A stretch of DNA of 40,482 nucleotides from a virus. A program made the position numbers and the translations under genes. The notes beneath the pieces were generated by a model, which was not told where the DNA came from, did no database searches, and saw only the letters and a list, made by a program, of their open reading frames with translations. Shown here piece by piece: positions 1 through 40,482 of the stretch (its first letter is position 1; each line of letters opens with the position of its first letter). Where the stretch lies: positions 1 through 40,482 of the IMG/VR virus record IMGVR_UViG_3300032006_000027, one strand, 5' to 3'.

Positions 1-336
1 ATATTCCGTTTCGAGTGGTCCTGTTATTTTCCATTTAAGGCTCACTTGAGTATAAAAGGGTGATTGTCTTACAGAACCCTTCCATTGGTCACTATCTACC
101 TCTATAACCGGTGCGTTTGGATCATTTGCCTTTCTTGCAAAATATCTAACTACATATCCCCACAAATAATCTTCGTCCTCGGGTACAGGAATATAGGAAG
201 TTGGTGCAAACCGCAGTTGTCCAAAACTAACTTTTGTTCGGGGCCCCATTAGTGTAATATAAGTCATCAGTGACGCAGCTGCGGATGCTTGATCCTTTGT
301 CATTTCACTAAACTCATTATCTGGTTGATTTTTCAT
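1..336 (-). CDS. Partial hypothetical protein, C-terminus cut by window edge
   Basis: An open frame starts with ATG at 334-336 and runs off the left edge without a stop (112 codons seen). A GAGGAA ribosome-binding sequence lies about eight bases upstream, and the start is 13 bases after the stop of the large hub-like gene, so it belongs to the same operon. The protein begins MKNQPDNEFSEMTKD and contains a stretch GQLRFAPTSYIPVPEDEDY followed by WGYVVRYFARKAND. It has no signal peptide or membrane segment in the visible part. I do not recognise it with confidence; position in the baseplate gene run suggests a virion structural protein. Frame, ribosome site and spacing make the gene itself secure. 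Confidence 0.75.
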   Translation of the reverse strand, partial: MKNQPDNEFSEMTKDQASAAASLMTYITLMGPRTKVSFGQLRFAPTSYIPVPEDEDYLWGYVVRYFARKANDPNAPVIEVDSDQWKGSVRQSPFYTQVSLKWKITGPLETEY

Positions 337-349
337 TTCAATTATTTCC

Positions 350-3300
350 TCACTCAGAGATGCTTTCAGCAGAATTTGGTGCAAATTGTGCAGATATATC
401 GGTTGTCCAGTCCGTTCCTGATATTGAATGTTTTATATTGGTTACCCTCCATAACCCATTCATATAATATTCGGTTGGTACACCCGTGCAACTAAATACG
501 TCCCATAGACGAATACCTTCTATCCCATCAAGTTGCATACTTAACTCAATTCCATCAAGTGCCATGTTGTATTTCACACAATTTTTTGGATTTCTATCAT
601 GCTTCAACAAGGATTTCATTCTATTTGGGTGGGGGTCTACAAACTCAATGTCAATAACGGGTTCATCATCGTCCCCAGTAGATAGGTTTTCATTACCATC
701 GGACATCCCTACTGCGACGTTGCCATACGCATTGGTAGCACCATCCCATACATATATGCCCATAATATAGCTTTGCTCATTGGCATATTTTTTAGACCCC
801 TGCTTATTTTTGCTTTTTTGATATGTTTTGCCACTGGGATCCAAAACTTTAGCGGTCTTAAGAACCATATCCTCATCCTTTCTAGCATAAAAGGCAGAAT
901 CTGCATCACCACTCTTGTTGCCGAATAAAACCATACCTGCAATTTCACCGGGAATACTTACATCAACACCACATGAACGAATTATACTATTTTTTTGATG
1001 TGCCTTGAATATAAAAGTTTTATCACTACGTTGAACTTCATCAACTGTGTTTGCTGAAAATTTTCTATCCTTGATGGTTAATTGCGTATTGTTCGGCATT
1101 TCAGGGAATCTCCCAACTATATCAAAGTCCCATATACCACCAGCTGCTTGGGACATTTTCTTCAAAATAGTCCTAAGTATTGAAGTTGCGGTCTGATTGT
1201 TTTTTACCGCATCCTTAACAACTTTTAAATTTACAAACAGATCCTTTATTCGTCCCGAATACCCATTGGAGTGAAAGGTCTTGTCTTCCGAAACATAATA
1301 ATCAGGAAAAGCTTTGACTTCGAACTGACCCTTTTGGTAACTACCGTTGTCATCACCGTCAATGTGGGGGTGAAGTGTCATGAGATTATGAATATCGTCA
1401 CGTGGAGATTTTAACATTGCTTGCTTCAACCCTGCTTCACCGTCACCAAGTGTTCCTGGTGCAAGGCCTTCCATTGCCTCTACCATTGCGATAAACGCAT
1501 CTCTTTGTGGATTGTTTTTGCCCCTTGCAAGTATATTATAGGATTCCGATTCATTCTTTTTCTTTAAACCGTCCTCTTCATACTCAGTTGGTTGGGCAGA
1601 TGAAAACCACCCAGGGTCACCACTCTCACCTGCCATACCAATGGTATTTCCTCTAAATTGTTCCAGATTGTGTCGGGGTGCCATTGCGTTTGGAATTAGC
1701 AATACACTGCCATCAGTTGATTTTAAGTTGGGGTGTGCAACACATCGTTCTTCATCGATATGGAAGGAGAATTGTTCCGCGGCCGTAGCCTCCGACTCTT
1801 TACCGAAGAAAACATTTAGTATATCAACCAACCAACCAAGTGTTATATAAGATGCATCACTTGGTGAACCTGCCATATACTGCTTATTATCATCCGTTCC
1901 CAGTGCCGCTGTAGTATTTCCGAACGCAAAATATCTTCCTTGTGATGCAAGGATACTTGTCTTGGAGAAGGGATTGTCCATGTGCTTCGAGACGAGTTTC
2001 TGCATACTTGGAGTTGAATATCCGTCATCAAACCACGAATTGTCATCTGGGTCTTCGTCTTGCTCAGTCACGATTTCATCCAAAAAATCATTCACAAAAT
2101 TCTCTAAATCAAGTACGTGATCTCCTTTTTTGGCTTCAGTATCGTCAACTTTAGTTGCCGTCTTGTTCAATGATTGGGCAATTCCCGACATACTCATGGC
2201 CTCAACTGTAACATCATACCCTCCGTCATCACGCAAAGAATAATTATAATTCGTAATCATACCAAGAACAAACGAATAATTTCCCTTACCCTTTCGTAGT
2301 TGAATTTTAGTTTTGGAAACGGAGTTCCATAACCCAGTCTGACCCGTTCCTTCTCTGTAAATATATGTCATACCATCAACAAGGTCGTGCCGTTGTAGAG
2401 GTTTTAACTCTCGATCAGGATGGGATGCACGAACCGCATTGATTTGATGAAGGGCCATCGCGACATGATGTGGCTCACCGGAAATTGTGTCAGGTGGGGA
2501 GTTTTTCTCCTTTAAATCAATAAGGGCATCACGTGGAAAAGTATTCCAACCCCATTCAACCAGCACAGTATTTCCAACAGTACAAAAATAAGGAGAAATA
2601 TAATCAAGTTGGGCCCGACTCCATACAGTAAACTTTATAGTTGTTTTCTTTTGTGCCTTTGCAGGACCCATATCCTCGCAGTCAATCCCAGTTACACCAG
2701 GAGAAGGTCGATGTTTAAAATCGGGTTCTTCCATTATATGAGGTTTTTCCTTTGTGTCATATCCCATTACACTCTGACCATCAGTACCCAGATCAGGATT
2801 AAACCCATACATATCCTCAAAATTATCCACACCATGTAAAACAAATCCCTCAAAACCATCCTTCATTGTATTTGAAACTACCCGAGTCCATGCAGACTTT
2901 GGACCCTTATATGTGCTTCCAACATAGTCATCACTCAAAAACATCTCCGAACGGTAGTTGCTGTGACCTGCCTCATAATCAAAATATCCGGCATCTTCCA
3001 CTCCACCAATTTGGTGGTCTGCGTGTTCTCCTGGCCAGGGAGAGGATTTTGTATAATAATTTCCAAAATTTTGTTCTCTTCTCAAAAACTCCGCACGAAC
3101 AAAGTTTCTGATATGAGTCATAGTTGGATAGTTACCTCTATGTCTGTCATCAAATCCTACGGAGGTTGGTTCTGTTGCCGACAACCACGTTGGTTGTTTG
3201 TTCATCAAATCCTCATTGGCTGCGGCTTTGTCCTCAAAAAACGGGGCAATTTCACCCACCGCCTTTTTGACCATATCACCCACCGCACCCAATGCACTTC

Positions 3301-3358
3301 CGAGTTTTGAACCCATGAGGTCCGAACCCATTTTTGATATTGCATCAGTAAAACTCAT
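350..3358 (-). CDS. Large baseplate hub-like structural protein (gp27/gpD-like C-terminus)
   Basis: This 1002-residue protein begins MSFTDAISKMGSDLMG and has a hydrophilic, aromatic-rich body without membrane segments. The C-terminal segment, with LDGIEGIRLWDVFSCTGVP followed by LWRVTNIKHSISGTDW and a final strand ending ISAQF, resembles the closing domain of hub proteins of the T4 gp27 / P2 gpD type, where it supports the spike and joins the tube. The neighbourhood (tape measure, tube-junction candidate, LysM-like baseplate protein, all in the same direction with tiny gaps) fits a hub role. It is much longer than T4 gp27 (about 390 residues), so extra domains are fused in. A broader label, virion structural protein, is safe; the gp27 assignment is inference from the C-terminus and position. 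Confidence 0.55.
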   Translation of the reverse strand: MSFTDAISKMGSDLMGSKLGSALGAVGDMVKKAVGEIAPFFEDKAAANEDLMNKQPTWLSATEPTSVGFDDRHRGNYPTMTHIRNFVRAEFLRREQNFGNYYTKSSPWPGEHADHQIGGVEDAGYFDYEAGHSNYRSEMFLSDDYVGSTYKGPKSAWTRVVSNTMKDGFEGFVLHGVDNFEDMYGFNPDLGTDGQSVMGYDTKEKPHIMEEPDFKHRPSPGVTGIDCEDMGPAKAQKKTTIKFTVWSRAQLDYISPYFCTVGNTVLVEWGWNTFPRDALIDLKEKNSPPDTISGEPHHVAMALHQINAVRASHPDRELKPLQRHDLVDGMTYIYREGTGQTGLWNSVSKTKIQLRKGKGNYSFVLGMITNYNYSLRDDGGYDVTVEAMSMSGIAQSLNKTATKVDDTEAKKGDHVLDLENFVNDFLDEIVTEQDEDPDDNSWFDDGYSTPSMQKLVSKHMDNPFSKTSILASQGRYFAFGNTTAALGTDDNKQYMAGSPSDASYITLGWLVDILNVFFGKESEATAAEQFSFHIDEERCVAHPNLKSTDGSVLLIPNAMAPRHNLEQFRGNTIGMAGESGDPGWFSSAQPTEYEEDGLKKKNESESYNILARGKNNPQRDAFIAMVEAMEGLAPGTLGDGEAGLKQAMLKSPRDDIHNLMTLHPHIDGDDNGSYQKGQFEVKAFPDYYVSEDKTFHSNGYSGRIKDLFVNLKVVKDAVKNNQTATSILRTILKKMSQAAGGIWDFDIVGRFPEMPNNTQLTIKDRKFSANTVDEVQRSDKTFIFKAHQKNSIIRSCGVDVSIPGEIAGMVLFGNKSGDADSAFYARKDEDMVLKTAKVLDPSGKTYQKSKNKQGSKKYANEQSYIMGIYVWDGATNAYGNVAVGMSDGNENLSTGDDDEPVIDIEFVDPHPNRMKSLLKHDRNPKNCVKYNMALDGIELSMQLDGIEGIRLWDVFSCTGVPTEYYMNGLWRVTNIKHSISGTDWTTDISAQFAPNSAESISE

Positions 3359-3362
3359 GACA

Positions 3363-3659
3363 CTATACCTTAGAGTTTATTTTGTTGTGGTCAACCAAAA
3401 TCTCTCCAATTGCACGTGGAATTCTTATTTGTGTTCCTGGTTTGACATACATTGAACCTGCGATATTGTTGGCGGCCGCAAGCACCCACCAATGATTTGG
3501 GTTGTCATAAAACTTATATGCCAAATGATCCAACCTTGTTCTTTCCACTATAACCAGATATGTATCTGATGATCTTTGTTTGATACGGGGGAGCAATGTG
3601 GTTCTAAGTGCACCTTTTCCATTTTTAAGCAAATTTAGTTTTGTTGATTTATATCTCAT
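3363..3659 (-). CDS. LysM-like baseplate protein (gp53 / gpX-like)
   Basis: A 98-residue protein. Residues about 36-80 look like a LysM fold: a YLVIVERTRLDHLAYKFYD stretch, then NPNHWWVLAAANNI, then KPGTQIRIP. This order (helix, NP-x-x-WW, then PGT-x-IRIP) is typical of small contractile-tail proteins that carry LysM domains, such as T4 gp53 in the baseplate wedge and P2 gpX. In virions this fold binds other tail proteins rather than cell wall. It starts 18 bases after the stop of the preceding gene and stops four bases before the next ATG. No good Shine-Dalgarno sequence is visible, so translational coupling is likely. Domain call is fairly firm; equivalence to gp53 specifically is inference. 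Confidence 0.65.
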   Translation of the reverse strand: MRYKSTKLNLLKNGKGALRTTLLPRIKQRSSDTYLVIVERTRLDHLAYKFYDNPNHWWVLAAANNIAGSMYVKPGTQIRIPRAIGEILVDHNKINSKV

Positions 3660-3677
3660 ATCATGTATTCTGAAAGT

Positions 3678-5663
3678 TTATTTTTTGCTGAAAATGCTAC
3701 CAATGCTACGAGCAAGCTTGCCCAAACCCCGGCCGGCGTTTTCAAGAGCCGAAGGGTCTCCTGTTTCAAATCCTTCGGGGTTTCTCGGGTATGTATTGAG
3801 AGTACTATTAAAACTTGATCCCTTTTGACCATAACCCACTGGAATCGTATCCTTCTGCCTCTCTCCACGGGACGCATATCCAACAGGTCGTTCATTCTTG
3901 TGGTCACCAAAGTGACGATTGGTAGTTTCAGGTAGTCTCTTTTCAAGGAACGTCATTGATACGGAAAGTGTAACCTCAGTTGGATACTTTGCAGTATACA
4001 AACCTTGTTGCTCTCGCTGGATGGTTTTATTCAAATAATCATACTTATCGTGATCACCCGTATATGAATTATTTGATAATTCCCACTGACCTTCATTTGG
4101 CAAAGTAACCGCAACGGATGTAATAATTGCTGGTTGGTTTTTATACAAATCCCCCAAATTAAATTTAATCATAGGTGGTTCAATAAACGAAGAACCAGAA
4201 TTTTTTTTCGTGGACTCTGTGTAACTTGCGGGTTTTGTCAAACCACATAGATGATTTATTCGTTGCCACATCGGGTGCAACTCCTCTACACCAAGTGCGT
4301 GTGCAGTGAAATCAATTGAAAACGTGCGACCACATCCTCCATATATCTGAACCGCATCTGCCCTTCCTAGATAATTAATCCCATTCCATGTTGCATCAAA
4401 TTGATCAGACATTGAATTGATAAATGCACGGAACGGAATGTATTTTTTATTAACCAAGTCGTGAAAATACAATGCCACAAAGTCTGATTTTTCCAAGGCT
4501 TTTGTAACGGGATTATTGGAACCCGAACCCCGTGGTACATCCAACACACTCAATGCATTAAACTTGTCAATTCTAGCATTTGCAGAATCGGCACCCGCAC
4601 TATTTTTTGACAATCCACTATAACTTGGCATTTTCATATAAGGGGATTTCTCAAAAGTTCTCTCTTCTCGGCCGGTTGTTCGACCATTTACAATATTAAC
4701 ACGTGTATATGTGTCCTCATATTTTTCTTCAGCACCCCTTGTTATTTGATCAATGATTGACTTTGGTTTTACGTCACTTAACACACCAGATGAAGTCACC
4801 GACTTTGGATCGTTAAGTTTTTGTTGCATTGCAGAATCATAATTATTTTTAAACTTTTCATATTGTGCTTGCGCTGCACCTCGATCCTTACCACTATAAA
4901 TGGGTGTGTAGTGTGAATTGTCCACATGAGGACCACTCCACGCAACTTGAGATGCTTGTCCCGTGTTATCGTCACCCGTTAACGTTGAACCCTTTGGAAT
5001 TTGGTTGTCGGGATCACCTACTAGATTTGGATACGATGTTTTTTTGCGTTGATCAACCGTTTCCGCAATTTTGGATGAAGTATTACTATTGTAATCAAAG
5101 TTATCCTCTGAGCGGAGGTTCTTGACTTGGGTGGGAGTTCCTTCTGGTAAAATCGGTTTATGTACGTTGTTTATTTTTTCACGTGCTTGTTGTTCATCTT
5201 TAACAGAATTGTCTGAACCAACACTTCCATCAAGTCTTTGTTGCATTTCTTGAATTCGGCCATTAAGTCCGTCTGGTAATTCTCTTACTCCCGTTTCTTT
5301 GTTGTAAACGACACCCGATGCTCCCATGTCATATGCCTTGCCCTCCTCGGGACTATATTTTGCAGGACCAAAACCAGTCGTTGGTGGAACGGGAACTCCA
5401 TTGAGTCCACCACCCGCACCTTCGTCATTATTCAGTATATATAAGTTTTCTAGATATGACTTGTTCGTATCAATACCATAAGTTGGCACGACTCGACCAC
5501 CAGAAAGAAAATTTGGTCTATCCCCAAATTGGGGCATTCTATTCTCTTTTTGCAAAGACTTTCTGTCAATTGGTGTTACACCTGCATTTTGATTGCCACC
5601 TCCAAGGATTGCTCGTTTGAAGTCAGCTTTAAGTTTATCACCCAGATTTTTGAATATACTCAT
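3678..5663 (-). CDS. Baseplate / tail-tube junction protein candidate (gp48/gp54-like)
   Basis: A 661-residue protein directly downstream of the tape measure gene. The first about 380 residues are Gly/Asn/Asp/Ser-rich and look disordered (for example GAGGGLNGVPVPPTTGFGP). A folded domain follows, with YFHDLVNKKYIPFRAFINSM, then DQFDATWNGINYLGRADAVQ, IYGGCGRTFSIDFTAHA and finally YPTEVTLSVSMTFLEKRLP, a beta-rich pattern like a tube-type domain. In T4 two baseplate proteins with tube-like domains, gp48 and gp54, lie at the end of the tape measure and nucleate tube growth; in T4 genes 48 and 54 follow gene 29. Position therefore supports this role, but a single fused or diverged protein stands here. 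No clear ribosome site precedes the ATG in the AT-rich 34-base gap. Confidence 0.45.
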   Translation of the reverse strand: MSIFKNLGDKLKADFKRAILGGGNQNAGVTPIDRKSLQKENRMPQFGDRPNFLSGGRVVPTYGIDTNKSYLENLYILNNDEGAGGGLNGVPVPPTTGFGPAKYSPEEGKAYDMGASGVVYNKETGVRELPDGLNGRIQEMQQRLDGSVGSDNSVKDEQQAREKINNVHKPILPEGTPTQVKNLRSEDNFDYNSNTSSKIAETVDQRKKTSYPNLVGDPDNQIPKGSTLTGDDNTGQASQVAWSGPHVDNSHYTPIYSGKDRGAAQAQYEKFKNNYDSAMQQKLNDPKSVTSSGVLSDVKPKSIIDQITRGAEEKYEDTYTRVNIVNGRTTGREERTFEKSPYMKMPSYSGLSKNSAGADSANARIDKFNALSVLDVPRGSGSNNPVTKALEKSDFVALYFHDLVNKKYIPFRAFINSMSDQFDATWNGINYLGRADAVQIYGGCGRTFSIDFTAHALGVEELHPMWQRINHLCGLTKPASYTESTKKNSGSSFIEPPMIKFNLGDLYKNQPAIITSVAVTLPNEGQWELSNNSYTGDHDKYDYLNKTIQREQQGLYTAKYPTEVTLSVSMTFLEKRLPETTNRHFGDHKNERPVGYASRGERQKDTIPVGYGQKGSSFNSTLNTYPRNPEGFETGDPSALENAGRGLGKLARSIGSIFSKK

Positions 5664-5697
5664 ATATTTGTAAATATTAAAGTATATATTTTTTATA

Positions 5698-8600
5698 TCA
5701 TTCTTCGGCAGCGGCTGCTAATGCCTTACTGACCTTTTTACTATCAAGATAAACTGCTATACCACCACTTTTCATCAACCCAATGAGTTCCGCAAGGTTG
5801 GCTTCGGTAGTAGACATATCAGTTGATGAACCACCACCTGCCGTATTCGTAATTGGGGTAGATACTGTTGCAAGTGTTTCCGTAACGGCAGCTGTTCCGA
5901 CCTGACCTTCACCAAGACCACTCATTTCTTCGATGGGAACTCCACCACCGCCTAGGTTGGTTTGCTCCACTGCCCGTGCTTCTGATCCGGAAATTGCGGC
6001 GGTGGCCACTTCAGCAAACACTTCTGCTTTGTGATCGGGTATCGTTGATAGTGCGGCCACAAACGCATAAATTGAATCCGTTGCTTTAGCCATTCCCGTG
6101 ACAAACGACTCGGATGCTATCGTCCCCAATCCAGTCAATATGCTTGCCATTGTCTCTGCTCCTGGGCCCATTGCCTTGGTGACATCCGCAAACGCACTTA
6201 AACTGGTCATCAACTTGTCCAATGGAGATTCCTTCTTCTTTTCCTTTCTACCAAATAATCTAGAGAAGAAACCACCGACACCACCACCACTATCATCACC
6301 TGTCATTGCTCTCATAGCATCTCCAAATTTCATCAACCCAGCTGCCAAACTGGAAATACCACTTCCATCAAATTGGACTTCCGACAATTTAATCAGGGAA
6401 TTGGATGCCTTTTCTATATCAGGACCAACTTCACCGATCCGAATAAATTGTTCCATTGGATCAAGTTTTTGAACTTCTTGCTTGTCACCCCCACCGAACA
6501 AACTTCCAAAGAATCCAGTCACACCATCAGCAACATCGGCAATTGTATTAGACAAACGACCCGATGCAAGTGAAGAAAGTGCCTCACCGATTGCAGAAAT
6601 TCCGGAAGCAGCTGCTATCAATCCCTCTGCATTGGTACTCATAGCCGCAAACGTATCAAGCATATTGGTTAAGTTCTCCATTCCTTCTGATTCAGAGAAT
6701 ATATCGTTTGCCCATAACATAGTCCATGCAATGTTACTAATTCCATCAGCAATGTCACCCAGTGCATACCCCACATCAGAAGAAAGACCACTTAAATTGG
6801 AAAGTCGTGTTATTGAATCGGCAGCTGCTTGTAAATCCTTACCATGTTTACCTAGACGAATCATCTTATCAAGTGGATCTTCTTTTTCCGCAGGATCTTC
6901 ATTGAACCCAAGGAAACTTCCGACCTTTCCGATTGCTCCACTGACGAAACTACCCGCCGCGCTTGCAACTTCACCAACTGCACCCCCGATTCCAAGACCA
7001 GCAAGGGCAAATCCAACCGCACCAATGGCGGCGGCCGCAAACATAAGATCGCCGGCAACCTCAGAAATTGCAACCATCTTATCAATCATTGGATTTAAGG
7101 ATACACTCAACTCGGCAAGTGCAGGAGCAGCTATCATCGCAGCTCCACCAAGAACTGTTATTGCGCCTGCAAGGCCGACCATAACAACTCCCGCAATGAC
7201 GGCTGGAATTGCCAGAGCGGCAAATCCAAGAATAGTGATCCCAAGTAAACCCAATGTAAGAACACTTTCTAGAGTTATATGAGTCAATGACTCACCAAGC
7301 ATGGACATCGTAGTTGCAAGAAAACCAAGAGCAGGAGCTGCGACTATTGCAGCCAGACCCAAAGCACCAAGGGCAACTGACATAACCCCAATGGCAATTG
7401 CCCCCAACATCATCGGAACAATCATCAAACCAAGTCCAATCACCGTTGCCCCAAGTAAAGCAAGTGTTGCCACGTTTTCAAGGGTAATCTTGGAAAGTGA
7501 CTCCACCATTCTATCGAATCCAGTTGCCAACAATTCAATCCCAGGAGCAACAAGATCAGCCACCAAACCAAATGCGGACAATGCAACTGCAATAACCCCA
7601 AGTGAAATTGCACCCATTATAATAAGAGGTAACAAACCACCCAAGAATGCAAACGAAACTCCCAATGCAAATATAACACCGACTTGTTCTAATGTAAGTT
7701 CAGACAACGCACCTGCCATCTTAACAAACGCATCAGCAACAAGACCCGCTGCATATCCTGCTATAAGAGCGGCAACTGCAAACGGAATCATTGCCAGACC
7801 CAATGCTCCGATTGCCAATGCACCCATCAGCACAAATCCAATTATAGGTGGTGCACCTAATATCCCAGCAACAATAGCAAGAACAGAAATTGCAGCTATA
7901 GCACCCCAGACTGCACCCCATGATACATCTGCGAACATACCGAACGCATATGCCGCTGGAATAAGTGACGCACCGAGGACTGCAACTGCGAACGCACCCT
8001 TTAGTATTTGAGAACCAACGTTTCCTAGTGCAACTGCGGCGGCAGATAAAGTCCCCAGAATAAGAATTCCCTTAAGAACCGAACCCCAGGAAACTGATTC
8101 AAATTCTTGAAGTGCCTTGGCGGTAATCCACAATGCACCTGCAAGTGCAATTAATCCTATGGCTGCTTTAAGCATATCCTTTACACTTAAATTACTCAAA
8201 CTCTTTATTAATGACTCAACTCCTTCACCCACTCCTTGTAGTATCGAGGCAATGCCTTCTCCGATTCCTTGAGCAAGTGAAGCAATTGCCTTGCCCAATC
8301 CATCTGCAAGACCCGCTACACCCCGGCCGATTTCAGTTGCGACGTCGGCTACTGCCTTTCCAAGTGAACTCAACGCACGACCCACTCCGTCAGCAAGACC
8401 TGCAATTCCATCTCCTATTGCGGTCAATAGATCACGGAGTAAACCTGTCAATGATTGAAGACCTTTGGTGATGCCTTCAAATAATGCTTTGATTCCCTTT
8501 CCAATTGCTTCTGCAAGTGCTTGAATTCCACCACTAATACCCTTAACCAAATCACCAATTCCCTTACCAACCGAACCCAATGCCGTTTTTACCCCCTTAG

Positions 8601-11058
8601 ACACACTCCCGATTGCATCACCAATTTTTTTAGCACCGTCCTTTACCCAGTCAGTAACTGACTTGAAAATACCTCCAAGGCCTTTTTTGAATTGCGTCAT
8701 GAGTGGTGTAATTACCTTCTTCCAAACAATAATTCCTAAAACTATACTACCTATAACCCTCCCAACAATATCCCCCGCATCACTTACGAATCCAAGACTT
8801 TTTGCCATCTTATCGATCCAATCCACCACGGGTTGCATTGCTTCACGGATGTAGTCAATCGCCATGCCGATCAATTCAAACGGATATAAAATCCAACCAA
8901 CCAACTTAAATATGAAACTAAGAATTGGTACTAGCATCTCCATTGCAACTTCAACCGCAGGTAATAATTTTTCACTAAGATCAATCATCATTTCATTAAA
9001 CTTATTTTTGAGTTGATTCATTTTTTCTTGTTGAACCTGCTCTTTAAGTTGTTGCTTCATTCTATCGGCCGCATCCTGTGTTTCTCCACCACGAAGTGCT
9101 TCAAGTTCTTTTTCCAATGCGATTGCCTCATCACCATACTTTGCTCTAAATGCAGCTTGGTCTTTTTCAGATTGTTCCATCTTCATTAGATTTTCAACAC
9201 TTGTTCCGAGTGCTTCTGCAGCTGCTTTTCTTTGTAGAAAGTTCATATTTTCAAGACCACCCATTTCTTTGAGAAGTCTGCTTTGTTCTTTCATCACTCC
9301 CTCTGCATCACCTGCAAACGATAATTGCCTTAAACGGTCCATGCTAATATGAGAACCCAGCATAGTGCTTAGTGCCATTTCCTTGTTCATGGAACTTTCA
9401 AAGTCAACCATTGACTCCATTGTACCTGCCACATCATTTAAACTCGTTCCAAGTTGCCTTGCTTTCACCGCGGCAGCTGCCAATGCCCCAGGTGCTTGAC
9501 CCATAAATGCCAATGCGTCTTCACTTGCGTTTGCAATGTCTGCCATTACTTCGTCTGCATTGACTCCTGCCAAATTAGCAGCCGAAGCAACTGCCATTGT
9601 CATATTGTTGGCTGCGTCTCCTGCAGCTACACCCATCATTCTAAATTTTTCCATTGCACCCGCTGCGTTTGCATCGGTTACTCCAAGACCCTCGGATAAT
9701 TGTGCAACCGTTGCGATTGCTCCTGGCATTACCTTAAGACCAAATGTTCCAAATTTTTCGGTCAACGCAGAAGCTGCTCTAAAACCACCTTCAAGTGTAA
9801 CTCCCATGTGAGCAAACTCTACGTTCACCCGCCTCACTTCATCTACGATTGGTCTTACTGCATCTAAAGTTCCTCCTACTTCCTTTCTAAAATCTCTAGC
9901 TGCTCCTTCCAGTTCCCCAAATCGTTGGAATGCCAAAAACAATAAACCCGCAATTGCAGTTATCAAAATAAACGGACCACTTAGCAACTTACTTAATGCA
10001 CTACCCAAACCAGATAAACCATTTACAAACGAACCCATTCCACCTGCAATTGCTTCTGTTGCCGAGCCACCTGCGTCCATTATTTTGAAACTTTCTTTTA
10101 ATGCACCACCGAATGCGTTCTTTGCAATGTCCGCAGCTTCTCCGAGTGGTCCACTTGCATACTTTGAAAGCAATCCTCCGATCAATGGAATTTTGTCCAA
10201 CGTACCTGTGATACTATCACCGATGCTATCAAATCCATTCATAACATCATCGACCATTCCACCATAGTTTTTCATGAAGTTTTTCATGCTGTCATTATAT
10301 TGGTCAAGTTCTTCGCGAAGTTGCTTATTGACTCTTAATGCTTCTGCGGAGCTCCGGGTGACCTTGGTTATGTTATCTTTTAAATCATTTTGATAATCTG
10401 CCATACTTTGGGCTGCTCCTGCGCCTTTGGCAAAATTGGCAACCATTGCTTCTTGACTCACAAGAAACTCATCGTGAAATACATTCGCAGAGACCAATTG
10501 CCCATTAAGAGTTGCCATTTGGGTGTTTGCTTGTTGTAACGACTCTTTAGCAGCCTCCAGAGCATCTTCTTGCGCTTTGTATCCAGATGATCCCTCTGGA
10601 AGTAAATCAAGTTTGGATTGTTCCAACTGAACTGTCTTAACCAAATCATCATTGATTCTTTTATCAAGTTTACTTATGTTGTCGCTTACGTCAAGTATTG
10701 CGGTTTGTACTCTGATTCGTTCATTGTCTATAACGGCCTGTGCAGATGCTTGATCAGTTGCAAGTGACATTTCTGCGCCAAAGTTTCTTGTTGCTTGAGC
10801 TATGCCTATAGCTGCCTTCTTTGAAGCAGTTAAACTTTGTTGCATTTCCTCAATTTTATCATCACCAACAATTTTAAGATTCATTGATGATGATGCGTCT
10901 ACTAAATTATCTCTAAAATCGTTAGCGAGATCAGAAACTGTCTGCATATCCGGAAGCAGATTTGCTTTAAGTGATGCTTGTATTTGACTGGAAAATGATG
11001 CAACGTCTTTTATTACGTTTGCATCTGCATCAGGTCTTTCCGAAAGTGGGTCTGCCAT
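5698..11058 (-). CDS. 29: Tail tape measure protein (gp29 position)
   Basis: At 1786 residues this is by far the largest protein in the window. The N-terminal third is helical and coiled-coil-like, ending with a charged helix EQVQQEKMNQLKNKFNEMM. The centre has amphipathic repeats of the type GKGIKALFEGITKGLQSL and GRGVAGLADGLGKAIASL. Next comes a long hydrophobic block with three exact 70-residue repeats that begin TLEQV, TLENV and TLESV. Long helical proteins with central hydrophobic segments, located between tail chaperone genes and baseplate genes, are tape measures; they set tail length and may enter the host membrane. T4 gp29 has 590 residues, so a much longer tail or extra injected domains would be expected. 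A GGAG site lies eight bases before the ATG. No peptidase or transglycosylase motif was recognised. Confidence 0.85.
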   Translation of the reverse strand: MADPLSERPDADANVIKDVASFSSQIQASLKANLLPDMQTVSDLANDFRDNLVDASSSMNLKIVGDDKIEEMQQSLTASKKAAIGIAQATRNFGAEMSLATDQASAQAVIDNERIRVQTAILDVSDNISKLDKRINDDLVKTVQLEQSKLDLLPEGSSGYKAQEDALEAAKESLQQANTQMATLNGQLVSANVFHDEFLVSQEAMVANFAKGAGAAQSMADYQNDLKDNITKVTRSSAEALRVNKQLREELDQYNDSMKNFMKNYGGMVDDVMNGFDSIGDSITGTLDKIPLIGGLLSKYASGPLGEAADIAKNAFGGALKESFKIMDAGGSATEAIAGGMGSFVNGLSGLGSALSKLLSGPFILITAIAGLLFLAFQRFGELEGAARDFRKEVGGTLDAVRPIVDEVRRVNVEFAHMGVTLEGGFRAASALTEKFGTFGLKVMPGAIATVAQLSEGLGVTDANAAGAMEKFRMMGVAAGDAANNMTMAVASAANLAGVNADEVMADIANASEDALAFMGQAPGALAAAAVKARQLGTSLNDVAGTMESMVDFESSMNKEMALSTMLGSHISMDRLRQLSFAGDAEGVMKEQSRLLKEMGGLENMNFLQRKAAAEALGTSVENLMKMEQSEKDQAAFRAKYGDEAIALEKELEALRGGETQDAADRMKQQLKEQVQQEKMNQLKNKFNEMMIDLSEKLLPAVEVAMEMLVPILSFIFKLVGWILYPFELIGMAIDYIREAMQPVVDWIDKMAKSLGFVSDAGDIVGRVIGSIVLGIIVWKKVITPLMTQFKKGLGGIFKSVTDWVKDGAKKIGDAIGSVSKGVKTALGSVGKGIGDLVKGISGGIQALAEAIGKGIKALFEGITKGLQSLTGLLRDLLTAIGDGIAGLADGVGRALSSLGKAVADVATEIGRGVAGLADGLGKAIASLAQGIGEGIASILQGVGEGVESLIKSLSNLSVKDMLKAAIGLIALAGALWITAKALQEFESVSWGSVLKGILILGTLSAAAVALGNVGSQILKGAFAVAVLGASLIPAAYAFGMFADVSWGAVWGAIAAISVLAIVAGILGAPPIIGFVLMGALAIGALGLAMIPFAVAALIAGYAAGLVADAFVKMAGALSELTLEQVGVIFALGVSFAFLGGLLPLIIMGAISLGVIAVALSAFGLVADLVAPGIELLATGFDRMVESLSKITLENVATLALLGATVIGLGLMIVPMMLGAIAIGVMSVALGALGLAAIVAAPALGFLATTMSMLGESLTHITLESVLTLGLLGITILGFAALAIPAVIAGVVMVGLAGAITVLGGAAMIAAPALAELSVSLNPMIDKMVAISEVAGDLMFAAAAIGAVGFALAGLGIGGAVGEVASAAGSFVSGAIGKVGSFLGFNEDPAEKEDPLDKMIRLGKHGKDLQAAADSITRLSNLSGLSSDVGYALGDIADGISNIAWTMLWANDIFSESEGMENLTNMLDTFAAMSTNAEGLIAAASGISAIGEALSSLASGRLSNTIADVADGVTGFFGSLFGGGDKQEVQKLDPMEQFIRIGEVGPDIEKASNSLIKLSEVQFDGSGISSLAAGLMKFGDAMRAMTGDDSGGGVGGFFSRLFGRKEKKKESPLDKLMTSLSAFADVTKAMGPGAETMASILTGLGTIASESFVTGMAKATDSIYAFVAALSTIPDHKAEVFAEVATAAISGSEARAVEQTNLGGGGVPIEEMSGLGEGQVGTAAVTETLATVSTPITNTAGGGSSTDMSTTEANLAELIGLMKSGGIAVYLDSKKVSKALAAAAEE
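7066..8091 (-). repeat. Tandem hydrophobic repeats inside the tape measure gene
   Basis: The encoded protein has consecutive units: one of 56 residues beginning SWGSV, one of 76 beginning SWGAV, then three of exactly 70 residues beginning TLEQV (7486-7695), TLENV (7276-7485) and TLESV (7066-7275). Each 70-residue unit has a polar entry helix, two long hydrophobic stretches and an exit such as MVESLSKI or MLGESLTHI. The DNA copies have diverged, so this is an old protein-level duplication rather than a recent slippage product. Confidence 0.85.
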
Positions 11059-11070
11059 GCGCCAGACTCC

Positions 11071-11346
11071 TTATGGCCAATCAACATCATACGTTTCCCC
11101 ATCAAACGCAGGATTATTTCGTATTGCTTTCTTTAAATCTCGTTCGTTTGAAATACCAACTCGTTTCATTTTTTCTTTGAATTTTTTGGTATCATCAATA
11201 TATTCCTGAAATGCTTTTCCGATCACAGGGTTTGCAAAAAAAGACGCACCGAGTTTGGTTGCTTTTGTTTTGAAAATTGCTTTTACCAACGAACCGAGGA
11301 ACTCGTTTAATTGTTCTTCTTCGTTTAACTGTTGTTTCTTTTTCAT
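11071..11346 (-). CDS. Small hypothetical protein upstream of tape measure
   Basis: A 91-residue, Lys-rich, probably all-helical protein beginning MKKKQQLNEEEQLNEFLGSL and ending DGETYDVDWP. The segment SLVKAIFKTKATKLGASFF is amphipathic or weakly hydrophobic. The start is preceded by an ATATTTAT promoter-like element 42 bases upstream, and the stop lies 12 bases before the tape measure ATG. Small helical proteins in this slot occur in marine T4-like phages, but I know of no function. A role with the tape measure or tail chaperones is inferred from position only. Confidence 0.7.
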   Translation of the reverse strand: MKKKQQLNEEEQLNEFLGSLVKAIFKTKATKLGASFFANPVIGKAFQEYIDDTKKFKEKMKRVGISNERDLKKAIRNNPAFDGETYDVDWP

Positions 11347-11387
11347 ATAAAATAATTTTATTCTTAATCAGATTGAATAGTATATAC

Positions 11388-11399
11388 GTATAAATATAC
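11388..11399 (-). promoter_or_regulatory. ATATTTAT promoter-like element before the 91-residue gene
   Basis: The sense strand reads GTATATTTATAC within GGTTGGTGTATATTTATACG, nearly the same flanks as the element before gp13. It sits 42 bases upstream of the ATG at 11346, in the gap after the gp51-like stop. Confidence 0.55.
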
Positions 11400-11427
11400 A
11401 CCAACCATCAGTTTATGACGGATAAAA

Positions 11428-11694
11428 TTATCTATATGATCTAGAAGGTGTGGGTGGTTTTGATGGTCGAGACCCCGAACTCGTTTTTGCCTTTGCCTGA
11501 GCTTTCTTTACTTGCTCGTTCTCTTTGTCTTTTACTTCAACAAGCTTCCGACCATAAAACCGTCTAAGATAAATCGGAAGATTATACACGATGTCTTGAG
11601 TAAATGCCCCTTCACTATAATAGCAAAGGTTAAAAATCTCTTCGTGTAGTTGAACCTTATACTCGGGCGGTAGGGTAAAAAAAGTCGACCCCAA
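11428..11694 (-). CDS. 51: gp51-like hub assembly / tail chaperone C-terminal ORF, likely entered by frameshift
   Basis: This frame codes for TLPPEYKVQLHEEIFNLCYY, then EGAFTQDIVYNLPIYLRRFY and a Lys/Ser/Pro-rich tail; it follows the gp26-like gene as gene 51 follows gene 26 in T4. It is open from a TGA just upstream of 11694 but contains no ATG or GTG. The only possible initiator is TTG at 11692-11694, placed here as the nominal start. It overlaps the end of the gp26-like frame by 38 bases, and within the overlap is a run of seven T residues (11677-11683, sense). A +1 (or -2) slip there would fuse about 300 residues of the upstream protein to this one. At 88 residues it is far shorter than T4 gp51 (249). 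The coding call is good; how it is expressed is inferred. Confidence 0.65.
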   Translation of the reverse strand: MGSTFFTLPPEYKVQLHEEIFNLCYYSEGAFTQDIVYNLPIYLRRFYGRKLVEVKDKENEQVKKAQAKAKTSSGSRPSKPPTPSRSYR

Positions 11695-12586
11695 GGGGGA
11701 TCGTCATCCTTTCAGTATATCCGGTATCTTCGGATTCAAAATTAAACGTCATATCCAAGTCAGGAGTATTGTCTCTTGCGTGTTCTCTGAACGCAAGTGA
11801 ATCTCTTGCAAGAAGTTCCTTGTCAACGAAAGACTTGATTTTTGCTCTGTCTTCGTCTCCGTCAAGTGCCTTGATAACATACTTCAATCGTGTTGTAATT
11901 TCAGCTGTTTCGTTCTTATTCTTGGTAAACTTCTTCAAACTCTTCATTTCCATATCAATTGCTTGCTCATCTGCATGAGTCAACAAACTCCAATGGATTT
12001 TGCGTTTACTGAATGGGAATTCAAATTCAAACAAATTACGTCCTTTGTCATGCTTTTCAAAGTCAAATTCCTTTGCGTCAAGTTTTGCCAAGTCAATGGT
12101 ATCTTCTACATCTTCATTGTTTGAAGGGTCTTTGAACTTGATTTTGTATTCTGCACCATAAGCAAGAATACGAGCTGCAATAAAAATTGCATTCTTGTCA
12201 CCCACCAAAATATCGTCCAACTTGACGTTAGGTGTAACAATAAGTTGTTCAAGCAACTTATCAAGCACCACACCCTTTTTGATAAGGTTTTGACTTGTAA
12301 GAATATCTTCCTCCTTTGCAGTCATGTATTTGATGTCAATCTTTCCACTTGCAAGTGGTGAACTTGGATCATAAAACCAACCTTGACTCGGCAAATCAAC
12401 CACTTCACTTGGATACTCAAACTTCTGAACTCTGTCTGTTTGTTGAGATGCTTGCGTGTTTGGTGCAGTCACCTTCGGTGTTTCTTCCGTTGTCTTTTCA
12501 TTGGCAGCCTGTGCTTCCTGTGCATCACGCTCCAATTGTTCCCTAACCTGTTGAGGAATTTCTACGTTTCCGTCTTCGTTTGCCAT
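11657..12586 (-). CDS. 26: gp26-like baseplate hub assembly protein (T4 baseplate family)
   Basis: A 309-residue protein. The first about 55 residues are Gln/Glu/Thr-rich and probably disordered. Then comes the family signature VVDLPSQGWFYDPSSPLASG, followed by KIDIKYMTAKEEDILTSQNL and IKKGVVLDKLLEQLI. This LPS-G-x-x-Y, MTAKEEDIL pattern marks the T4-type baseplate family that includes gp26, which acts in hub assembly. It precedes the gp51-like frame and the tape measure, the position of tail assembly chaperones in many phages. It ends IPLGVDFFYPTARV, and the following frame overlaps its last 13 codons. An AAAGG site lies about ten bases before the ATG. Family call is strong; chaperone-like behaviour is inferred. 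Confidence 0.8.
   Translation of the reverse strand: MANEDGNVEIPQQVREQLERDAQEAQAANEKTTEETPKVTAPNTQASQQTDRVQKFEYPSEVVDLPSQGWFYDPSSPLASGKIDIKYMTAKEEDILTSQNLIKKGVVLDKLLEQLIVTPNVKLDDILVGDKNAIFIAARILAYGAEYKIKFKDPSNNEDVEDTIDLAKLDAKEFDFEKHDKGRNLFEFEFPFSKRKIHWSLLTHADEQAIDMEMKSLKKFTKNKNETAEITTRLKYVIKALDGDEDRAKIKSFVDKELLARDSLAFREHARDNTPDLDMTFNFESEDTGYTERMTIPLGVDFFYPTARV
11677..11683 (-). promoter_or_regulatory. Candidate slippery T7 site linking gp26-like and gp51-like frames
   Basis: Sense strand GAC TTT TTT TAC in the gp26-like frame becomes ACT TTT TTT ACC in the gp51-like frame, a +1 (or -2) change. It is the only homopolymer in the short overlap and lies 18 bases before the gp26-like stop codon. 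Confidence 0.4.
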
Positions 12587-12686
12587 AATTTGTAACCTTT
12601 ATTTGTAATTTGTAAAATACACTATTACAAATATATATACATATTGCAAGACTTTTTTGCAAAAAGTATATTAAAAAAAGTAGAAA

Positions 12687-13025
12687 TTAACCTTCTAACG
12701 CAAACTTCAAGATAGCATCAGTTTCATCATAACCAAAGAAATTACTATCCTTTTTGTTTTTCCACGTCTTGTGAATAGTAACACCTATAGTTTGGTCATG
12801 GAAAACAAGTTTCTTCCCACCCTTAGTTACAAACACAAGGCGTCCTGAATTTGTGTCTATGTCATATGGTCTGCGAAACTTGCCTTTCTTTACAAGACCT
12901 AGAAGAAACTTTACAAGGCCAAGCATGGCACTACTCAGACCTTCGTTTACTTGCTCCGAGGATGTTTCGGTTTTAACTTCTTCAAAAAGTTCAAGAATTG
13001 TTTTCTTTAATTGTGTCTTGTTCAT
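12687..13025 (-). CDS. Small hypothetical protein with capsid-targeting-like N-terminus
   Basis: The frame is open from 13163, but the ATG at 13023-13025 is chosen because it lies after the gp19 terminator and gives the start MNKTQLKKTILELFEEV, like several other proteins in this window. The product has 112 residues: an amphipathic N-terminal helix, a hydrophobic stretch SSAMLGLVKFLLGLVKKGKF, then a beta-rich domain (GRLVFVTKGGKKLVFHDQT). An ATATTTAT element ends six bases before the ATG. I do not recognise the family. The N-terminal helix with I-L-E and F-E-E sites could be a prohead-targeting peptide cut by gp21; this is inference. Confidence 0.7.
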   Translation of the reverse strand: MNKTQLKKTILELFEEVKTETSSEQVNEGLSSAMLGLVKFLLGLVKKGKFRRPYDIDTNSGRLVFVTKGGKKLVFHDQTIGVTIHKTWKNKKDSNFFGYDETDAILKFALEG

Positions 13026-13030
13026 GTTCA

Positions 13031-13040
13031 ATAAATATAT
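13031..13040 (-). promoter_or_regulatory. ATATTTAT promoter-like element after the gp19 terminator
   Basis: The sense strand reads GCGTATATATTTATTGAACATG. It lies 13 bases downstream of the gp19 terminator and immediately before the ATG at 13025, so a transcript from it would be nearly leaderless. Confidence 0.5.
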
Positions 13041-13052
13041 ACGCAAATAAAA

Positions 13053-13077
13053 AAAAACTCCCCATTGGGGAGTTTTT
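13053..13077 (-). terminator. Intrinsic terminator after tail tube gene gp19
   Basis: An 11-base-pair hairpin with sense arms AAAAACTCCCC and GGGGAGTTTTT and loop AAT, followed on the sense strand by a longer T run. It begins 28 bases after the gp19 stop. The A-rich opposite side could also let it work on the plus strand, but no plus-strand gene is near. Confidence 0.9.
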
Positions 13078-13104
13078 AATAAACTGGATAGTAAATCGTG
13101 TAGA

Positions 13105-13596
13105 TTAGTATTGAAGAATTGCGTAATCGTATGCAATGTCCAACTCAACAGTTGCAACGTCACCTGTGTCCCATGAAAGGTCAGAGAACGTAGTTCCTGC
13201 TACAAACGCACCCTTGATTGTCCATTCTTCAACCAAGTCACCGACTGGACCAAGAACATTGATAGTCAAGTCCTTCTTGTAGAAGTCGGCATAACCATTT
13301 CTACCCGTTACAGATTCGTGGGAGAGACGAACCCATTCCATTGCAGCCTGCGCCGCACTTGGTACGATTGGATCGTACATAGAAAGTGTGATATTATTCC
13401 ATTCTGCCTTACCAGCACGAACCTTGCGTTTAATGTTAATGTGGTCAAGAGTATTAACATCGATTGTGATGTTAGGTCTTCCTACACCTTTAATAAGGTA
13501 TGCAGGTACTCCGTCCATATACATGATAAAACGATTGGCCGTCTTTGGTTCAAAGGCCGTAAAAAACATTTCTTGTGTTTCAACTACTTGTGCCAT
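13105..13596 (-). CDS. 19: Tail tube protein gp19
   Basis: 163 residues, the same length as T4 gp19. The protein has the tube fold pattern: FEPKTANRFIMYMDGVPAYL, then DHINIKRKVRAGKAEWNNIT, LSMYDPIVPSAAQAAMEWV and a closing DVATVELDIAYDYAILQY. Rings of this protein stack to form the inner tube through which DNA passes. The gene stands alone between two ATATTTAT elements upstream and a strong terminator downstream, consistent with very high independent expression. GGAGA lies ten bases before the ATG. It is separated from sheath gp18 by a membrane-protein gene, unlike T4 where 18 and 19 adjoin. Confidence 0.93.
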   Translation of the reverse strand: MAQVVETQEMFFTAFEPKTANRFIMYMDGVPAYLIKGVGRPNITIDVNTLDHINIKRKVRAGKAEWNNITLSMYDPIVPSAAQAAMEWVRLSHESVTGRNGYADFYKKDLTINVLGPVGDLVEEWTIKGAFVAGTTFSDLSWDTGDVATVELDIAYDYAILQY

Positions 13597-13632
13597 TTTT
13601 TAAATTCTCCAGTTTGTTAACGATTACTTTTA

Positions 13633-13640
13633 ATAAATAT
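13633..13640 (-). promoter_or_regulatory. ATATTTAT element upstream of gp19 (proximal)
   Basis: The sense strand reads GGATGATATTTATTAAAAG, 37 bases before the gp19 ATG. Confidence 0.55.
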
Positions 13641-13682
13641 CATCCAAAAACTCTAAAACATCATTTATGAATGATAATAAAC

Positions 13683-13690
13683 ATAAATAT
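13683..13690 (-). promoter_or_regulatory. ATATTTAT element upstream of gp19 (distal)
   Basis: The sense strand reads TAGCACATATTTATGTTT, 50 bases above the proximal copy, just after the stop of the membrane-protein gene. gp19 thus has two candidate start elements. Confidence 0.5.
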
Positions 13691-13711
13691 GTGCTAAACA
13701 AAAAAATATAT

Positions 13712-14416
13712 TTATTTATCTTTCCTTAATTTTTTTCCTACTAGTTTTGCAGAACCATACAATACAGCCCCAATGAACTGAAAGTGTTGTGGTCCTGGCC
13801 ATGGAAACGATAGTCCTATCATTCCAGTCGCAAATAAAGTCAACAATGCCATTCCCTCGGGACCTGCAAATAACGAAGATAATGAAAACCCACCACCGAG
13901 GGCCAGAATCATATCAGTCATATCAAAGTCATAGTCTGCATTACCCGTAAAAGTCATGTTTAACCAAATGTAAATTAGAATACCCGCAACTGCCATTCCT
14001 GCAATTCTCTTGGTTTTGGGGTGTTTAGCCAAGAACGCATCCAAATCCTTGAGTTTTTCTTCTGTCCATTTGCCTACCTTGGTGCTTGCAAGGTACTCAC
14101 CAATTGCCTTTATTACATCCTTATATGCCTTAAATCCCTTTTTAACGAGTTTGAACAACCACTCCATGCTAAACTTAATCTTAGCAAAGAATTTGAATAC
14201 AGTTTTATCAAGAAACAATTTAACCAAGTCCACCAACTTAAAGGCGGCAATGGATGCAAGTTCTTTTATAAACCCCCAAATCTTTTTAAGTCTTGATGGT
14301 ATACCCAACTCATTCAACATAGAACAATCCTCGTCCAACTTGTGTTCTCTCACAAATAAAACGAATTCATCATATTGAATTTCCGTCAATAAATCTGTCA
14401 ATCTGAGTTCCGTCAT
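13712..14416 (-). CDS. Multi-pass membrane protein of unknown function between sheath and tube genes
   Basis: A 234-residue protein beginning MTELRLTDLLTEIQYDE. Residues about 41-130 are Lys-rich amphipathic helices (SRLKKIWGFIKELASIAAF). Residues about 138-222 contain likely membrane segments: MAVAGILIYIWLNMTF, then DMILALGGGFSLSSLFAG, MALLTLFATGMIGLSF, and a shorter one near FIGAVLYGSAKLVG. It has its own unit: the gp18 terminator and an ATATTTAT element just upstream, and gp19 elements downstream. Nothing catalytic was seen. The LLTE near the N-terminus resembles a gp21 cleavage site, so it could be a head-packaged protein delivered to the host membrane; it could equally be a holin-like or envelope-active protein. 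Both are inference. Confidence 0.8.
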   Translation of the reverse strand: MTELRLTDLLTEIQYDEFVLFVREHKLDEDCSMLNELGIPSRLKKIWGFIKELASIAAFKLVDLVKLFLDKTVFKFFAKIKFSMEWLFKLVKKGFKAYKDVIKAIGEYLASTKVGKWTEEKLKDLDAFLAKHPKTKRIAGMAVAGILIYIWLNMTFTGNADYDFDMTDMILALGGGFSLSSLFAGPEGMALLTLFATGMIGLSFPWPGPQHFQFIGAVLYGSAKLVGKKLRKDK

Positions 14417-14424
14417 ACTTACAA

Positions 14425-14435
14425 ATAAATATATA
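14425..14435 (-). promoter_or_regulatory. ATATTTAT promoter-like element after the gp18 terminator
   Basis: The sense strand reads CGGTATATATTTATTTG and lies eight bases before the membrane-protein ATG, seven bases below the terminator hairpin. Confidence 0.5.
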
Positions 14436-14442
14436 CCGAAAC

Positions 14443-14475
14443 AAAAAACCCCTCTATAAAAAATAGAGGGGTTTT
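14443..14475 (-). terminator. Intrinsic terminator after tail sheath gene gp18
   Basis: Sense arms AAAACCCCTCTA and TAGAGGGGTTTT form a 12-base-pair stem with a T-rich loop of about seven bases, followed by a short T tract. It begins 26 bases after the gp18 stop. Confidence 0.9.
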
Positions 14476-14501
14476 AAGTGATTTTATTTTACTTTTACAA
14501 A

Positions 14502-17255
14502 TTATCCGTCAAAACTTGCTCCAGTTGATTGGAGAGTAAAGTCAAGAACGATAAACTCAACTGCTCTTGCAGGTTGCAAGAAGATTTGACCATACAGAAT
14601 ATTTCTGTCAATCAAGTCAGGTGTGTTGTTAGATTCATCCATGACTACACGGAACGCATACAAACCATGTCTTTGTTGTACGTTTTCGAGATACGGATTA
14701 ACGATACTCAAGAAACGTTGACGTGTTGCAGTTACGTTTTGTTCAAAGATAAGATACCTTGCAGAACTTGCAATGAACTTCTTAACAGTGATAAGCAATC
14801 TACGGACATTAACCCTATCCAACGCACTCGCACGTCTTTGTAGAGTCTTTTGACCGAAAGCAACGATGCCTTGTCCAGGGAACGCAGCGATTGGATTAAC
14901 CTTGCCTTCATACAGATCGTCTCTTTCCGCAAAGTTAAGTCTGTCCATAACGGAAACTGCTTGCTCAAGACCACCACGATTCAAACCGGCAGGTGCGAAC
15001 CACTCTGCGGAAACCTTATCGTTGGCCGCATAGACTGATGCCATGAGTGTACTTGGTGGGAATGGTTGCAATTTGTTCGTTGCAGGATCTATAATCTTAA
15101 CCCACGGATAATATGTAGCCGCATAGTTACTATCGATTGTAGATGCCTCTGAAATCGCATCGTCCACTCTACCAGGTTGGTCGTGTGCCGATACGCAATC
15201 AAGAATGTAAAACGCATCCTCACGACTTTCACACAAGTCAACACCACGGTTGATTACTGCTCTGTGCAGATCAAGACTCAATCCCGGTGTAACAAGCAAG
15301 TTAATATCAAACTCGTCTTGGTTACTAAGGGCAGCGAATGCCTTGAAGTATGCCTTCGTTCCAGTCGAGAAACGTTTTGAACAATCCATACCTTGCACGT
15401 TGCTTGCAGTTATGTCCTCACCCAAGTTGATTGGGTGTGTTGGAGCATGACCATCAAAACCACCTTGGAAACCTACAACAAATCGTCTTGTCTTGGAAAC
15501 CGTAGTTTCATTTGCGAGAGAAGGACTTGTGTCAATACCAGCCACTTGGAATGTTTCACGTTCACCGTCAATTTCTTCCACATAAGAACCAGGTTGGTCC
15601 ATGTAATATCCTTCACCCGTGTCATCAGCACCTGCTGGAAGTGGAGCAAACAACTCAATTGTGTCCTTTGCAGCCAATGGCAACTCAAGAATTCCGTCAG
15701 GTGAGTCTTGATTAAAAACTGCACCATTGTAGAAACGACCTGGGTTTCTTTCGTACTGAGAAACATGACTATAAATTGCATTTGGACAGTCAATACCTCC
15801 TACGGGTGAGAAATATGAACCATGGCCATATGGCATTGCTTGTGATGGAGCAACACTATCGGGGTTCATTTCAACACGAATCCAATTACTTGAATTTGCA
15901 TAATCTCCGTGATCGGTAAGTTTTCCCTTGTTATCAATAGTTGTCAATCTGTCACCGACCACGCGTGGAAGGTAACGAGGTGAACTCGGGTCAAGTGTTA
16001 CGTTATCATAAGACTCAATAACGCTTTGATTCTTGTCGTTATCCATGAAACCACGAACAAACAAGTCAAATGTACCATAATCAGAACCTTGGATAGAACC
16101 AGGTGTTCTAACATCAGAAATCGCAATTTTAACTTCACGATTTGCAGATGTTCCCATGTTACGAGTCCAAACTCTAAACAGATCATATCTGCGACCACTG
16201 ATTTCTTGTGATTGAATCCACGGAGTGTTTGCTGGACGACAAGAATACTTTCCCGTTCCCTTTCCATAAGGTGAATCGTCCAAGACCATACCCGTGTCGG
16301 AACTTGTGTCAGCAATTTCTCTCTGGAATGTCATAGCACCCGAAAGTTCACCCGGTTCAATGGTAAGACCACCAACTTCGGTTGTACACTCAATACGATA
16401 CTTAACACCATCTATAATGTTATTATAAATCTCTGCTTGAGCATTTTCAAAATATACATGAAAATACGCAGGTTCAATATTCTTCTTAGGTGCTCTTCCG
16501 AAAATGCTTTGCAAACTATTCGGATCACGGGGGTCAATCGAAAATACATAATCACTCTTGATTCTCTCGCCTGTGTGAATGTCATATTTAACATGAACAG
16601 TTGTTTGATCATCGATTGTACCCGGATTTCCGTCCGCATCTACAGTAGTTCTGAGATGTAATGTTGAACTCAAATTGGAATCAACGATGGTTTGTTCATC
16701 ATCTGTTCCTTCATTCAATACAGTCTCGGTGTAATGTAAAAGGTTCGATGCGGTATCAATAAGTGAACCACGGAAACCGGAATTATCTACAACAGGTGCT
16801 TCTCCATGTTTTGTTTGAAACAACGTGTTTGCGAGGACACCAATAACAGTTTCGTCTCCTACTTCAATGTCACACGAACCACTTGGATCGTATTCTGTGT
16901 CCGTGCGGTCTGCTCTACGTTGCAGAACCGTGGAACAATCAAGTTCCTCTACAGTTGCTTTAATAATCAACGCGTTCTTTTGAACATATCCACCAAGTGA
17001 ACCAGTTCTTACGATGGTTACTACACCTTGGTGATGTAAATATTCACGTGCGGTGAACGGTTGGTAATATTCTCCCTCGGGGATGCCAAACAAATCTTGT
17101 AAATCACCCTGGTCACGAACAACAGTTGGTGCGAACGCAGGACCTTTATTAAAGGGTCCCACAACTGCTCCACCTATTTGCTGAATGCCTTGGGTAAGGA
17201 ATGTTTGGTCTATCTCGTTGGTAAATACGGCTGGGCTTACAATTCTTTCTGCCAT
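14502..17255 (-). CDS. 18: Tail sheath protein gp18
   Basis: 917 residues. The N-terminus MAERIVSPAVFTNEIDQTFL and then VGPFNKGPAFAPTVV is the conserved sheath opening. The C-terminal half has EWFAPAGLNRGGLEQAV, NPIAAFPGQGIVAFGQKTLQ, SALDRVNVRRLLITVKKFI and ends with LQPARAVEFIVLDFTLQSTG, the conserved core that interlocks sheath subunits and contracts. T4 gp18 has 659 residues, so about 260 extra residues lie in the central, outward-facing part (roughly residues 150-560). AGGAGA lies about ten bases before the ATG, an ATATTTAT element lies 63 bases upstream, and a strong terminator follows. Confidence 0.95.
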   Translation of the reverse strand: MAERIVSPAVFTNEIDQTFLTQGIQQIGGAVVGPFNKGPAFAPTVVRDQGDLQDLFGIPEGEYYQPFTAREYLHHQGVVTIVRTGSLGGYVQKNALIIKATVEELDCSTVLQRRADRTDTEYDPSGSCDIEVGDETVIGVLANTLFQTKHGEAPVVDNSGFRGSLIDTASNLLHYTETVLNEGTDDEQTIVDSNLSSTLHLRTTVDADGNPGTIDDQTTVHVKYDIHTGERIKSDYVFSIDPRDPNSLQSIFGRAPKKNIEPAYFHVYFENAQAEIYNNIIDGVKYRIECTTEVGGLTIEPGELSGAMTFQREIADTSSDTGMVLDDSPYGKGTGKYSCRPANTPWIQSQEISGRRYDLFRVWTRNMGTSANREVKIAISDVRTPGSIQGSDYGTFDLFVRGFMDNDKNQSVIESYDNVTLDPSSPRYLPRVVGDRLTTIDNKGKLTDHGDYANSSNWIRVEMNPDSVAPSQAMPYGHGSYFSPVGGIDCPNAIYSHVSQYERNPGRFYNGAVFNQDSPDGILELPLAAKDTIELFAPLPAGADDTGEGYYMDQPGSYVEEIDGERETFQVAGIDTSPSLANETTVSKTRRFVVGFQGGFDGHAPTHPINLGEDITASNVQGMDCSKRFSTGTKAYFKAFAALSNQDEFDINLLVTPGLSLDLHRAVINRGVDLCESREDAFYILDCVSAHDQPGRVDDAISEASTIDSNYAATYYPWVKIIDPATNKLQPFPPSTLMASVYAANDKVSAEWFAPAGLNRGGLEQAVSVMDRLNFAERDDLYEGKVNPIAAFPGQGIVAFGQKTLQRRASALDRVNVRRLLITVKKFIASSARYLIFEQNVTATRQRFLSIVNPYLENVQQRHGLYAFRVVMDESNNTPDLIDRNILYGQIFLQPARAVEFIVLDFTLQSTGASFDG

Positions 17256-17317
17256 CTTCGGTAATCTCCTAATATATGGTTAATGTTAGTTTTTTGGGAA
17301 AGTATAATGACTTTTTC

Positions 17318-17326
17318 TATAAATAT
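17318..17326 (-). promoter_or_regulatory. ATATTTAT promoter-like element upstream of gp18
   Basis: The sense strand reads TTTTGGTCATATTTATAGAA, 63 bases before the gp18 ATG in a 97-base gap. Confidence 0.6.
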
Positions 17327-17352
17327 GACCAAAAAAATCCAAACACCAATAT

Positions 17353-17643
17353 TTAATTGGTATTTTTTTCGGTTCTAACAAACACACCTGTATGTGCGTC
17401 TATTTGACCCTCACCATACTTCTTAACTAATCTATTTCTAAAATTAACTTCTTTTTTCTCAATTTCCATGTATGCAGATTTGCATTCCTCTTCTGATGTG
17501 TCTAAAGATGTCAGTTGTTCTTTGAGTTTTAATCGTGTTAATTGTATCTGACCCAGGTCAATTAATACGTTTTGATATTCCGCATTTAATTCTACTACCT
17601 CGGTCTGCTCTTCGGTGGTTAATTTGATTTCATTACTATCCAT
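17353..17643 (-). CDS. Short coiled-coil protein between gp15 and gp18
   Basis: The protein (96 residues from the chosen start) begins MDSNEIKLTTEEQTEV and is one long helix or coiled coil, ending KKYGEGQIDAHTGVFVRTEK. This arrangement, LTTEE at the start, a heptad-like middle and KYG near the end, is a small protein type I know from marine T4-like phages with no assigned function. The frame also has an ATG at 17661 giving six more residues (MLYIKW); its AAGGA is too close to the ATG, and relatives begin near the later ATG, so the shorter form is preferred without certainty. Confidence 0.7.
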   Translation of the reverse strand: MDSNEIKLTTEEQTEVVELNAEYQNVLIDLGQIQLTRLKLKEQLTSLDTSEEECKSAYMEIEKKEVNFRNRLVKKYGEGQIDAHTGVFVRTEKNTN

Positions 17644-17687
17644 CCATTTAATATACAACATTTCCTTAATATTTCAAGGAAATAAAG

Positions 17688-18938
17688 TTAAACTCTCTTA
17701 ATAGTAAAAGATTCTACCGACTTTTTGCTAATTTTAAGCTCAAAATTATGTGAACCAGACTTAATGTTTATAGCATCACCTTCACGCATAACAACCTCAT
17801 CTCTTTCATAATCCCATATAAAGACAGACTCGTCTGCACCATCCTCAACACTAAACATATAAGAATCGTCATCCGTTTCAATAGTATAGTACTCCTCGTC
17901 CATTCTCAGACGAACATCATAAAATACAGTTCTTTCATCAATGAATAATTCACTAAACTTCCTATCCATTACAACCGTGCGAGTACCCGTTCCCAACTCT
18001 TTCTTGTTCGTTAGCAACGAAGTATCTCTGTTACCAAGTATTCGGGGGTCATCACTTGCAACTGCCTCAGTTCCCCACAAAACCTTTCTCTTGGAAACCT
18101 GTCGTTGTACAAGTGTCCTATCGTCAAACACCTCCGGGAGCAAATAAGCATTTACAGTCAAACTAAAAGTCGTTGACACGTTTCTATCATCCGTGTCTGA
18201 TGATTCAACTGTATTTGAGAAACTATCAATCTTGGTTCTAAACTTAAATCTCTTTGGATCACCCCAATAATCATCACTTGCAAAATTGATTTTTTCCACC
18301 AATGAATTCATTTGCTCAACATAATCAGTATTCATTGTGAAATCATAATTAAGAACAACGTGGTCAGGGAACGTTACGTTATGAACTTCATAAACTGGTT
18401 GCATATCGTTGAGAATACTAAACTTATCGTACATATTCTTTGAATCAAACTTCTTTACAAACGGAACTGACAAATATTTGTTAAAGTGAACAAACTCATC
18501 GTCACGGGAAACCGACGTACGAGTAAAAATAATCATTGGTCGCTGTATCTGCCCCTTTGCGTCACGATACGCACCATCATTTTGAATAGCGTGCCATTTC
18601 TCGGGAGATGCGTGACGAACAGGAACATTAATTACACTTCCATTGGTATCCAATACCTGTGGACGAATAACATTCACAAAGTATTCATAAATAATGTTGT
18701 CTATATCAAGTAAAGTAATCGCATAATTTTCAAACGTATTGGTGTTTTCACCCATACGCAGTTTTTCTTCTCGTTTGTCCGAATACAACGAATGATTACT
18801 TTCTTTTAAGTTAGACTTATACTGATCGTTGTCTACGTTCGGTGGAGCAGTATTAAGTTGAGCAGTAAAGTCCTGCTCTTTGTCACCGGACATTCTCTTG
18901 AGAGTAATAAATGGATTTGTTACTTTATCATAGTCCAT
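17688..18938 (-). CDS. 15: Tail terminator / proximal sheath stabilizer gp15
   Basis: 416 residues from the ATG at 18936-18938, which overlaps the gp14 stop by one base (TGATG). The open frame extends one TTG codon further, rejected because of the coupling. Residues about 100-190 match T4 gp15 in pattern: INVPVRHASPEKWHAIQ corresponds to its VPITYASKEHF, and MIIFTRTSVSRDDEFVHFNK to its IFTRYEDDMFQI. The end region FSLTVNAYLLPEVFDDRT matches its LTFEVNGWMYPPV. gp15 caps the tail tube and sheath and joins them to the neck. T4 gp15 has 272 residues; the additional length is mainly C-terminal and acidic (DDDSYMFSVEDGADESVF). Confidence 0.8.
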   Translation of the reverse strand: MDYDKVTNPFITLKRMSGDKEQDFTAQLNTAPPNVDNDQYKSNLKESNHSLYSDKREEKLRMGENTNTFENYAITLLDIDNIIYEYFVNVIRPQVLDTNGSVINVPVRHASPEKWHAIQNDGAYRDAKGQIQRPMIIFTRTSVSRDDEFVHFNKYLSVPFVKKFDSKNMYDKFSILNDMQPVYEVHNVTFPDHVVLNYDFTMNTDYVEQMNSLVEKINFASDDYWGDPKRFKFRTKIDSFSNTVESSDTDDRNVSTTFSLTVNAYLLPEVFDDRTLVQRQVSKRKVLWGTEAVASDDPRILGNRDTSLLTNKKELGTGTRTVVMDRKFSELFIDERTVFYDVRLRMDEEYYTIETDDDSYMFSVEDGADESVFIWDYERDEVVMREGDAINIKSGSHNFELKISKKSVESFTIKRV

Positions 18939-19405
18939 CAAGCATTTCTCTCCATTATATTGAGTCTACTTACTCTAGACATATGACCATTGCAGACCAA
19001 ACTATAATTTTTCTCGGGTTGGCCACCTAAAAATTGGTTCTCCACCACGTTATCAATTTCAAAGTATGCGTTTTCCCACATTACGATATCACCAACTTCA
19101 GCATACATTTCTTTTATCTCGCACAACTTTTGATGAAATCTAAACAATGTTCCTTTCTTTACGTCGGGACCAAATCCGTCATACAAAGTACTTCTTGGAT
19201 CACTTTCAACCAAACAAGAAGTTTCTACACCAGGATAATAATACTTGTCTATGCTCTCTCCATAAACGTTTGCTTGGGTACTGTGAGGGTTGACTTTGAA
19301 CAACACGACAATCTGCTCAATTATATCAAGCATCAATTCACCATTTATGCTGTTCATGAGTCTGACATCTCTGCGTGAGAAGTATCTGCCTCTTGATCTC
19401 TCCAT
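18938..19405 (-). CDS. 14: Neck protein, gp14-like
   Basis: 155 residues, starting one base after the gp13 stop and overlapping gp15, so it sits exactly where gene 14 lies in T4. The protein opens MERSRGRYFSRRDVRLMNSI. Residues about 100-125, YAEVGDIVMWENAYFEIDNV, resemble the T4 gp14 pattern of PKEGDLIYFP followed by LFEINWV. gp14 forms the neck ring that closes the filled head and receives the tail. It is shorter than T4 gp14 (256 residues). The assignment rests on this motif plus order; sequence similarity to T4 itself is weak. Confidence 0.7.
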   Translation of the reverse strand: MERSRGRYFSRRDVRLMNSINGELMLDIIEQIVVLFKVNPHSTQANVYGESIDKYYYPGVETSCLVESDPRSTLYDGFGPDVKKGTLFRFHQKLCEIKEMYAEVGDIVMWENAYFEIDNVVENQFLGGQPEKNYSLVCNGHMSRVSRLNIMERNA

Positions 19406-19406
19406 G

Positions 19407-20831
19407 TTACCCTATGTATAAAAAATTTGGTACTTTTCTTAAATTCTCTTGCAAGTTATCGGAAATCTGATTCAACGATTCACTTGTAGTGCTACGACTA
19501 GTTACCTCCAAGTCTTCTCGCAGTTCTGTTATAAGTTGCTCCTTTTCTTGGGTTGCCTCACTCCTCAAAGTATCACCATCCAATGAAGTTTCTCCTCCCG
19601 GAATTGGAATACTTTGATATTTTGCACGAATTGACCCCAGCAATTCCTTACACAACGCAAGGTAATATTTCATAATCCACCTCTTTCCTACGTCGTTAAT
19701 TGTTGCAAAACTATGGAATTGATACGGTACGTTACTAAAGTCGGTTACTCCATTGTCCACTCCAAATCCACAATCATCGGGTGCAGTTGCACACGAATCA
19801 CCAGTTGCCGTTGGAGTTGGGGTGTTAACGGGGGACGGAGTTGCGGTTGCTTCCCCAGTCGTTCCATCGGGGCAACTCTTATCATCGACCACAACCTGTT
19901 CGGTTGTTTCTTCCACCACCTCAGTTTGACACTTTGGTATGGCATTGAAATCTTCGGCATCTACATAACCCTGAACCGCTGCTATGTCTCGTTCTCGTTT
20001 AAACACATAATCAAAATATAAGGTGTAATCCTTTTCGGGAATAGGAAACAAAGTAAGTTTATTGTTTATCAACTCAAAACTATAAGCACTTCTTCGTACA
20101 CTTTCGTTAAACTCAATTGCTTGCAACCTCATTAAATCTTCATTCACAGGTCTTAGCAAAAATTGAGCTCCGTGAACTGACATATTTCCCCATCCGAACT
20201 CATTCATTAAATTTTGATGTGACATACCCGATGCGTGTGGGTCATATATTCTATTCAAACTCGGTGGAGCATAATGCAATATTCGTTTCACTTCAATTTT
20301 TTCTTGCCTTAGTTCCCCCGAACGTGGGTCTCTATAACAATGGTCAAACAAACCTTGCAAATCATATGTCTGCACCCCTTGTTTAACCTTAAGACTTTGA
20401 CGTCTCCAGTCCACGTTTCCACCCGCACCTACTTCCGCACCATATGCTTCCGACAACTTCAAATAAAACGGAAGTGGTTGAGTTTGCAAAACGGATGTCG
20501 TTAAATTAACACTAGTGGAAGTTCCACGCAAACTATACAAATTCTGCTTAATAGAAAACTGATTTACTTGAGCACTATACTCTGTTACTGCTTCTTCAAA
20601 ACAAGCATAAAATTGCAAGTCGATCATTTCAATATCAACGATTGGATAACCCAAACGTTTCGCAGCCCAATCCGCTGCTTTTGGTGCGAATGTCGTAAAT
20701 TGGGCATCACCATCAAAAAATCCAAATGGTGTTTGACCAACAGGAGACGTAGTTTTCCCCTCCCACCTTACTCGTTCAAGTTCATGTTTTGATTCAGTTG
20801 ACTCGTTGGTGTTATTCTCTTCTTCACTCAT
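19407..20831 (-). CDS. 13: Neck / head completion protein gp13
   Basis: 474 residues. Residues 59-85, with RLGYPIVDIEMIDLQFYACF, match T4 gp13 [20 protein letters not shown]. Residues 383-435, with KRWIMKYYLALCKELLGSIR and IPIPGGETSLDGDTLRSEA, match its [20 protein letters not shown] and LPGGVTIDGQ region. gp13 binds the portal and, with gp14, forms the neck. T4 gp13 has 309 residues; here residues 301-356 form an extra Thr/Pro/Cys-rich loop. The gene heads a gp13-14-15 operon, following the gp23 terminator and an ATATTTAT element seven bases before the ATG. Confidence 0.87.
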   Translation of the reverse strand: MSEEENNTNESTESKHELERVRWEGKTTSPVGQTPFGFFDGDAQFTTFAPKAADWAAKRLGYPIVDIEMIDLQFYACFEEAVTEYSAQVNQFSIKQNLYSLRGTSTSVNLTTSVLQTQPLPFYLKLSEAYGAEVGAGGNVDWRRQSLKVKQGVQTYDLQGLFDHCYRDPRSGELRQEKIEVKRILHYAPPSLNRIYDPHASGMSHQNLMNEFGWGNMSVHGAQFLLRPVNEDLMRLQAIEFNESVRRSAYSFELINNKLTLFPIPEKDYTLYFDYVFKRERDIAAVQGYVDAEDFNAIPKCQTEVVEETTEQVVVDDKSCPDGTTGEATATPSPVNTPTPTATGDSCATAPDDCGFGVDNGVTDFSNVPYQFHSFATINDVGKRWIMKYYLALCKELLGSIRAKYQSIPIPGGETSLDGDTLRSEATQEKEQLITELREDLEVTSRSTTSESLNQISDNLQENLRKVPNFLYIG

Positions 20832-20837
20832 ATTACC

Positions 20838-20848
20838 TATAAATATAC
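20838..20848 (-). promoter_or_regulatory. ATATTTAT promoter-like element upstream of gp13
   Basis: The sense strand reads GGTTGATGTATATTTATAGG, with flanks nearly identical to the element at 11388. It lies 28 bases below the gp23 terminator and just above the gp13 ATG. Confidence 0.6.
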
Positions 20849-20876
20849 ATCAACCATAGTAATCGTTATAAAATAA

Positions 20877-20902
20877 AAGAGGGGTTCAAAAGAACCCCTC
20901 TT
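20877..20902 (-). terminator. Intrinsic terminator after major capsid gene gp23
   Basis: A perfect 11-base-pair stem (sense arms AAGAGGGGTTC and GAACCCCTCTT) with a TTTT loop, followed by TTATTTTAT. It begins 25 bases after the gp23 stop and insulates the capsid unit from gp13. Confidence 0.92.
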
Positions 20903-20927
20903 AAATTTTGTGTTATTCCAAACAGAA

Positions 20928-22358
20928 TTACAGATTGTCTGAATTCGTAACGGAAAGTTTTCCGTAGAATTCTGGACGAACCATCTTCTTGGCATAACGG
21001 GTCATTACACCACGACGTGGAGTAAAGTTGACCGGATCGTATACCAATGGAGTTTGGATTAACGGAACGTATGGAGCATAAACCGCACCTGTTTCAAGGA
21101 AGTTTGCACCTCTGAAACCTACGAGAACGTCACCACTTGTCATGTATGGGTTCTTGTAAACTTGGAAACGATTGTTCAATGCACCAACCTTGGTAACACC
21201 CATTGCGAACTGCGACTGATTTCCATCAGTGTCAGCTGCGTATCCTGGGATACTTTCAAGAACGGTAGCAACAGAAGGAGAACATACGAGGAAGTTTGCA
21301 CCACCACGAAGAGTCAACTGATGAATTGTGTTACTCATCTTTTGAATCTTTGTTCCGAGCTTCTGGAACAATGTTCCTTGAGTCTCACCACCTGCGAGTG
21401 CCGCTGTTGCGTCAAATGCAGCTGCGTCAACCGTACCTGCGTTTTGAAGAAGCATATCAAGAATTTCCAAGTCGATTTCCATTGAAACGTACTCGGAAAG
21501 AAGTGACGTGAGTTCTGCTTCTGCGTCAACACTATGATAAGCATTGAGGTCTTGTGCCAACTCAGGTGTCCAAACTGCCTTCAACTTACGTGTCTTTGCA
21601 ACGATTGGTTCACTCTTAAGTTCCAAGTTAACTTCGGGAATTCCGACGTCTTGGGAACCTGTAACTGCACCTTCGGTAGCATCTTCAGCAGCTTCGAAAT
21701 CACCACGGGTGATGTCTGTTGGAGCTGCATGGTAGTGAAGTGTTCCGGCTGCGGTTGCTTCACCGTCTGCATTAAGTGCGGATACCGCACCATCTGCGTC
21801 TGCAACAACCGTGAAGGCTGCTACGCCGTCAGCGTCACCGTCAGCGGCAACTGCTGTCCAAGCCTGGCCGTCTGCGATAGCAACGGTCTTGTCGTTCAAC
21901 GAGTAACCGTGACGACCTGAACCATAAAGACCACCACTTGCGGCGTCTGTTGACTTGGTTGCACCTGTTCCACCGAAAAGACTTCCACCGGACTGCTGTG
22001 CGGATTGGTTTGTTCCGTACTTGAAGTCTAAGTAGAAAATCAACCCGGATGGGAGATTCATTGGTTGAACCGAAACGAATTCCTTCGCTGCGATTTCAGC
22101 AAACACACGACGTACGAGAGGTAACGCAACACCACTCCACTCTTCCGAGTTTGATGATGTTCCTGTGCGTGACGCTTCGTCAATCAACTGCTTTGCTTGG
22201 TTTTCAAGAAGAACGGCCATACCGCTCTTTTCTGTATCTGTATTGATACCTTCCAAAAGACCTGTCTTTTCCCACTTGGAAACAAGACCACGGGTTTCTG
22301 CCATAAGTCTTTGTTGAGGATTTTGACTGTCTTTCAATAATTTACTGATTTCACTCAT
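20928..22358 (-). CDS. 23: Major capsid protein gp23
   Basis: 476 residues. The propeptide region MSEISKLLKDSQNPQQRLMA leads to SGVALPLVRRVFAEIAAKEF and VSVQPMNLPSGLIFYLDFKY, the T4-type capsid signature. Later NLELKSEPIVAKTRKLKAVW, TPELAQDLNAYHSVDAEAEL and the ending TPRRGVMTRYAKKMVRPEFY are also diagnostic. Prohead protease gp21 cuts after (L/I)-x-E; E52 (VLLE) and E61 (LIDE) are candidate maturation sites, close to E65 in T4. A Gly/Ala/Asp-rich insert fills residues about 158-215. It follows gp22 in the same unit (38-base gap) with AAGGAA upstream and ends at a strong terminator. Confidence 0.95.
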   Translation of the reverse strand: MSEISKLLKDSQNPQQRLMAETRGLVSKWEKTGLLEGINTDTEKSGMAVLLENQAKQLIDEASRTGTSSNSEEWSGVALPLVRRVFAEIAAKEFVSVQPMNLPSGLIFYLDFKYGTNQSAQQSGGSLFGGTGATKSTDAASGGLYGSGRHGYSLNDKTVAIADGQAWTAVAADGDADGVAAFTVVADADGAVSALNADGEATAAGTLHYHAAPTDITRGDFEAAEDATEGAVTGSQDVGIPEVNLELKSEPIVAKTRKLKAVWTPELAQDLNAYHSVDAEAELTSLLSEYVSMEIDLEILDMLLQNAGTVDAAAFDATAALAGGETQGTLFQKLGTKIQKMSNTIHQLTLRGGANFLVCSPSVATVLESIPGYAADTDGNQSQFAMGVTKVGALNNRFQVYKNPYMTSGDVLVGFRGANFLETGAVYAPYVPLIQTPLVYDPVNFTPRRGVMTRYAKKMVRPEFYGKLSVTNSDNL

Positions 22359-22396
22359 TTTAATAATTCCTTTGAATTTAATGTTTTGTTTTTAAT

Positions 22397-23632
22397 TTAT
22401 TCAACGATTCCGGCAAGTTTCTTGAAACGGTCAGCAAGGTCATTGCCTTCCGAAAGAATTTGCTTTGATGGTTTTGTTGACTTGATTGCCTTGGATGCCA
22501 AACCTTCCGTAAGTGACTTCTTTGCAGTTGGAGCAGGAGCAGGTTTTTCAACCTTCTCTTCTGTTTCAACAATGCGTGACTCCACAGTCGTGCGGAATGA
22601 CTCACCAAGAGTTGCATAGACCAATTTTGCTTCACGAACATTCTTCGTGAGGTCAAAACTTTCTACGACCTTCAATTTTTGATCTTCCTCAAGTGCAAAC
22701 TCCTTGAACAACTTGTTCGTATAGAGAAGTTTTGCATTAAGCAAGTTCACTTCGTTCAACTTACCGCGCAACAGTTTGTAAACCTTGCGGTATTCATCGT
22801 TTTCTTTTTGAAGTTTTTCATTGGTTGATTTCAATTCTTCGAGTTCTTCTGAAGTTTCATCTTCTTCCACTACGTCAGTAGATTCTTCTTCAAGTTCTCT
22901 AAGGATTTCCTCAAGATCAATTTCTTCGTCCTCTTCCTCGGCATCGTCTTCGTCCGAATCTTCGTCTGCGACTTCTTCGTCTGCATCTTCTTCTTCTTCC
23001 TCTACGATTTCAAGGTCGATTTCTTCTTCCAAATCCTCTTCTGCTTCTTCTTCAACAGTTTCTTCTGCTTCTTCTTCAACAGTTTCTTCTGCTTCTTCAA
23101 CAGCTTCTTCTGCTTCTTCTTCAACAGTTTCTTCTGCTTCTTCGGAAACTTCTTCGGATTCTTCGGTTACTTCGTCATCTTCATTAATTTCAAGATCTGC
23201 TTCCAGTTCTTTAATGATACTTTCTAAGTCAAGAGAATCTTCTTCCTCAACTTCTTCTGCTTCTTCTTCAACAGCTTCTTCTGCTTCTTCTTCAACAGCT
23301 TCTTCTGCTTCTTCTTCAACAGCTTCTTCTGCTTCTTCGTCAGATTCTTCTGCTTCTTCGTCAGCAACGTCTTCTGCTTCTTCGTCAGCAACGTCTTCTG
23401 CTTCTTCTTCGGCAGCTTCTTCTTCTGCTTCTTCGTCAGCAACTTCGACTTCGTCATCCTCTAGGGCAACTTCGTCATCCTCTAGATCCAACTCCTCCTC
23501 CTTCAACTTCTTCGTAAGCATACTCTGCAAACGAGGAGCGAATGCTTCCTCAAGAGCAAGTCTTGCATTTGCAAGTGCAGTCTCACGAACAGCTTTGGCA
23601 TCAGCGATGGCCTCTTTCAATAATTTACTCAT
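22397..23632 (-). CDS. 22: Prohead core scaffold protein gp22
   Basis: 411 residues from the ATG at 23630-23632, chosen because AAGGA precedes it and it begins MSKLLKEAIADAKAV; the frame is open further upstream. Residues about 45-268 are overwhelmingly Glu/Asp/Ala/Val, built of an eight-residue unit like EEAEEAVE. Residues about 270-350 carry the recognisable scaffold end: YRKVYKLLRGKLNEVNLLNA, then KLLYTNKLFKEFALEEDQK. gp22 forms the core around which gp23 assembles and is digested by gp21. T4 gp22 has 269 residues, so the acidic region is expanded. Lying between gp21-cluster genes and gp23, with its own terminator-bounded unit, it is an expected high-level gene. Confidence 0.88.
   Translation of the reverse strand: MSKLLKEAIADAKAVRETALANARLALEEAFAPRLQSMLTKKLKEEELDLEDDEVALEDDEVEVADEEAEEEAAEEEAEDVADEEAEDVADEEAEESDEEAEEAVEEEAEEAVEEEAEEAVEEEAEEVEEEDSLDLESIIKELEADLEINEDDEVTEESEEVSEEAEETVEEEAEEAVEEAEETVEEEAEETVEEEAEEDLEEEIDLEIVEEEEEDADEEVADEDSDEDDAEEEDEEIDLEEILRELEEESTDVVEEDETSEELEELKSTNEKLQKENDEYRKVYKLLRGKLNEVNLLNAKLLYTNKLFKEFALEEDQKLKVVESFDLTKNVREAKLVYATLGESFRTTVESRIVETEEKVEKPAPAPTAKKSLTEGLASKAIKSTKPSKQILSEGNDLADRFKKLAGIVE
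23040..23425 (-). repeat. Acidic codon repeats within gp22
   Basis: The DNA repeats a 24-base unit coding EEAEEAVE (sense GAAGAAGCAGAAGAAGCTGT and variants) many times in two blocks, separated by the non-repeated region near 23160-23250. Near-identical copies suggest recent slippage or unequal exchange. Confidence 0.85.
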
Positions 23633-23728
23633 GGTATAATTTCCTTGATTAATTTCTAAAGTCATTAAGGACTTCAATCAGGTTAAAACCTTTGGTCTTG
23701 TTTCCAATAAGAGTGGAACATTTTGAAA

Positions 23729-23740
23729 ATAAATATATAT
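23729..23740 (-). promoter_or_regulatory. ATATTTAT promoter-like element for the gp22-gp23 unit
   Basis: The sense strand reads GTATTTAGATATATATTTATT, sharing ATTTAGATATATATTTAT exactly with the element before the kinase gene at 40301. It lies 97 bases before the gp22 ATG and 42 bases after a terminator. Confidence 0.6.
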
Positions 23741-23781
23741 CTAAATACGAAAATATTAAAAAAAGTTAAAAAAACTAAAAA

Positions 23782-23808
23782 AAAAGAGTGGGACGAACCC
23801 ACTCTTTT
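23782..23808 (-). terminator. Intrinsic terminator between the three-repeat protein gene and gp22
   Basis: An 11-base-pair stem with sense arms AAAAGAGTGGG and CCCACTCTTTT around a TTCGT loop, followed by a T run. It lies 29 bases after the stop of the preceding gene and closes the long prohead-cluster transcript. Confidence 0.92.
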
Positions 23809-23836
23809 AATATTAAATGTATTTTATTGAGTTATA

Positions 23837-24472
23837 TTACAATATTTTTTTGTTTCCTTGAATTCTTGCAAGAGTTTCCGATAATGTTGCATTCTTGAAT
23901 TGTCTTGATTCAATTTCTTTAACTTGATAAGTTTTTCCGTCAACCTCAAACTCGTCTTCACCTGCTTCTTTTGCTTTACGAACTGCGTCACCGAATGCGT
24001 TTCCTTCTTCAACTTCTTCTTCAGTTTCATCTTCTTCGGAGTAGCACCCCGATTCTTCTTTCACTTGATAAGTTTTTCCGTCAACCTCAAACTCGTCTTC
24101 ACCCGCTTCCTTTGCTTTTCTTACTGCATCACCGAATGCGTTTCCTTCTTCGACTTCATCGTCTTCTTCACCTGTGAATTCCTCGGTATCTTCTTCTTTG
24201 ATTACTTTTTCTTTTACAGGATAGGTTTTGCCACCCACTTCAAATTCTTCGTCACCGTTTTCACGTGCCTTACGAACTGCGTCACCAAATGCGTTTCCTT
24301 CTTCAATTGCTTCCTCGTCATCTGCATCACCTTCACTTTCTTGCTTTTTAAGTATAGCGGCCTTGAGTGGTTCTGGTAATTTTTCTTGAGCAGCGGTCAA
24401 CCCTTCAAATAATCCAAGTTCAGTTGCGACTTCTTCGATGATTTCCTTAAGTTCTTTTCTTGTAATTTTCAT
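23837..24472 (-). CDS. Hypothetical prohead-cluster protein with three 32-residue repeats
   Basis: 211 residues from the ATG at 24470-24472; this start gives MKITRKELKEIIEEVATEL, a common type of N-terminus in this cluster. The body has three copies of a 32-residue unit, EEGNAFGDAVRKAKEAGEDE then FEVDGKTYQVKE, at residues 57-88, 108-139 and 155-186, separated by acidic linkers. Copies two and three differ at almost no residue. Each unit looks like a small helix-strand fold. It follows the protease cluster and precedes the scaffold. Function unknown; association with the prohead core is inferred from position and N-terminus. Confidence 0.8.
   Translation of the reverse strand: MKITRKELKEIIEEVATELGLFEGLTAAQEKLPEPLKAAILKKQESEGDADDEEAIEEGNAFGDAVRKARENGDEEFEVGGKTYPVKEKVIKEEDTEEFTGEEDDEVEEGNAFGDAVRKAKEAGEDEFEVDGKTYQVKEESGCYSEEDETEEEVEEGNAFGDAVRKAKEAGEDEFEVDGKTYQVKEIESRQFKNATLSETLARIQGNKKIL
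23915..24304 (-). repeat. Three dispersed 96-base coding repeats
   Basis: Units at 24209-24304, 24056-24151 and 23915-24010 encode the EEGNAFGDAVRKAK...FEVDGKTY module. The latter two are close at the DNA level, pointing to recent duplication within the gene. Confidence 0.85.
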
Positions 24473-24488
24473 AATAATACTAATACCT

Positions 24489-25214
24489 TTATTTAATTGG
24501 TAAAAAATGTCTGTGGTCACTCACCATCTTTTGATAGTTTCTAAATAAAATTCCTTTGTTCTCTGGGTCTGCACACGAATCACATACTTCAGTCATCGAT
24601 TCTATGTGCGAATTTAATTCCGAACGAAGTTGTTGTGTAGCAAATCTAGTTTCCGACTCGGATAATTCCAAATCTCCGGCAAACACACACTTTATCCCTT
24701 CGGAAATTAATGTTTCAAGAAATCTGTTGATTTGTTTTGGATCAACCATTCCTTCTAAAATTTTTGCCGAGATGTTTGAGAATATGGGTGTAACTCTAGT
24801 TTCTACAAACGACTCGTTTTGCATCAACTCGTTAACAAACAAAGATACTTGTTCTGAATCCAACTCCTCAAGAACTTGATCATTTTCACCAACCAAACGA
24901 GCAAGTGAATCCTGTGCAGTCATTTCAGACTCCATTAACTCACCATAATACTCGGGGTTTGCACAAAACTCATACACGGATACTTCGTCTGTATAATGCC
25001 CACCGAAACGGGAATCCGTTGAATTGACAAAGTTTAATTCGGACTTAGTTGCATATTCGTTTGCATCAGATATTGTACCTTCACATACAACTTCTCGTTC
25101 ATAACCGGAAAATCCCATAGACTTCTTTACAAATTTACCTTGAATTTCACATGGATATTCAGCAACCTCAAGCAATACTTGAGTTACATATTCTTTTAAT
25201 TCACTTCTTTTCAT
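24489..25214 (-). CDS. Hypothetical prohead-cluster protein
   Basis: 241 residues from the ATG at 25212-25214, preceded by GGGGAA at seven bases; an earlier ATG in the frame has poorer context. It overlaps the stop of the upstream gene by 14 bases. The N-terminus MKRSELKEYVTQVLLEVAE resembles the short targeting helices of neighbours. The body is mixed alpha/beta without membrane segments; residues near the end contain VCDSCADPENKG, a CxxC pair. Family not recognised. Location between protease and scaffold suggests a head or core-associated protein. Confidence 0.75.
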   Translation of the reverse strand: MKRSELKEYVTQVLLEVAEYPCEIQGKFVKKSMGFSGYEREVVCEGTISDANEYATKSELNFVNSTDSRFGGHYTDEVSVYEFCANPEYYGELMESEMTAQDSLARLVGENDQVLEELDSEQVSLFVNELMQNESFVETRVTPIFSNISAKILEGMVDPKQINRFLETLISEGIKCVFAGDLELSESETRFATQQLRSELNSHIESMTEVCDSCADPENKGILFRNYQKMVSDHRHFLPIK

Positions 25215-25662
25215 TTGTGGTTTCCCCTTGTATTTCAAAGTATCTGTTTAAGATATTTCCCATATCTTCGTATAAACCCTGCATACGTTGTGTGTAGACC
25301 TGTCGTTCACTTGCGGTCTTGTAAAATTCCTTTGCAAGAGTTTTAATTTCTTTTAAGTTTCTTTTTACACTCATTGCATCAAACCAATCATCGGTTTCGT
25401 TGAGAATATATTTTGATGCGTTTTCAACGATATTGCATATATCTTCGGCAACATCCATATCTCTTGCTTCAAGTGCGATGTATCGTTGATACTTACCGAA
25501 CTTTGAAATCTTCTCAGATGCAAGTTTCTTTTGATCGGATGACATTCCTTCGTCATCAAATCGTCCAGTCATGGGATTAAATTCGTTGATTTGGTCACGT
25601 TGCTCTTTCGCAACTTCCAAAATACTTTCTTTAATTAGTCGTATAACCTCGTTCTTTTCCAT
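25201..25662 (-). CDS. Hypothetical helical protein downstream of protease gp21
   Basis: 153 residues from the ATG at 25660-25662, one base after the gp21 stop and with GGAGA eight bases upstream. It begins MEKNEVIRLIKESILEVAKE and is predicted nearly all helical, with a conserved-looking segment MTGRFDDEGMSSDQKKLAS. No motif for catalysis. Tight coupling to gp21 and the N-terminal helix suggest a core protein of the prohead; this is inference. Confidence 0.75.
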   Translation of the reverse strand: MEKNEVIRLIKESILEVAKEQRDQINEFNPMTGRFDDEGMSSDQKKLASEKISKFGKYQRYIALEARDMDVAEDICNIVENASKYILNETDDWFDAMSVKRNLKEIKTLAKEFYKTASERQVYTQRMQGLYEDMGNILNRYFEIQGETTNEKK

Positions 25663-25663
25663 A

Positions 25664-26290
25664 TTAAGATTCTCCAACTTCACCTAAAATTTCATGAATG
25701 ATTCCTTCAACCTTACAAAACTTTGAACAAACTCGTCCATCAGTTACAACTTGAGTTGGATCAACCGATTCGTTCAAATTAACTGGTTCAAGAAAAGCAC
25801 CCCTCGTAGAAGGGTTGCTCACAAAGTCAAATGCAACCAATTCAAAATCATCATTTACAAGTGTCTTACCCTCGGATTCTCTTGTAGTCCCCATTCCACG
25901 TGAACTGATTCCAAGTGTGATTCCTGATTTAAATAATTCCTTCAAAATGTTGCCGGCCGGGGTACTCAGAACATGAACTTCACCAACAAGTGCGTCACCG
26001 TCCCACCACATCTTGGATACGTTGTGACTAACGTTCTGTAAATTTACCACCGCACTATCTGGGTGGTCTAGTTCACCGAGTGCTCTTTTGTCATCAATAA
26101 GTTCTTGGTACTTGCCGGCCTCCCTCTCAAGCAAATCACGTGTATAAACACGCCCATTTTGATTTTGCTCCTTTGCTTTTTGAAGAATGCCACGAACCAC
26201 CAAATCTCCTCCATTAGACTCGATGCTTTCCGCAATTTGTTCTCTTGTGAACTCAAAAGGGAGTGTAGACACTATAAGTTGCTTTGCCAT
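25664..26290 (-). CDS. 21: Prohead maturation protease gp21
   Basis: 208 residues, similar to T4 gp21 (212). Family features: GVFI-type sequence QNGRVYTRDLLERE, the catalytic His in RALGELDHPDSA (H76), strand VHVLSTPAGNILKELF, the catalytic Ser in ITLGISSRGMG (S129 or S130), and an acidic residue in ELVAFDFVSNPST. This serine protease lies in the prohead core, cleaves gp22, gp23 and other proteins after (L/I)-x-E, then digests itself. No Shine-Dalgarno site is seen before the ATG; a sigma-70-like sequence ends 11 bases upstream. The T4 order 20-(67,68)-21-22-23 is retained in outline. Confidence 0.93.
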   Translation of the reverse strand: MAKQLIVSTLPFEFTREQIAESIESNGGDLVVRGILQKAKEQNQNGRVYTRDLLEREAGKYQELIDDKRALGELDHPDSAVVNLQNVSHNVSKMWWDGDALVGEVHVLSTPAGNILKELFKSGITLGISSRGMGTTRESEGKTLVNDDFELVAFDFVSNPSTRGAFLEPVNLNESVDPTQVVTDGRVCSKFCKVEGIIHEILGEVGES

Positions 26291-26301
26291 ATCAAATAAT
26301 A

Positions 26302-26330
26302 AGTATATACGTATAAGTATTTATTTACAA
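26302..26330 (-). promoter_or_regulatory. Possible sigma-70-like promoter upstream of gp21
   Basis: The sense strand has TTGTAA, 17 bases, then TATACT. The predicted start would fall only about five bases before the gp21 ATG, giving a leaderless message. The same -10 is also a degenerate match to the ATATTTAT element (TATACTTATT), so its class is unclear. Confidence 0.35.
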
Positions 26331-26366
26331 TTTAATCCTTTTTTATAAAACAACAAAATCCACCGT

Positions 26367-27254
26367 CTACCGAAGATGTCTCAACTCCCCCTCGGATATT
26401 TCAGCAATTTTATTAAAGTTCTCAGAAACAACCCCAAAATCAGTTTTATCACCAAGTTCAATGGAATAGTCCACACCCTCAAGGGAAACTTGCTCCCCCA
26501 TGCACAGACAATAAGTTCTATCACCCCTTGCAATTTCAACAACCAAACCACCATTATAATAGACCATTGACATGACCTTTGAACCTTCGGATTCCAATAT
26601 AACCCCAAGATGGCGTGCAGAATCAAGTAAACTATCCTTTGATTCCGTTGCTGGAAGTCTTTCGGGTAAATCTGTATGTTTAGTCTCTGCGAAGTCTTTT
26701 GCGTCCTTCAAGGAAATTCCGTCTGCTATCTTCTTTATTTTCTCCCACAAAGTTTTAGTAACCGAATCCTTTTTCAACTCACCTTTTTTAAGTGCATATA
26801 CCATACCAAACAATCTTTGTTGAGATGCCGATGTTGCGGCCTCTTGAATATTTTCTTTTTTTGTCTCAGAAGAATCCTTTTCCTTTTCTTCCTTTTCCTT
26901 TTCTTCTTTTTCCTTTTCTTCCTCTTCTTTGTCAAATTGTTCGTCACCATCTCGGGTGTCACCCATTGGTTTTATATCAAGACCATTGGAATCAACATCT
27001 TCGACATCACCTTCTCCATCTAACCCAAGTTCAAACATAGCAATTCCAAGTTTGGCCTTCTTTAGTAACTTTGAAACCTTTTCCCAATATTCTTCGCCAA
27101 GTTGCTTTCCATCGGAAGAGTTTTTTGCGGATTGTATGATTGGAGTGAGTTCCTTAAGTGCTTTTTTATAAGCAAGTATTGTTGGATCAGTTAACTTCTT
27201 CTCGTCAAAAGAAGAATCCTCTGCAATTGATTCTGTTTTACATGAACAACTCAT
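26367..27254 (-). CDS. Hypothetical acidic protein with DUF3008-like segment
   Basis: 295 residues, joined to the preceding gene by an ATGA overlap and with GAGG upstream. It begins MSCSCKTESIAED. A Glu/Lys repeat (EKEEKEKEEKEKDSS) splits it. After the repeat, residues about 140-205, ATSASQQRLFGMVYALKKGE and KIADGISLKDAKDFAETKH, look like the small DUF3008 family, which has no known function. The C-terminal part is beta-rich (MVYYNGGLVVEIARGDRTYC). It sits between portal and protease, the place of T4 core genes 67 and 68, with which I see no sequence match. A head-core role is inferred. Confidence 0.75.
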   Translation of the reverse strand: MSCSCKTESIAEDSSFDEKKLTDPTILAYKKALKELTPIIQSAKNSSDGKQLGEEYWEKVSKLLKKAKLGIAMFELGLDGEGDVEDVDSNGLDIKPMGDTRDGDEQFDKEEEEKEKEEKEKEEKEKDSSETKKENIQEAATSASQQRLFGMVYALKKGELKKDSVTKTLWEKIKKIADGISLKDAKDFAETKHTDLPERLPATESKDSLLDSARHLGVILESEGSKVMSMVYYNGGLVVEIARGDRTYCLCMGEQVSLEGVDYSIELGDKTDFGVVSENFNKIAEISEGELRHLR

Positions 27255-27661
27255 GGTGATTCCTCGTTACTCAATTCAAGATTTGATTTACTTAGTGTTG
27301 CATTCAGTTCTGCACACACATCAACCACGGACTTTATATCCGATGATAAAGATTTAACACACTCCTCTAACTTCTCAATTGACTTACCCTTTCCAACCGA
27401 AGATGCGTCCAACCGAAGACTATATTCATACATATGAGTTGCACGATTTTTGGATATGGTTGCAGTTGCAATTGAAGTATCTGATTTAAGTCTCAATTCC
27501 GCACCCAACGGACATGGTGTCCAGTCTCCGTCCAAAACGTCACACAAAGATTGACCAGGGAACCACTTATTTATTTTTTGAGGTTCTTTAGTTTGTTTGG
27601 CATTGAAATTGTTTGTAACCATAAACGAAGTTTCAATGTCCTTTCTCTGTGAATCTTTCAT
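27251..27661 (-). CDS. Small hypothetical protein of the prohead cluster
   Basis: 136 residues. Opens MKDSQRKDIETSFMVTNNF; the middle, WFPGQSLCDVLDGDWTPCPL, has two Cys residues, and the final third is helical (IEKLEECVKSLSSDIKSVVD). No good ribosome site is visible before the ATG, six bases after the previous stop, so coupling is likely. The stop overlaps the next start in ATGA. Family not recognised. Confidence 0.7.
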   Translation of the reverse strand: MKDSQRKDIETSFMVTNNFNAKQTKEPQKINKWFPGQSLCDVLDGDWTPCPLGAELRLKSDTSIATATISKNRATHMYEYSLRLDASSVGKGKSIEKLEECVKSLSSDIKSVVDVCAELNATLSKSNLELSNEESP

Positions 27662-27667
27662 AATATT

Positions 27668-28186
27668 TTATCGCAACTCGCGAAGTTTTTCGGAAATTCT
27701 TTGCAACCTAGAATCCAATTTATCCAAGTGTCGTGTGGTTGTCTTCCAATAAGACTTATTACTCACAGAAGTCTCTAACTTAAATTTGGAACTTACCTTT
27801 ACCAACTTTTCCACATCACCCAACATTTTATTAATTTCACGTATAGTAACACCTATCTTTTGACGTGGTGTCATGTCTGGGTGGTCTCTGTATAGATGGT
27901 ATAAACTCTTACCCTCGGCAACGGTGTTGTTTTTTTCGTTCTTGGTTGTTTTAAAGTCAAACACCTCCGCAGTATCTTTTATTGATTCTTCGTGATCTTC
28001 TTCGTCTTTGGAATCAAACGCATACGGGGTTTGATACCCATCAATGTTTCCCGTGGAATTTATTTCAATCACCTCGGGTGGATTGCACTCTTCGCAGTCT
28101 GGATTTTGGCATCCGCATTCTTCGGACAACACTTCACTTAATAAATTGCGAATTAACTCTCTAAGATTTTTTTCAGTTGTTTTCAT
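27668..28186 (-). CDS. Hypothetical Cys-motif protein of the prohead cluster
   Basis: 172 residues from the ATG at 28184-28186; the frame opens with a TTG three codons earlier, rejected. It overlaps the previous stop by 14 bases. The N-terminus MKTTEKNLRELIRNLLSEVL is another short targeting-like helix, followed immediately by EECGCQNPDCEECNPPEV, four Cys spaced as for a metal knuckle. The C-terminal half is helical with a DMTPRQKIGVTIREINKML stretch. Function unknown. Confidence 0.72.
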   Translation of the reverse strand: MKTTEKNLRELIRNLLSEVLSEECGCQNPDCEECNPPEVIEINSTGNIDGYQTPYAFDSKDEEDHEESIKDTAEVFDFKTTKNEKNNTVAEGKSLYHLYRDHPDMTPRQKIGVTIREINKMLGDVEKLVKVSSKFKLETSVSNKSYWKTTTRHLDKLDSRLQRISEKLRELR

Positions 28187-29036
28187 GCTTCTCAAGTTCC
28201 TTTATAAGTTCATATGACATGAGCAAAGTAGAAACTTGTGAATCCTTAACAACTCTACCGTCACTGATAGAATCTAATTGAGAAATAACCTCTCCGAGTT
28301 TTATCTTAACCACTTCGTCATCCACGACTTTATCAGACAATTCACTGATCCGTGATTTCACATTTGGGATTTGTGTATCTATATACTCCCGCAAACTATT
28401 TGTGTTTGAAATATTGTTTATATAGTTTTTAAGAAGTCTTTGTTGATCTTCACTTAGAGTGCTACTATATTTCTCATTAAATTTGTCAACCAAAAGTTTA
28501 TATGTTATCAAACGGAGGTCTTCGTTGTGTTGCTCATAATCTTCGGTGGATTCGTTGGTTTGTGCTTTCTTGCTACATAATCCTTGAAGTATGGTATTTT
28601 TCGATTCGTATAATTCTTTGGCATCGCAATAAATGTCTTCGTTTTCACTTTCAAACAACTTAAAGATACTGGCATATGTTTTATAGTTGCGAATCTTTGA
28701 ACGAAGGAAATCATCAATCGGATATGCACCCTTCATCTCTTTAACCAACTCGTATCGTTGTTGTGCCAACTTTTTAGTATTGAGTTTTTTATGAGACTTA
28801 GCAACTGCATCAATCAACCGCTCCGCATTTCCCGAGTCGTATGCTGACTCTTCCATGAGTAGTTGATACAACCTTTGCTCCTTGCCAAGTGATGCGTCTT
28901 CAGCAAAATATTTACGCATCAAACGGTTGGCATGGGAGTCTTGTTTATCATCAAGAATATCAGCAGTAATTTGCCGAACCAATAGTTCAAACAAAATGCC
29001 AGTATTCTTAAATTTACTATGTTTTAATTTTTTCAC
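28173..29036 (-). CDS. Hypothetical helical protein downstream of portal
   Basis: 287 residues from a GTG codon (29034-29036), giving VKKLKHSKFKNTGILFELLV; no ATG in the frame is near, and the N-terminal sequence GILFELLVRQITADILDDK looks conserved in marine T4-like phages. The protein is almost entirely helical with long charged segments. Two tandem ATATTTAT elements lie 28-48 bases upstream. It follows the portal gene, where T4 carries small core protein genes. No clear Shine-Dalgarno sequence; function unknown. Confidence 0.72.
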   Translation of the reverse strand: MKKLKHSKFKNTGILFELLVRQITADILDDKQDSHANRLMRKYFAEDASLGKEQRLYQLLMEESAYDSGNAERLIDAVAKSHKKLNTKKLAQQRYELVKEMKGAYPIDDFLRSKIRNYKTYASIFKLFESENEDIYCDAKELYESKNTILQGLCSKKAQTNESTEDYEQHNEDLRLITYKLLVDKFNEKYSSTLSEDQQRLLKNYINNISNTNSLREYIDTQIPNVKSRISELSDKVVDDEVVKIKLGEVISQLDSISDGRVVKDSQVSTLLMSYELIKELEKHENN

Positions 29037-29060
29037 GTGAAAATCAAACTTTATATATAC

Positions 29061-29084
29061 GAGTATAAATATGAGTATAAATAT
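29061..29084 (-). promoter_or_regulatory. Tandem pair of ATATTTAT elements, 12-base direct repeat
   Basis: The sense strand contains ATATTTATACTC twice in direct succession, upstream of the GTG start at 29036. It is the only place where the element is duplicated head to tail. Confidence 0.5.
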
Positions 29085-29110
29085 AATTATCGACCAATAT
29101 TTTTAAAAAA

Positions 29111-31003
29111 TCATTTATCAATTAAATTATCTTCATTCAAATACCCCTCGGTTTTATCGGTTTTCTCCGAAGTTTTCCCCCCAGAATCGTTCTTTTTCTT
29201 GGTTTTAACCACCCCCTCCGTATTCTCAACTATAAGAGAAGAGTCTGTTGGAAGTGAAACTTTAGACTTCTTTGATGATAAAAATTCATCAAGTTTATTA
29301 AAATCTGCTTCTAATTTCAACGGACTGTCACCCCAATCTCTACCCGAAACTCGTCTTTCTCCTGCACCAAGGGGGTCCCTCCCCATTGGTTTTTTATCAG
29401 GATGATCATATTCTTTACCTGCATTTCTTCGTTTCTTTTCTTCTTTTTTTCGTTGCTTAATTGCTTCTTCTTTTTCCTCTTCGGTCATTCCTTCAAAATC
29501 ACCGAACCCCCAACTATCATCCTCGTCACCTTCATCGGGTTGTGCGTTGGGGTCAGCAGGATCAGTTCCTTCATTTTGAATAGTTTCCAAACGATAATAT
29601 TCTTTTGCATCGTCAACAAAGTTTTTGCGAATATCATCAACCTCATCATTTGATAAACCAAATATGGTATTATATATCCAATCCTTGGAAAACATTTTGG
29701 CATCCATCATATCCCTTGCGGTGGAAAGCTTTTCACCGAGAATACGAACTCTTTCTTCTTCAAAAATGGTAGATGGGTTCGTAAGACCCAAATTAAAGTC
29801 AACTAGTTTTGCATCTTTATACCCCTGAGCATACAAGTGGACGATGGCAATTTTAGTAAGTTCACTAACTGCAATTCGTTGGACTCGTTCAATTGTTCTT
29901 GCAAAACGAATATCTTCCGCTGCTAAAGTTGCTTTGCCGGTTATTCCTTCTTCATACCCCAAAAATGCTTTAGGTATCTTGAGTGCAGCCATCATCTTGT
30001 TTTTGATATACTCAATATCATCTGTCCCGTCATAAGTCATAGCACCGAGATTTTCAATTCTAGTTCCACTATCACCACCACGAACTGGCATAAAGAAGTC
30101 TTCGGTCATATTTTGCATATTGAACTTGAGATTGTAATCTCCTGTTCTTTCATCAACAAACGGAACTTTTTTCATTTTGTTGATCACCTTCTGCATAAAG
30201 TTATCAACTTCGTTTGGTGGAATGTTACCAATATCAATATAGAACATTCTTTTTTCTGGTGCTCTCATCACTCGGTGAATCAACATCGCATCTTCCATGA
30301 GCTGAAGTTGCTTCCAAACTCTACGTGCAGGTTCGATGACACTTTTTCCGTATGGAAGAAAGTTACTATCACCCAACATTCTGAAGTGTGCTATTTCATA
30401 GTTCTCGTAATCCGCACGGGTCTGTCCTTCTTGTTTGAACATAACATAAGCAGGATTTGTTGGGTCCATGTCCTCAATACGAGTCATTTCATATGTGGAA
30501 ATGGGTTTTACATTGTGAATTCCATATTCCGGTTCAATTTCAAGATGCAAATAGAAATCTCCATACTTGCACATATTACGAGTCCAACTCCACAGATTAA
30601 ACTCAATATTCAATATATCGTAAAATAAATTTTCAAGGATACCTTTAACATTAGAATCCGAACTTGAAATTTTTAGAACATCCCCGAACTCACTTCGTGT
30701 AGTACATTCGTCTGCGTAAATATCCAAGGCACTTGCTAGAATCGGATCACTTTCCATCATATCATAGTCACTGAACAACTCCAGACGGTGTGTCTGAAAT
30801 CCGATGTTGTTGTACTGACTTGCAAAATCAGAATACAACGTATGCATTCTATTGTACTTGTCTTTTAACTTGGAACTATACTGCAATTTGTCGGTGTCGG
30901 CAATTTTAAGCTTTTTGCCGCCCACGTTTCGCACGATCACCTCGGACGAAAACATACGTCTAAGTCCACCAAATAATTTCTTTACTCCTTTTTCGTCTGC
31001 CAT
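29111..31003 (-). CDS. 20: Portal protein gp20
   Basis: 630 residues (T4 gp20: 524). Typical portal features: MHTLYSDFASQYNNIGFQTH, then SDYDMMESDPILASALDIYA, DECTTRSEFG, the VMRAPEKRMFYIDIGNIPP stretch, and MMAALKIPKAFLGYEEGITG before the stem and crown helices. The dodecameric portal sits at one capsid vertex, nucleates head assembly and is the channel for DNA packaging. The extension is a charged C-terminus rich in Lys, Glu and Asp (residues about 480-630). It has a near-consensus host-type promoter right upstream and only a weak ribosome site. Confidence 0.93.
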   Translation of the reverse strand: MADEKGVKKLFGGLRRMFSSEVIVRNVGGKKLKIADTDKLQYSSKLKDKYNRMHTLYSDFASQYNNIGFQTHRLELFSDYDMMESDPILASALDIYADECTTRSEFGDVLKISSSDSNVKGILENLFYDILNIEFNLWSWTRNMCKYGDFYLHLEIEPEYGIHNVKPISTYEMTRIEDMDPTNPAYVMFKQEGQTRADYENYEIAHFRMLGDSNFLPYGKSVIEPARRVWKQLQLMEDAMLIHRVMRAPEKRMFYIDIGNIPPNEVDNFMQKVINKMKKVPFVDERTGDYNLKFNMQNMTEDFFMPVRGGDSGTRIENLGAMTYDGTDDIEYIKNKMMAALKIPKAFLGYEEGITGKATLAAEDIRFARTIERVQRIAVSELTKIAIVHLYAQGYKDAKLVDFNLGLTNPSTIFEEERVRILGEKLSTARDMMDAKMFSKDWIYNTIFGLSNDEVDDIRKNFVDDAKEYYRLETIQNEGTDPADPNAQPDEGDEDDSWGFGDFEGMTEEEKEEAIKQRKKEEKKRRNAGKEYDHPDKKPMGRDPLGAGERRVSGRDWGDSPLKLEADFNKLDEFLSSKKSKVSLPTDSSLIVENTEGVVKTKKKNDSGGKTSEKTDKTEGYLNEDNLIDK

Positions 31004-31028
31004 GACATTATAACTTTATAAGTGACCT

Positions 31029-31057
31029 ATTGTATGTAATATATATAAGTTTGTCAA
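31029..31057 (-). promoter_or_regulatory. Near-consensus sigma-70 promoter upstream of portal gene
   Basis: The sense strand shows TTGACA (31052-31057), a 17-base spacer and TACAAT (31029-31034). The expected start is about 19 bases before the portal ATG. The -35 box is inside a perfect palindrome, AGTTTG-A-CAAACT (31048-31060), which could be an operator. Confidence 0.65.
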
Positions 31058-31073
31058 ACTAATATATACATAT

Positions 31074-31679
31074 TTATTTTAATTCCCCAGCGGCTCCTAT
31101 TATGTCACCCGCACCGAATCCTTGAAATGGTCCCAGTGGATTTCTTGTTTTCTCTGTTTTATCTATATTCTTTTCACCGGAATACAATACATACTCAACC
31201 GTATCATCGACAATAAGAATCAACACACTTATTTGCCAACCCGTGGTGTGTATTTCCTTTCGGAAATTTAACATATCCATGAACACACTTCCTTCTCGTT
31301 GATTTTTTAATCTTTCCAAATTTATTTCGTATGCCAATCCTTGCTCTCTTGCAGCCAGTGTCTTCAGAACACCCGCGGGTAGCTCAATCTTATTAAACAA
31401 CGTAAATCGTGAAGGACTATCCAACTTGAACTTACTCATTACATCGAGATAAGTTAATCTTTTCACATTTGGTATATTTTCCAAATCAAGACCCATTCTG
31501 ACCAAATCGGAATATTTGGTCTGACCCACTACAATATTATTCACCACACCTTCAACTTCCGTATAAGTTTCAAATGTTGATTGCGTATACACACCTGTTG
31601 TGGGTAGCATTTTTCTTGAATTGCATCCTGTCGTAAATAGTATCAATATTAAAGTAGTTAATATAAGTGGCGTTTTCAT
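31074..31679 (-). CDS. Predicted lipoprotein of unknown function
   Basis: 201 residues. The N-terminus MKTPLILTTLILILFTTGCN is a lipoprotein signal peptide: basic start, hydrophobic core, and a lipobox-like TTGC with Cys19. The mature part contains VEGVVNNIVVGQTKYSDLV, a pattern reminiscent of host SmpA/BamE-like lipoproteins, then a mixed alpha/beta domain with TTGWQISVLILIVDDTVEYV. GAGGAG precedes the ATG and an ATATTTAT element is 36 bases upstream. T4-like phages rarely code lipoproteins between terminase and portal. It may alter the infected cell envelope, for example superinfection exclusion, or be host-derived cargo; neither is shown by the sequence. Confidence 0.8.
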   Translation of the reverse strand: MKTPLILTTLILILFTTGCNSRKMLPTTGVYTQSTFETYTEVEGVVNNIVVGQTKYSDLVRMGLDLENIPNVKRLTYLDVMSKFKLDSPSRFTLFNKIELPAGVLKTLAAREQGLAYEINLERLKNQREGSVFMDMLNFRKEIHTTGWQISVLILIVDDTVEYVLYSGEKNIDKTEKTRNPLGPFQGFGAGDIIGAAGELK

Positions 31680-31714
31680 TGGTGTGTATCTCCTCGTTAA
31701 GTTGTTAGTTTTAC

Positions 31715-31722
31715 ATAAATAT
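31715..31722 (-). promoter_or_regulatory. ATATTTAT element upstream of the lipoprotein gene
   Basis: The sense strand reads AAATGATATTTATGTAA; it overlaps the terminase stop region and lies 36 bases before the lipoprotein ATG, so the lipoprotein can be transcribed apart from the terminase. Confidence 0.5.
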
Positions 31723-33320
31723 CATTTCAATAACCAATCCAAACTTTCACTCCCTCCGTGTGGATTTTTCATTTCGTATGGATTGCTTTTTAGTCCAGAC
31801 CTAAGATAAGCATCACCCATATCCAAGTTTGTGGTCGAACCCATGTAATCAAACATTGATTTTTGTGTGTTCATGTTTTCCGACCTAAATCTAAGTGCAG
31901 TATCTCGCACCCATAACGAAATGCATAAACTCATAACCAAGTCATCGGTGTAACCAGGCATTGCTTCTGCTTTCATTCCGTTCCATATAAAAGTAAACAT
32001 TTCCTCAACCGTTCGTTCTGAATTTATCACAAGTTCCTTTTCACGAACATAACTTTCCATTTTACTGATGATGAGGGGGCGAGTCTTAACCGAGGTTGTA
32101 AATCCAGGAACTTGCTTCTTTTCCATGCGATTAAGTTTGTTGGTGTGCTGGGCAAGTTCGTCTACATATTGATAATCTCGTTGAGTATAATATAAATTGC
32201 TATAACCTCTGTCCAATATTTGTTGCAAAACTGCCCAACCAATATTCGCATTTTCCACAACGAGCAATGCACCATTATATTCGTTTGCTACCGCAACGAG
32301 CAGATTTCCGTAATCTTTTGTTTCCATGTCACCACGAAACTCTGCAACTTGAACCAAATTCTCAACGTCAAATACATGAAAAGCACTTTTATCTTTTCCG
32401 TCACCACGTGCAACATCGGCCGCAACAACATAGTCCTTTGAATGATCGGGATATTCCCACAACCAATATTCTTTGTTTATACCACGCTTCTCAAGTGGTT
32501 CTTTCATGCTATTTTCCTTATACCACTCCACTATATCCGCATCAATAACCGAACGACCACTGCTTATGAAGTCACAATCACATTCTTGAGCCGCATCTTT
32601 ATCCCCAAGTAACTTGGTTTGTAAATCTCTCCATTCTTGATCTCTTTCCGGATGTAAATTCCAATGAAGTTTAATTGGATTAAAATCATTTGATCCGTCC
32701 ATAGAACCTACCCATGTCTTATGAAAGAAATTACCAATACCATTCGGGGTCGACAACAATATAGAACGACCACCAGTTGTAATCGTTGATTGTGATGCAG
32801 TCCATATTTCCTCCATGTTCGTAATAAACGCACACTCATCCACAATTAACAAACTCAATGATGACGAACGAGATGCATCCACACTACTTGAAGCCGCACG
32901 AATGGAACTTCCATTCTTAAACCTCATACTGAGTTTATTCTTCTCGGTACATTCACTTCTCAACCAACTTGGTAAAAAGTCCGACATATGAGTTACCTTG
33001 GTAACAATGTTTTTTGCGGTTTCTTGGTTGATTGCAATACAAAGTATAGACTTATCGGTAAAAAAGGTCATTAACCACAAAGCATATCCGGAAACGAGGG
33101 TAGATATTCCCATCTGTCTGGCCTTGAGAACAATATTAAATTGCTCATCTCGGAAACTCTCAAGTGTTTTTTCTTGAAAATTATATAAAGCAAATGGAAT
33201 CGTACCAAGGGTTGGGTGCTGAATCTTGCAGTATTTCTTCATAAAGTATGCAGGTGATTTTAAGCACTCGGCATACTCTTTCTTGATTATTTCTCGTAGT
33301 GGAGGATTGTTATTTGCCAT
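31722..33320 (-). CDS. 17: Terminase large subunit gp17
   Basis: 532 residues (T4: 610). The ATPase half has a Q-motif region ALYNFQEKTLESFRD, a Walker A-like VLKARQMGISTL (residues 65-75), Walker B LSLLIVDECAF (155-165) with the catalytic Glu, and coupling motif SILLSTPNGIGNFFH. The nuclease half starts with the metal-binding Asp in YVVAADVARGDGKDKSAF (D302). This motor packages DNA into the prohead and cuts concatemers. It precedes lipoprotein and portal, whereas in T4 gene 17 precedes 18. An AGAGG abuts the ATG. The small terminase (gp16) is not recognised in the window. Confidence 0.94.
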   Translation of the reverse strand: MANNNPPLREIIKKEYAECLKSPAYFMKKYCKIQHPTLGTIPFALYNFQEKTLESFRDEQFNIVLKARQMGISTLVSGYALWLMTFFTDKSILCIAINQETAKNIVTKVTHMSDFLPSWLRSECTEKNKLSMRFKNGSSIRAASSSVDASRSSSLSLLIVDECAFITNMEEIWTASQSTITTGGRSILLSTPNGIGNFFHKTWVGSMDGSNDFNPIKLHWNLHPERDQEWRDLQTKLLGDKDAAQECDCDFISSGRSVIDADIVEWYKENSMKEPLEKRGINKEYWLWEYPDHSKDYVVAADVARGDGKDKSAFHVFDVENLVQVAEFRGDMETKDYGNLLVAVANEYNGALLVVENANIGWAVLQQILDRGYSNLYYTQRDYQYVDELAQHTNKLNRMEKKQVPGFTTSVKTRPLIISKMESYVREKELVINSERTVEEMFTFIWNGMKAEAMPGYTDDLVMSLCISLWVRDTALRFRSENMNTQKSMFDYMGSTTNLDMGDAYLRSGLKSNPYEMKNPHGGSESLDWLLK

Positions 33321-33324
33321 CCTC

Positions 33325-33332
33325 TATAAATA
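33325..33332 (-). promoter_or_regulatory. ATATTTAT-type element upstream of terminase
   Basis: The sense strand reads ATACGTATTTATAGAGG, just before the terminase ATG. The first base of the core differs (GTATTTAT). Confidence 0.45.
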
Positions 33333-33372
33333 CGTATATATACTCTTTTTTACAAAAAGTCGGAGGTGTCGT

Positions 33373-33999
33373 CTAAAATTTCATTTCCTCATACGGAATT
33401 AACTCGGACTCAACCTCACTCAATCTCTTCTCAAGTTCTTCCAAATCTTTATCCAAATCTCCCAAAATCTTATCTTTATTTGGCAGATCCCATTGCTCAA
33501 AACTTCCGTCTTCATTCATAAATTGTGGATCGGATGCTATATGCTCCTTGGATTCCACTAACCTGACACGTGTTTCTACAAGAAAACTTCTTTCGTTTTC
33601 AAGTATTGTTTTCTTTTCGTAATCTTCGTATTTGCCTTCTTCTTTGAGTTTTGCTTCAAACTCTTGTACACAATCAAAGCACATCCCCTTCATGGCAAGC
33701 ATTCGTTTATCCAAATACTTGGTGTGGTCGACCGTACATAAATCCTTTGGGCAATTCTGTGCTTCACGTAGAGACTTCCTAACCTTATCAAAAATCGTAT
33801 CGGTTCTGACCCTTGAAGTGGACCCCACTTGTTTCCACTCCTTGCCATCCTTATCAGTCCAAATTTCTCCAGGTTGACGAATTACAAGTTCTTCAACTTC
33901 ACCTTCGTAACCATGAACTTTTGGAAGTTCTTCACCTTTAAATAATTTGCGTGATTTTTTAATCACACTTTTCAAATCGTCTTTATCCATTTTAGCCAT
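33373..33999 (-). CDS. Cys-motif (zinc-knuckle-like) protein upstream of terminase
   Basis: 208 residues from ATG at 33997-33999; the open frame reaches a TTG at 34026, rejected, although AAGGAG between them may serve the ATG. Residues 83-110 contain CPKDLC and GMCFDC, an arrangement C-x4-C ... C-x2-C fit to bind zinc. The C-terminal half (about 120-205) is a long charged coiled coil (LGDLDKDLEELEKRLSEVE). Similar proteins occur in marine T4-like phages with no known role. Its slot right before the large terminase is where a small terminase could stand, and a DNA-binding head plus coiled coil would be compatible, but I see no helix-turn-helix. Unknown function is the honest label. Confidence 0.72.
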   Translation of the reverse strand: MAKMDKDDLKSVIKKSRKLFKGEELPKVHGYEGEVEELVIRQPGEIWTDKDGKEWKQVGSTSRVRTDTIFDKVRKSLREAQNCPKDLCTVDHTKYLDKRMLAMKGMCFDCVQEFEAKLKEEGKYEDYEKKTILENERSFLVETRVRLVESKEHIASDPQFMNEDGSFEQWDLPNKDKILGDLDKDLEELEKRLSEVESELIPYEEMKF

Positions 34000-34052
34000 G
34001 TTTATATAATGCTCCTTAATATGCAAAATGTCAAACTATAATAATAAAAACA

Positions 34053-34409
34053 TTACACAACAATCGTGTAAGTTCCCTTCTTTGCTACAAAGTTGGGTTT
34101 TATCATAACAGTCATTACCACAAACATAAGATTATAGGGTGACTTCTCTTGGAGTATTCCAATCAAATTCAATGCACTCTTTTTATCCTTTACATGAATA
34201 TAATCACCCACATCAATTCTATCAAAGACGAGTGCTTTTGTAATATCGGGTATTGCTTTGTCAGCAACCTCCATTATATCCGTTTCGGATATTTGCATAT
34301 GGTCATGCCTTGACTGACGTTCACCTGCGTGTTTAGTCTTGTTTATCTGAACGGAGATATTTACTTTGTCACTTACCGTTCCGATGACTGCATCCATGAG
34401 TTTAATCAT
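34053..34409 (-). CDS. Small hypothetical protein
   Basis: 118 residues, overlapping the end of the upstream gene by eight bases, with AAAGG seven bases before the ATG. It begins MIKLMDAVIGTVSDKVNISV and looks beta-rich, with GDYIHVKDKKSALNLIGIL and a hydrophobic LMFVVMTVMIKPNF strand. No family recognised. Operon position groups it with the basic membrane-containing protein and the Cys-motif protein upstream of the terminase. Confidence 0.7.
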   Translation of the reverse strand: MIKLMDAVIGTVSDKVNISVQINKTKHAGERQSRHDHMQISETDIMEVADKAIPDITKALVFDRIDVGDYIHVKDKKSALNLIGILQEKSPYNLMFVVMTVMIKPNFVAKKGTYTIVV

Positions 34410-35832
34410 ATTTGCCTTTCTTCAAAGCTTTTCTATCATATGCCTTTTTATTTTTCATGGGTCTGCTTTTAGGCATAGTTGGTTTCCGCACCTTTTTGTA
34501 CGCATCCATTCGTGTCATCAACTTTTGCTTTTTTGCTTCCGACAATTTTTGTATTTTGTGGACAAGCATCTTGATGTATTCCTTTTTGCTACCACGACCT
34601 TTAAAGTATGGACTTTTATCACTAAGCATTTTTGCAATATCAAGCATTGCTTTTAATTCTTTTACATCTTCTTCGTTATCTTTGTTTTCGTTCATTTCAA
34701 TCCATCCTGTTTTTGGTACGTGTTGATATCTTTCAAGTTCAACACCCTTTGGAGAAAGTACAAGCAACCACTCACTTCCCTTGGCACGAACCTTTTTAAA
34801 AGTAAACTCAGCATTTGGGTATTCTTTTTTCCAATGTTTCTTAATTTCATTTGCAGTTTTGTATTTAGGTCCAACATACTCGTTTACAGGACCATCTAAT
34901 CTTGTAAACTCCACATAAAATTTACCAGTATCAGATGATTCATATGGTTTTCCTCCCACATTGTCGGTGTGTTTCTTGGCATCACTGCGTGTATCAAATA
35001 CATAAGGTTCTAACTTCCCGTCAACATACCTTGCGGATACCTCTGGTTGAGAACCATCTACACTGAGTGTTAATACTCCGTGCTTGCCTTCTTTTGATTC
35101 TCGTTGGAATCTCTCTGGATCTAATTTTGGATCATATATTCCAAGTGATAATGATATATGATGTTTCATAAGTTGATCAATTATATTGGTGGTTGCGTAC
35201 AAAGATTTCCTTTTATCTAGTCCAGGAATCTCATCTTTTATTTTGATAATCAATTTTGCAAGATGGCCTTTGCCGAACTTCTGATCCTTTATCATTGAAA
35301 AAATACCTGGATACTTTTTCTTAATAAGTTCGTAGGTTTTACCCACATCAAATTTTACACGTCCACTTGAGAATACGGCCGCAAGTTTTTTTGCAAGTGT
35401 TGCAGTTATCGCAACTGCACCTCCCGTGATTCCAACTATTGATGCAATCGTGAGAGGGTCAACTACCTCGGTTAATGGGTTTGGTTTAGATTTGGCACGA
35501 ACTCTTTTAATACGTTCCTTTTCATTTGCTTTTACCCGTGGCATCAACTTCTTTGCAACTCTGGCAATTAATCCGGGTTTCTTGGCAAGTTGTTTTTCAA
35601 TCTTTTCTTTTGCAGTAACTGGTAAATCGGAATACTTCTTTCCACCGGTCATCTTCTTGACAATCAAATTCTTTGCTTGTTTCTGTGCAATTTGTCTAAG
35701 TTGACCTGGGTTCTTTCTTCGTTTCTCTTTCCGTTTCTTGGCAATCATACGTTTCTTTTGCGTACGTTTGGCTGCTCTTGCCATCTTCTTCCGAGTTTCA
35801 CGGGAGATTTTTCTTTCTCCGACGTTATCCAT
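34402..35832 (-). CDS. Basic, membrane-segment-containing protein with K/R-rich N-terminus
   Basis: 476 residues. Residues 1-117 are extremely Lys/Arg-rich (KKMARAAKRTQKKRMIAKKR; then GKKYSDLPVTAKEKIEKQLA; KKLMPRVKANEKERIKRVR). This roughly 100-residue basic module is widespread in marine T4-like phages. A hydrophobic segment follows at 126-148 (PLTIASIVGITGGAVAITAT), then a folded region including VKFDVGKTYELIKKKYPGIF and a beta-rich part. The C-terminus is again basic. ATG overlaps the previous stop by one base, with GAGG upstream. DNA binding or packaging with the genome is an inference from charge; the hydrophobic segment could also mark membrane delivery. Confidence 0.8.
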   Translation of the reverse strand: MDNVGERKISRETRKKMARAAKRTQKKRMIAKKRKEKRRKNPGQLRQIAQKQAKNLIVKKMTGGKKYSDLPVTAKEKIEKQLAKKPGLIARVAKKLMPRVKANEKERIKRVRAKSKPNPLTEVVDPLTIASIVGITGGAVAITATLAKKLAAVFSSGRVKFDVGKTYELIKKKYPGIFSMIKDQKFGKGHLAKLIIKIKDEIPGLDKRKSLYATTNIIDQLMKHHISLSLGIYDPKLDPERFQRESKEGKHGVLTLSVDGSQPEVSARYVDGKLEPYVFDTRSDAKKHTDNVGGKPYESSDTGKFYVEFTRLDGPVNEYVGPKYKTANEIKKHWKKEYPNAEFTFKKVRAKGSEWLLVLSPKGVELERYQHVPKTGWIEMNENKDNEEDVKELKAMLDIAKMLSDKSPYFKGRGSKKEYIKMLVHKIQKLSEAKKQKLMTRMDAYKKVRKPTMPKSRPMKNKKAYDRKALKKGKYD

Positions 35833-38357
35833 CAGAACCTCATTATCCCCATAATTTGATTTATGGGTGCAAATGTTCCAGTTAACTTATATGTTCCACC
35901 TTTGTACTGAAATACAATACCCTCACTTGGGGCAATCGCATCCGCACCTCCGATGTCATTCAACTTTTTCAAATTCTTTTGAAGTTTTTCCATGTCCTTC
36001 TTAAACTTTTCAGGAGACTCCACGGAACTAAGTTTTTTCTTTTCCAAAGTTTTTACATGGTCATTCAATGCCTTTGCAATATCATCACTTCCTCCTGCGG
36101 CCACAAACCCACGAACATTTTGAAGTACTTCCGCACCTAGTTTCAAAAAGATAAATTGAAATGGCCACATATTTGCTTCAAACTGCTTTACTATATCTTC
36201 TTTTTCAAATTTGTTTACCCATGCAAGTAGTTTGGGTTGATTCGACAAGTCCATGCGTATCGTTGTAATCTTATTTGATTTATCGTTATATGCCCAACGA
36301 CCTATAAGTGCTTCATAAACATTTGATGGAAATACTTCTTTTAATTTGCTTTGTTGTTTGTCTAAGAGATTTCTCCACCATGCATCGTGATACTTCATAA
36401 CCTTATCATTATCTTTTAACTTAAATTCTTTTTTAAGTTTATTAATCATGTTAGTATACTTTTCAAGTGAATCACTAAATGTTTTGCTCTTGGGAAGTTC
36501 TACCACAATCGGAGCATTCAACGAATATCGTTTCTGAACATTGGCATTTATTTGACGAAGCATTCCTTCTAAAGACCTCGCAGAATCTTTAAGTTCACTT
36601 GTGATGTCATTTCCCTCGGCATCTTCAAAAACTGGTTTACCCGCAGAGTCGTATGCTTGAGTTCCATGAAATACTAACATATCAACATTTTGTGGAATAA
36701 CATTTTGAGTGGCAGGTGTCATTACCTCAATGTTCATAAATCGTTCACCTTCTTTAAATACCTTACTCTTTTGAGCATCACTTAACTTTGAAATTGCAGA
36801 TTCCAAATCTGTGACCGCACTTACGAACGCATCACGAATATTCTCTGCACGATCCGCAAAAATATCTTCAAACTCGGATACATTGGGTGCGGCTGCTCCT
36901 GCGTTCTTTAGATGCCCTTGGTTTCTTGCTACTACAAGTTCACCGTTCTTCCAACTAAACATCAAATTTTGACCATCAAGTTTCTCGGTTACGTCTTTTT
37001 CAACACTCAACTCACCTGCCAATGATCTGCGAATTAGTTCTTTTAAATCTGCAAAAGTCAAATCCCTATCATCAAACGGATGACTCATGTGACCGGCCGC
37101 GCCACCTTCCGTTAGCAAAGTGGTTTCATTGATTGCATGACCCTCAACCCCCTTATCAATTTCCTTTTCACCATCCTCTGTTTTTTTGGAATCAATCGTA
37201 TGACCACCACTCAAGTCTTCATCACCCTGTTCGTCATTCTTACGAATGGAGGTCTCAGACCCAATGAAGTCAACAAGTTTGTATCCTGCGGTTTCTGCAA
37301 CTCCCTCAATAAAAGACACCCATTGTGAATGTGCCTTTGAAGTTTCTTCGGTATTTATTTGATTTGTTGGTGAACCTACATCAAAATTTCCAGATGGGTA
37401 AAAGGATACCGCAGGAACTGGACCGGCATAATTTCCCCACTCTCTGTAATCTGCGTTTCTCCCTAGTCCGTTTTTGCCGACCACAAAGTCCAATAAATCA
37501 TAACCAAGTTGCTTTGCTCTATTTGTGGTATGAGATTCGTATGACGTACCGGGATAATATCCAGCAGGACCATCGTCCACCATTGCCTTGCCCATTCCCA
37601 TAACGGTACTTATCTCATTTAAAAGTTGTGGAAATGAATCAACAAGTTTTTCAAACTTAGGGTATTCTTGTAAGAAACCTTCAAAAATTTCTTCGTTTTC
37701 AAACAAAGTACTAAACTTCTTTTTCAAATACACATAAATCTTTTCGTCATACCAACCGAACAATTGCTCAAATGCTTCTACCCTCTGTGCATCTGTATAT
37801 TTTGGGCTACCAAGAAGTTCACGAATATATGTTCCGTTTACTTCCTTTCCAAGAACCTTGATGCTCACATGAGGAGCAACAATAAAATATCCGTGCTTGG
37901 CATACGGCTCTAACTTGTTTTTGTGCTTTGCATATGACTGATAATATCCAGGTGTTCCATCAACCTTTTTTGTTTTCAATCGTCCCGCATCTTTCGCACC
38001 AAATATATAAACAACCGCAGTTGTCTCTGGATCATAATTCTCAAGTAACTCTTCACATACATAGGGGTTTTTGACTTGAACAACATTCTTTACTTTGTGC
38101 TTTGTCCATATCATTTTCTTTTCTTTAAAATTCAATGGACTTTTGGTTGCATCTGTTTTGTTACTAGTTGCAACCCATGCTTCATCAAATTGCTTATCCA
38201 ACCACTTGTATGTTTTGTAGTGGTGCAATCCAGCAGGTTGAAATCTACCTGGATAAATTCCAATCACCTTTGTAATTTTGGGTGCTTCCGTCAGCAAATC
38301 ACCTAGCATATACTTGGTGAGATCACCTACATAAGACTCTGTGTTGTTATCGGTCAT
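35832..38357 (-). CDS. Fusion: nucleotidyltransferase (NMNAT-like) domain plus RNA-ligase-like adenylation domain
   Basis: 841 residues. N-terminal domain (about 28-185): IGIYPGRFQPAGLHHYKTY fits the GxFxPxHxxH signature of nucleotidylyltransferases such as NMN adenylyltransferase, and VNGTYIRELL (173-182) fits the closing S/G-T-x-IR motif. A middle domain (about 250-370) has MGKAMVDDGPAGYY and PAVSFYPSG. C-terminal domain (about 415-841): TEKLDGQNLMF with K459 as the candidate nucleotide-accepting Lys (motif I), NIEVMTP near 542-548 (motif III-like), EGIVF at 812-816 (motif IV) and YKLTG with K824 (motif V). This is the covalent nucleotidyltransferase layout of RNA/DNA ligases. The start abuts the previous stop directly. 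Substrates are unknown; NAD synthesis and RNA repair are the natural suggestions. Confidence 0.82.
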   Translation of the reverse strand: MTDNNTESYVGDLTKYMLGDLLTEAPKITKVIGIYPGRFQPAGLHHYKTYKWLDKQFDEAWVATSNKTDATKSPLNFKEKKMIWTKHKVKNVVQVKNPYVCEELLENYDPETTAVVYIFGAKDAGRLKTKKVDGTPGYYQSYAKHKNKLEPYAKHGYFIVAPHVSIKVLGKEVNGTYIRELLGSPKYTDAQRVEAFEQLFGWYDEKIYVYLKKKFSTLFENEEIFEGFLQEYPKFEKLVDSFPQLLNEISTVMGMGKAMVDDGPAGYYPGTSYESHTTNRAKQLGYDLLDFVVGKNGLGRNADYREWGNYAGPVPAVSFYPSGNFDVGSPTNQINTEETSKAHSQWVSFIEGVAETAGYKLVDFIGSETSIRKNDEQGDEDLSGGHTIDSKKTEDGEKEIDKGVEGHAINETTLLTEGGAAGHMSHPFDDRDLTFADLKELIRRSLAGELSVEKDVTEKLDGQNLMFSWKNGELVVARNQGHLKNAGAAAPNVSEFEDIFADRAENIRDAFVSAVTDLESAISKLSDAQKSKVFKEGERFMNIEVMTPATQNVIPQNVDMLVFHGTQAYDSAGKPVFEDAEGNDITSELKDSARSLEGMLRQINANVQKRYSLNAPIVVELPKSKTFSDSLEKYTNMINKLKKEFKLKDNDKVMKYHDAWWRNLLDKQQSKLKEVFPSNVYEALIGRWAYNDKSNKITTIRMDLSNQPKLLAWVNKFEKEDIVKQFEANMWPFQFIFLKLGAEVLQNVRGFVAAGGSDDIAKALNDHVKTLEKKKLSSVESPEKFKKDMEKLQKNLKKLNDIGGADAIAPSEGIVFQYKGGTYKLTGTFAPINQIMGIMRF

Positions 38358-38882
38358 TTACTTTTCAAGCAATTCAGACAAAATTGCGCGGATTTGCTTT
38401 CTAAGTTTTTGCTCATGTACTTTGCTGGCCACAAATCTACTGAAATCACCTTGGGACATTCCACCTAGTGTGTCTGCCATTTCGTCGAATCCTTTTCTTT
38501 GCAAAAATCTAATTACTTTGTCTTTTGCCTTCAGAATACTTGAATGCAACCCTGACATAAAATCCAGTGCCTTCTTGTATTCCTTTCCTGTTACTTTAAT
38601 TTCATTTGTTTTTTTCATTTTTGATTCCTCGTATTGAGACATATAAAAATCTTCATCCTGAGCAGCTGCTTGAAAATCTCTCCATGCTTGTTCTGCTTCT
38701 TTTCCAACCAGTATCACTTTACCCTTTGGATAATAAAGTATTTCATCACCCTTCTTGAACTTAACACCACCCTTACGCATTCTGCGTTGAACTGGTAATC
38801 TTTGCTCACCAGAAACTCCATCGTATTTTGATTTCATCCAAAACGGATCATCTTTATATTTGTTGTATTCGTTTACTTTCAT
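38358..38882 (-). CDS. Hypothetical protein
   Basis: 174 residues from ATG at 38880-38882, one base after the preceding stop, with GGAAGA upstream; the frame is open further but would overlap the upstream gene deeply. It begins MKVNEYNKYKDDPFWMKSKY and has GVKFKKGDEILYYPKGKVIL, a small SH3-like strand pattern, then EQAWRDFQAAAQDEDFYMSQ. The C-terminal half is helical with KKALDFMSGLHSSILKAKDK. No catalytic motif. It is coupled to the ligase fusion gene. Confidence 0.75.
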   Translation of the reverse strand: MKVNEYNKYKDDPFWMKSKYDGVSGEQRLPVQRRMRKGGVKFKKGDEILYYPKGKVILVGKEAEQAWRDFQAAAQDEDFYMSQYEESKMKKTNEIKVTGKEYKKALDFMSGLHSSILKAKDKVIRFLQRKGFDEMADTLGGMSQGDFSRFVASKVHEQKLRKQIRAILSELLEK

Positions 38883-38883
38883 T

Positions 38884-39234
38884 TTAATCTTCCAAGTATT
38901 CTTCGACTTTTCCTGTTTTAATATGACGTTTGCAGGCCTTCTTTTTATCTCGGTGCATATGTGGTGCTTTGTCAAGATATTCTTGTGTGCAATGAAATAT
39001 ATACCCATCTACTACTGGACCTTCACTCGTTTCACCTTCACTATACGCACCAATAAACTTAAACTCTTCTTTTTCTTTTTTCACAAGTTTTGTTGCCAAC
39101 AATCTTGCCCATCGTTCATTTCCCGACTTGTTTGACGAAAAACTATAAGGAGCATGATTGGGAGCCATTTCAAGTTTCCAAGTTTCACCCAACTTGTCCT
39201 CTGCAATCAATTCATCTAGAATGGTATCAAACAC
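38884..39234 (-). CDS. Small hypothetical protein, GTG start
   Basis: 116 residues from a GTG at 39232-39234 that shares one base with the kinase TAG stop; a good AAGGAG lies seven bases upstream, which decides the start. It begins VFDTILDELIAEDKLGETWK and contains NERWARLLATKLVKKEKEEF and a C-terminal His/Lys/Arg cluster (KAPHMHRDKKKACKRHIKTG). No family recognised; operon position links it to the kinase and ligase-fusion genes. Confidence 0.72.
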   Translation of the reverse strand: MFDTILDELIAEDKLGETWKLEMAPNHAPYSFSSNKSGNERWARLLATKLVKKEKEEFKFIGAYSEGETSEGPVVDGYIFHCTQEYLDKAPHMHRDKKKACKRHIKTGKVEEYLED

Positions 39235-40277
39235 TATCGATCTCCTTTGAATTTCAAGGTTCTAATTTGGTGAAAATATTTATTGAGTTGGTTTTTGTCC
39301 AATTCTAAACTATCAACAATACGAGCAAGAACTGCAAGATTTCTTCTTTCATTTAAGTTAAACTTATTGATTACATAAATAGAACGACTGAGATGCCTCT
39401 CCAGATCCATTGGCAATACCACATCCTCTATGATATCCATATCGAGGTCTTCGGTCACGCGATTGCGTTTATCACCACTTTTGGTCATCTTGTCGTGCTT
39501 CATCATCAAACTAATCCACTCTTTTCCAATTGGGTTGCGAATAGGTTGACCAACGAACCTTGCAACTGCTTTTAATATAAACGGAGAAAGATCAAGTTTG
39601 CCTGGTTTGGTCTTGCTACGAGTATCTTCGGTGTTGTCCACAATAATAAAGTTTCTTTTAAACACACCTTGAAACTTGCCAAGGTTTTTTTGCACATCTG
39701 TCCATACGTCTTTGACAATCTTCCGCGGAAGTTTTCTTGCACGAAATGCATTTCTTTCTTGTGCGACTTTCAATGTAGTATTAACGAATACCATATAACA
39801 ATCGTACCCAAGTTCCTCAAGTTCTTTCTTCTGCTTAATTATCTTGGAATAGTCATCCCCAGTTCCGTCAACAATAACACCAAGCCTTCCATTCTTATAG
39901 TGTTCAAATTGTTTGAGCATAATATTTTTGGCACGGGAGCGAATTGAATTTGGGTCATCACTCGTAATTTGATTAAATACTTCATCATCCAACGAACCCA
40001 AATCCAAACTATGACCCGCCCTCTTCAGCAAGTGTTCAAATGAACTATCACTATTGACAATCTTCAACCCACTTGACGATAGTGACTTTGAGGATGGTGC
40101 TACATTAAATATGGTATCAACCGTTGCCGATTTACCGGAACCAGGGCCACCTGCAAGAAATACTGCTTTCAAAATACCTGGATCGTATACACCCTCAACT
40201 AGAGTAAAATAACCCTTTCGGAGACCTGCTTGAATTAGAGTTTCTTCAAGTTCTTGCTTTTTGTCGGAATTTTCCAT
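39234..40277 (-). CDS. P-loop kinase / zeta-toxin-like or polynucleotide-kinase-like protein
   Basis: 347 residues from ATG at 40275-40277 (AAGGA 11 bases upstream); the frame is open to a TTG eight codons earlier, rejected. Walker A is AVFLAGGPGSGKSATV (residues 38-53). LGVIVDGTGDDY (133-142) gives the strand with the substrate-side acidic residue, followed by KELEELGYDCYMVFVNTTLK and QERNAFRARKLPRKIVKDVW, an Arg-bearing lid-like helix. This order is that of small-molecule or nucleic-acid kinases including zeta toxins and T4-type polynucleotide kinases. No phosphatase domain is present. Three genes downstream lies a ligase-like protein, so a 5'-end kinase is attractive, but the substrate is not visible in the sequence. 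Confidence 0.8.
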   Translation of the reverse strand: MENSDKKQELEETLIQAGLRKGYFTLVEGVYDPGILKAVFLAGGPGSGKSATVDTIFNVAPSSKSLSSSGLKIVNSDSSFEHLLKRAGHSLDLGSLDDEVFNQITSDDPNSIRSRAKNIMLKQFEHYKNGRLGVIVDGTGDDYSKIIKQKKELEELGYDCYMVFVNTTLKVAQERNAFRARKLPRKIVKDVWTDVQKNLGKFQGVFKRNFIIVDNTEDTRSKTKPGKLDLSPFILKAVARFVGQPIRNPIGKEWISLMMKHDKMTKSGDKRNRVTEDLDMDIIEDVVLPMDLERHLSRSIYVINKFNLNERRNLAVLARIVDSLELDKNQLNKYFHQIRTLKFKGDR

Positions 40278-40300
40278 AGATACAAACGTCCTTAGATACA

Positions 40301-40312
40301 ATAAATATATAT
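40301..40312 (-). promoter_or_regulatory. ATATTTAT promoter-like element upstream of the kinase gene
   Basis: The sense strand reads ATTTAGATATATATTTATTG, sharing 18 bases with the element before gp22. It lies 24 bases before the chosen ATG in a 45-base gap. Confidence 0.6.
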
Positions 40313-40322
40313 CTAAATATGT

Positions 40323-40482
40323 TTATATCCCATATTTTATCCGACTATAACCATCTTTAGATTGGATTTCTATAATCTCATCAACCATGTCACGCATAAT
40401 ATCAAGGTGACTGATTACAAGAATAAACTCAAACTGACCTTTTAGGTATGTAAATAGATTAAATACACTATTGATGTTATCT
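40323..40482 (-). CDS. 46: C-terminal end of gp46-like recombination endonuclease ATPase subunit (partial)
   Basis: Only the last 53 codons are present; the N-terminal part is beyond the right edge. The reading frame gives QFEFILVISHLDIMRDMVDE and ends at a TAA at 40323-40325. The hydrophobic strand followed by ISH matches the H-loop (switch) of SMC/Rad50-type ATPases, and ISHLD-x-MRDMVD is close to the end of gp46 proteins of marine T4-like phages. gp46 with gp47 resects DNA ends for recombination-dependent replication. The call depends on a short segment. Confidence 0.65.
   Translation of the reverse strand, partial: DNINSVFNLFTYLKGQFEFILVISHLDIMRDMVDEIIEIQSKDGYSRIKYGI

Follow-up and report, generated by a model that had tools for sequence, protein, structure and literature searches.

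A modular NMNAT-like and RNA-ligase-like protein of aquatic T4-like phages with predicted prohead-protease sites between its modules

What would a virus do with two nucleotidyltransferase-type enzymes joined in one polypeptide? The question is raised by a gene at positions 35832–38357 of the 40,482-nucleotide stretch of viral DNA analyzed here (IMG/VR record IMGVR_UViG_3300032006_000027; the window), which lies on the minus strand, as do all features described below. Its 841-residue reading frame starts with ATG, is free of stops, and comprises a leader, an NMNAT-like module, a middle module and an RNA-ligase-like module. Over 30 further viral contigs in IMG/VR encode relatives at 57–100% identity across most or all of this length, which excludes a chance reading frame. 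In an alignment of 34 sequences, residues G37–P41, H46, G175, T176, R179, K459, D461, G462, E544, E812, G813 and K824 are invariant.

The fusion family is common in aquatic T4-like phages, large in viral contigs and nearly missing from cellular genomes, and the fusion is retained in marine, Microcystis and rumen phages. Among ~85,000 cellular genomes we found only nine family loci, all on MAG contigs and two of them on long contigs amid phage-type genes; a cellular origin was rejected.

Enzyme modules of the fusion protein

The whole protein had no match in the PDB by phmmer, and its AF2 model was poor in the middle and C-terminal parts. The NMNAT-like module (residues 25–248; 37614–38285) contains, at residues 30–222, what modeling identifies as a HIGH-superfamily adenylyltransferase: the AF2 model has a Rossmann-like nucleotidyltransferase fold (pLDDT ~80–90 over residues 30–220), for which the best Foldseek match is NadM (E 2.4e-4), with PPAT at a TMt of ~0.65. 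Sequence comparisons gave a Pfam CTP_transf_like match at the cut-off and marginal HIGH-superfamily matches in a profile search of the PDB.

Two motifs mark its putative active site. The nucleotide-binding motif GRFQPAGLHH (residues 37–46; 38220–38249) carries GLHH where (H/T)xGH was sought. This GxHH form is found in 50 of 57 non-redundant relatives and HxGH in six, and the second histidine of GxHH is invariant in relatives. VNGTYIR (residues 173–179; 37821–37841) is of the ISxTxxR type, with N replacing S, and most relatives have the VSGTxxR type. The sequence-only reading had held that both halves of the protein keep their signatures. GRFQP (37–41), NGTYIRE (174–180), KLDG (459–462), EGIVF (812–816) and K824 are indeed all in place, but because the canonical HxGH is GLHH here, the NMNAT signature of the first half is only partly kept.

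The RNA-ligase-like module (residues 418–841; 35835–37106), modeled alone, gave a good AF2 model (pLDDT 87.8, pTM 0.82). Its motifs are those of covalent nucleotidyltransferases: motif I, KLDG (459–462; 36972–36983), with the predicted nucleotidyl-lysine K459; the motif III glutamate, E544; motif IV, EGIVF (812–816; 35910–35924); and the motif V lysine, K824, within YKLTG (35886–35888). K459, D461, G462, E544, E812, G813 and K824 do not vary among 57 sequences, and the catalytic motifs stay unchanged down to ~36% identity. Foldseek ranks 1–44 are all ligases, guanylyltransferases or complexes containing them, the best being T4 Rnl1 at E 0.021, with all fold matches above E 0.001. Pfam RNA_ligase (PF09414) matches 35 of 57 members weakly (best E 0.0033), the window member scoring 14.5 bits against a cut-off of 27, and a profile search of PDB sequences found no match. 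Motifs and model together identify the module as a putative ligase-type nucleotidyltransferase. The proposal that two nucleotidyltransferase-type enzymes share this polypeptide has the support of sequence, invariant residues and fold comparison.

Between them lies the middle module (residues 249–417; 37107–37613), recognized in the alignment by VDDGP and PAVSFYPSG. It matched no Pfam family and, in a profile search, no PDB sequence, in line with its earlier description as an undescribed domain. The fusion of Microcystis phage Mel-JY01 (L046) and L045-type proteins do without it.

Predicted protease sites and conserved partners

The module borders carry sites of the type cut by the T4 gp21 prohead protease, (L/I)xE before A, G or S, an architecture that the sequence-only reading had overlooked. 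The leader (residues 1–24; 38286–38357) ends in DLLTE↓AP (arrows mark predicted cuts), a predicted capsid-targeting sequence and site 1 that follows the T4-type pattern of (L/I)xE before a small residue, here DLLTE↓A. In 47 of 50 non-redundant relatives, [LIVF]xE lies within 12 residues of the start of the NMNAT domain, in leaders such as MNLGYEIIEDLIAE↓A. The NMNAT-like module ends at site 2, LLNE248↓IS, and the middle module at site 3, LLTE417↓GG, so that the sequence predicts products of 24, 224, 169 and 424 residues.

Across 50 diverse relatives, linkers contain 134 [LI]xE[AGS] sites against 41 expected, and the NMNAT and ligase cores two against 36. When 14 residues were compared at the P1 position, only E showed this linker-enriched, core-depleted pattern. 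Control counts were 33 against 28 expected for terminase and 16 against 34 for portal, itself a prohead part. E248 is invariant in 34 sequences. Of the 46 relatives that could be scored at site 3, 13 read LLLM↓GG and one has C, so cutting there is not universal. A gp21-like protease was present in all 17 relatives' records searched; in the window, the predicted processing enzyme is a gp21-type head maturation protease (25664–26290; phrog_207, E 9e-53), and the N-terminal region of the major head protein (20928–22358; phrog_138, E 9e-82) contains the motifs LLE↓G and LLE↓N.

The surrounding gene order, running from a kinase through the fusion to terminase and portal, is kept in about 39 of 43 loci. 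One conserved neighbor lies directly upstream of the fusion (38358–38882; 39 of 43 loci), preceded by a small one with the leader-like start FDTILDELIAE↓D (38884–39234; also 39 of 43). Directly downstream, with a one-base overlap, is a conserved neighbor with a basic N-terminus (34402–35832; phrog_23027; 40 of 43), and beyond it the T4-like terminase large subunit (31722–33320; phrog_2, E 4e-48). The kinase gene (39234–40301) encodes a Zeta_toxin/AAA_33-type P-loop protein whose leader ends FTLVE↓GVYDPGI. In other phages this kinase also occurs fused N-terminally to the fusion family, and [LIVFT]xE↓G precedes the P-loop domain in all 17 untruncated kinases, free or fused. Whether adjoining or fused, its best Pfam match is Zeta_toxin (1e-10), with a weaker match to the phrog polynucleotide kinase (2e-4). 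The family is also that of the zeta toxins, which we counted against an RNA-repair reading. A further point against it is that the scan of genes turned up no RNA 3'-phosphatase.

Other family members carry an extra kinase, a CCA-adding/PolyA_pol head domain or other modules. Since the recurrent partners are a kinase, a CCA-adding-type polymerase and other nucleotidyltransferases, nucleic-acid end repair is indicated. In three related phages (L165, L169 and L173) the ligase is split; the border created by the split has LMSE↓GKLIAARN-type sites, and the small piece with the catalytic lysine bears LLNE↓GG. An intron was considered for these loci, where a second ligase piece lies ~600 bases downstream, and was rejected: there was no Rfam match. 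As the intervening sequence is a conserved neighbor gene and the N-terminal ligase piece lies downstream of it, the ligase gene is split and rearranged.

In cyanophages and pelagiphages, NMNAT-like and ligase-like enzymes come from separate adjacent genes. The cultured cyanophages pair the NMNAT-like gene, annotated as a 'cytitidyltransferase' (T4-GC190), with a different ligase-like gene, DUF6267 (PF19782). The pair resembles the window fusion in combining the two enzyme kinds and in the capsid-targeting-type N-termini of its NMNAT-like proteins (MKKFSTFISE↓A, MKSFTSFFTE↓A, MKKFSAFLSE↓A), which are virion proteins as is predicted for the window family; it differs in being encoded by separate genes. 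Mass spectrometry placed NMNAT-like proteins in virions of S-SM1 (PMC3037559), S-CREM2 (PMC10665884) and S-SCSM1 (PMC9602691), which speaks to presence and not to cutting; for S-CREM2 and S-SCSM1 the authors consider co-purification possible. Kinship of the cyanophage NMNAT-like proteins to the window family is only distant (hhalign probability 14%, E 0.0019). DUF6267 had no detectable homology to the window ligase module, and a common ligase family was rejected; it has its own motifs and occupies the same place as the window-type ligase, the two being mutually exclusive in the records tested.

A proposed packaged enzyme set and competing readings

Folds, motifs, site distribution, and conserved gene order and partners are computed results. 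Packaging into the head is a well-supported prediction; for the window phage itself we infer packaging and cutting, and also injection. The family probably encodes a set of enzymes that are packaged in the head and released by protease, and whose most likely use is nucleic-acid (RNA) end repair at entry, the repair role being putative. A modular precursor would be loaded into the T4-like prohead by its capsid-targeting-type leader (residues 1–24) and cut by the gp21-type protease after (L/I)xE at residues 24, 248 and 417. Three products, the NMNAT-like adenylyltransferase, a small protein from the middle and the RNA-ligase-like enzyme (418–841), would thereby be freed and ejected together with the phage DNA. 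The neighboring P-loop kinase, processed the same way, would join this pre-made end-repair set. Our best guess for the substrate is tRNA or RNA cut by host defense nucleases: the kinase would heal the ends, the ligase would adenylylate and seal them through K459, and the NMNAT-like enzyme may transfer AMP to some partner. More tentatively, and with rather less confidence than in packaged repair as such, marine T4-like phages may carry in the capsid a complete RNA (tRNA) repair line, which the prohead protease would release from one precursor and which would reverse defense-RNase damage before viral gene expression. Its members would be a kinase, a polymerase that rebuilds ends, a ligase and an enzyme derived from NMNAT but with a new specificity.

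An injected NMNAT-like enzyme could instead restore or raise NAD+ early, against an NAD-depleting defense or for host takeover, with the ligase-like module acting separately or in DNA joining. The closest fold, NadM, the ISxTxxR-type motif and the one retained active-site histidine fit this, and the cyanophage proteome authors proposed an NAD role (PMC10665884, PMC9602691). We nevertheless consider it unlikely, given GxHH in 50 of 57 relatives and a conserved partner that is ligase-like, not Nudix or NAMPT. Moreover, none of 15 phage records of 74–190 kb (14 IMG/VR records, possibly fragments, and one complete genome) had a NAMPT-type (nicotinamide phosphoribosyltransferase) gene; the sole match in the scan was one rumen MAG genome, and an NAD-salvage operon was rejected. 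The earlier suggestion that the fusion couples NAD supply to ligation, or makes or removes NAD caps, finds no direct support: it is set against the altered signature, the lack of NAMPT in these records and the protease sites between the enzymes. Because predicted sites separate the modules, the enzymes are probably unfused when active. A single uncut enzyme in the infected cell, its dinucleotide-making and ligating domains coupled, NAD-cap chemistry included, would fit the retention of the fusion in marine, Microcystis and rumen phages; we judge it very improbable, as protease-type sites are more frequent than expected in linkers and all but missing from enzyme cores, cyanophages and pelagiphages encode the two enzyme kinds separately, and one lineage splits the ligase. 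Equally hard to credit is a structural or scaffolding role in the prohead, with enzyme folds as relics. The late gene cluster beside terminase and portal and the altered HxGH would suit it, but the ligase motifs are invariant to ~36% identity and a second ligase-like family with motifs of its own, DUF6267, holds the same place.

The proposed packaged repair set has partial counterparts among known systems. T4 internal head proteins and Alt are packaged, injected effectors (PMC9026906) and share with the window family a short N-terminal leader ending hydrophobic-x-E, a gp21-type protease in the genome and a late gene; the window family differs in stringing together several enzymes that are separated by sites, and in T4 the place of its NMNAT/ligase cargo is taken by small basic proteins or an ADP-ribosyltransferase. 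Parts of PMC5512222 describe the polyvalent proteins found in phages and conjugative elements as large and multidomain, with disparate activities, near late genes and predicted to be injected with DNA. The window family likewise has several disparate enzyme domains in a late/virion gene neighborhood, but its modules are separated by prohead-protease-type sites, and those parts of the account mention no repair set of RNA ligase, NMNAT-like enzyme or kinase. NadM/NadR also join a HIGH-superfamily adenylyltransferase to another enzyme, which is Nudix or a riboside kinase, and in the NAD salvage of phages they act alongside NAMPT (PMC7824862, PMC9503650); the window fusion has a ligase-like partner, the altered HxGH and no NAMPT gene. 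The window family resembles T4 Rnl1/Rnl2 with polynucleotide kinase in pairing a kinase, here a putative polynucleotide kinase, with a ligase-like enzyme that has KxDG, EGxVF, the Glu of motif III and the Lys of motif V, and the CCA-adding-type domain of some members adds to the likeness to RNA repair. Unlike Rnl1/Rnl2, it is predicted to be virion-delivered, has extra NMNAT-like and middle modules, and its ligase has a ~200-residue helical insert between motifs IIIa and IV.

Injected phage enzymes known so far are mainly RNA polymerases, ADP-ribosyltransferases and anti-restriction proteins. The predicted cut products make the present proposal directly checkable by proteomics. If true, an RNA-ligase/NMNAT/kinase cargo set free by a protease would establish 'repair at entry' among the strategies of phages, and would give context to DUF6267 and to the NMNAT-like proteins repeatedly seen, and left unexplained, in published cyanophage virions.

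A viral fusion of two nucleotidyltransferase-type modules

The fusion ORF (35832-38357, minus strand) is intact and encodes 841 residues: a leader (1-24), an NMNAT-like module (25-248), a middle part (249-417) and an RNA-ligase-like module (418-841). The same strand of the 40,482-base IMG/VR virus contig, which is that of a T4-like phage, carries terminase, portal, gp21-type protease and major head protein genes. More than 40 other viral contigs carry close relatives of the fusion. In viral contigs, the NMNAT-like and ligase-like profiles each found at least 600 candidate stretches, and at least 583 were confirmed. Cellular genomes, about 85,000 from bacteria and archaea, yielded only nine loci, all on MAG contigs, and the two on long contigs were surrounded by phage-type genes. 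The family is therefore essentially viral.

A model of residues 418-841 (pLDDT 87.8, pTM 0.82) matched RNA ligases, DNA ligases, mRNA guanylyltransferases or complexes containing them at PDB ranks 1-44. T4 Rnl1 came first, but the best E value reached no lower than 0.021, and Pfam RNA_ligase was the commonest weak match (35 of 57 members). Residues 30-222 matched Pfam CTP_transf_like at the cut-off, and the model of the NMNAT-like module matched NadM first (E 2.4e-4), then NadD and PPAT. Together with invariant residues, these fold matches support the sequence-only reading of two nucleotidyltransferase-type enzymes in one protein. Its claim that both halves keep their signature residues held for the ligase motifs, invariant across 57 sequences with identity down to 36%, and for ISxTxxR of the NMNAT-like module. 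It failed at the HxGH position, which reads GxHH in 50 of 57 diverse members and HxGH in six, the second histidine being kept in all. We consider an NAD role for the NMNAT-like enzyme unlikely.

Searches of PDB and Pfam with residues 249-417 gave no match, in line with the suggestion that the middle domain is undescribed; in Microcystis phage Mel-JY01 it is absent, with NMNAT and ligase still fused. Relatives span about 640 to 1628 residues, with extra modules ahead of or between the core modules, among them a Zeta_toxin/AAA_33 kinase, a small beta domain and, in a 1590-residue protein (locus L208, 3619-8391), a CCA-adding-type PolyA_pol head with RNA-binding domains. At another locus (L193), DUF6267 replaces the usual ligase, accompanied by a polymerase-beta-like segment read by eye. 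Separately, an added module with GKNRDRNY (L013, 4076-5110; N-terminal half of L079 and L117) appears Ntn-hydrolase-like by eye, and Pfam gives no match.

Protease-type sites at module borders

Module borders repeatedly carry (L/I)xE with A, G or S as the next residue, the cleavage-site type of gp21, the T4 prohead protease. In 50 non-redundant proteins, the 25,116 linker residues contained 134 sites, where shuffling predicts 41 (s.d. 6); the 28,945 residues of the two enzyme cores, NMNAT and ligase, contained two, against a predicted 36 (s.d. 6). Other residues at P1 did not give this linker-enriched, core-depleted pattern. Site numbers were as expected in terminase, a protein that is not part of the prohead (33 against 28), and low in portal (16 against 34). 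The window protein has predicted sites at DLLTE24/AP, LLNE248/IS and LLTE417/GG (slash, predicted cut). E248 is invariant in 34 sequences; the third position is E in 32 of 46 scorable proteins, M in 13 and C in one, so this site is not universal.

Natural differences in gene arrangement bear on these sites. The window has the kinase as a free-standing gene (39234-40301); in other phages it is fused N-terminally to the NMNAT module, and [LIVFT]xE/G immediately precedes its P-loop domain in all 17 untruncated cases. At three loci (L165, 417-2648 and 3260-3502; L169 and L173 alike) the ligase is split, and the new border carries a protease-type site. A small ORF of 80-82 residues, which covers profile positions up to 58-60 and includes the catalytic lysine, has its own leader ending LLNE/GG or LLLE/GG; the remainder ends the large protein, starting with GKLIAARN after LMSE, LLSE or LIKE. 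Some 600 bases separate the C-terminal piece from the catalytic-lysine ORF downstream of it, and both pieces are bordered by a protease-type site. On a rumen contig (L222) the ligase is unfused and has the leader MKSLIQYISE; neighbouring genes start MKSIREYINE, MKSINAYITE and MKSLKQFINE, and protease and head genes adjoin. In another NMNAT-ligase fusion (L221), the junction MSLRDYVFEHLIN resembles the leader MISLKDYAFKKLFIN of the immediately preceding gene.

Elsewhere in the window, the protein of 23837-24520 has a leader ending LFE/G and, after it, three repeats of the GNAFGDAVRKAKEAGEDEFEVDGKTYQVKE type with VEE or IEE/G ahead of each; it is probably another internal head protein. Short amphipathic MKxxELKxxIxxxLxE N-termini (24489-25238, 25201-25683, 27668-28195) and a similar C-terminus, LRKQIRAILSE (38358-38882), look like capsid-targeting sequences.

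Cultured relatives and a proposed role

NMNAT-like genes lie near DUF6267 (PF19782), a separate ligase-like family with motifs KWDG, EGxV and KLV (KLVxR), in cyanophages, pelagiphage HTVC008M and Methylophilales phage Melnitz. Phage records held NMNAT-like genes in 529 and DUF6267 in 469, with mostly shared host groups; in the records tested, DUF6267 and the ligase module of the window family were mutually exclusive. Further DUF6267 examples with ligase-superfamily motifs are L209 (6302-7534) and L213 (3839-4759). HTVC008M has consecutive ligase-like, small beta, kinase and NMNAT genes, separate there but fused in other phages.

Cyanophage NMNAT-like proteins start MKKFSTFISE/A or similar. They were detected in virions of S-SM1 (T4-GC190; PMC3037559), S-CREM2 (PMC10665884) and S-SCSM1 (PMC9602691), the authors of the latter two cautioning about co-purification, and are also reported for S-CBWM1 and S-SZBM1. 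In T4, a 10-residue leader ending in such an E-site suffices for packaging and injection (PMC9026906). The homologous kinase of Agrobacterium phage Atu_ph07 (gp53 by our count of annotated genes) lies within cluster CDS 31-76, 29 of whose proteins were in virions, a cluster-level figure not specific to gp53 (PMC6102473). In the same phage (L211, 2196-7596), several adjacent proteins start MRWEQLTE or MKWNDLNE and have YRGM segments that seem ADP-ribosyltransferase-like by eye, one being joined to the homologous kinase after VTE/G; Pfam matched the kinase and found no ART domain.

T4 internal proteins come nearest in concept, together with 'polyvalent proteins'; the parts of the polyvalent-protein paper (PMC5512222) and of two later surveys (PMC7824862, PMC9503650) that we consulted describe no NMNAT-ligase member. 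Alongside the folds, invariant residues and site distribution, the comparison showed conserved neighbours and partners. In the window phage, the fusion protein is very probably packaged, cut and injected. We lean slightly towards a role in RNA end repair, since kinase modules are repeatedly found alongside CCA-adding-type polymerase and RNA-ligase-like ones.
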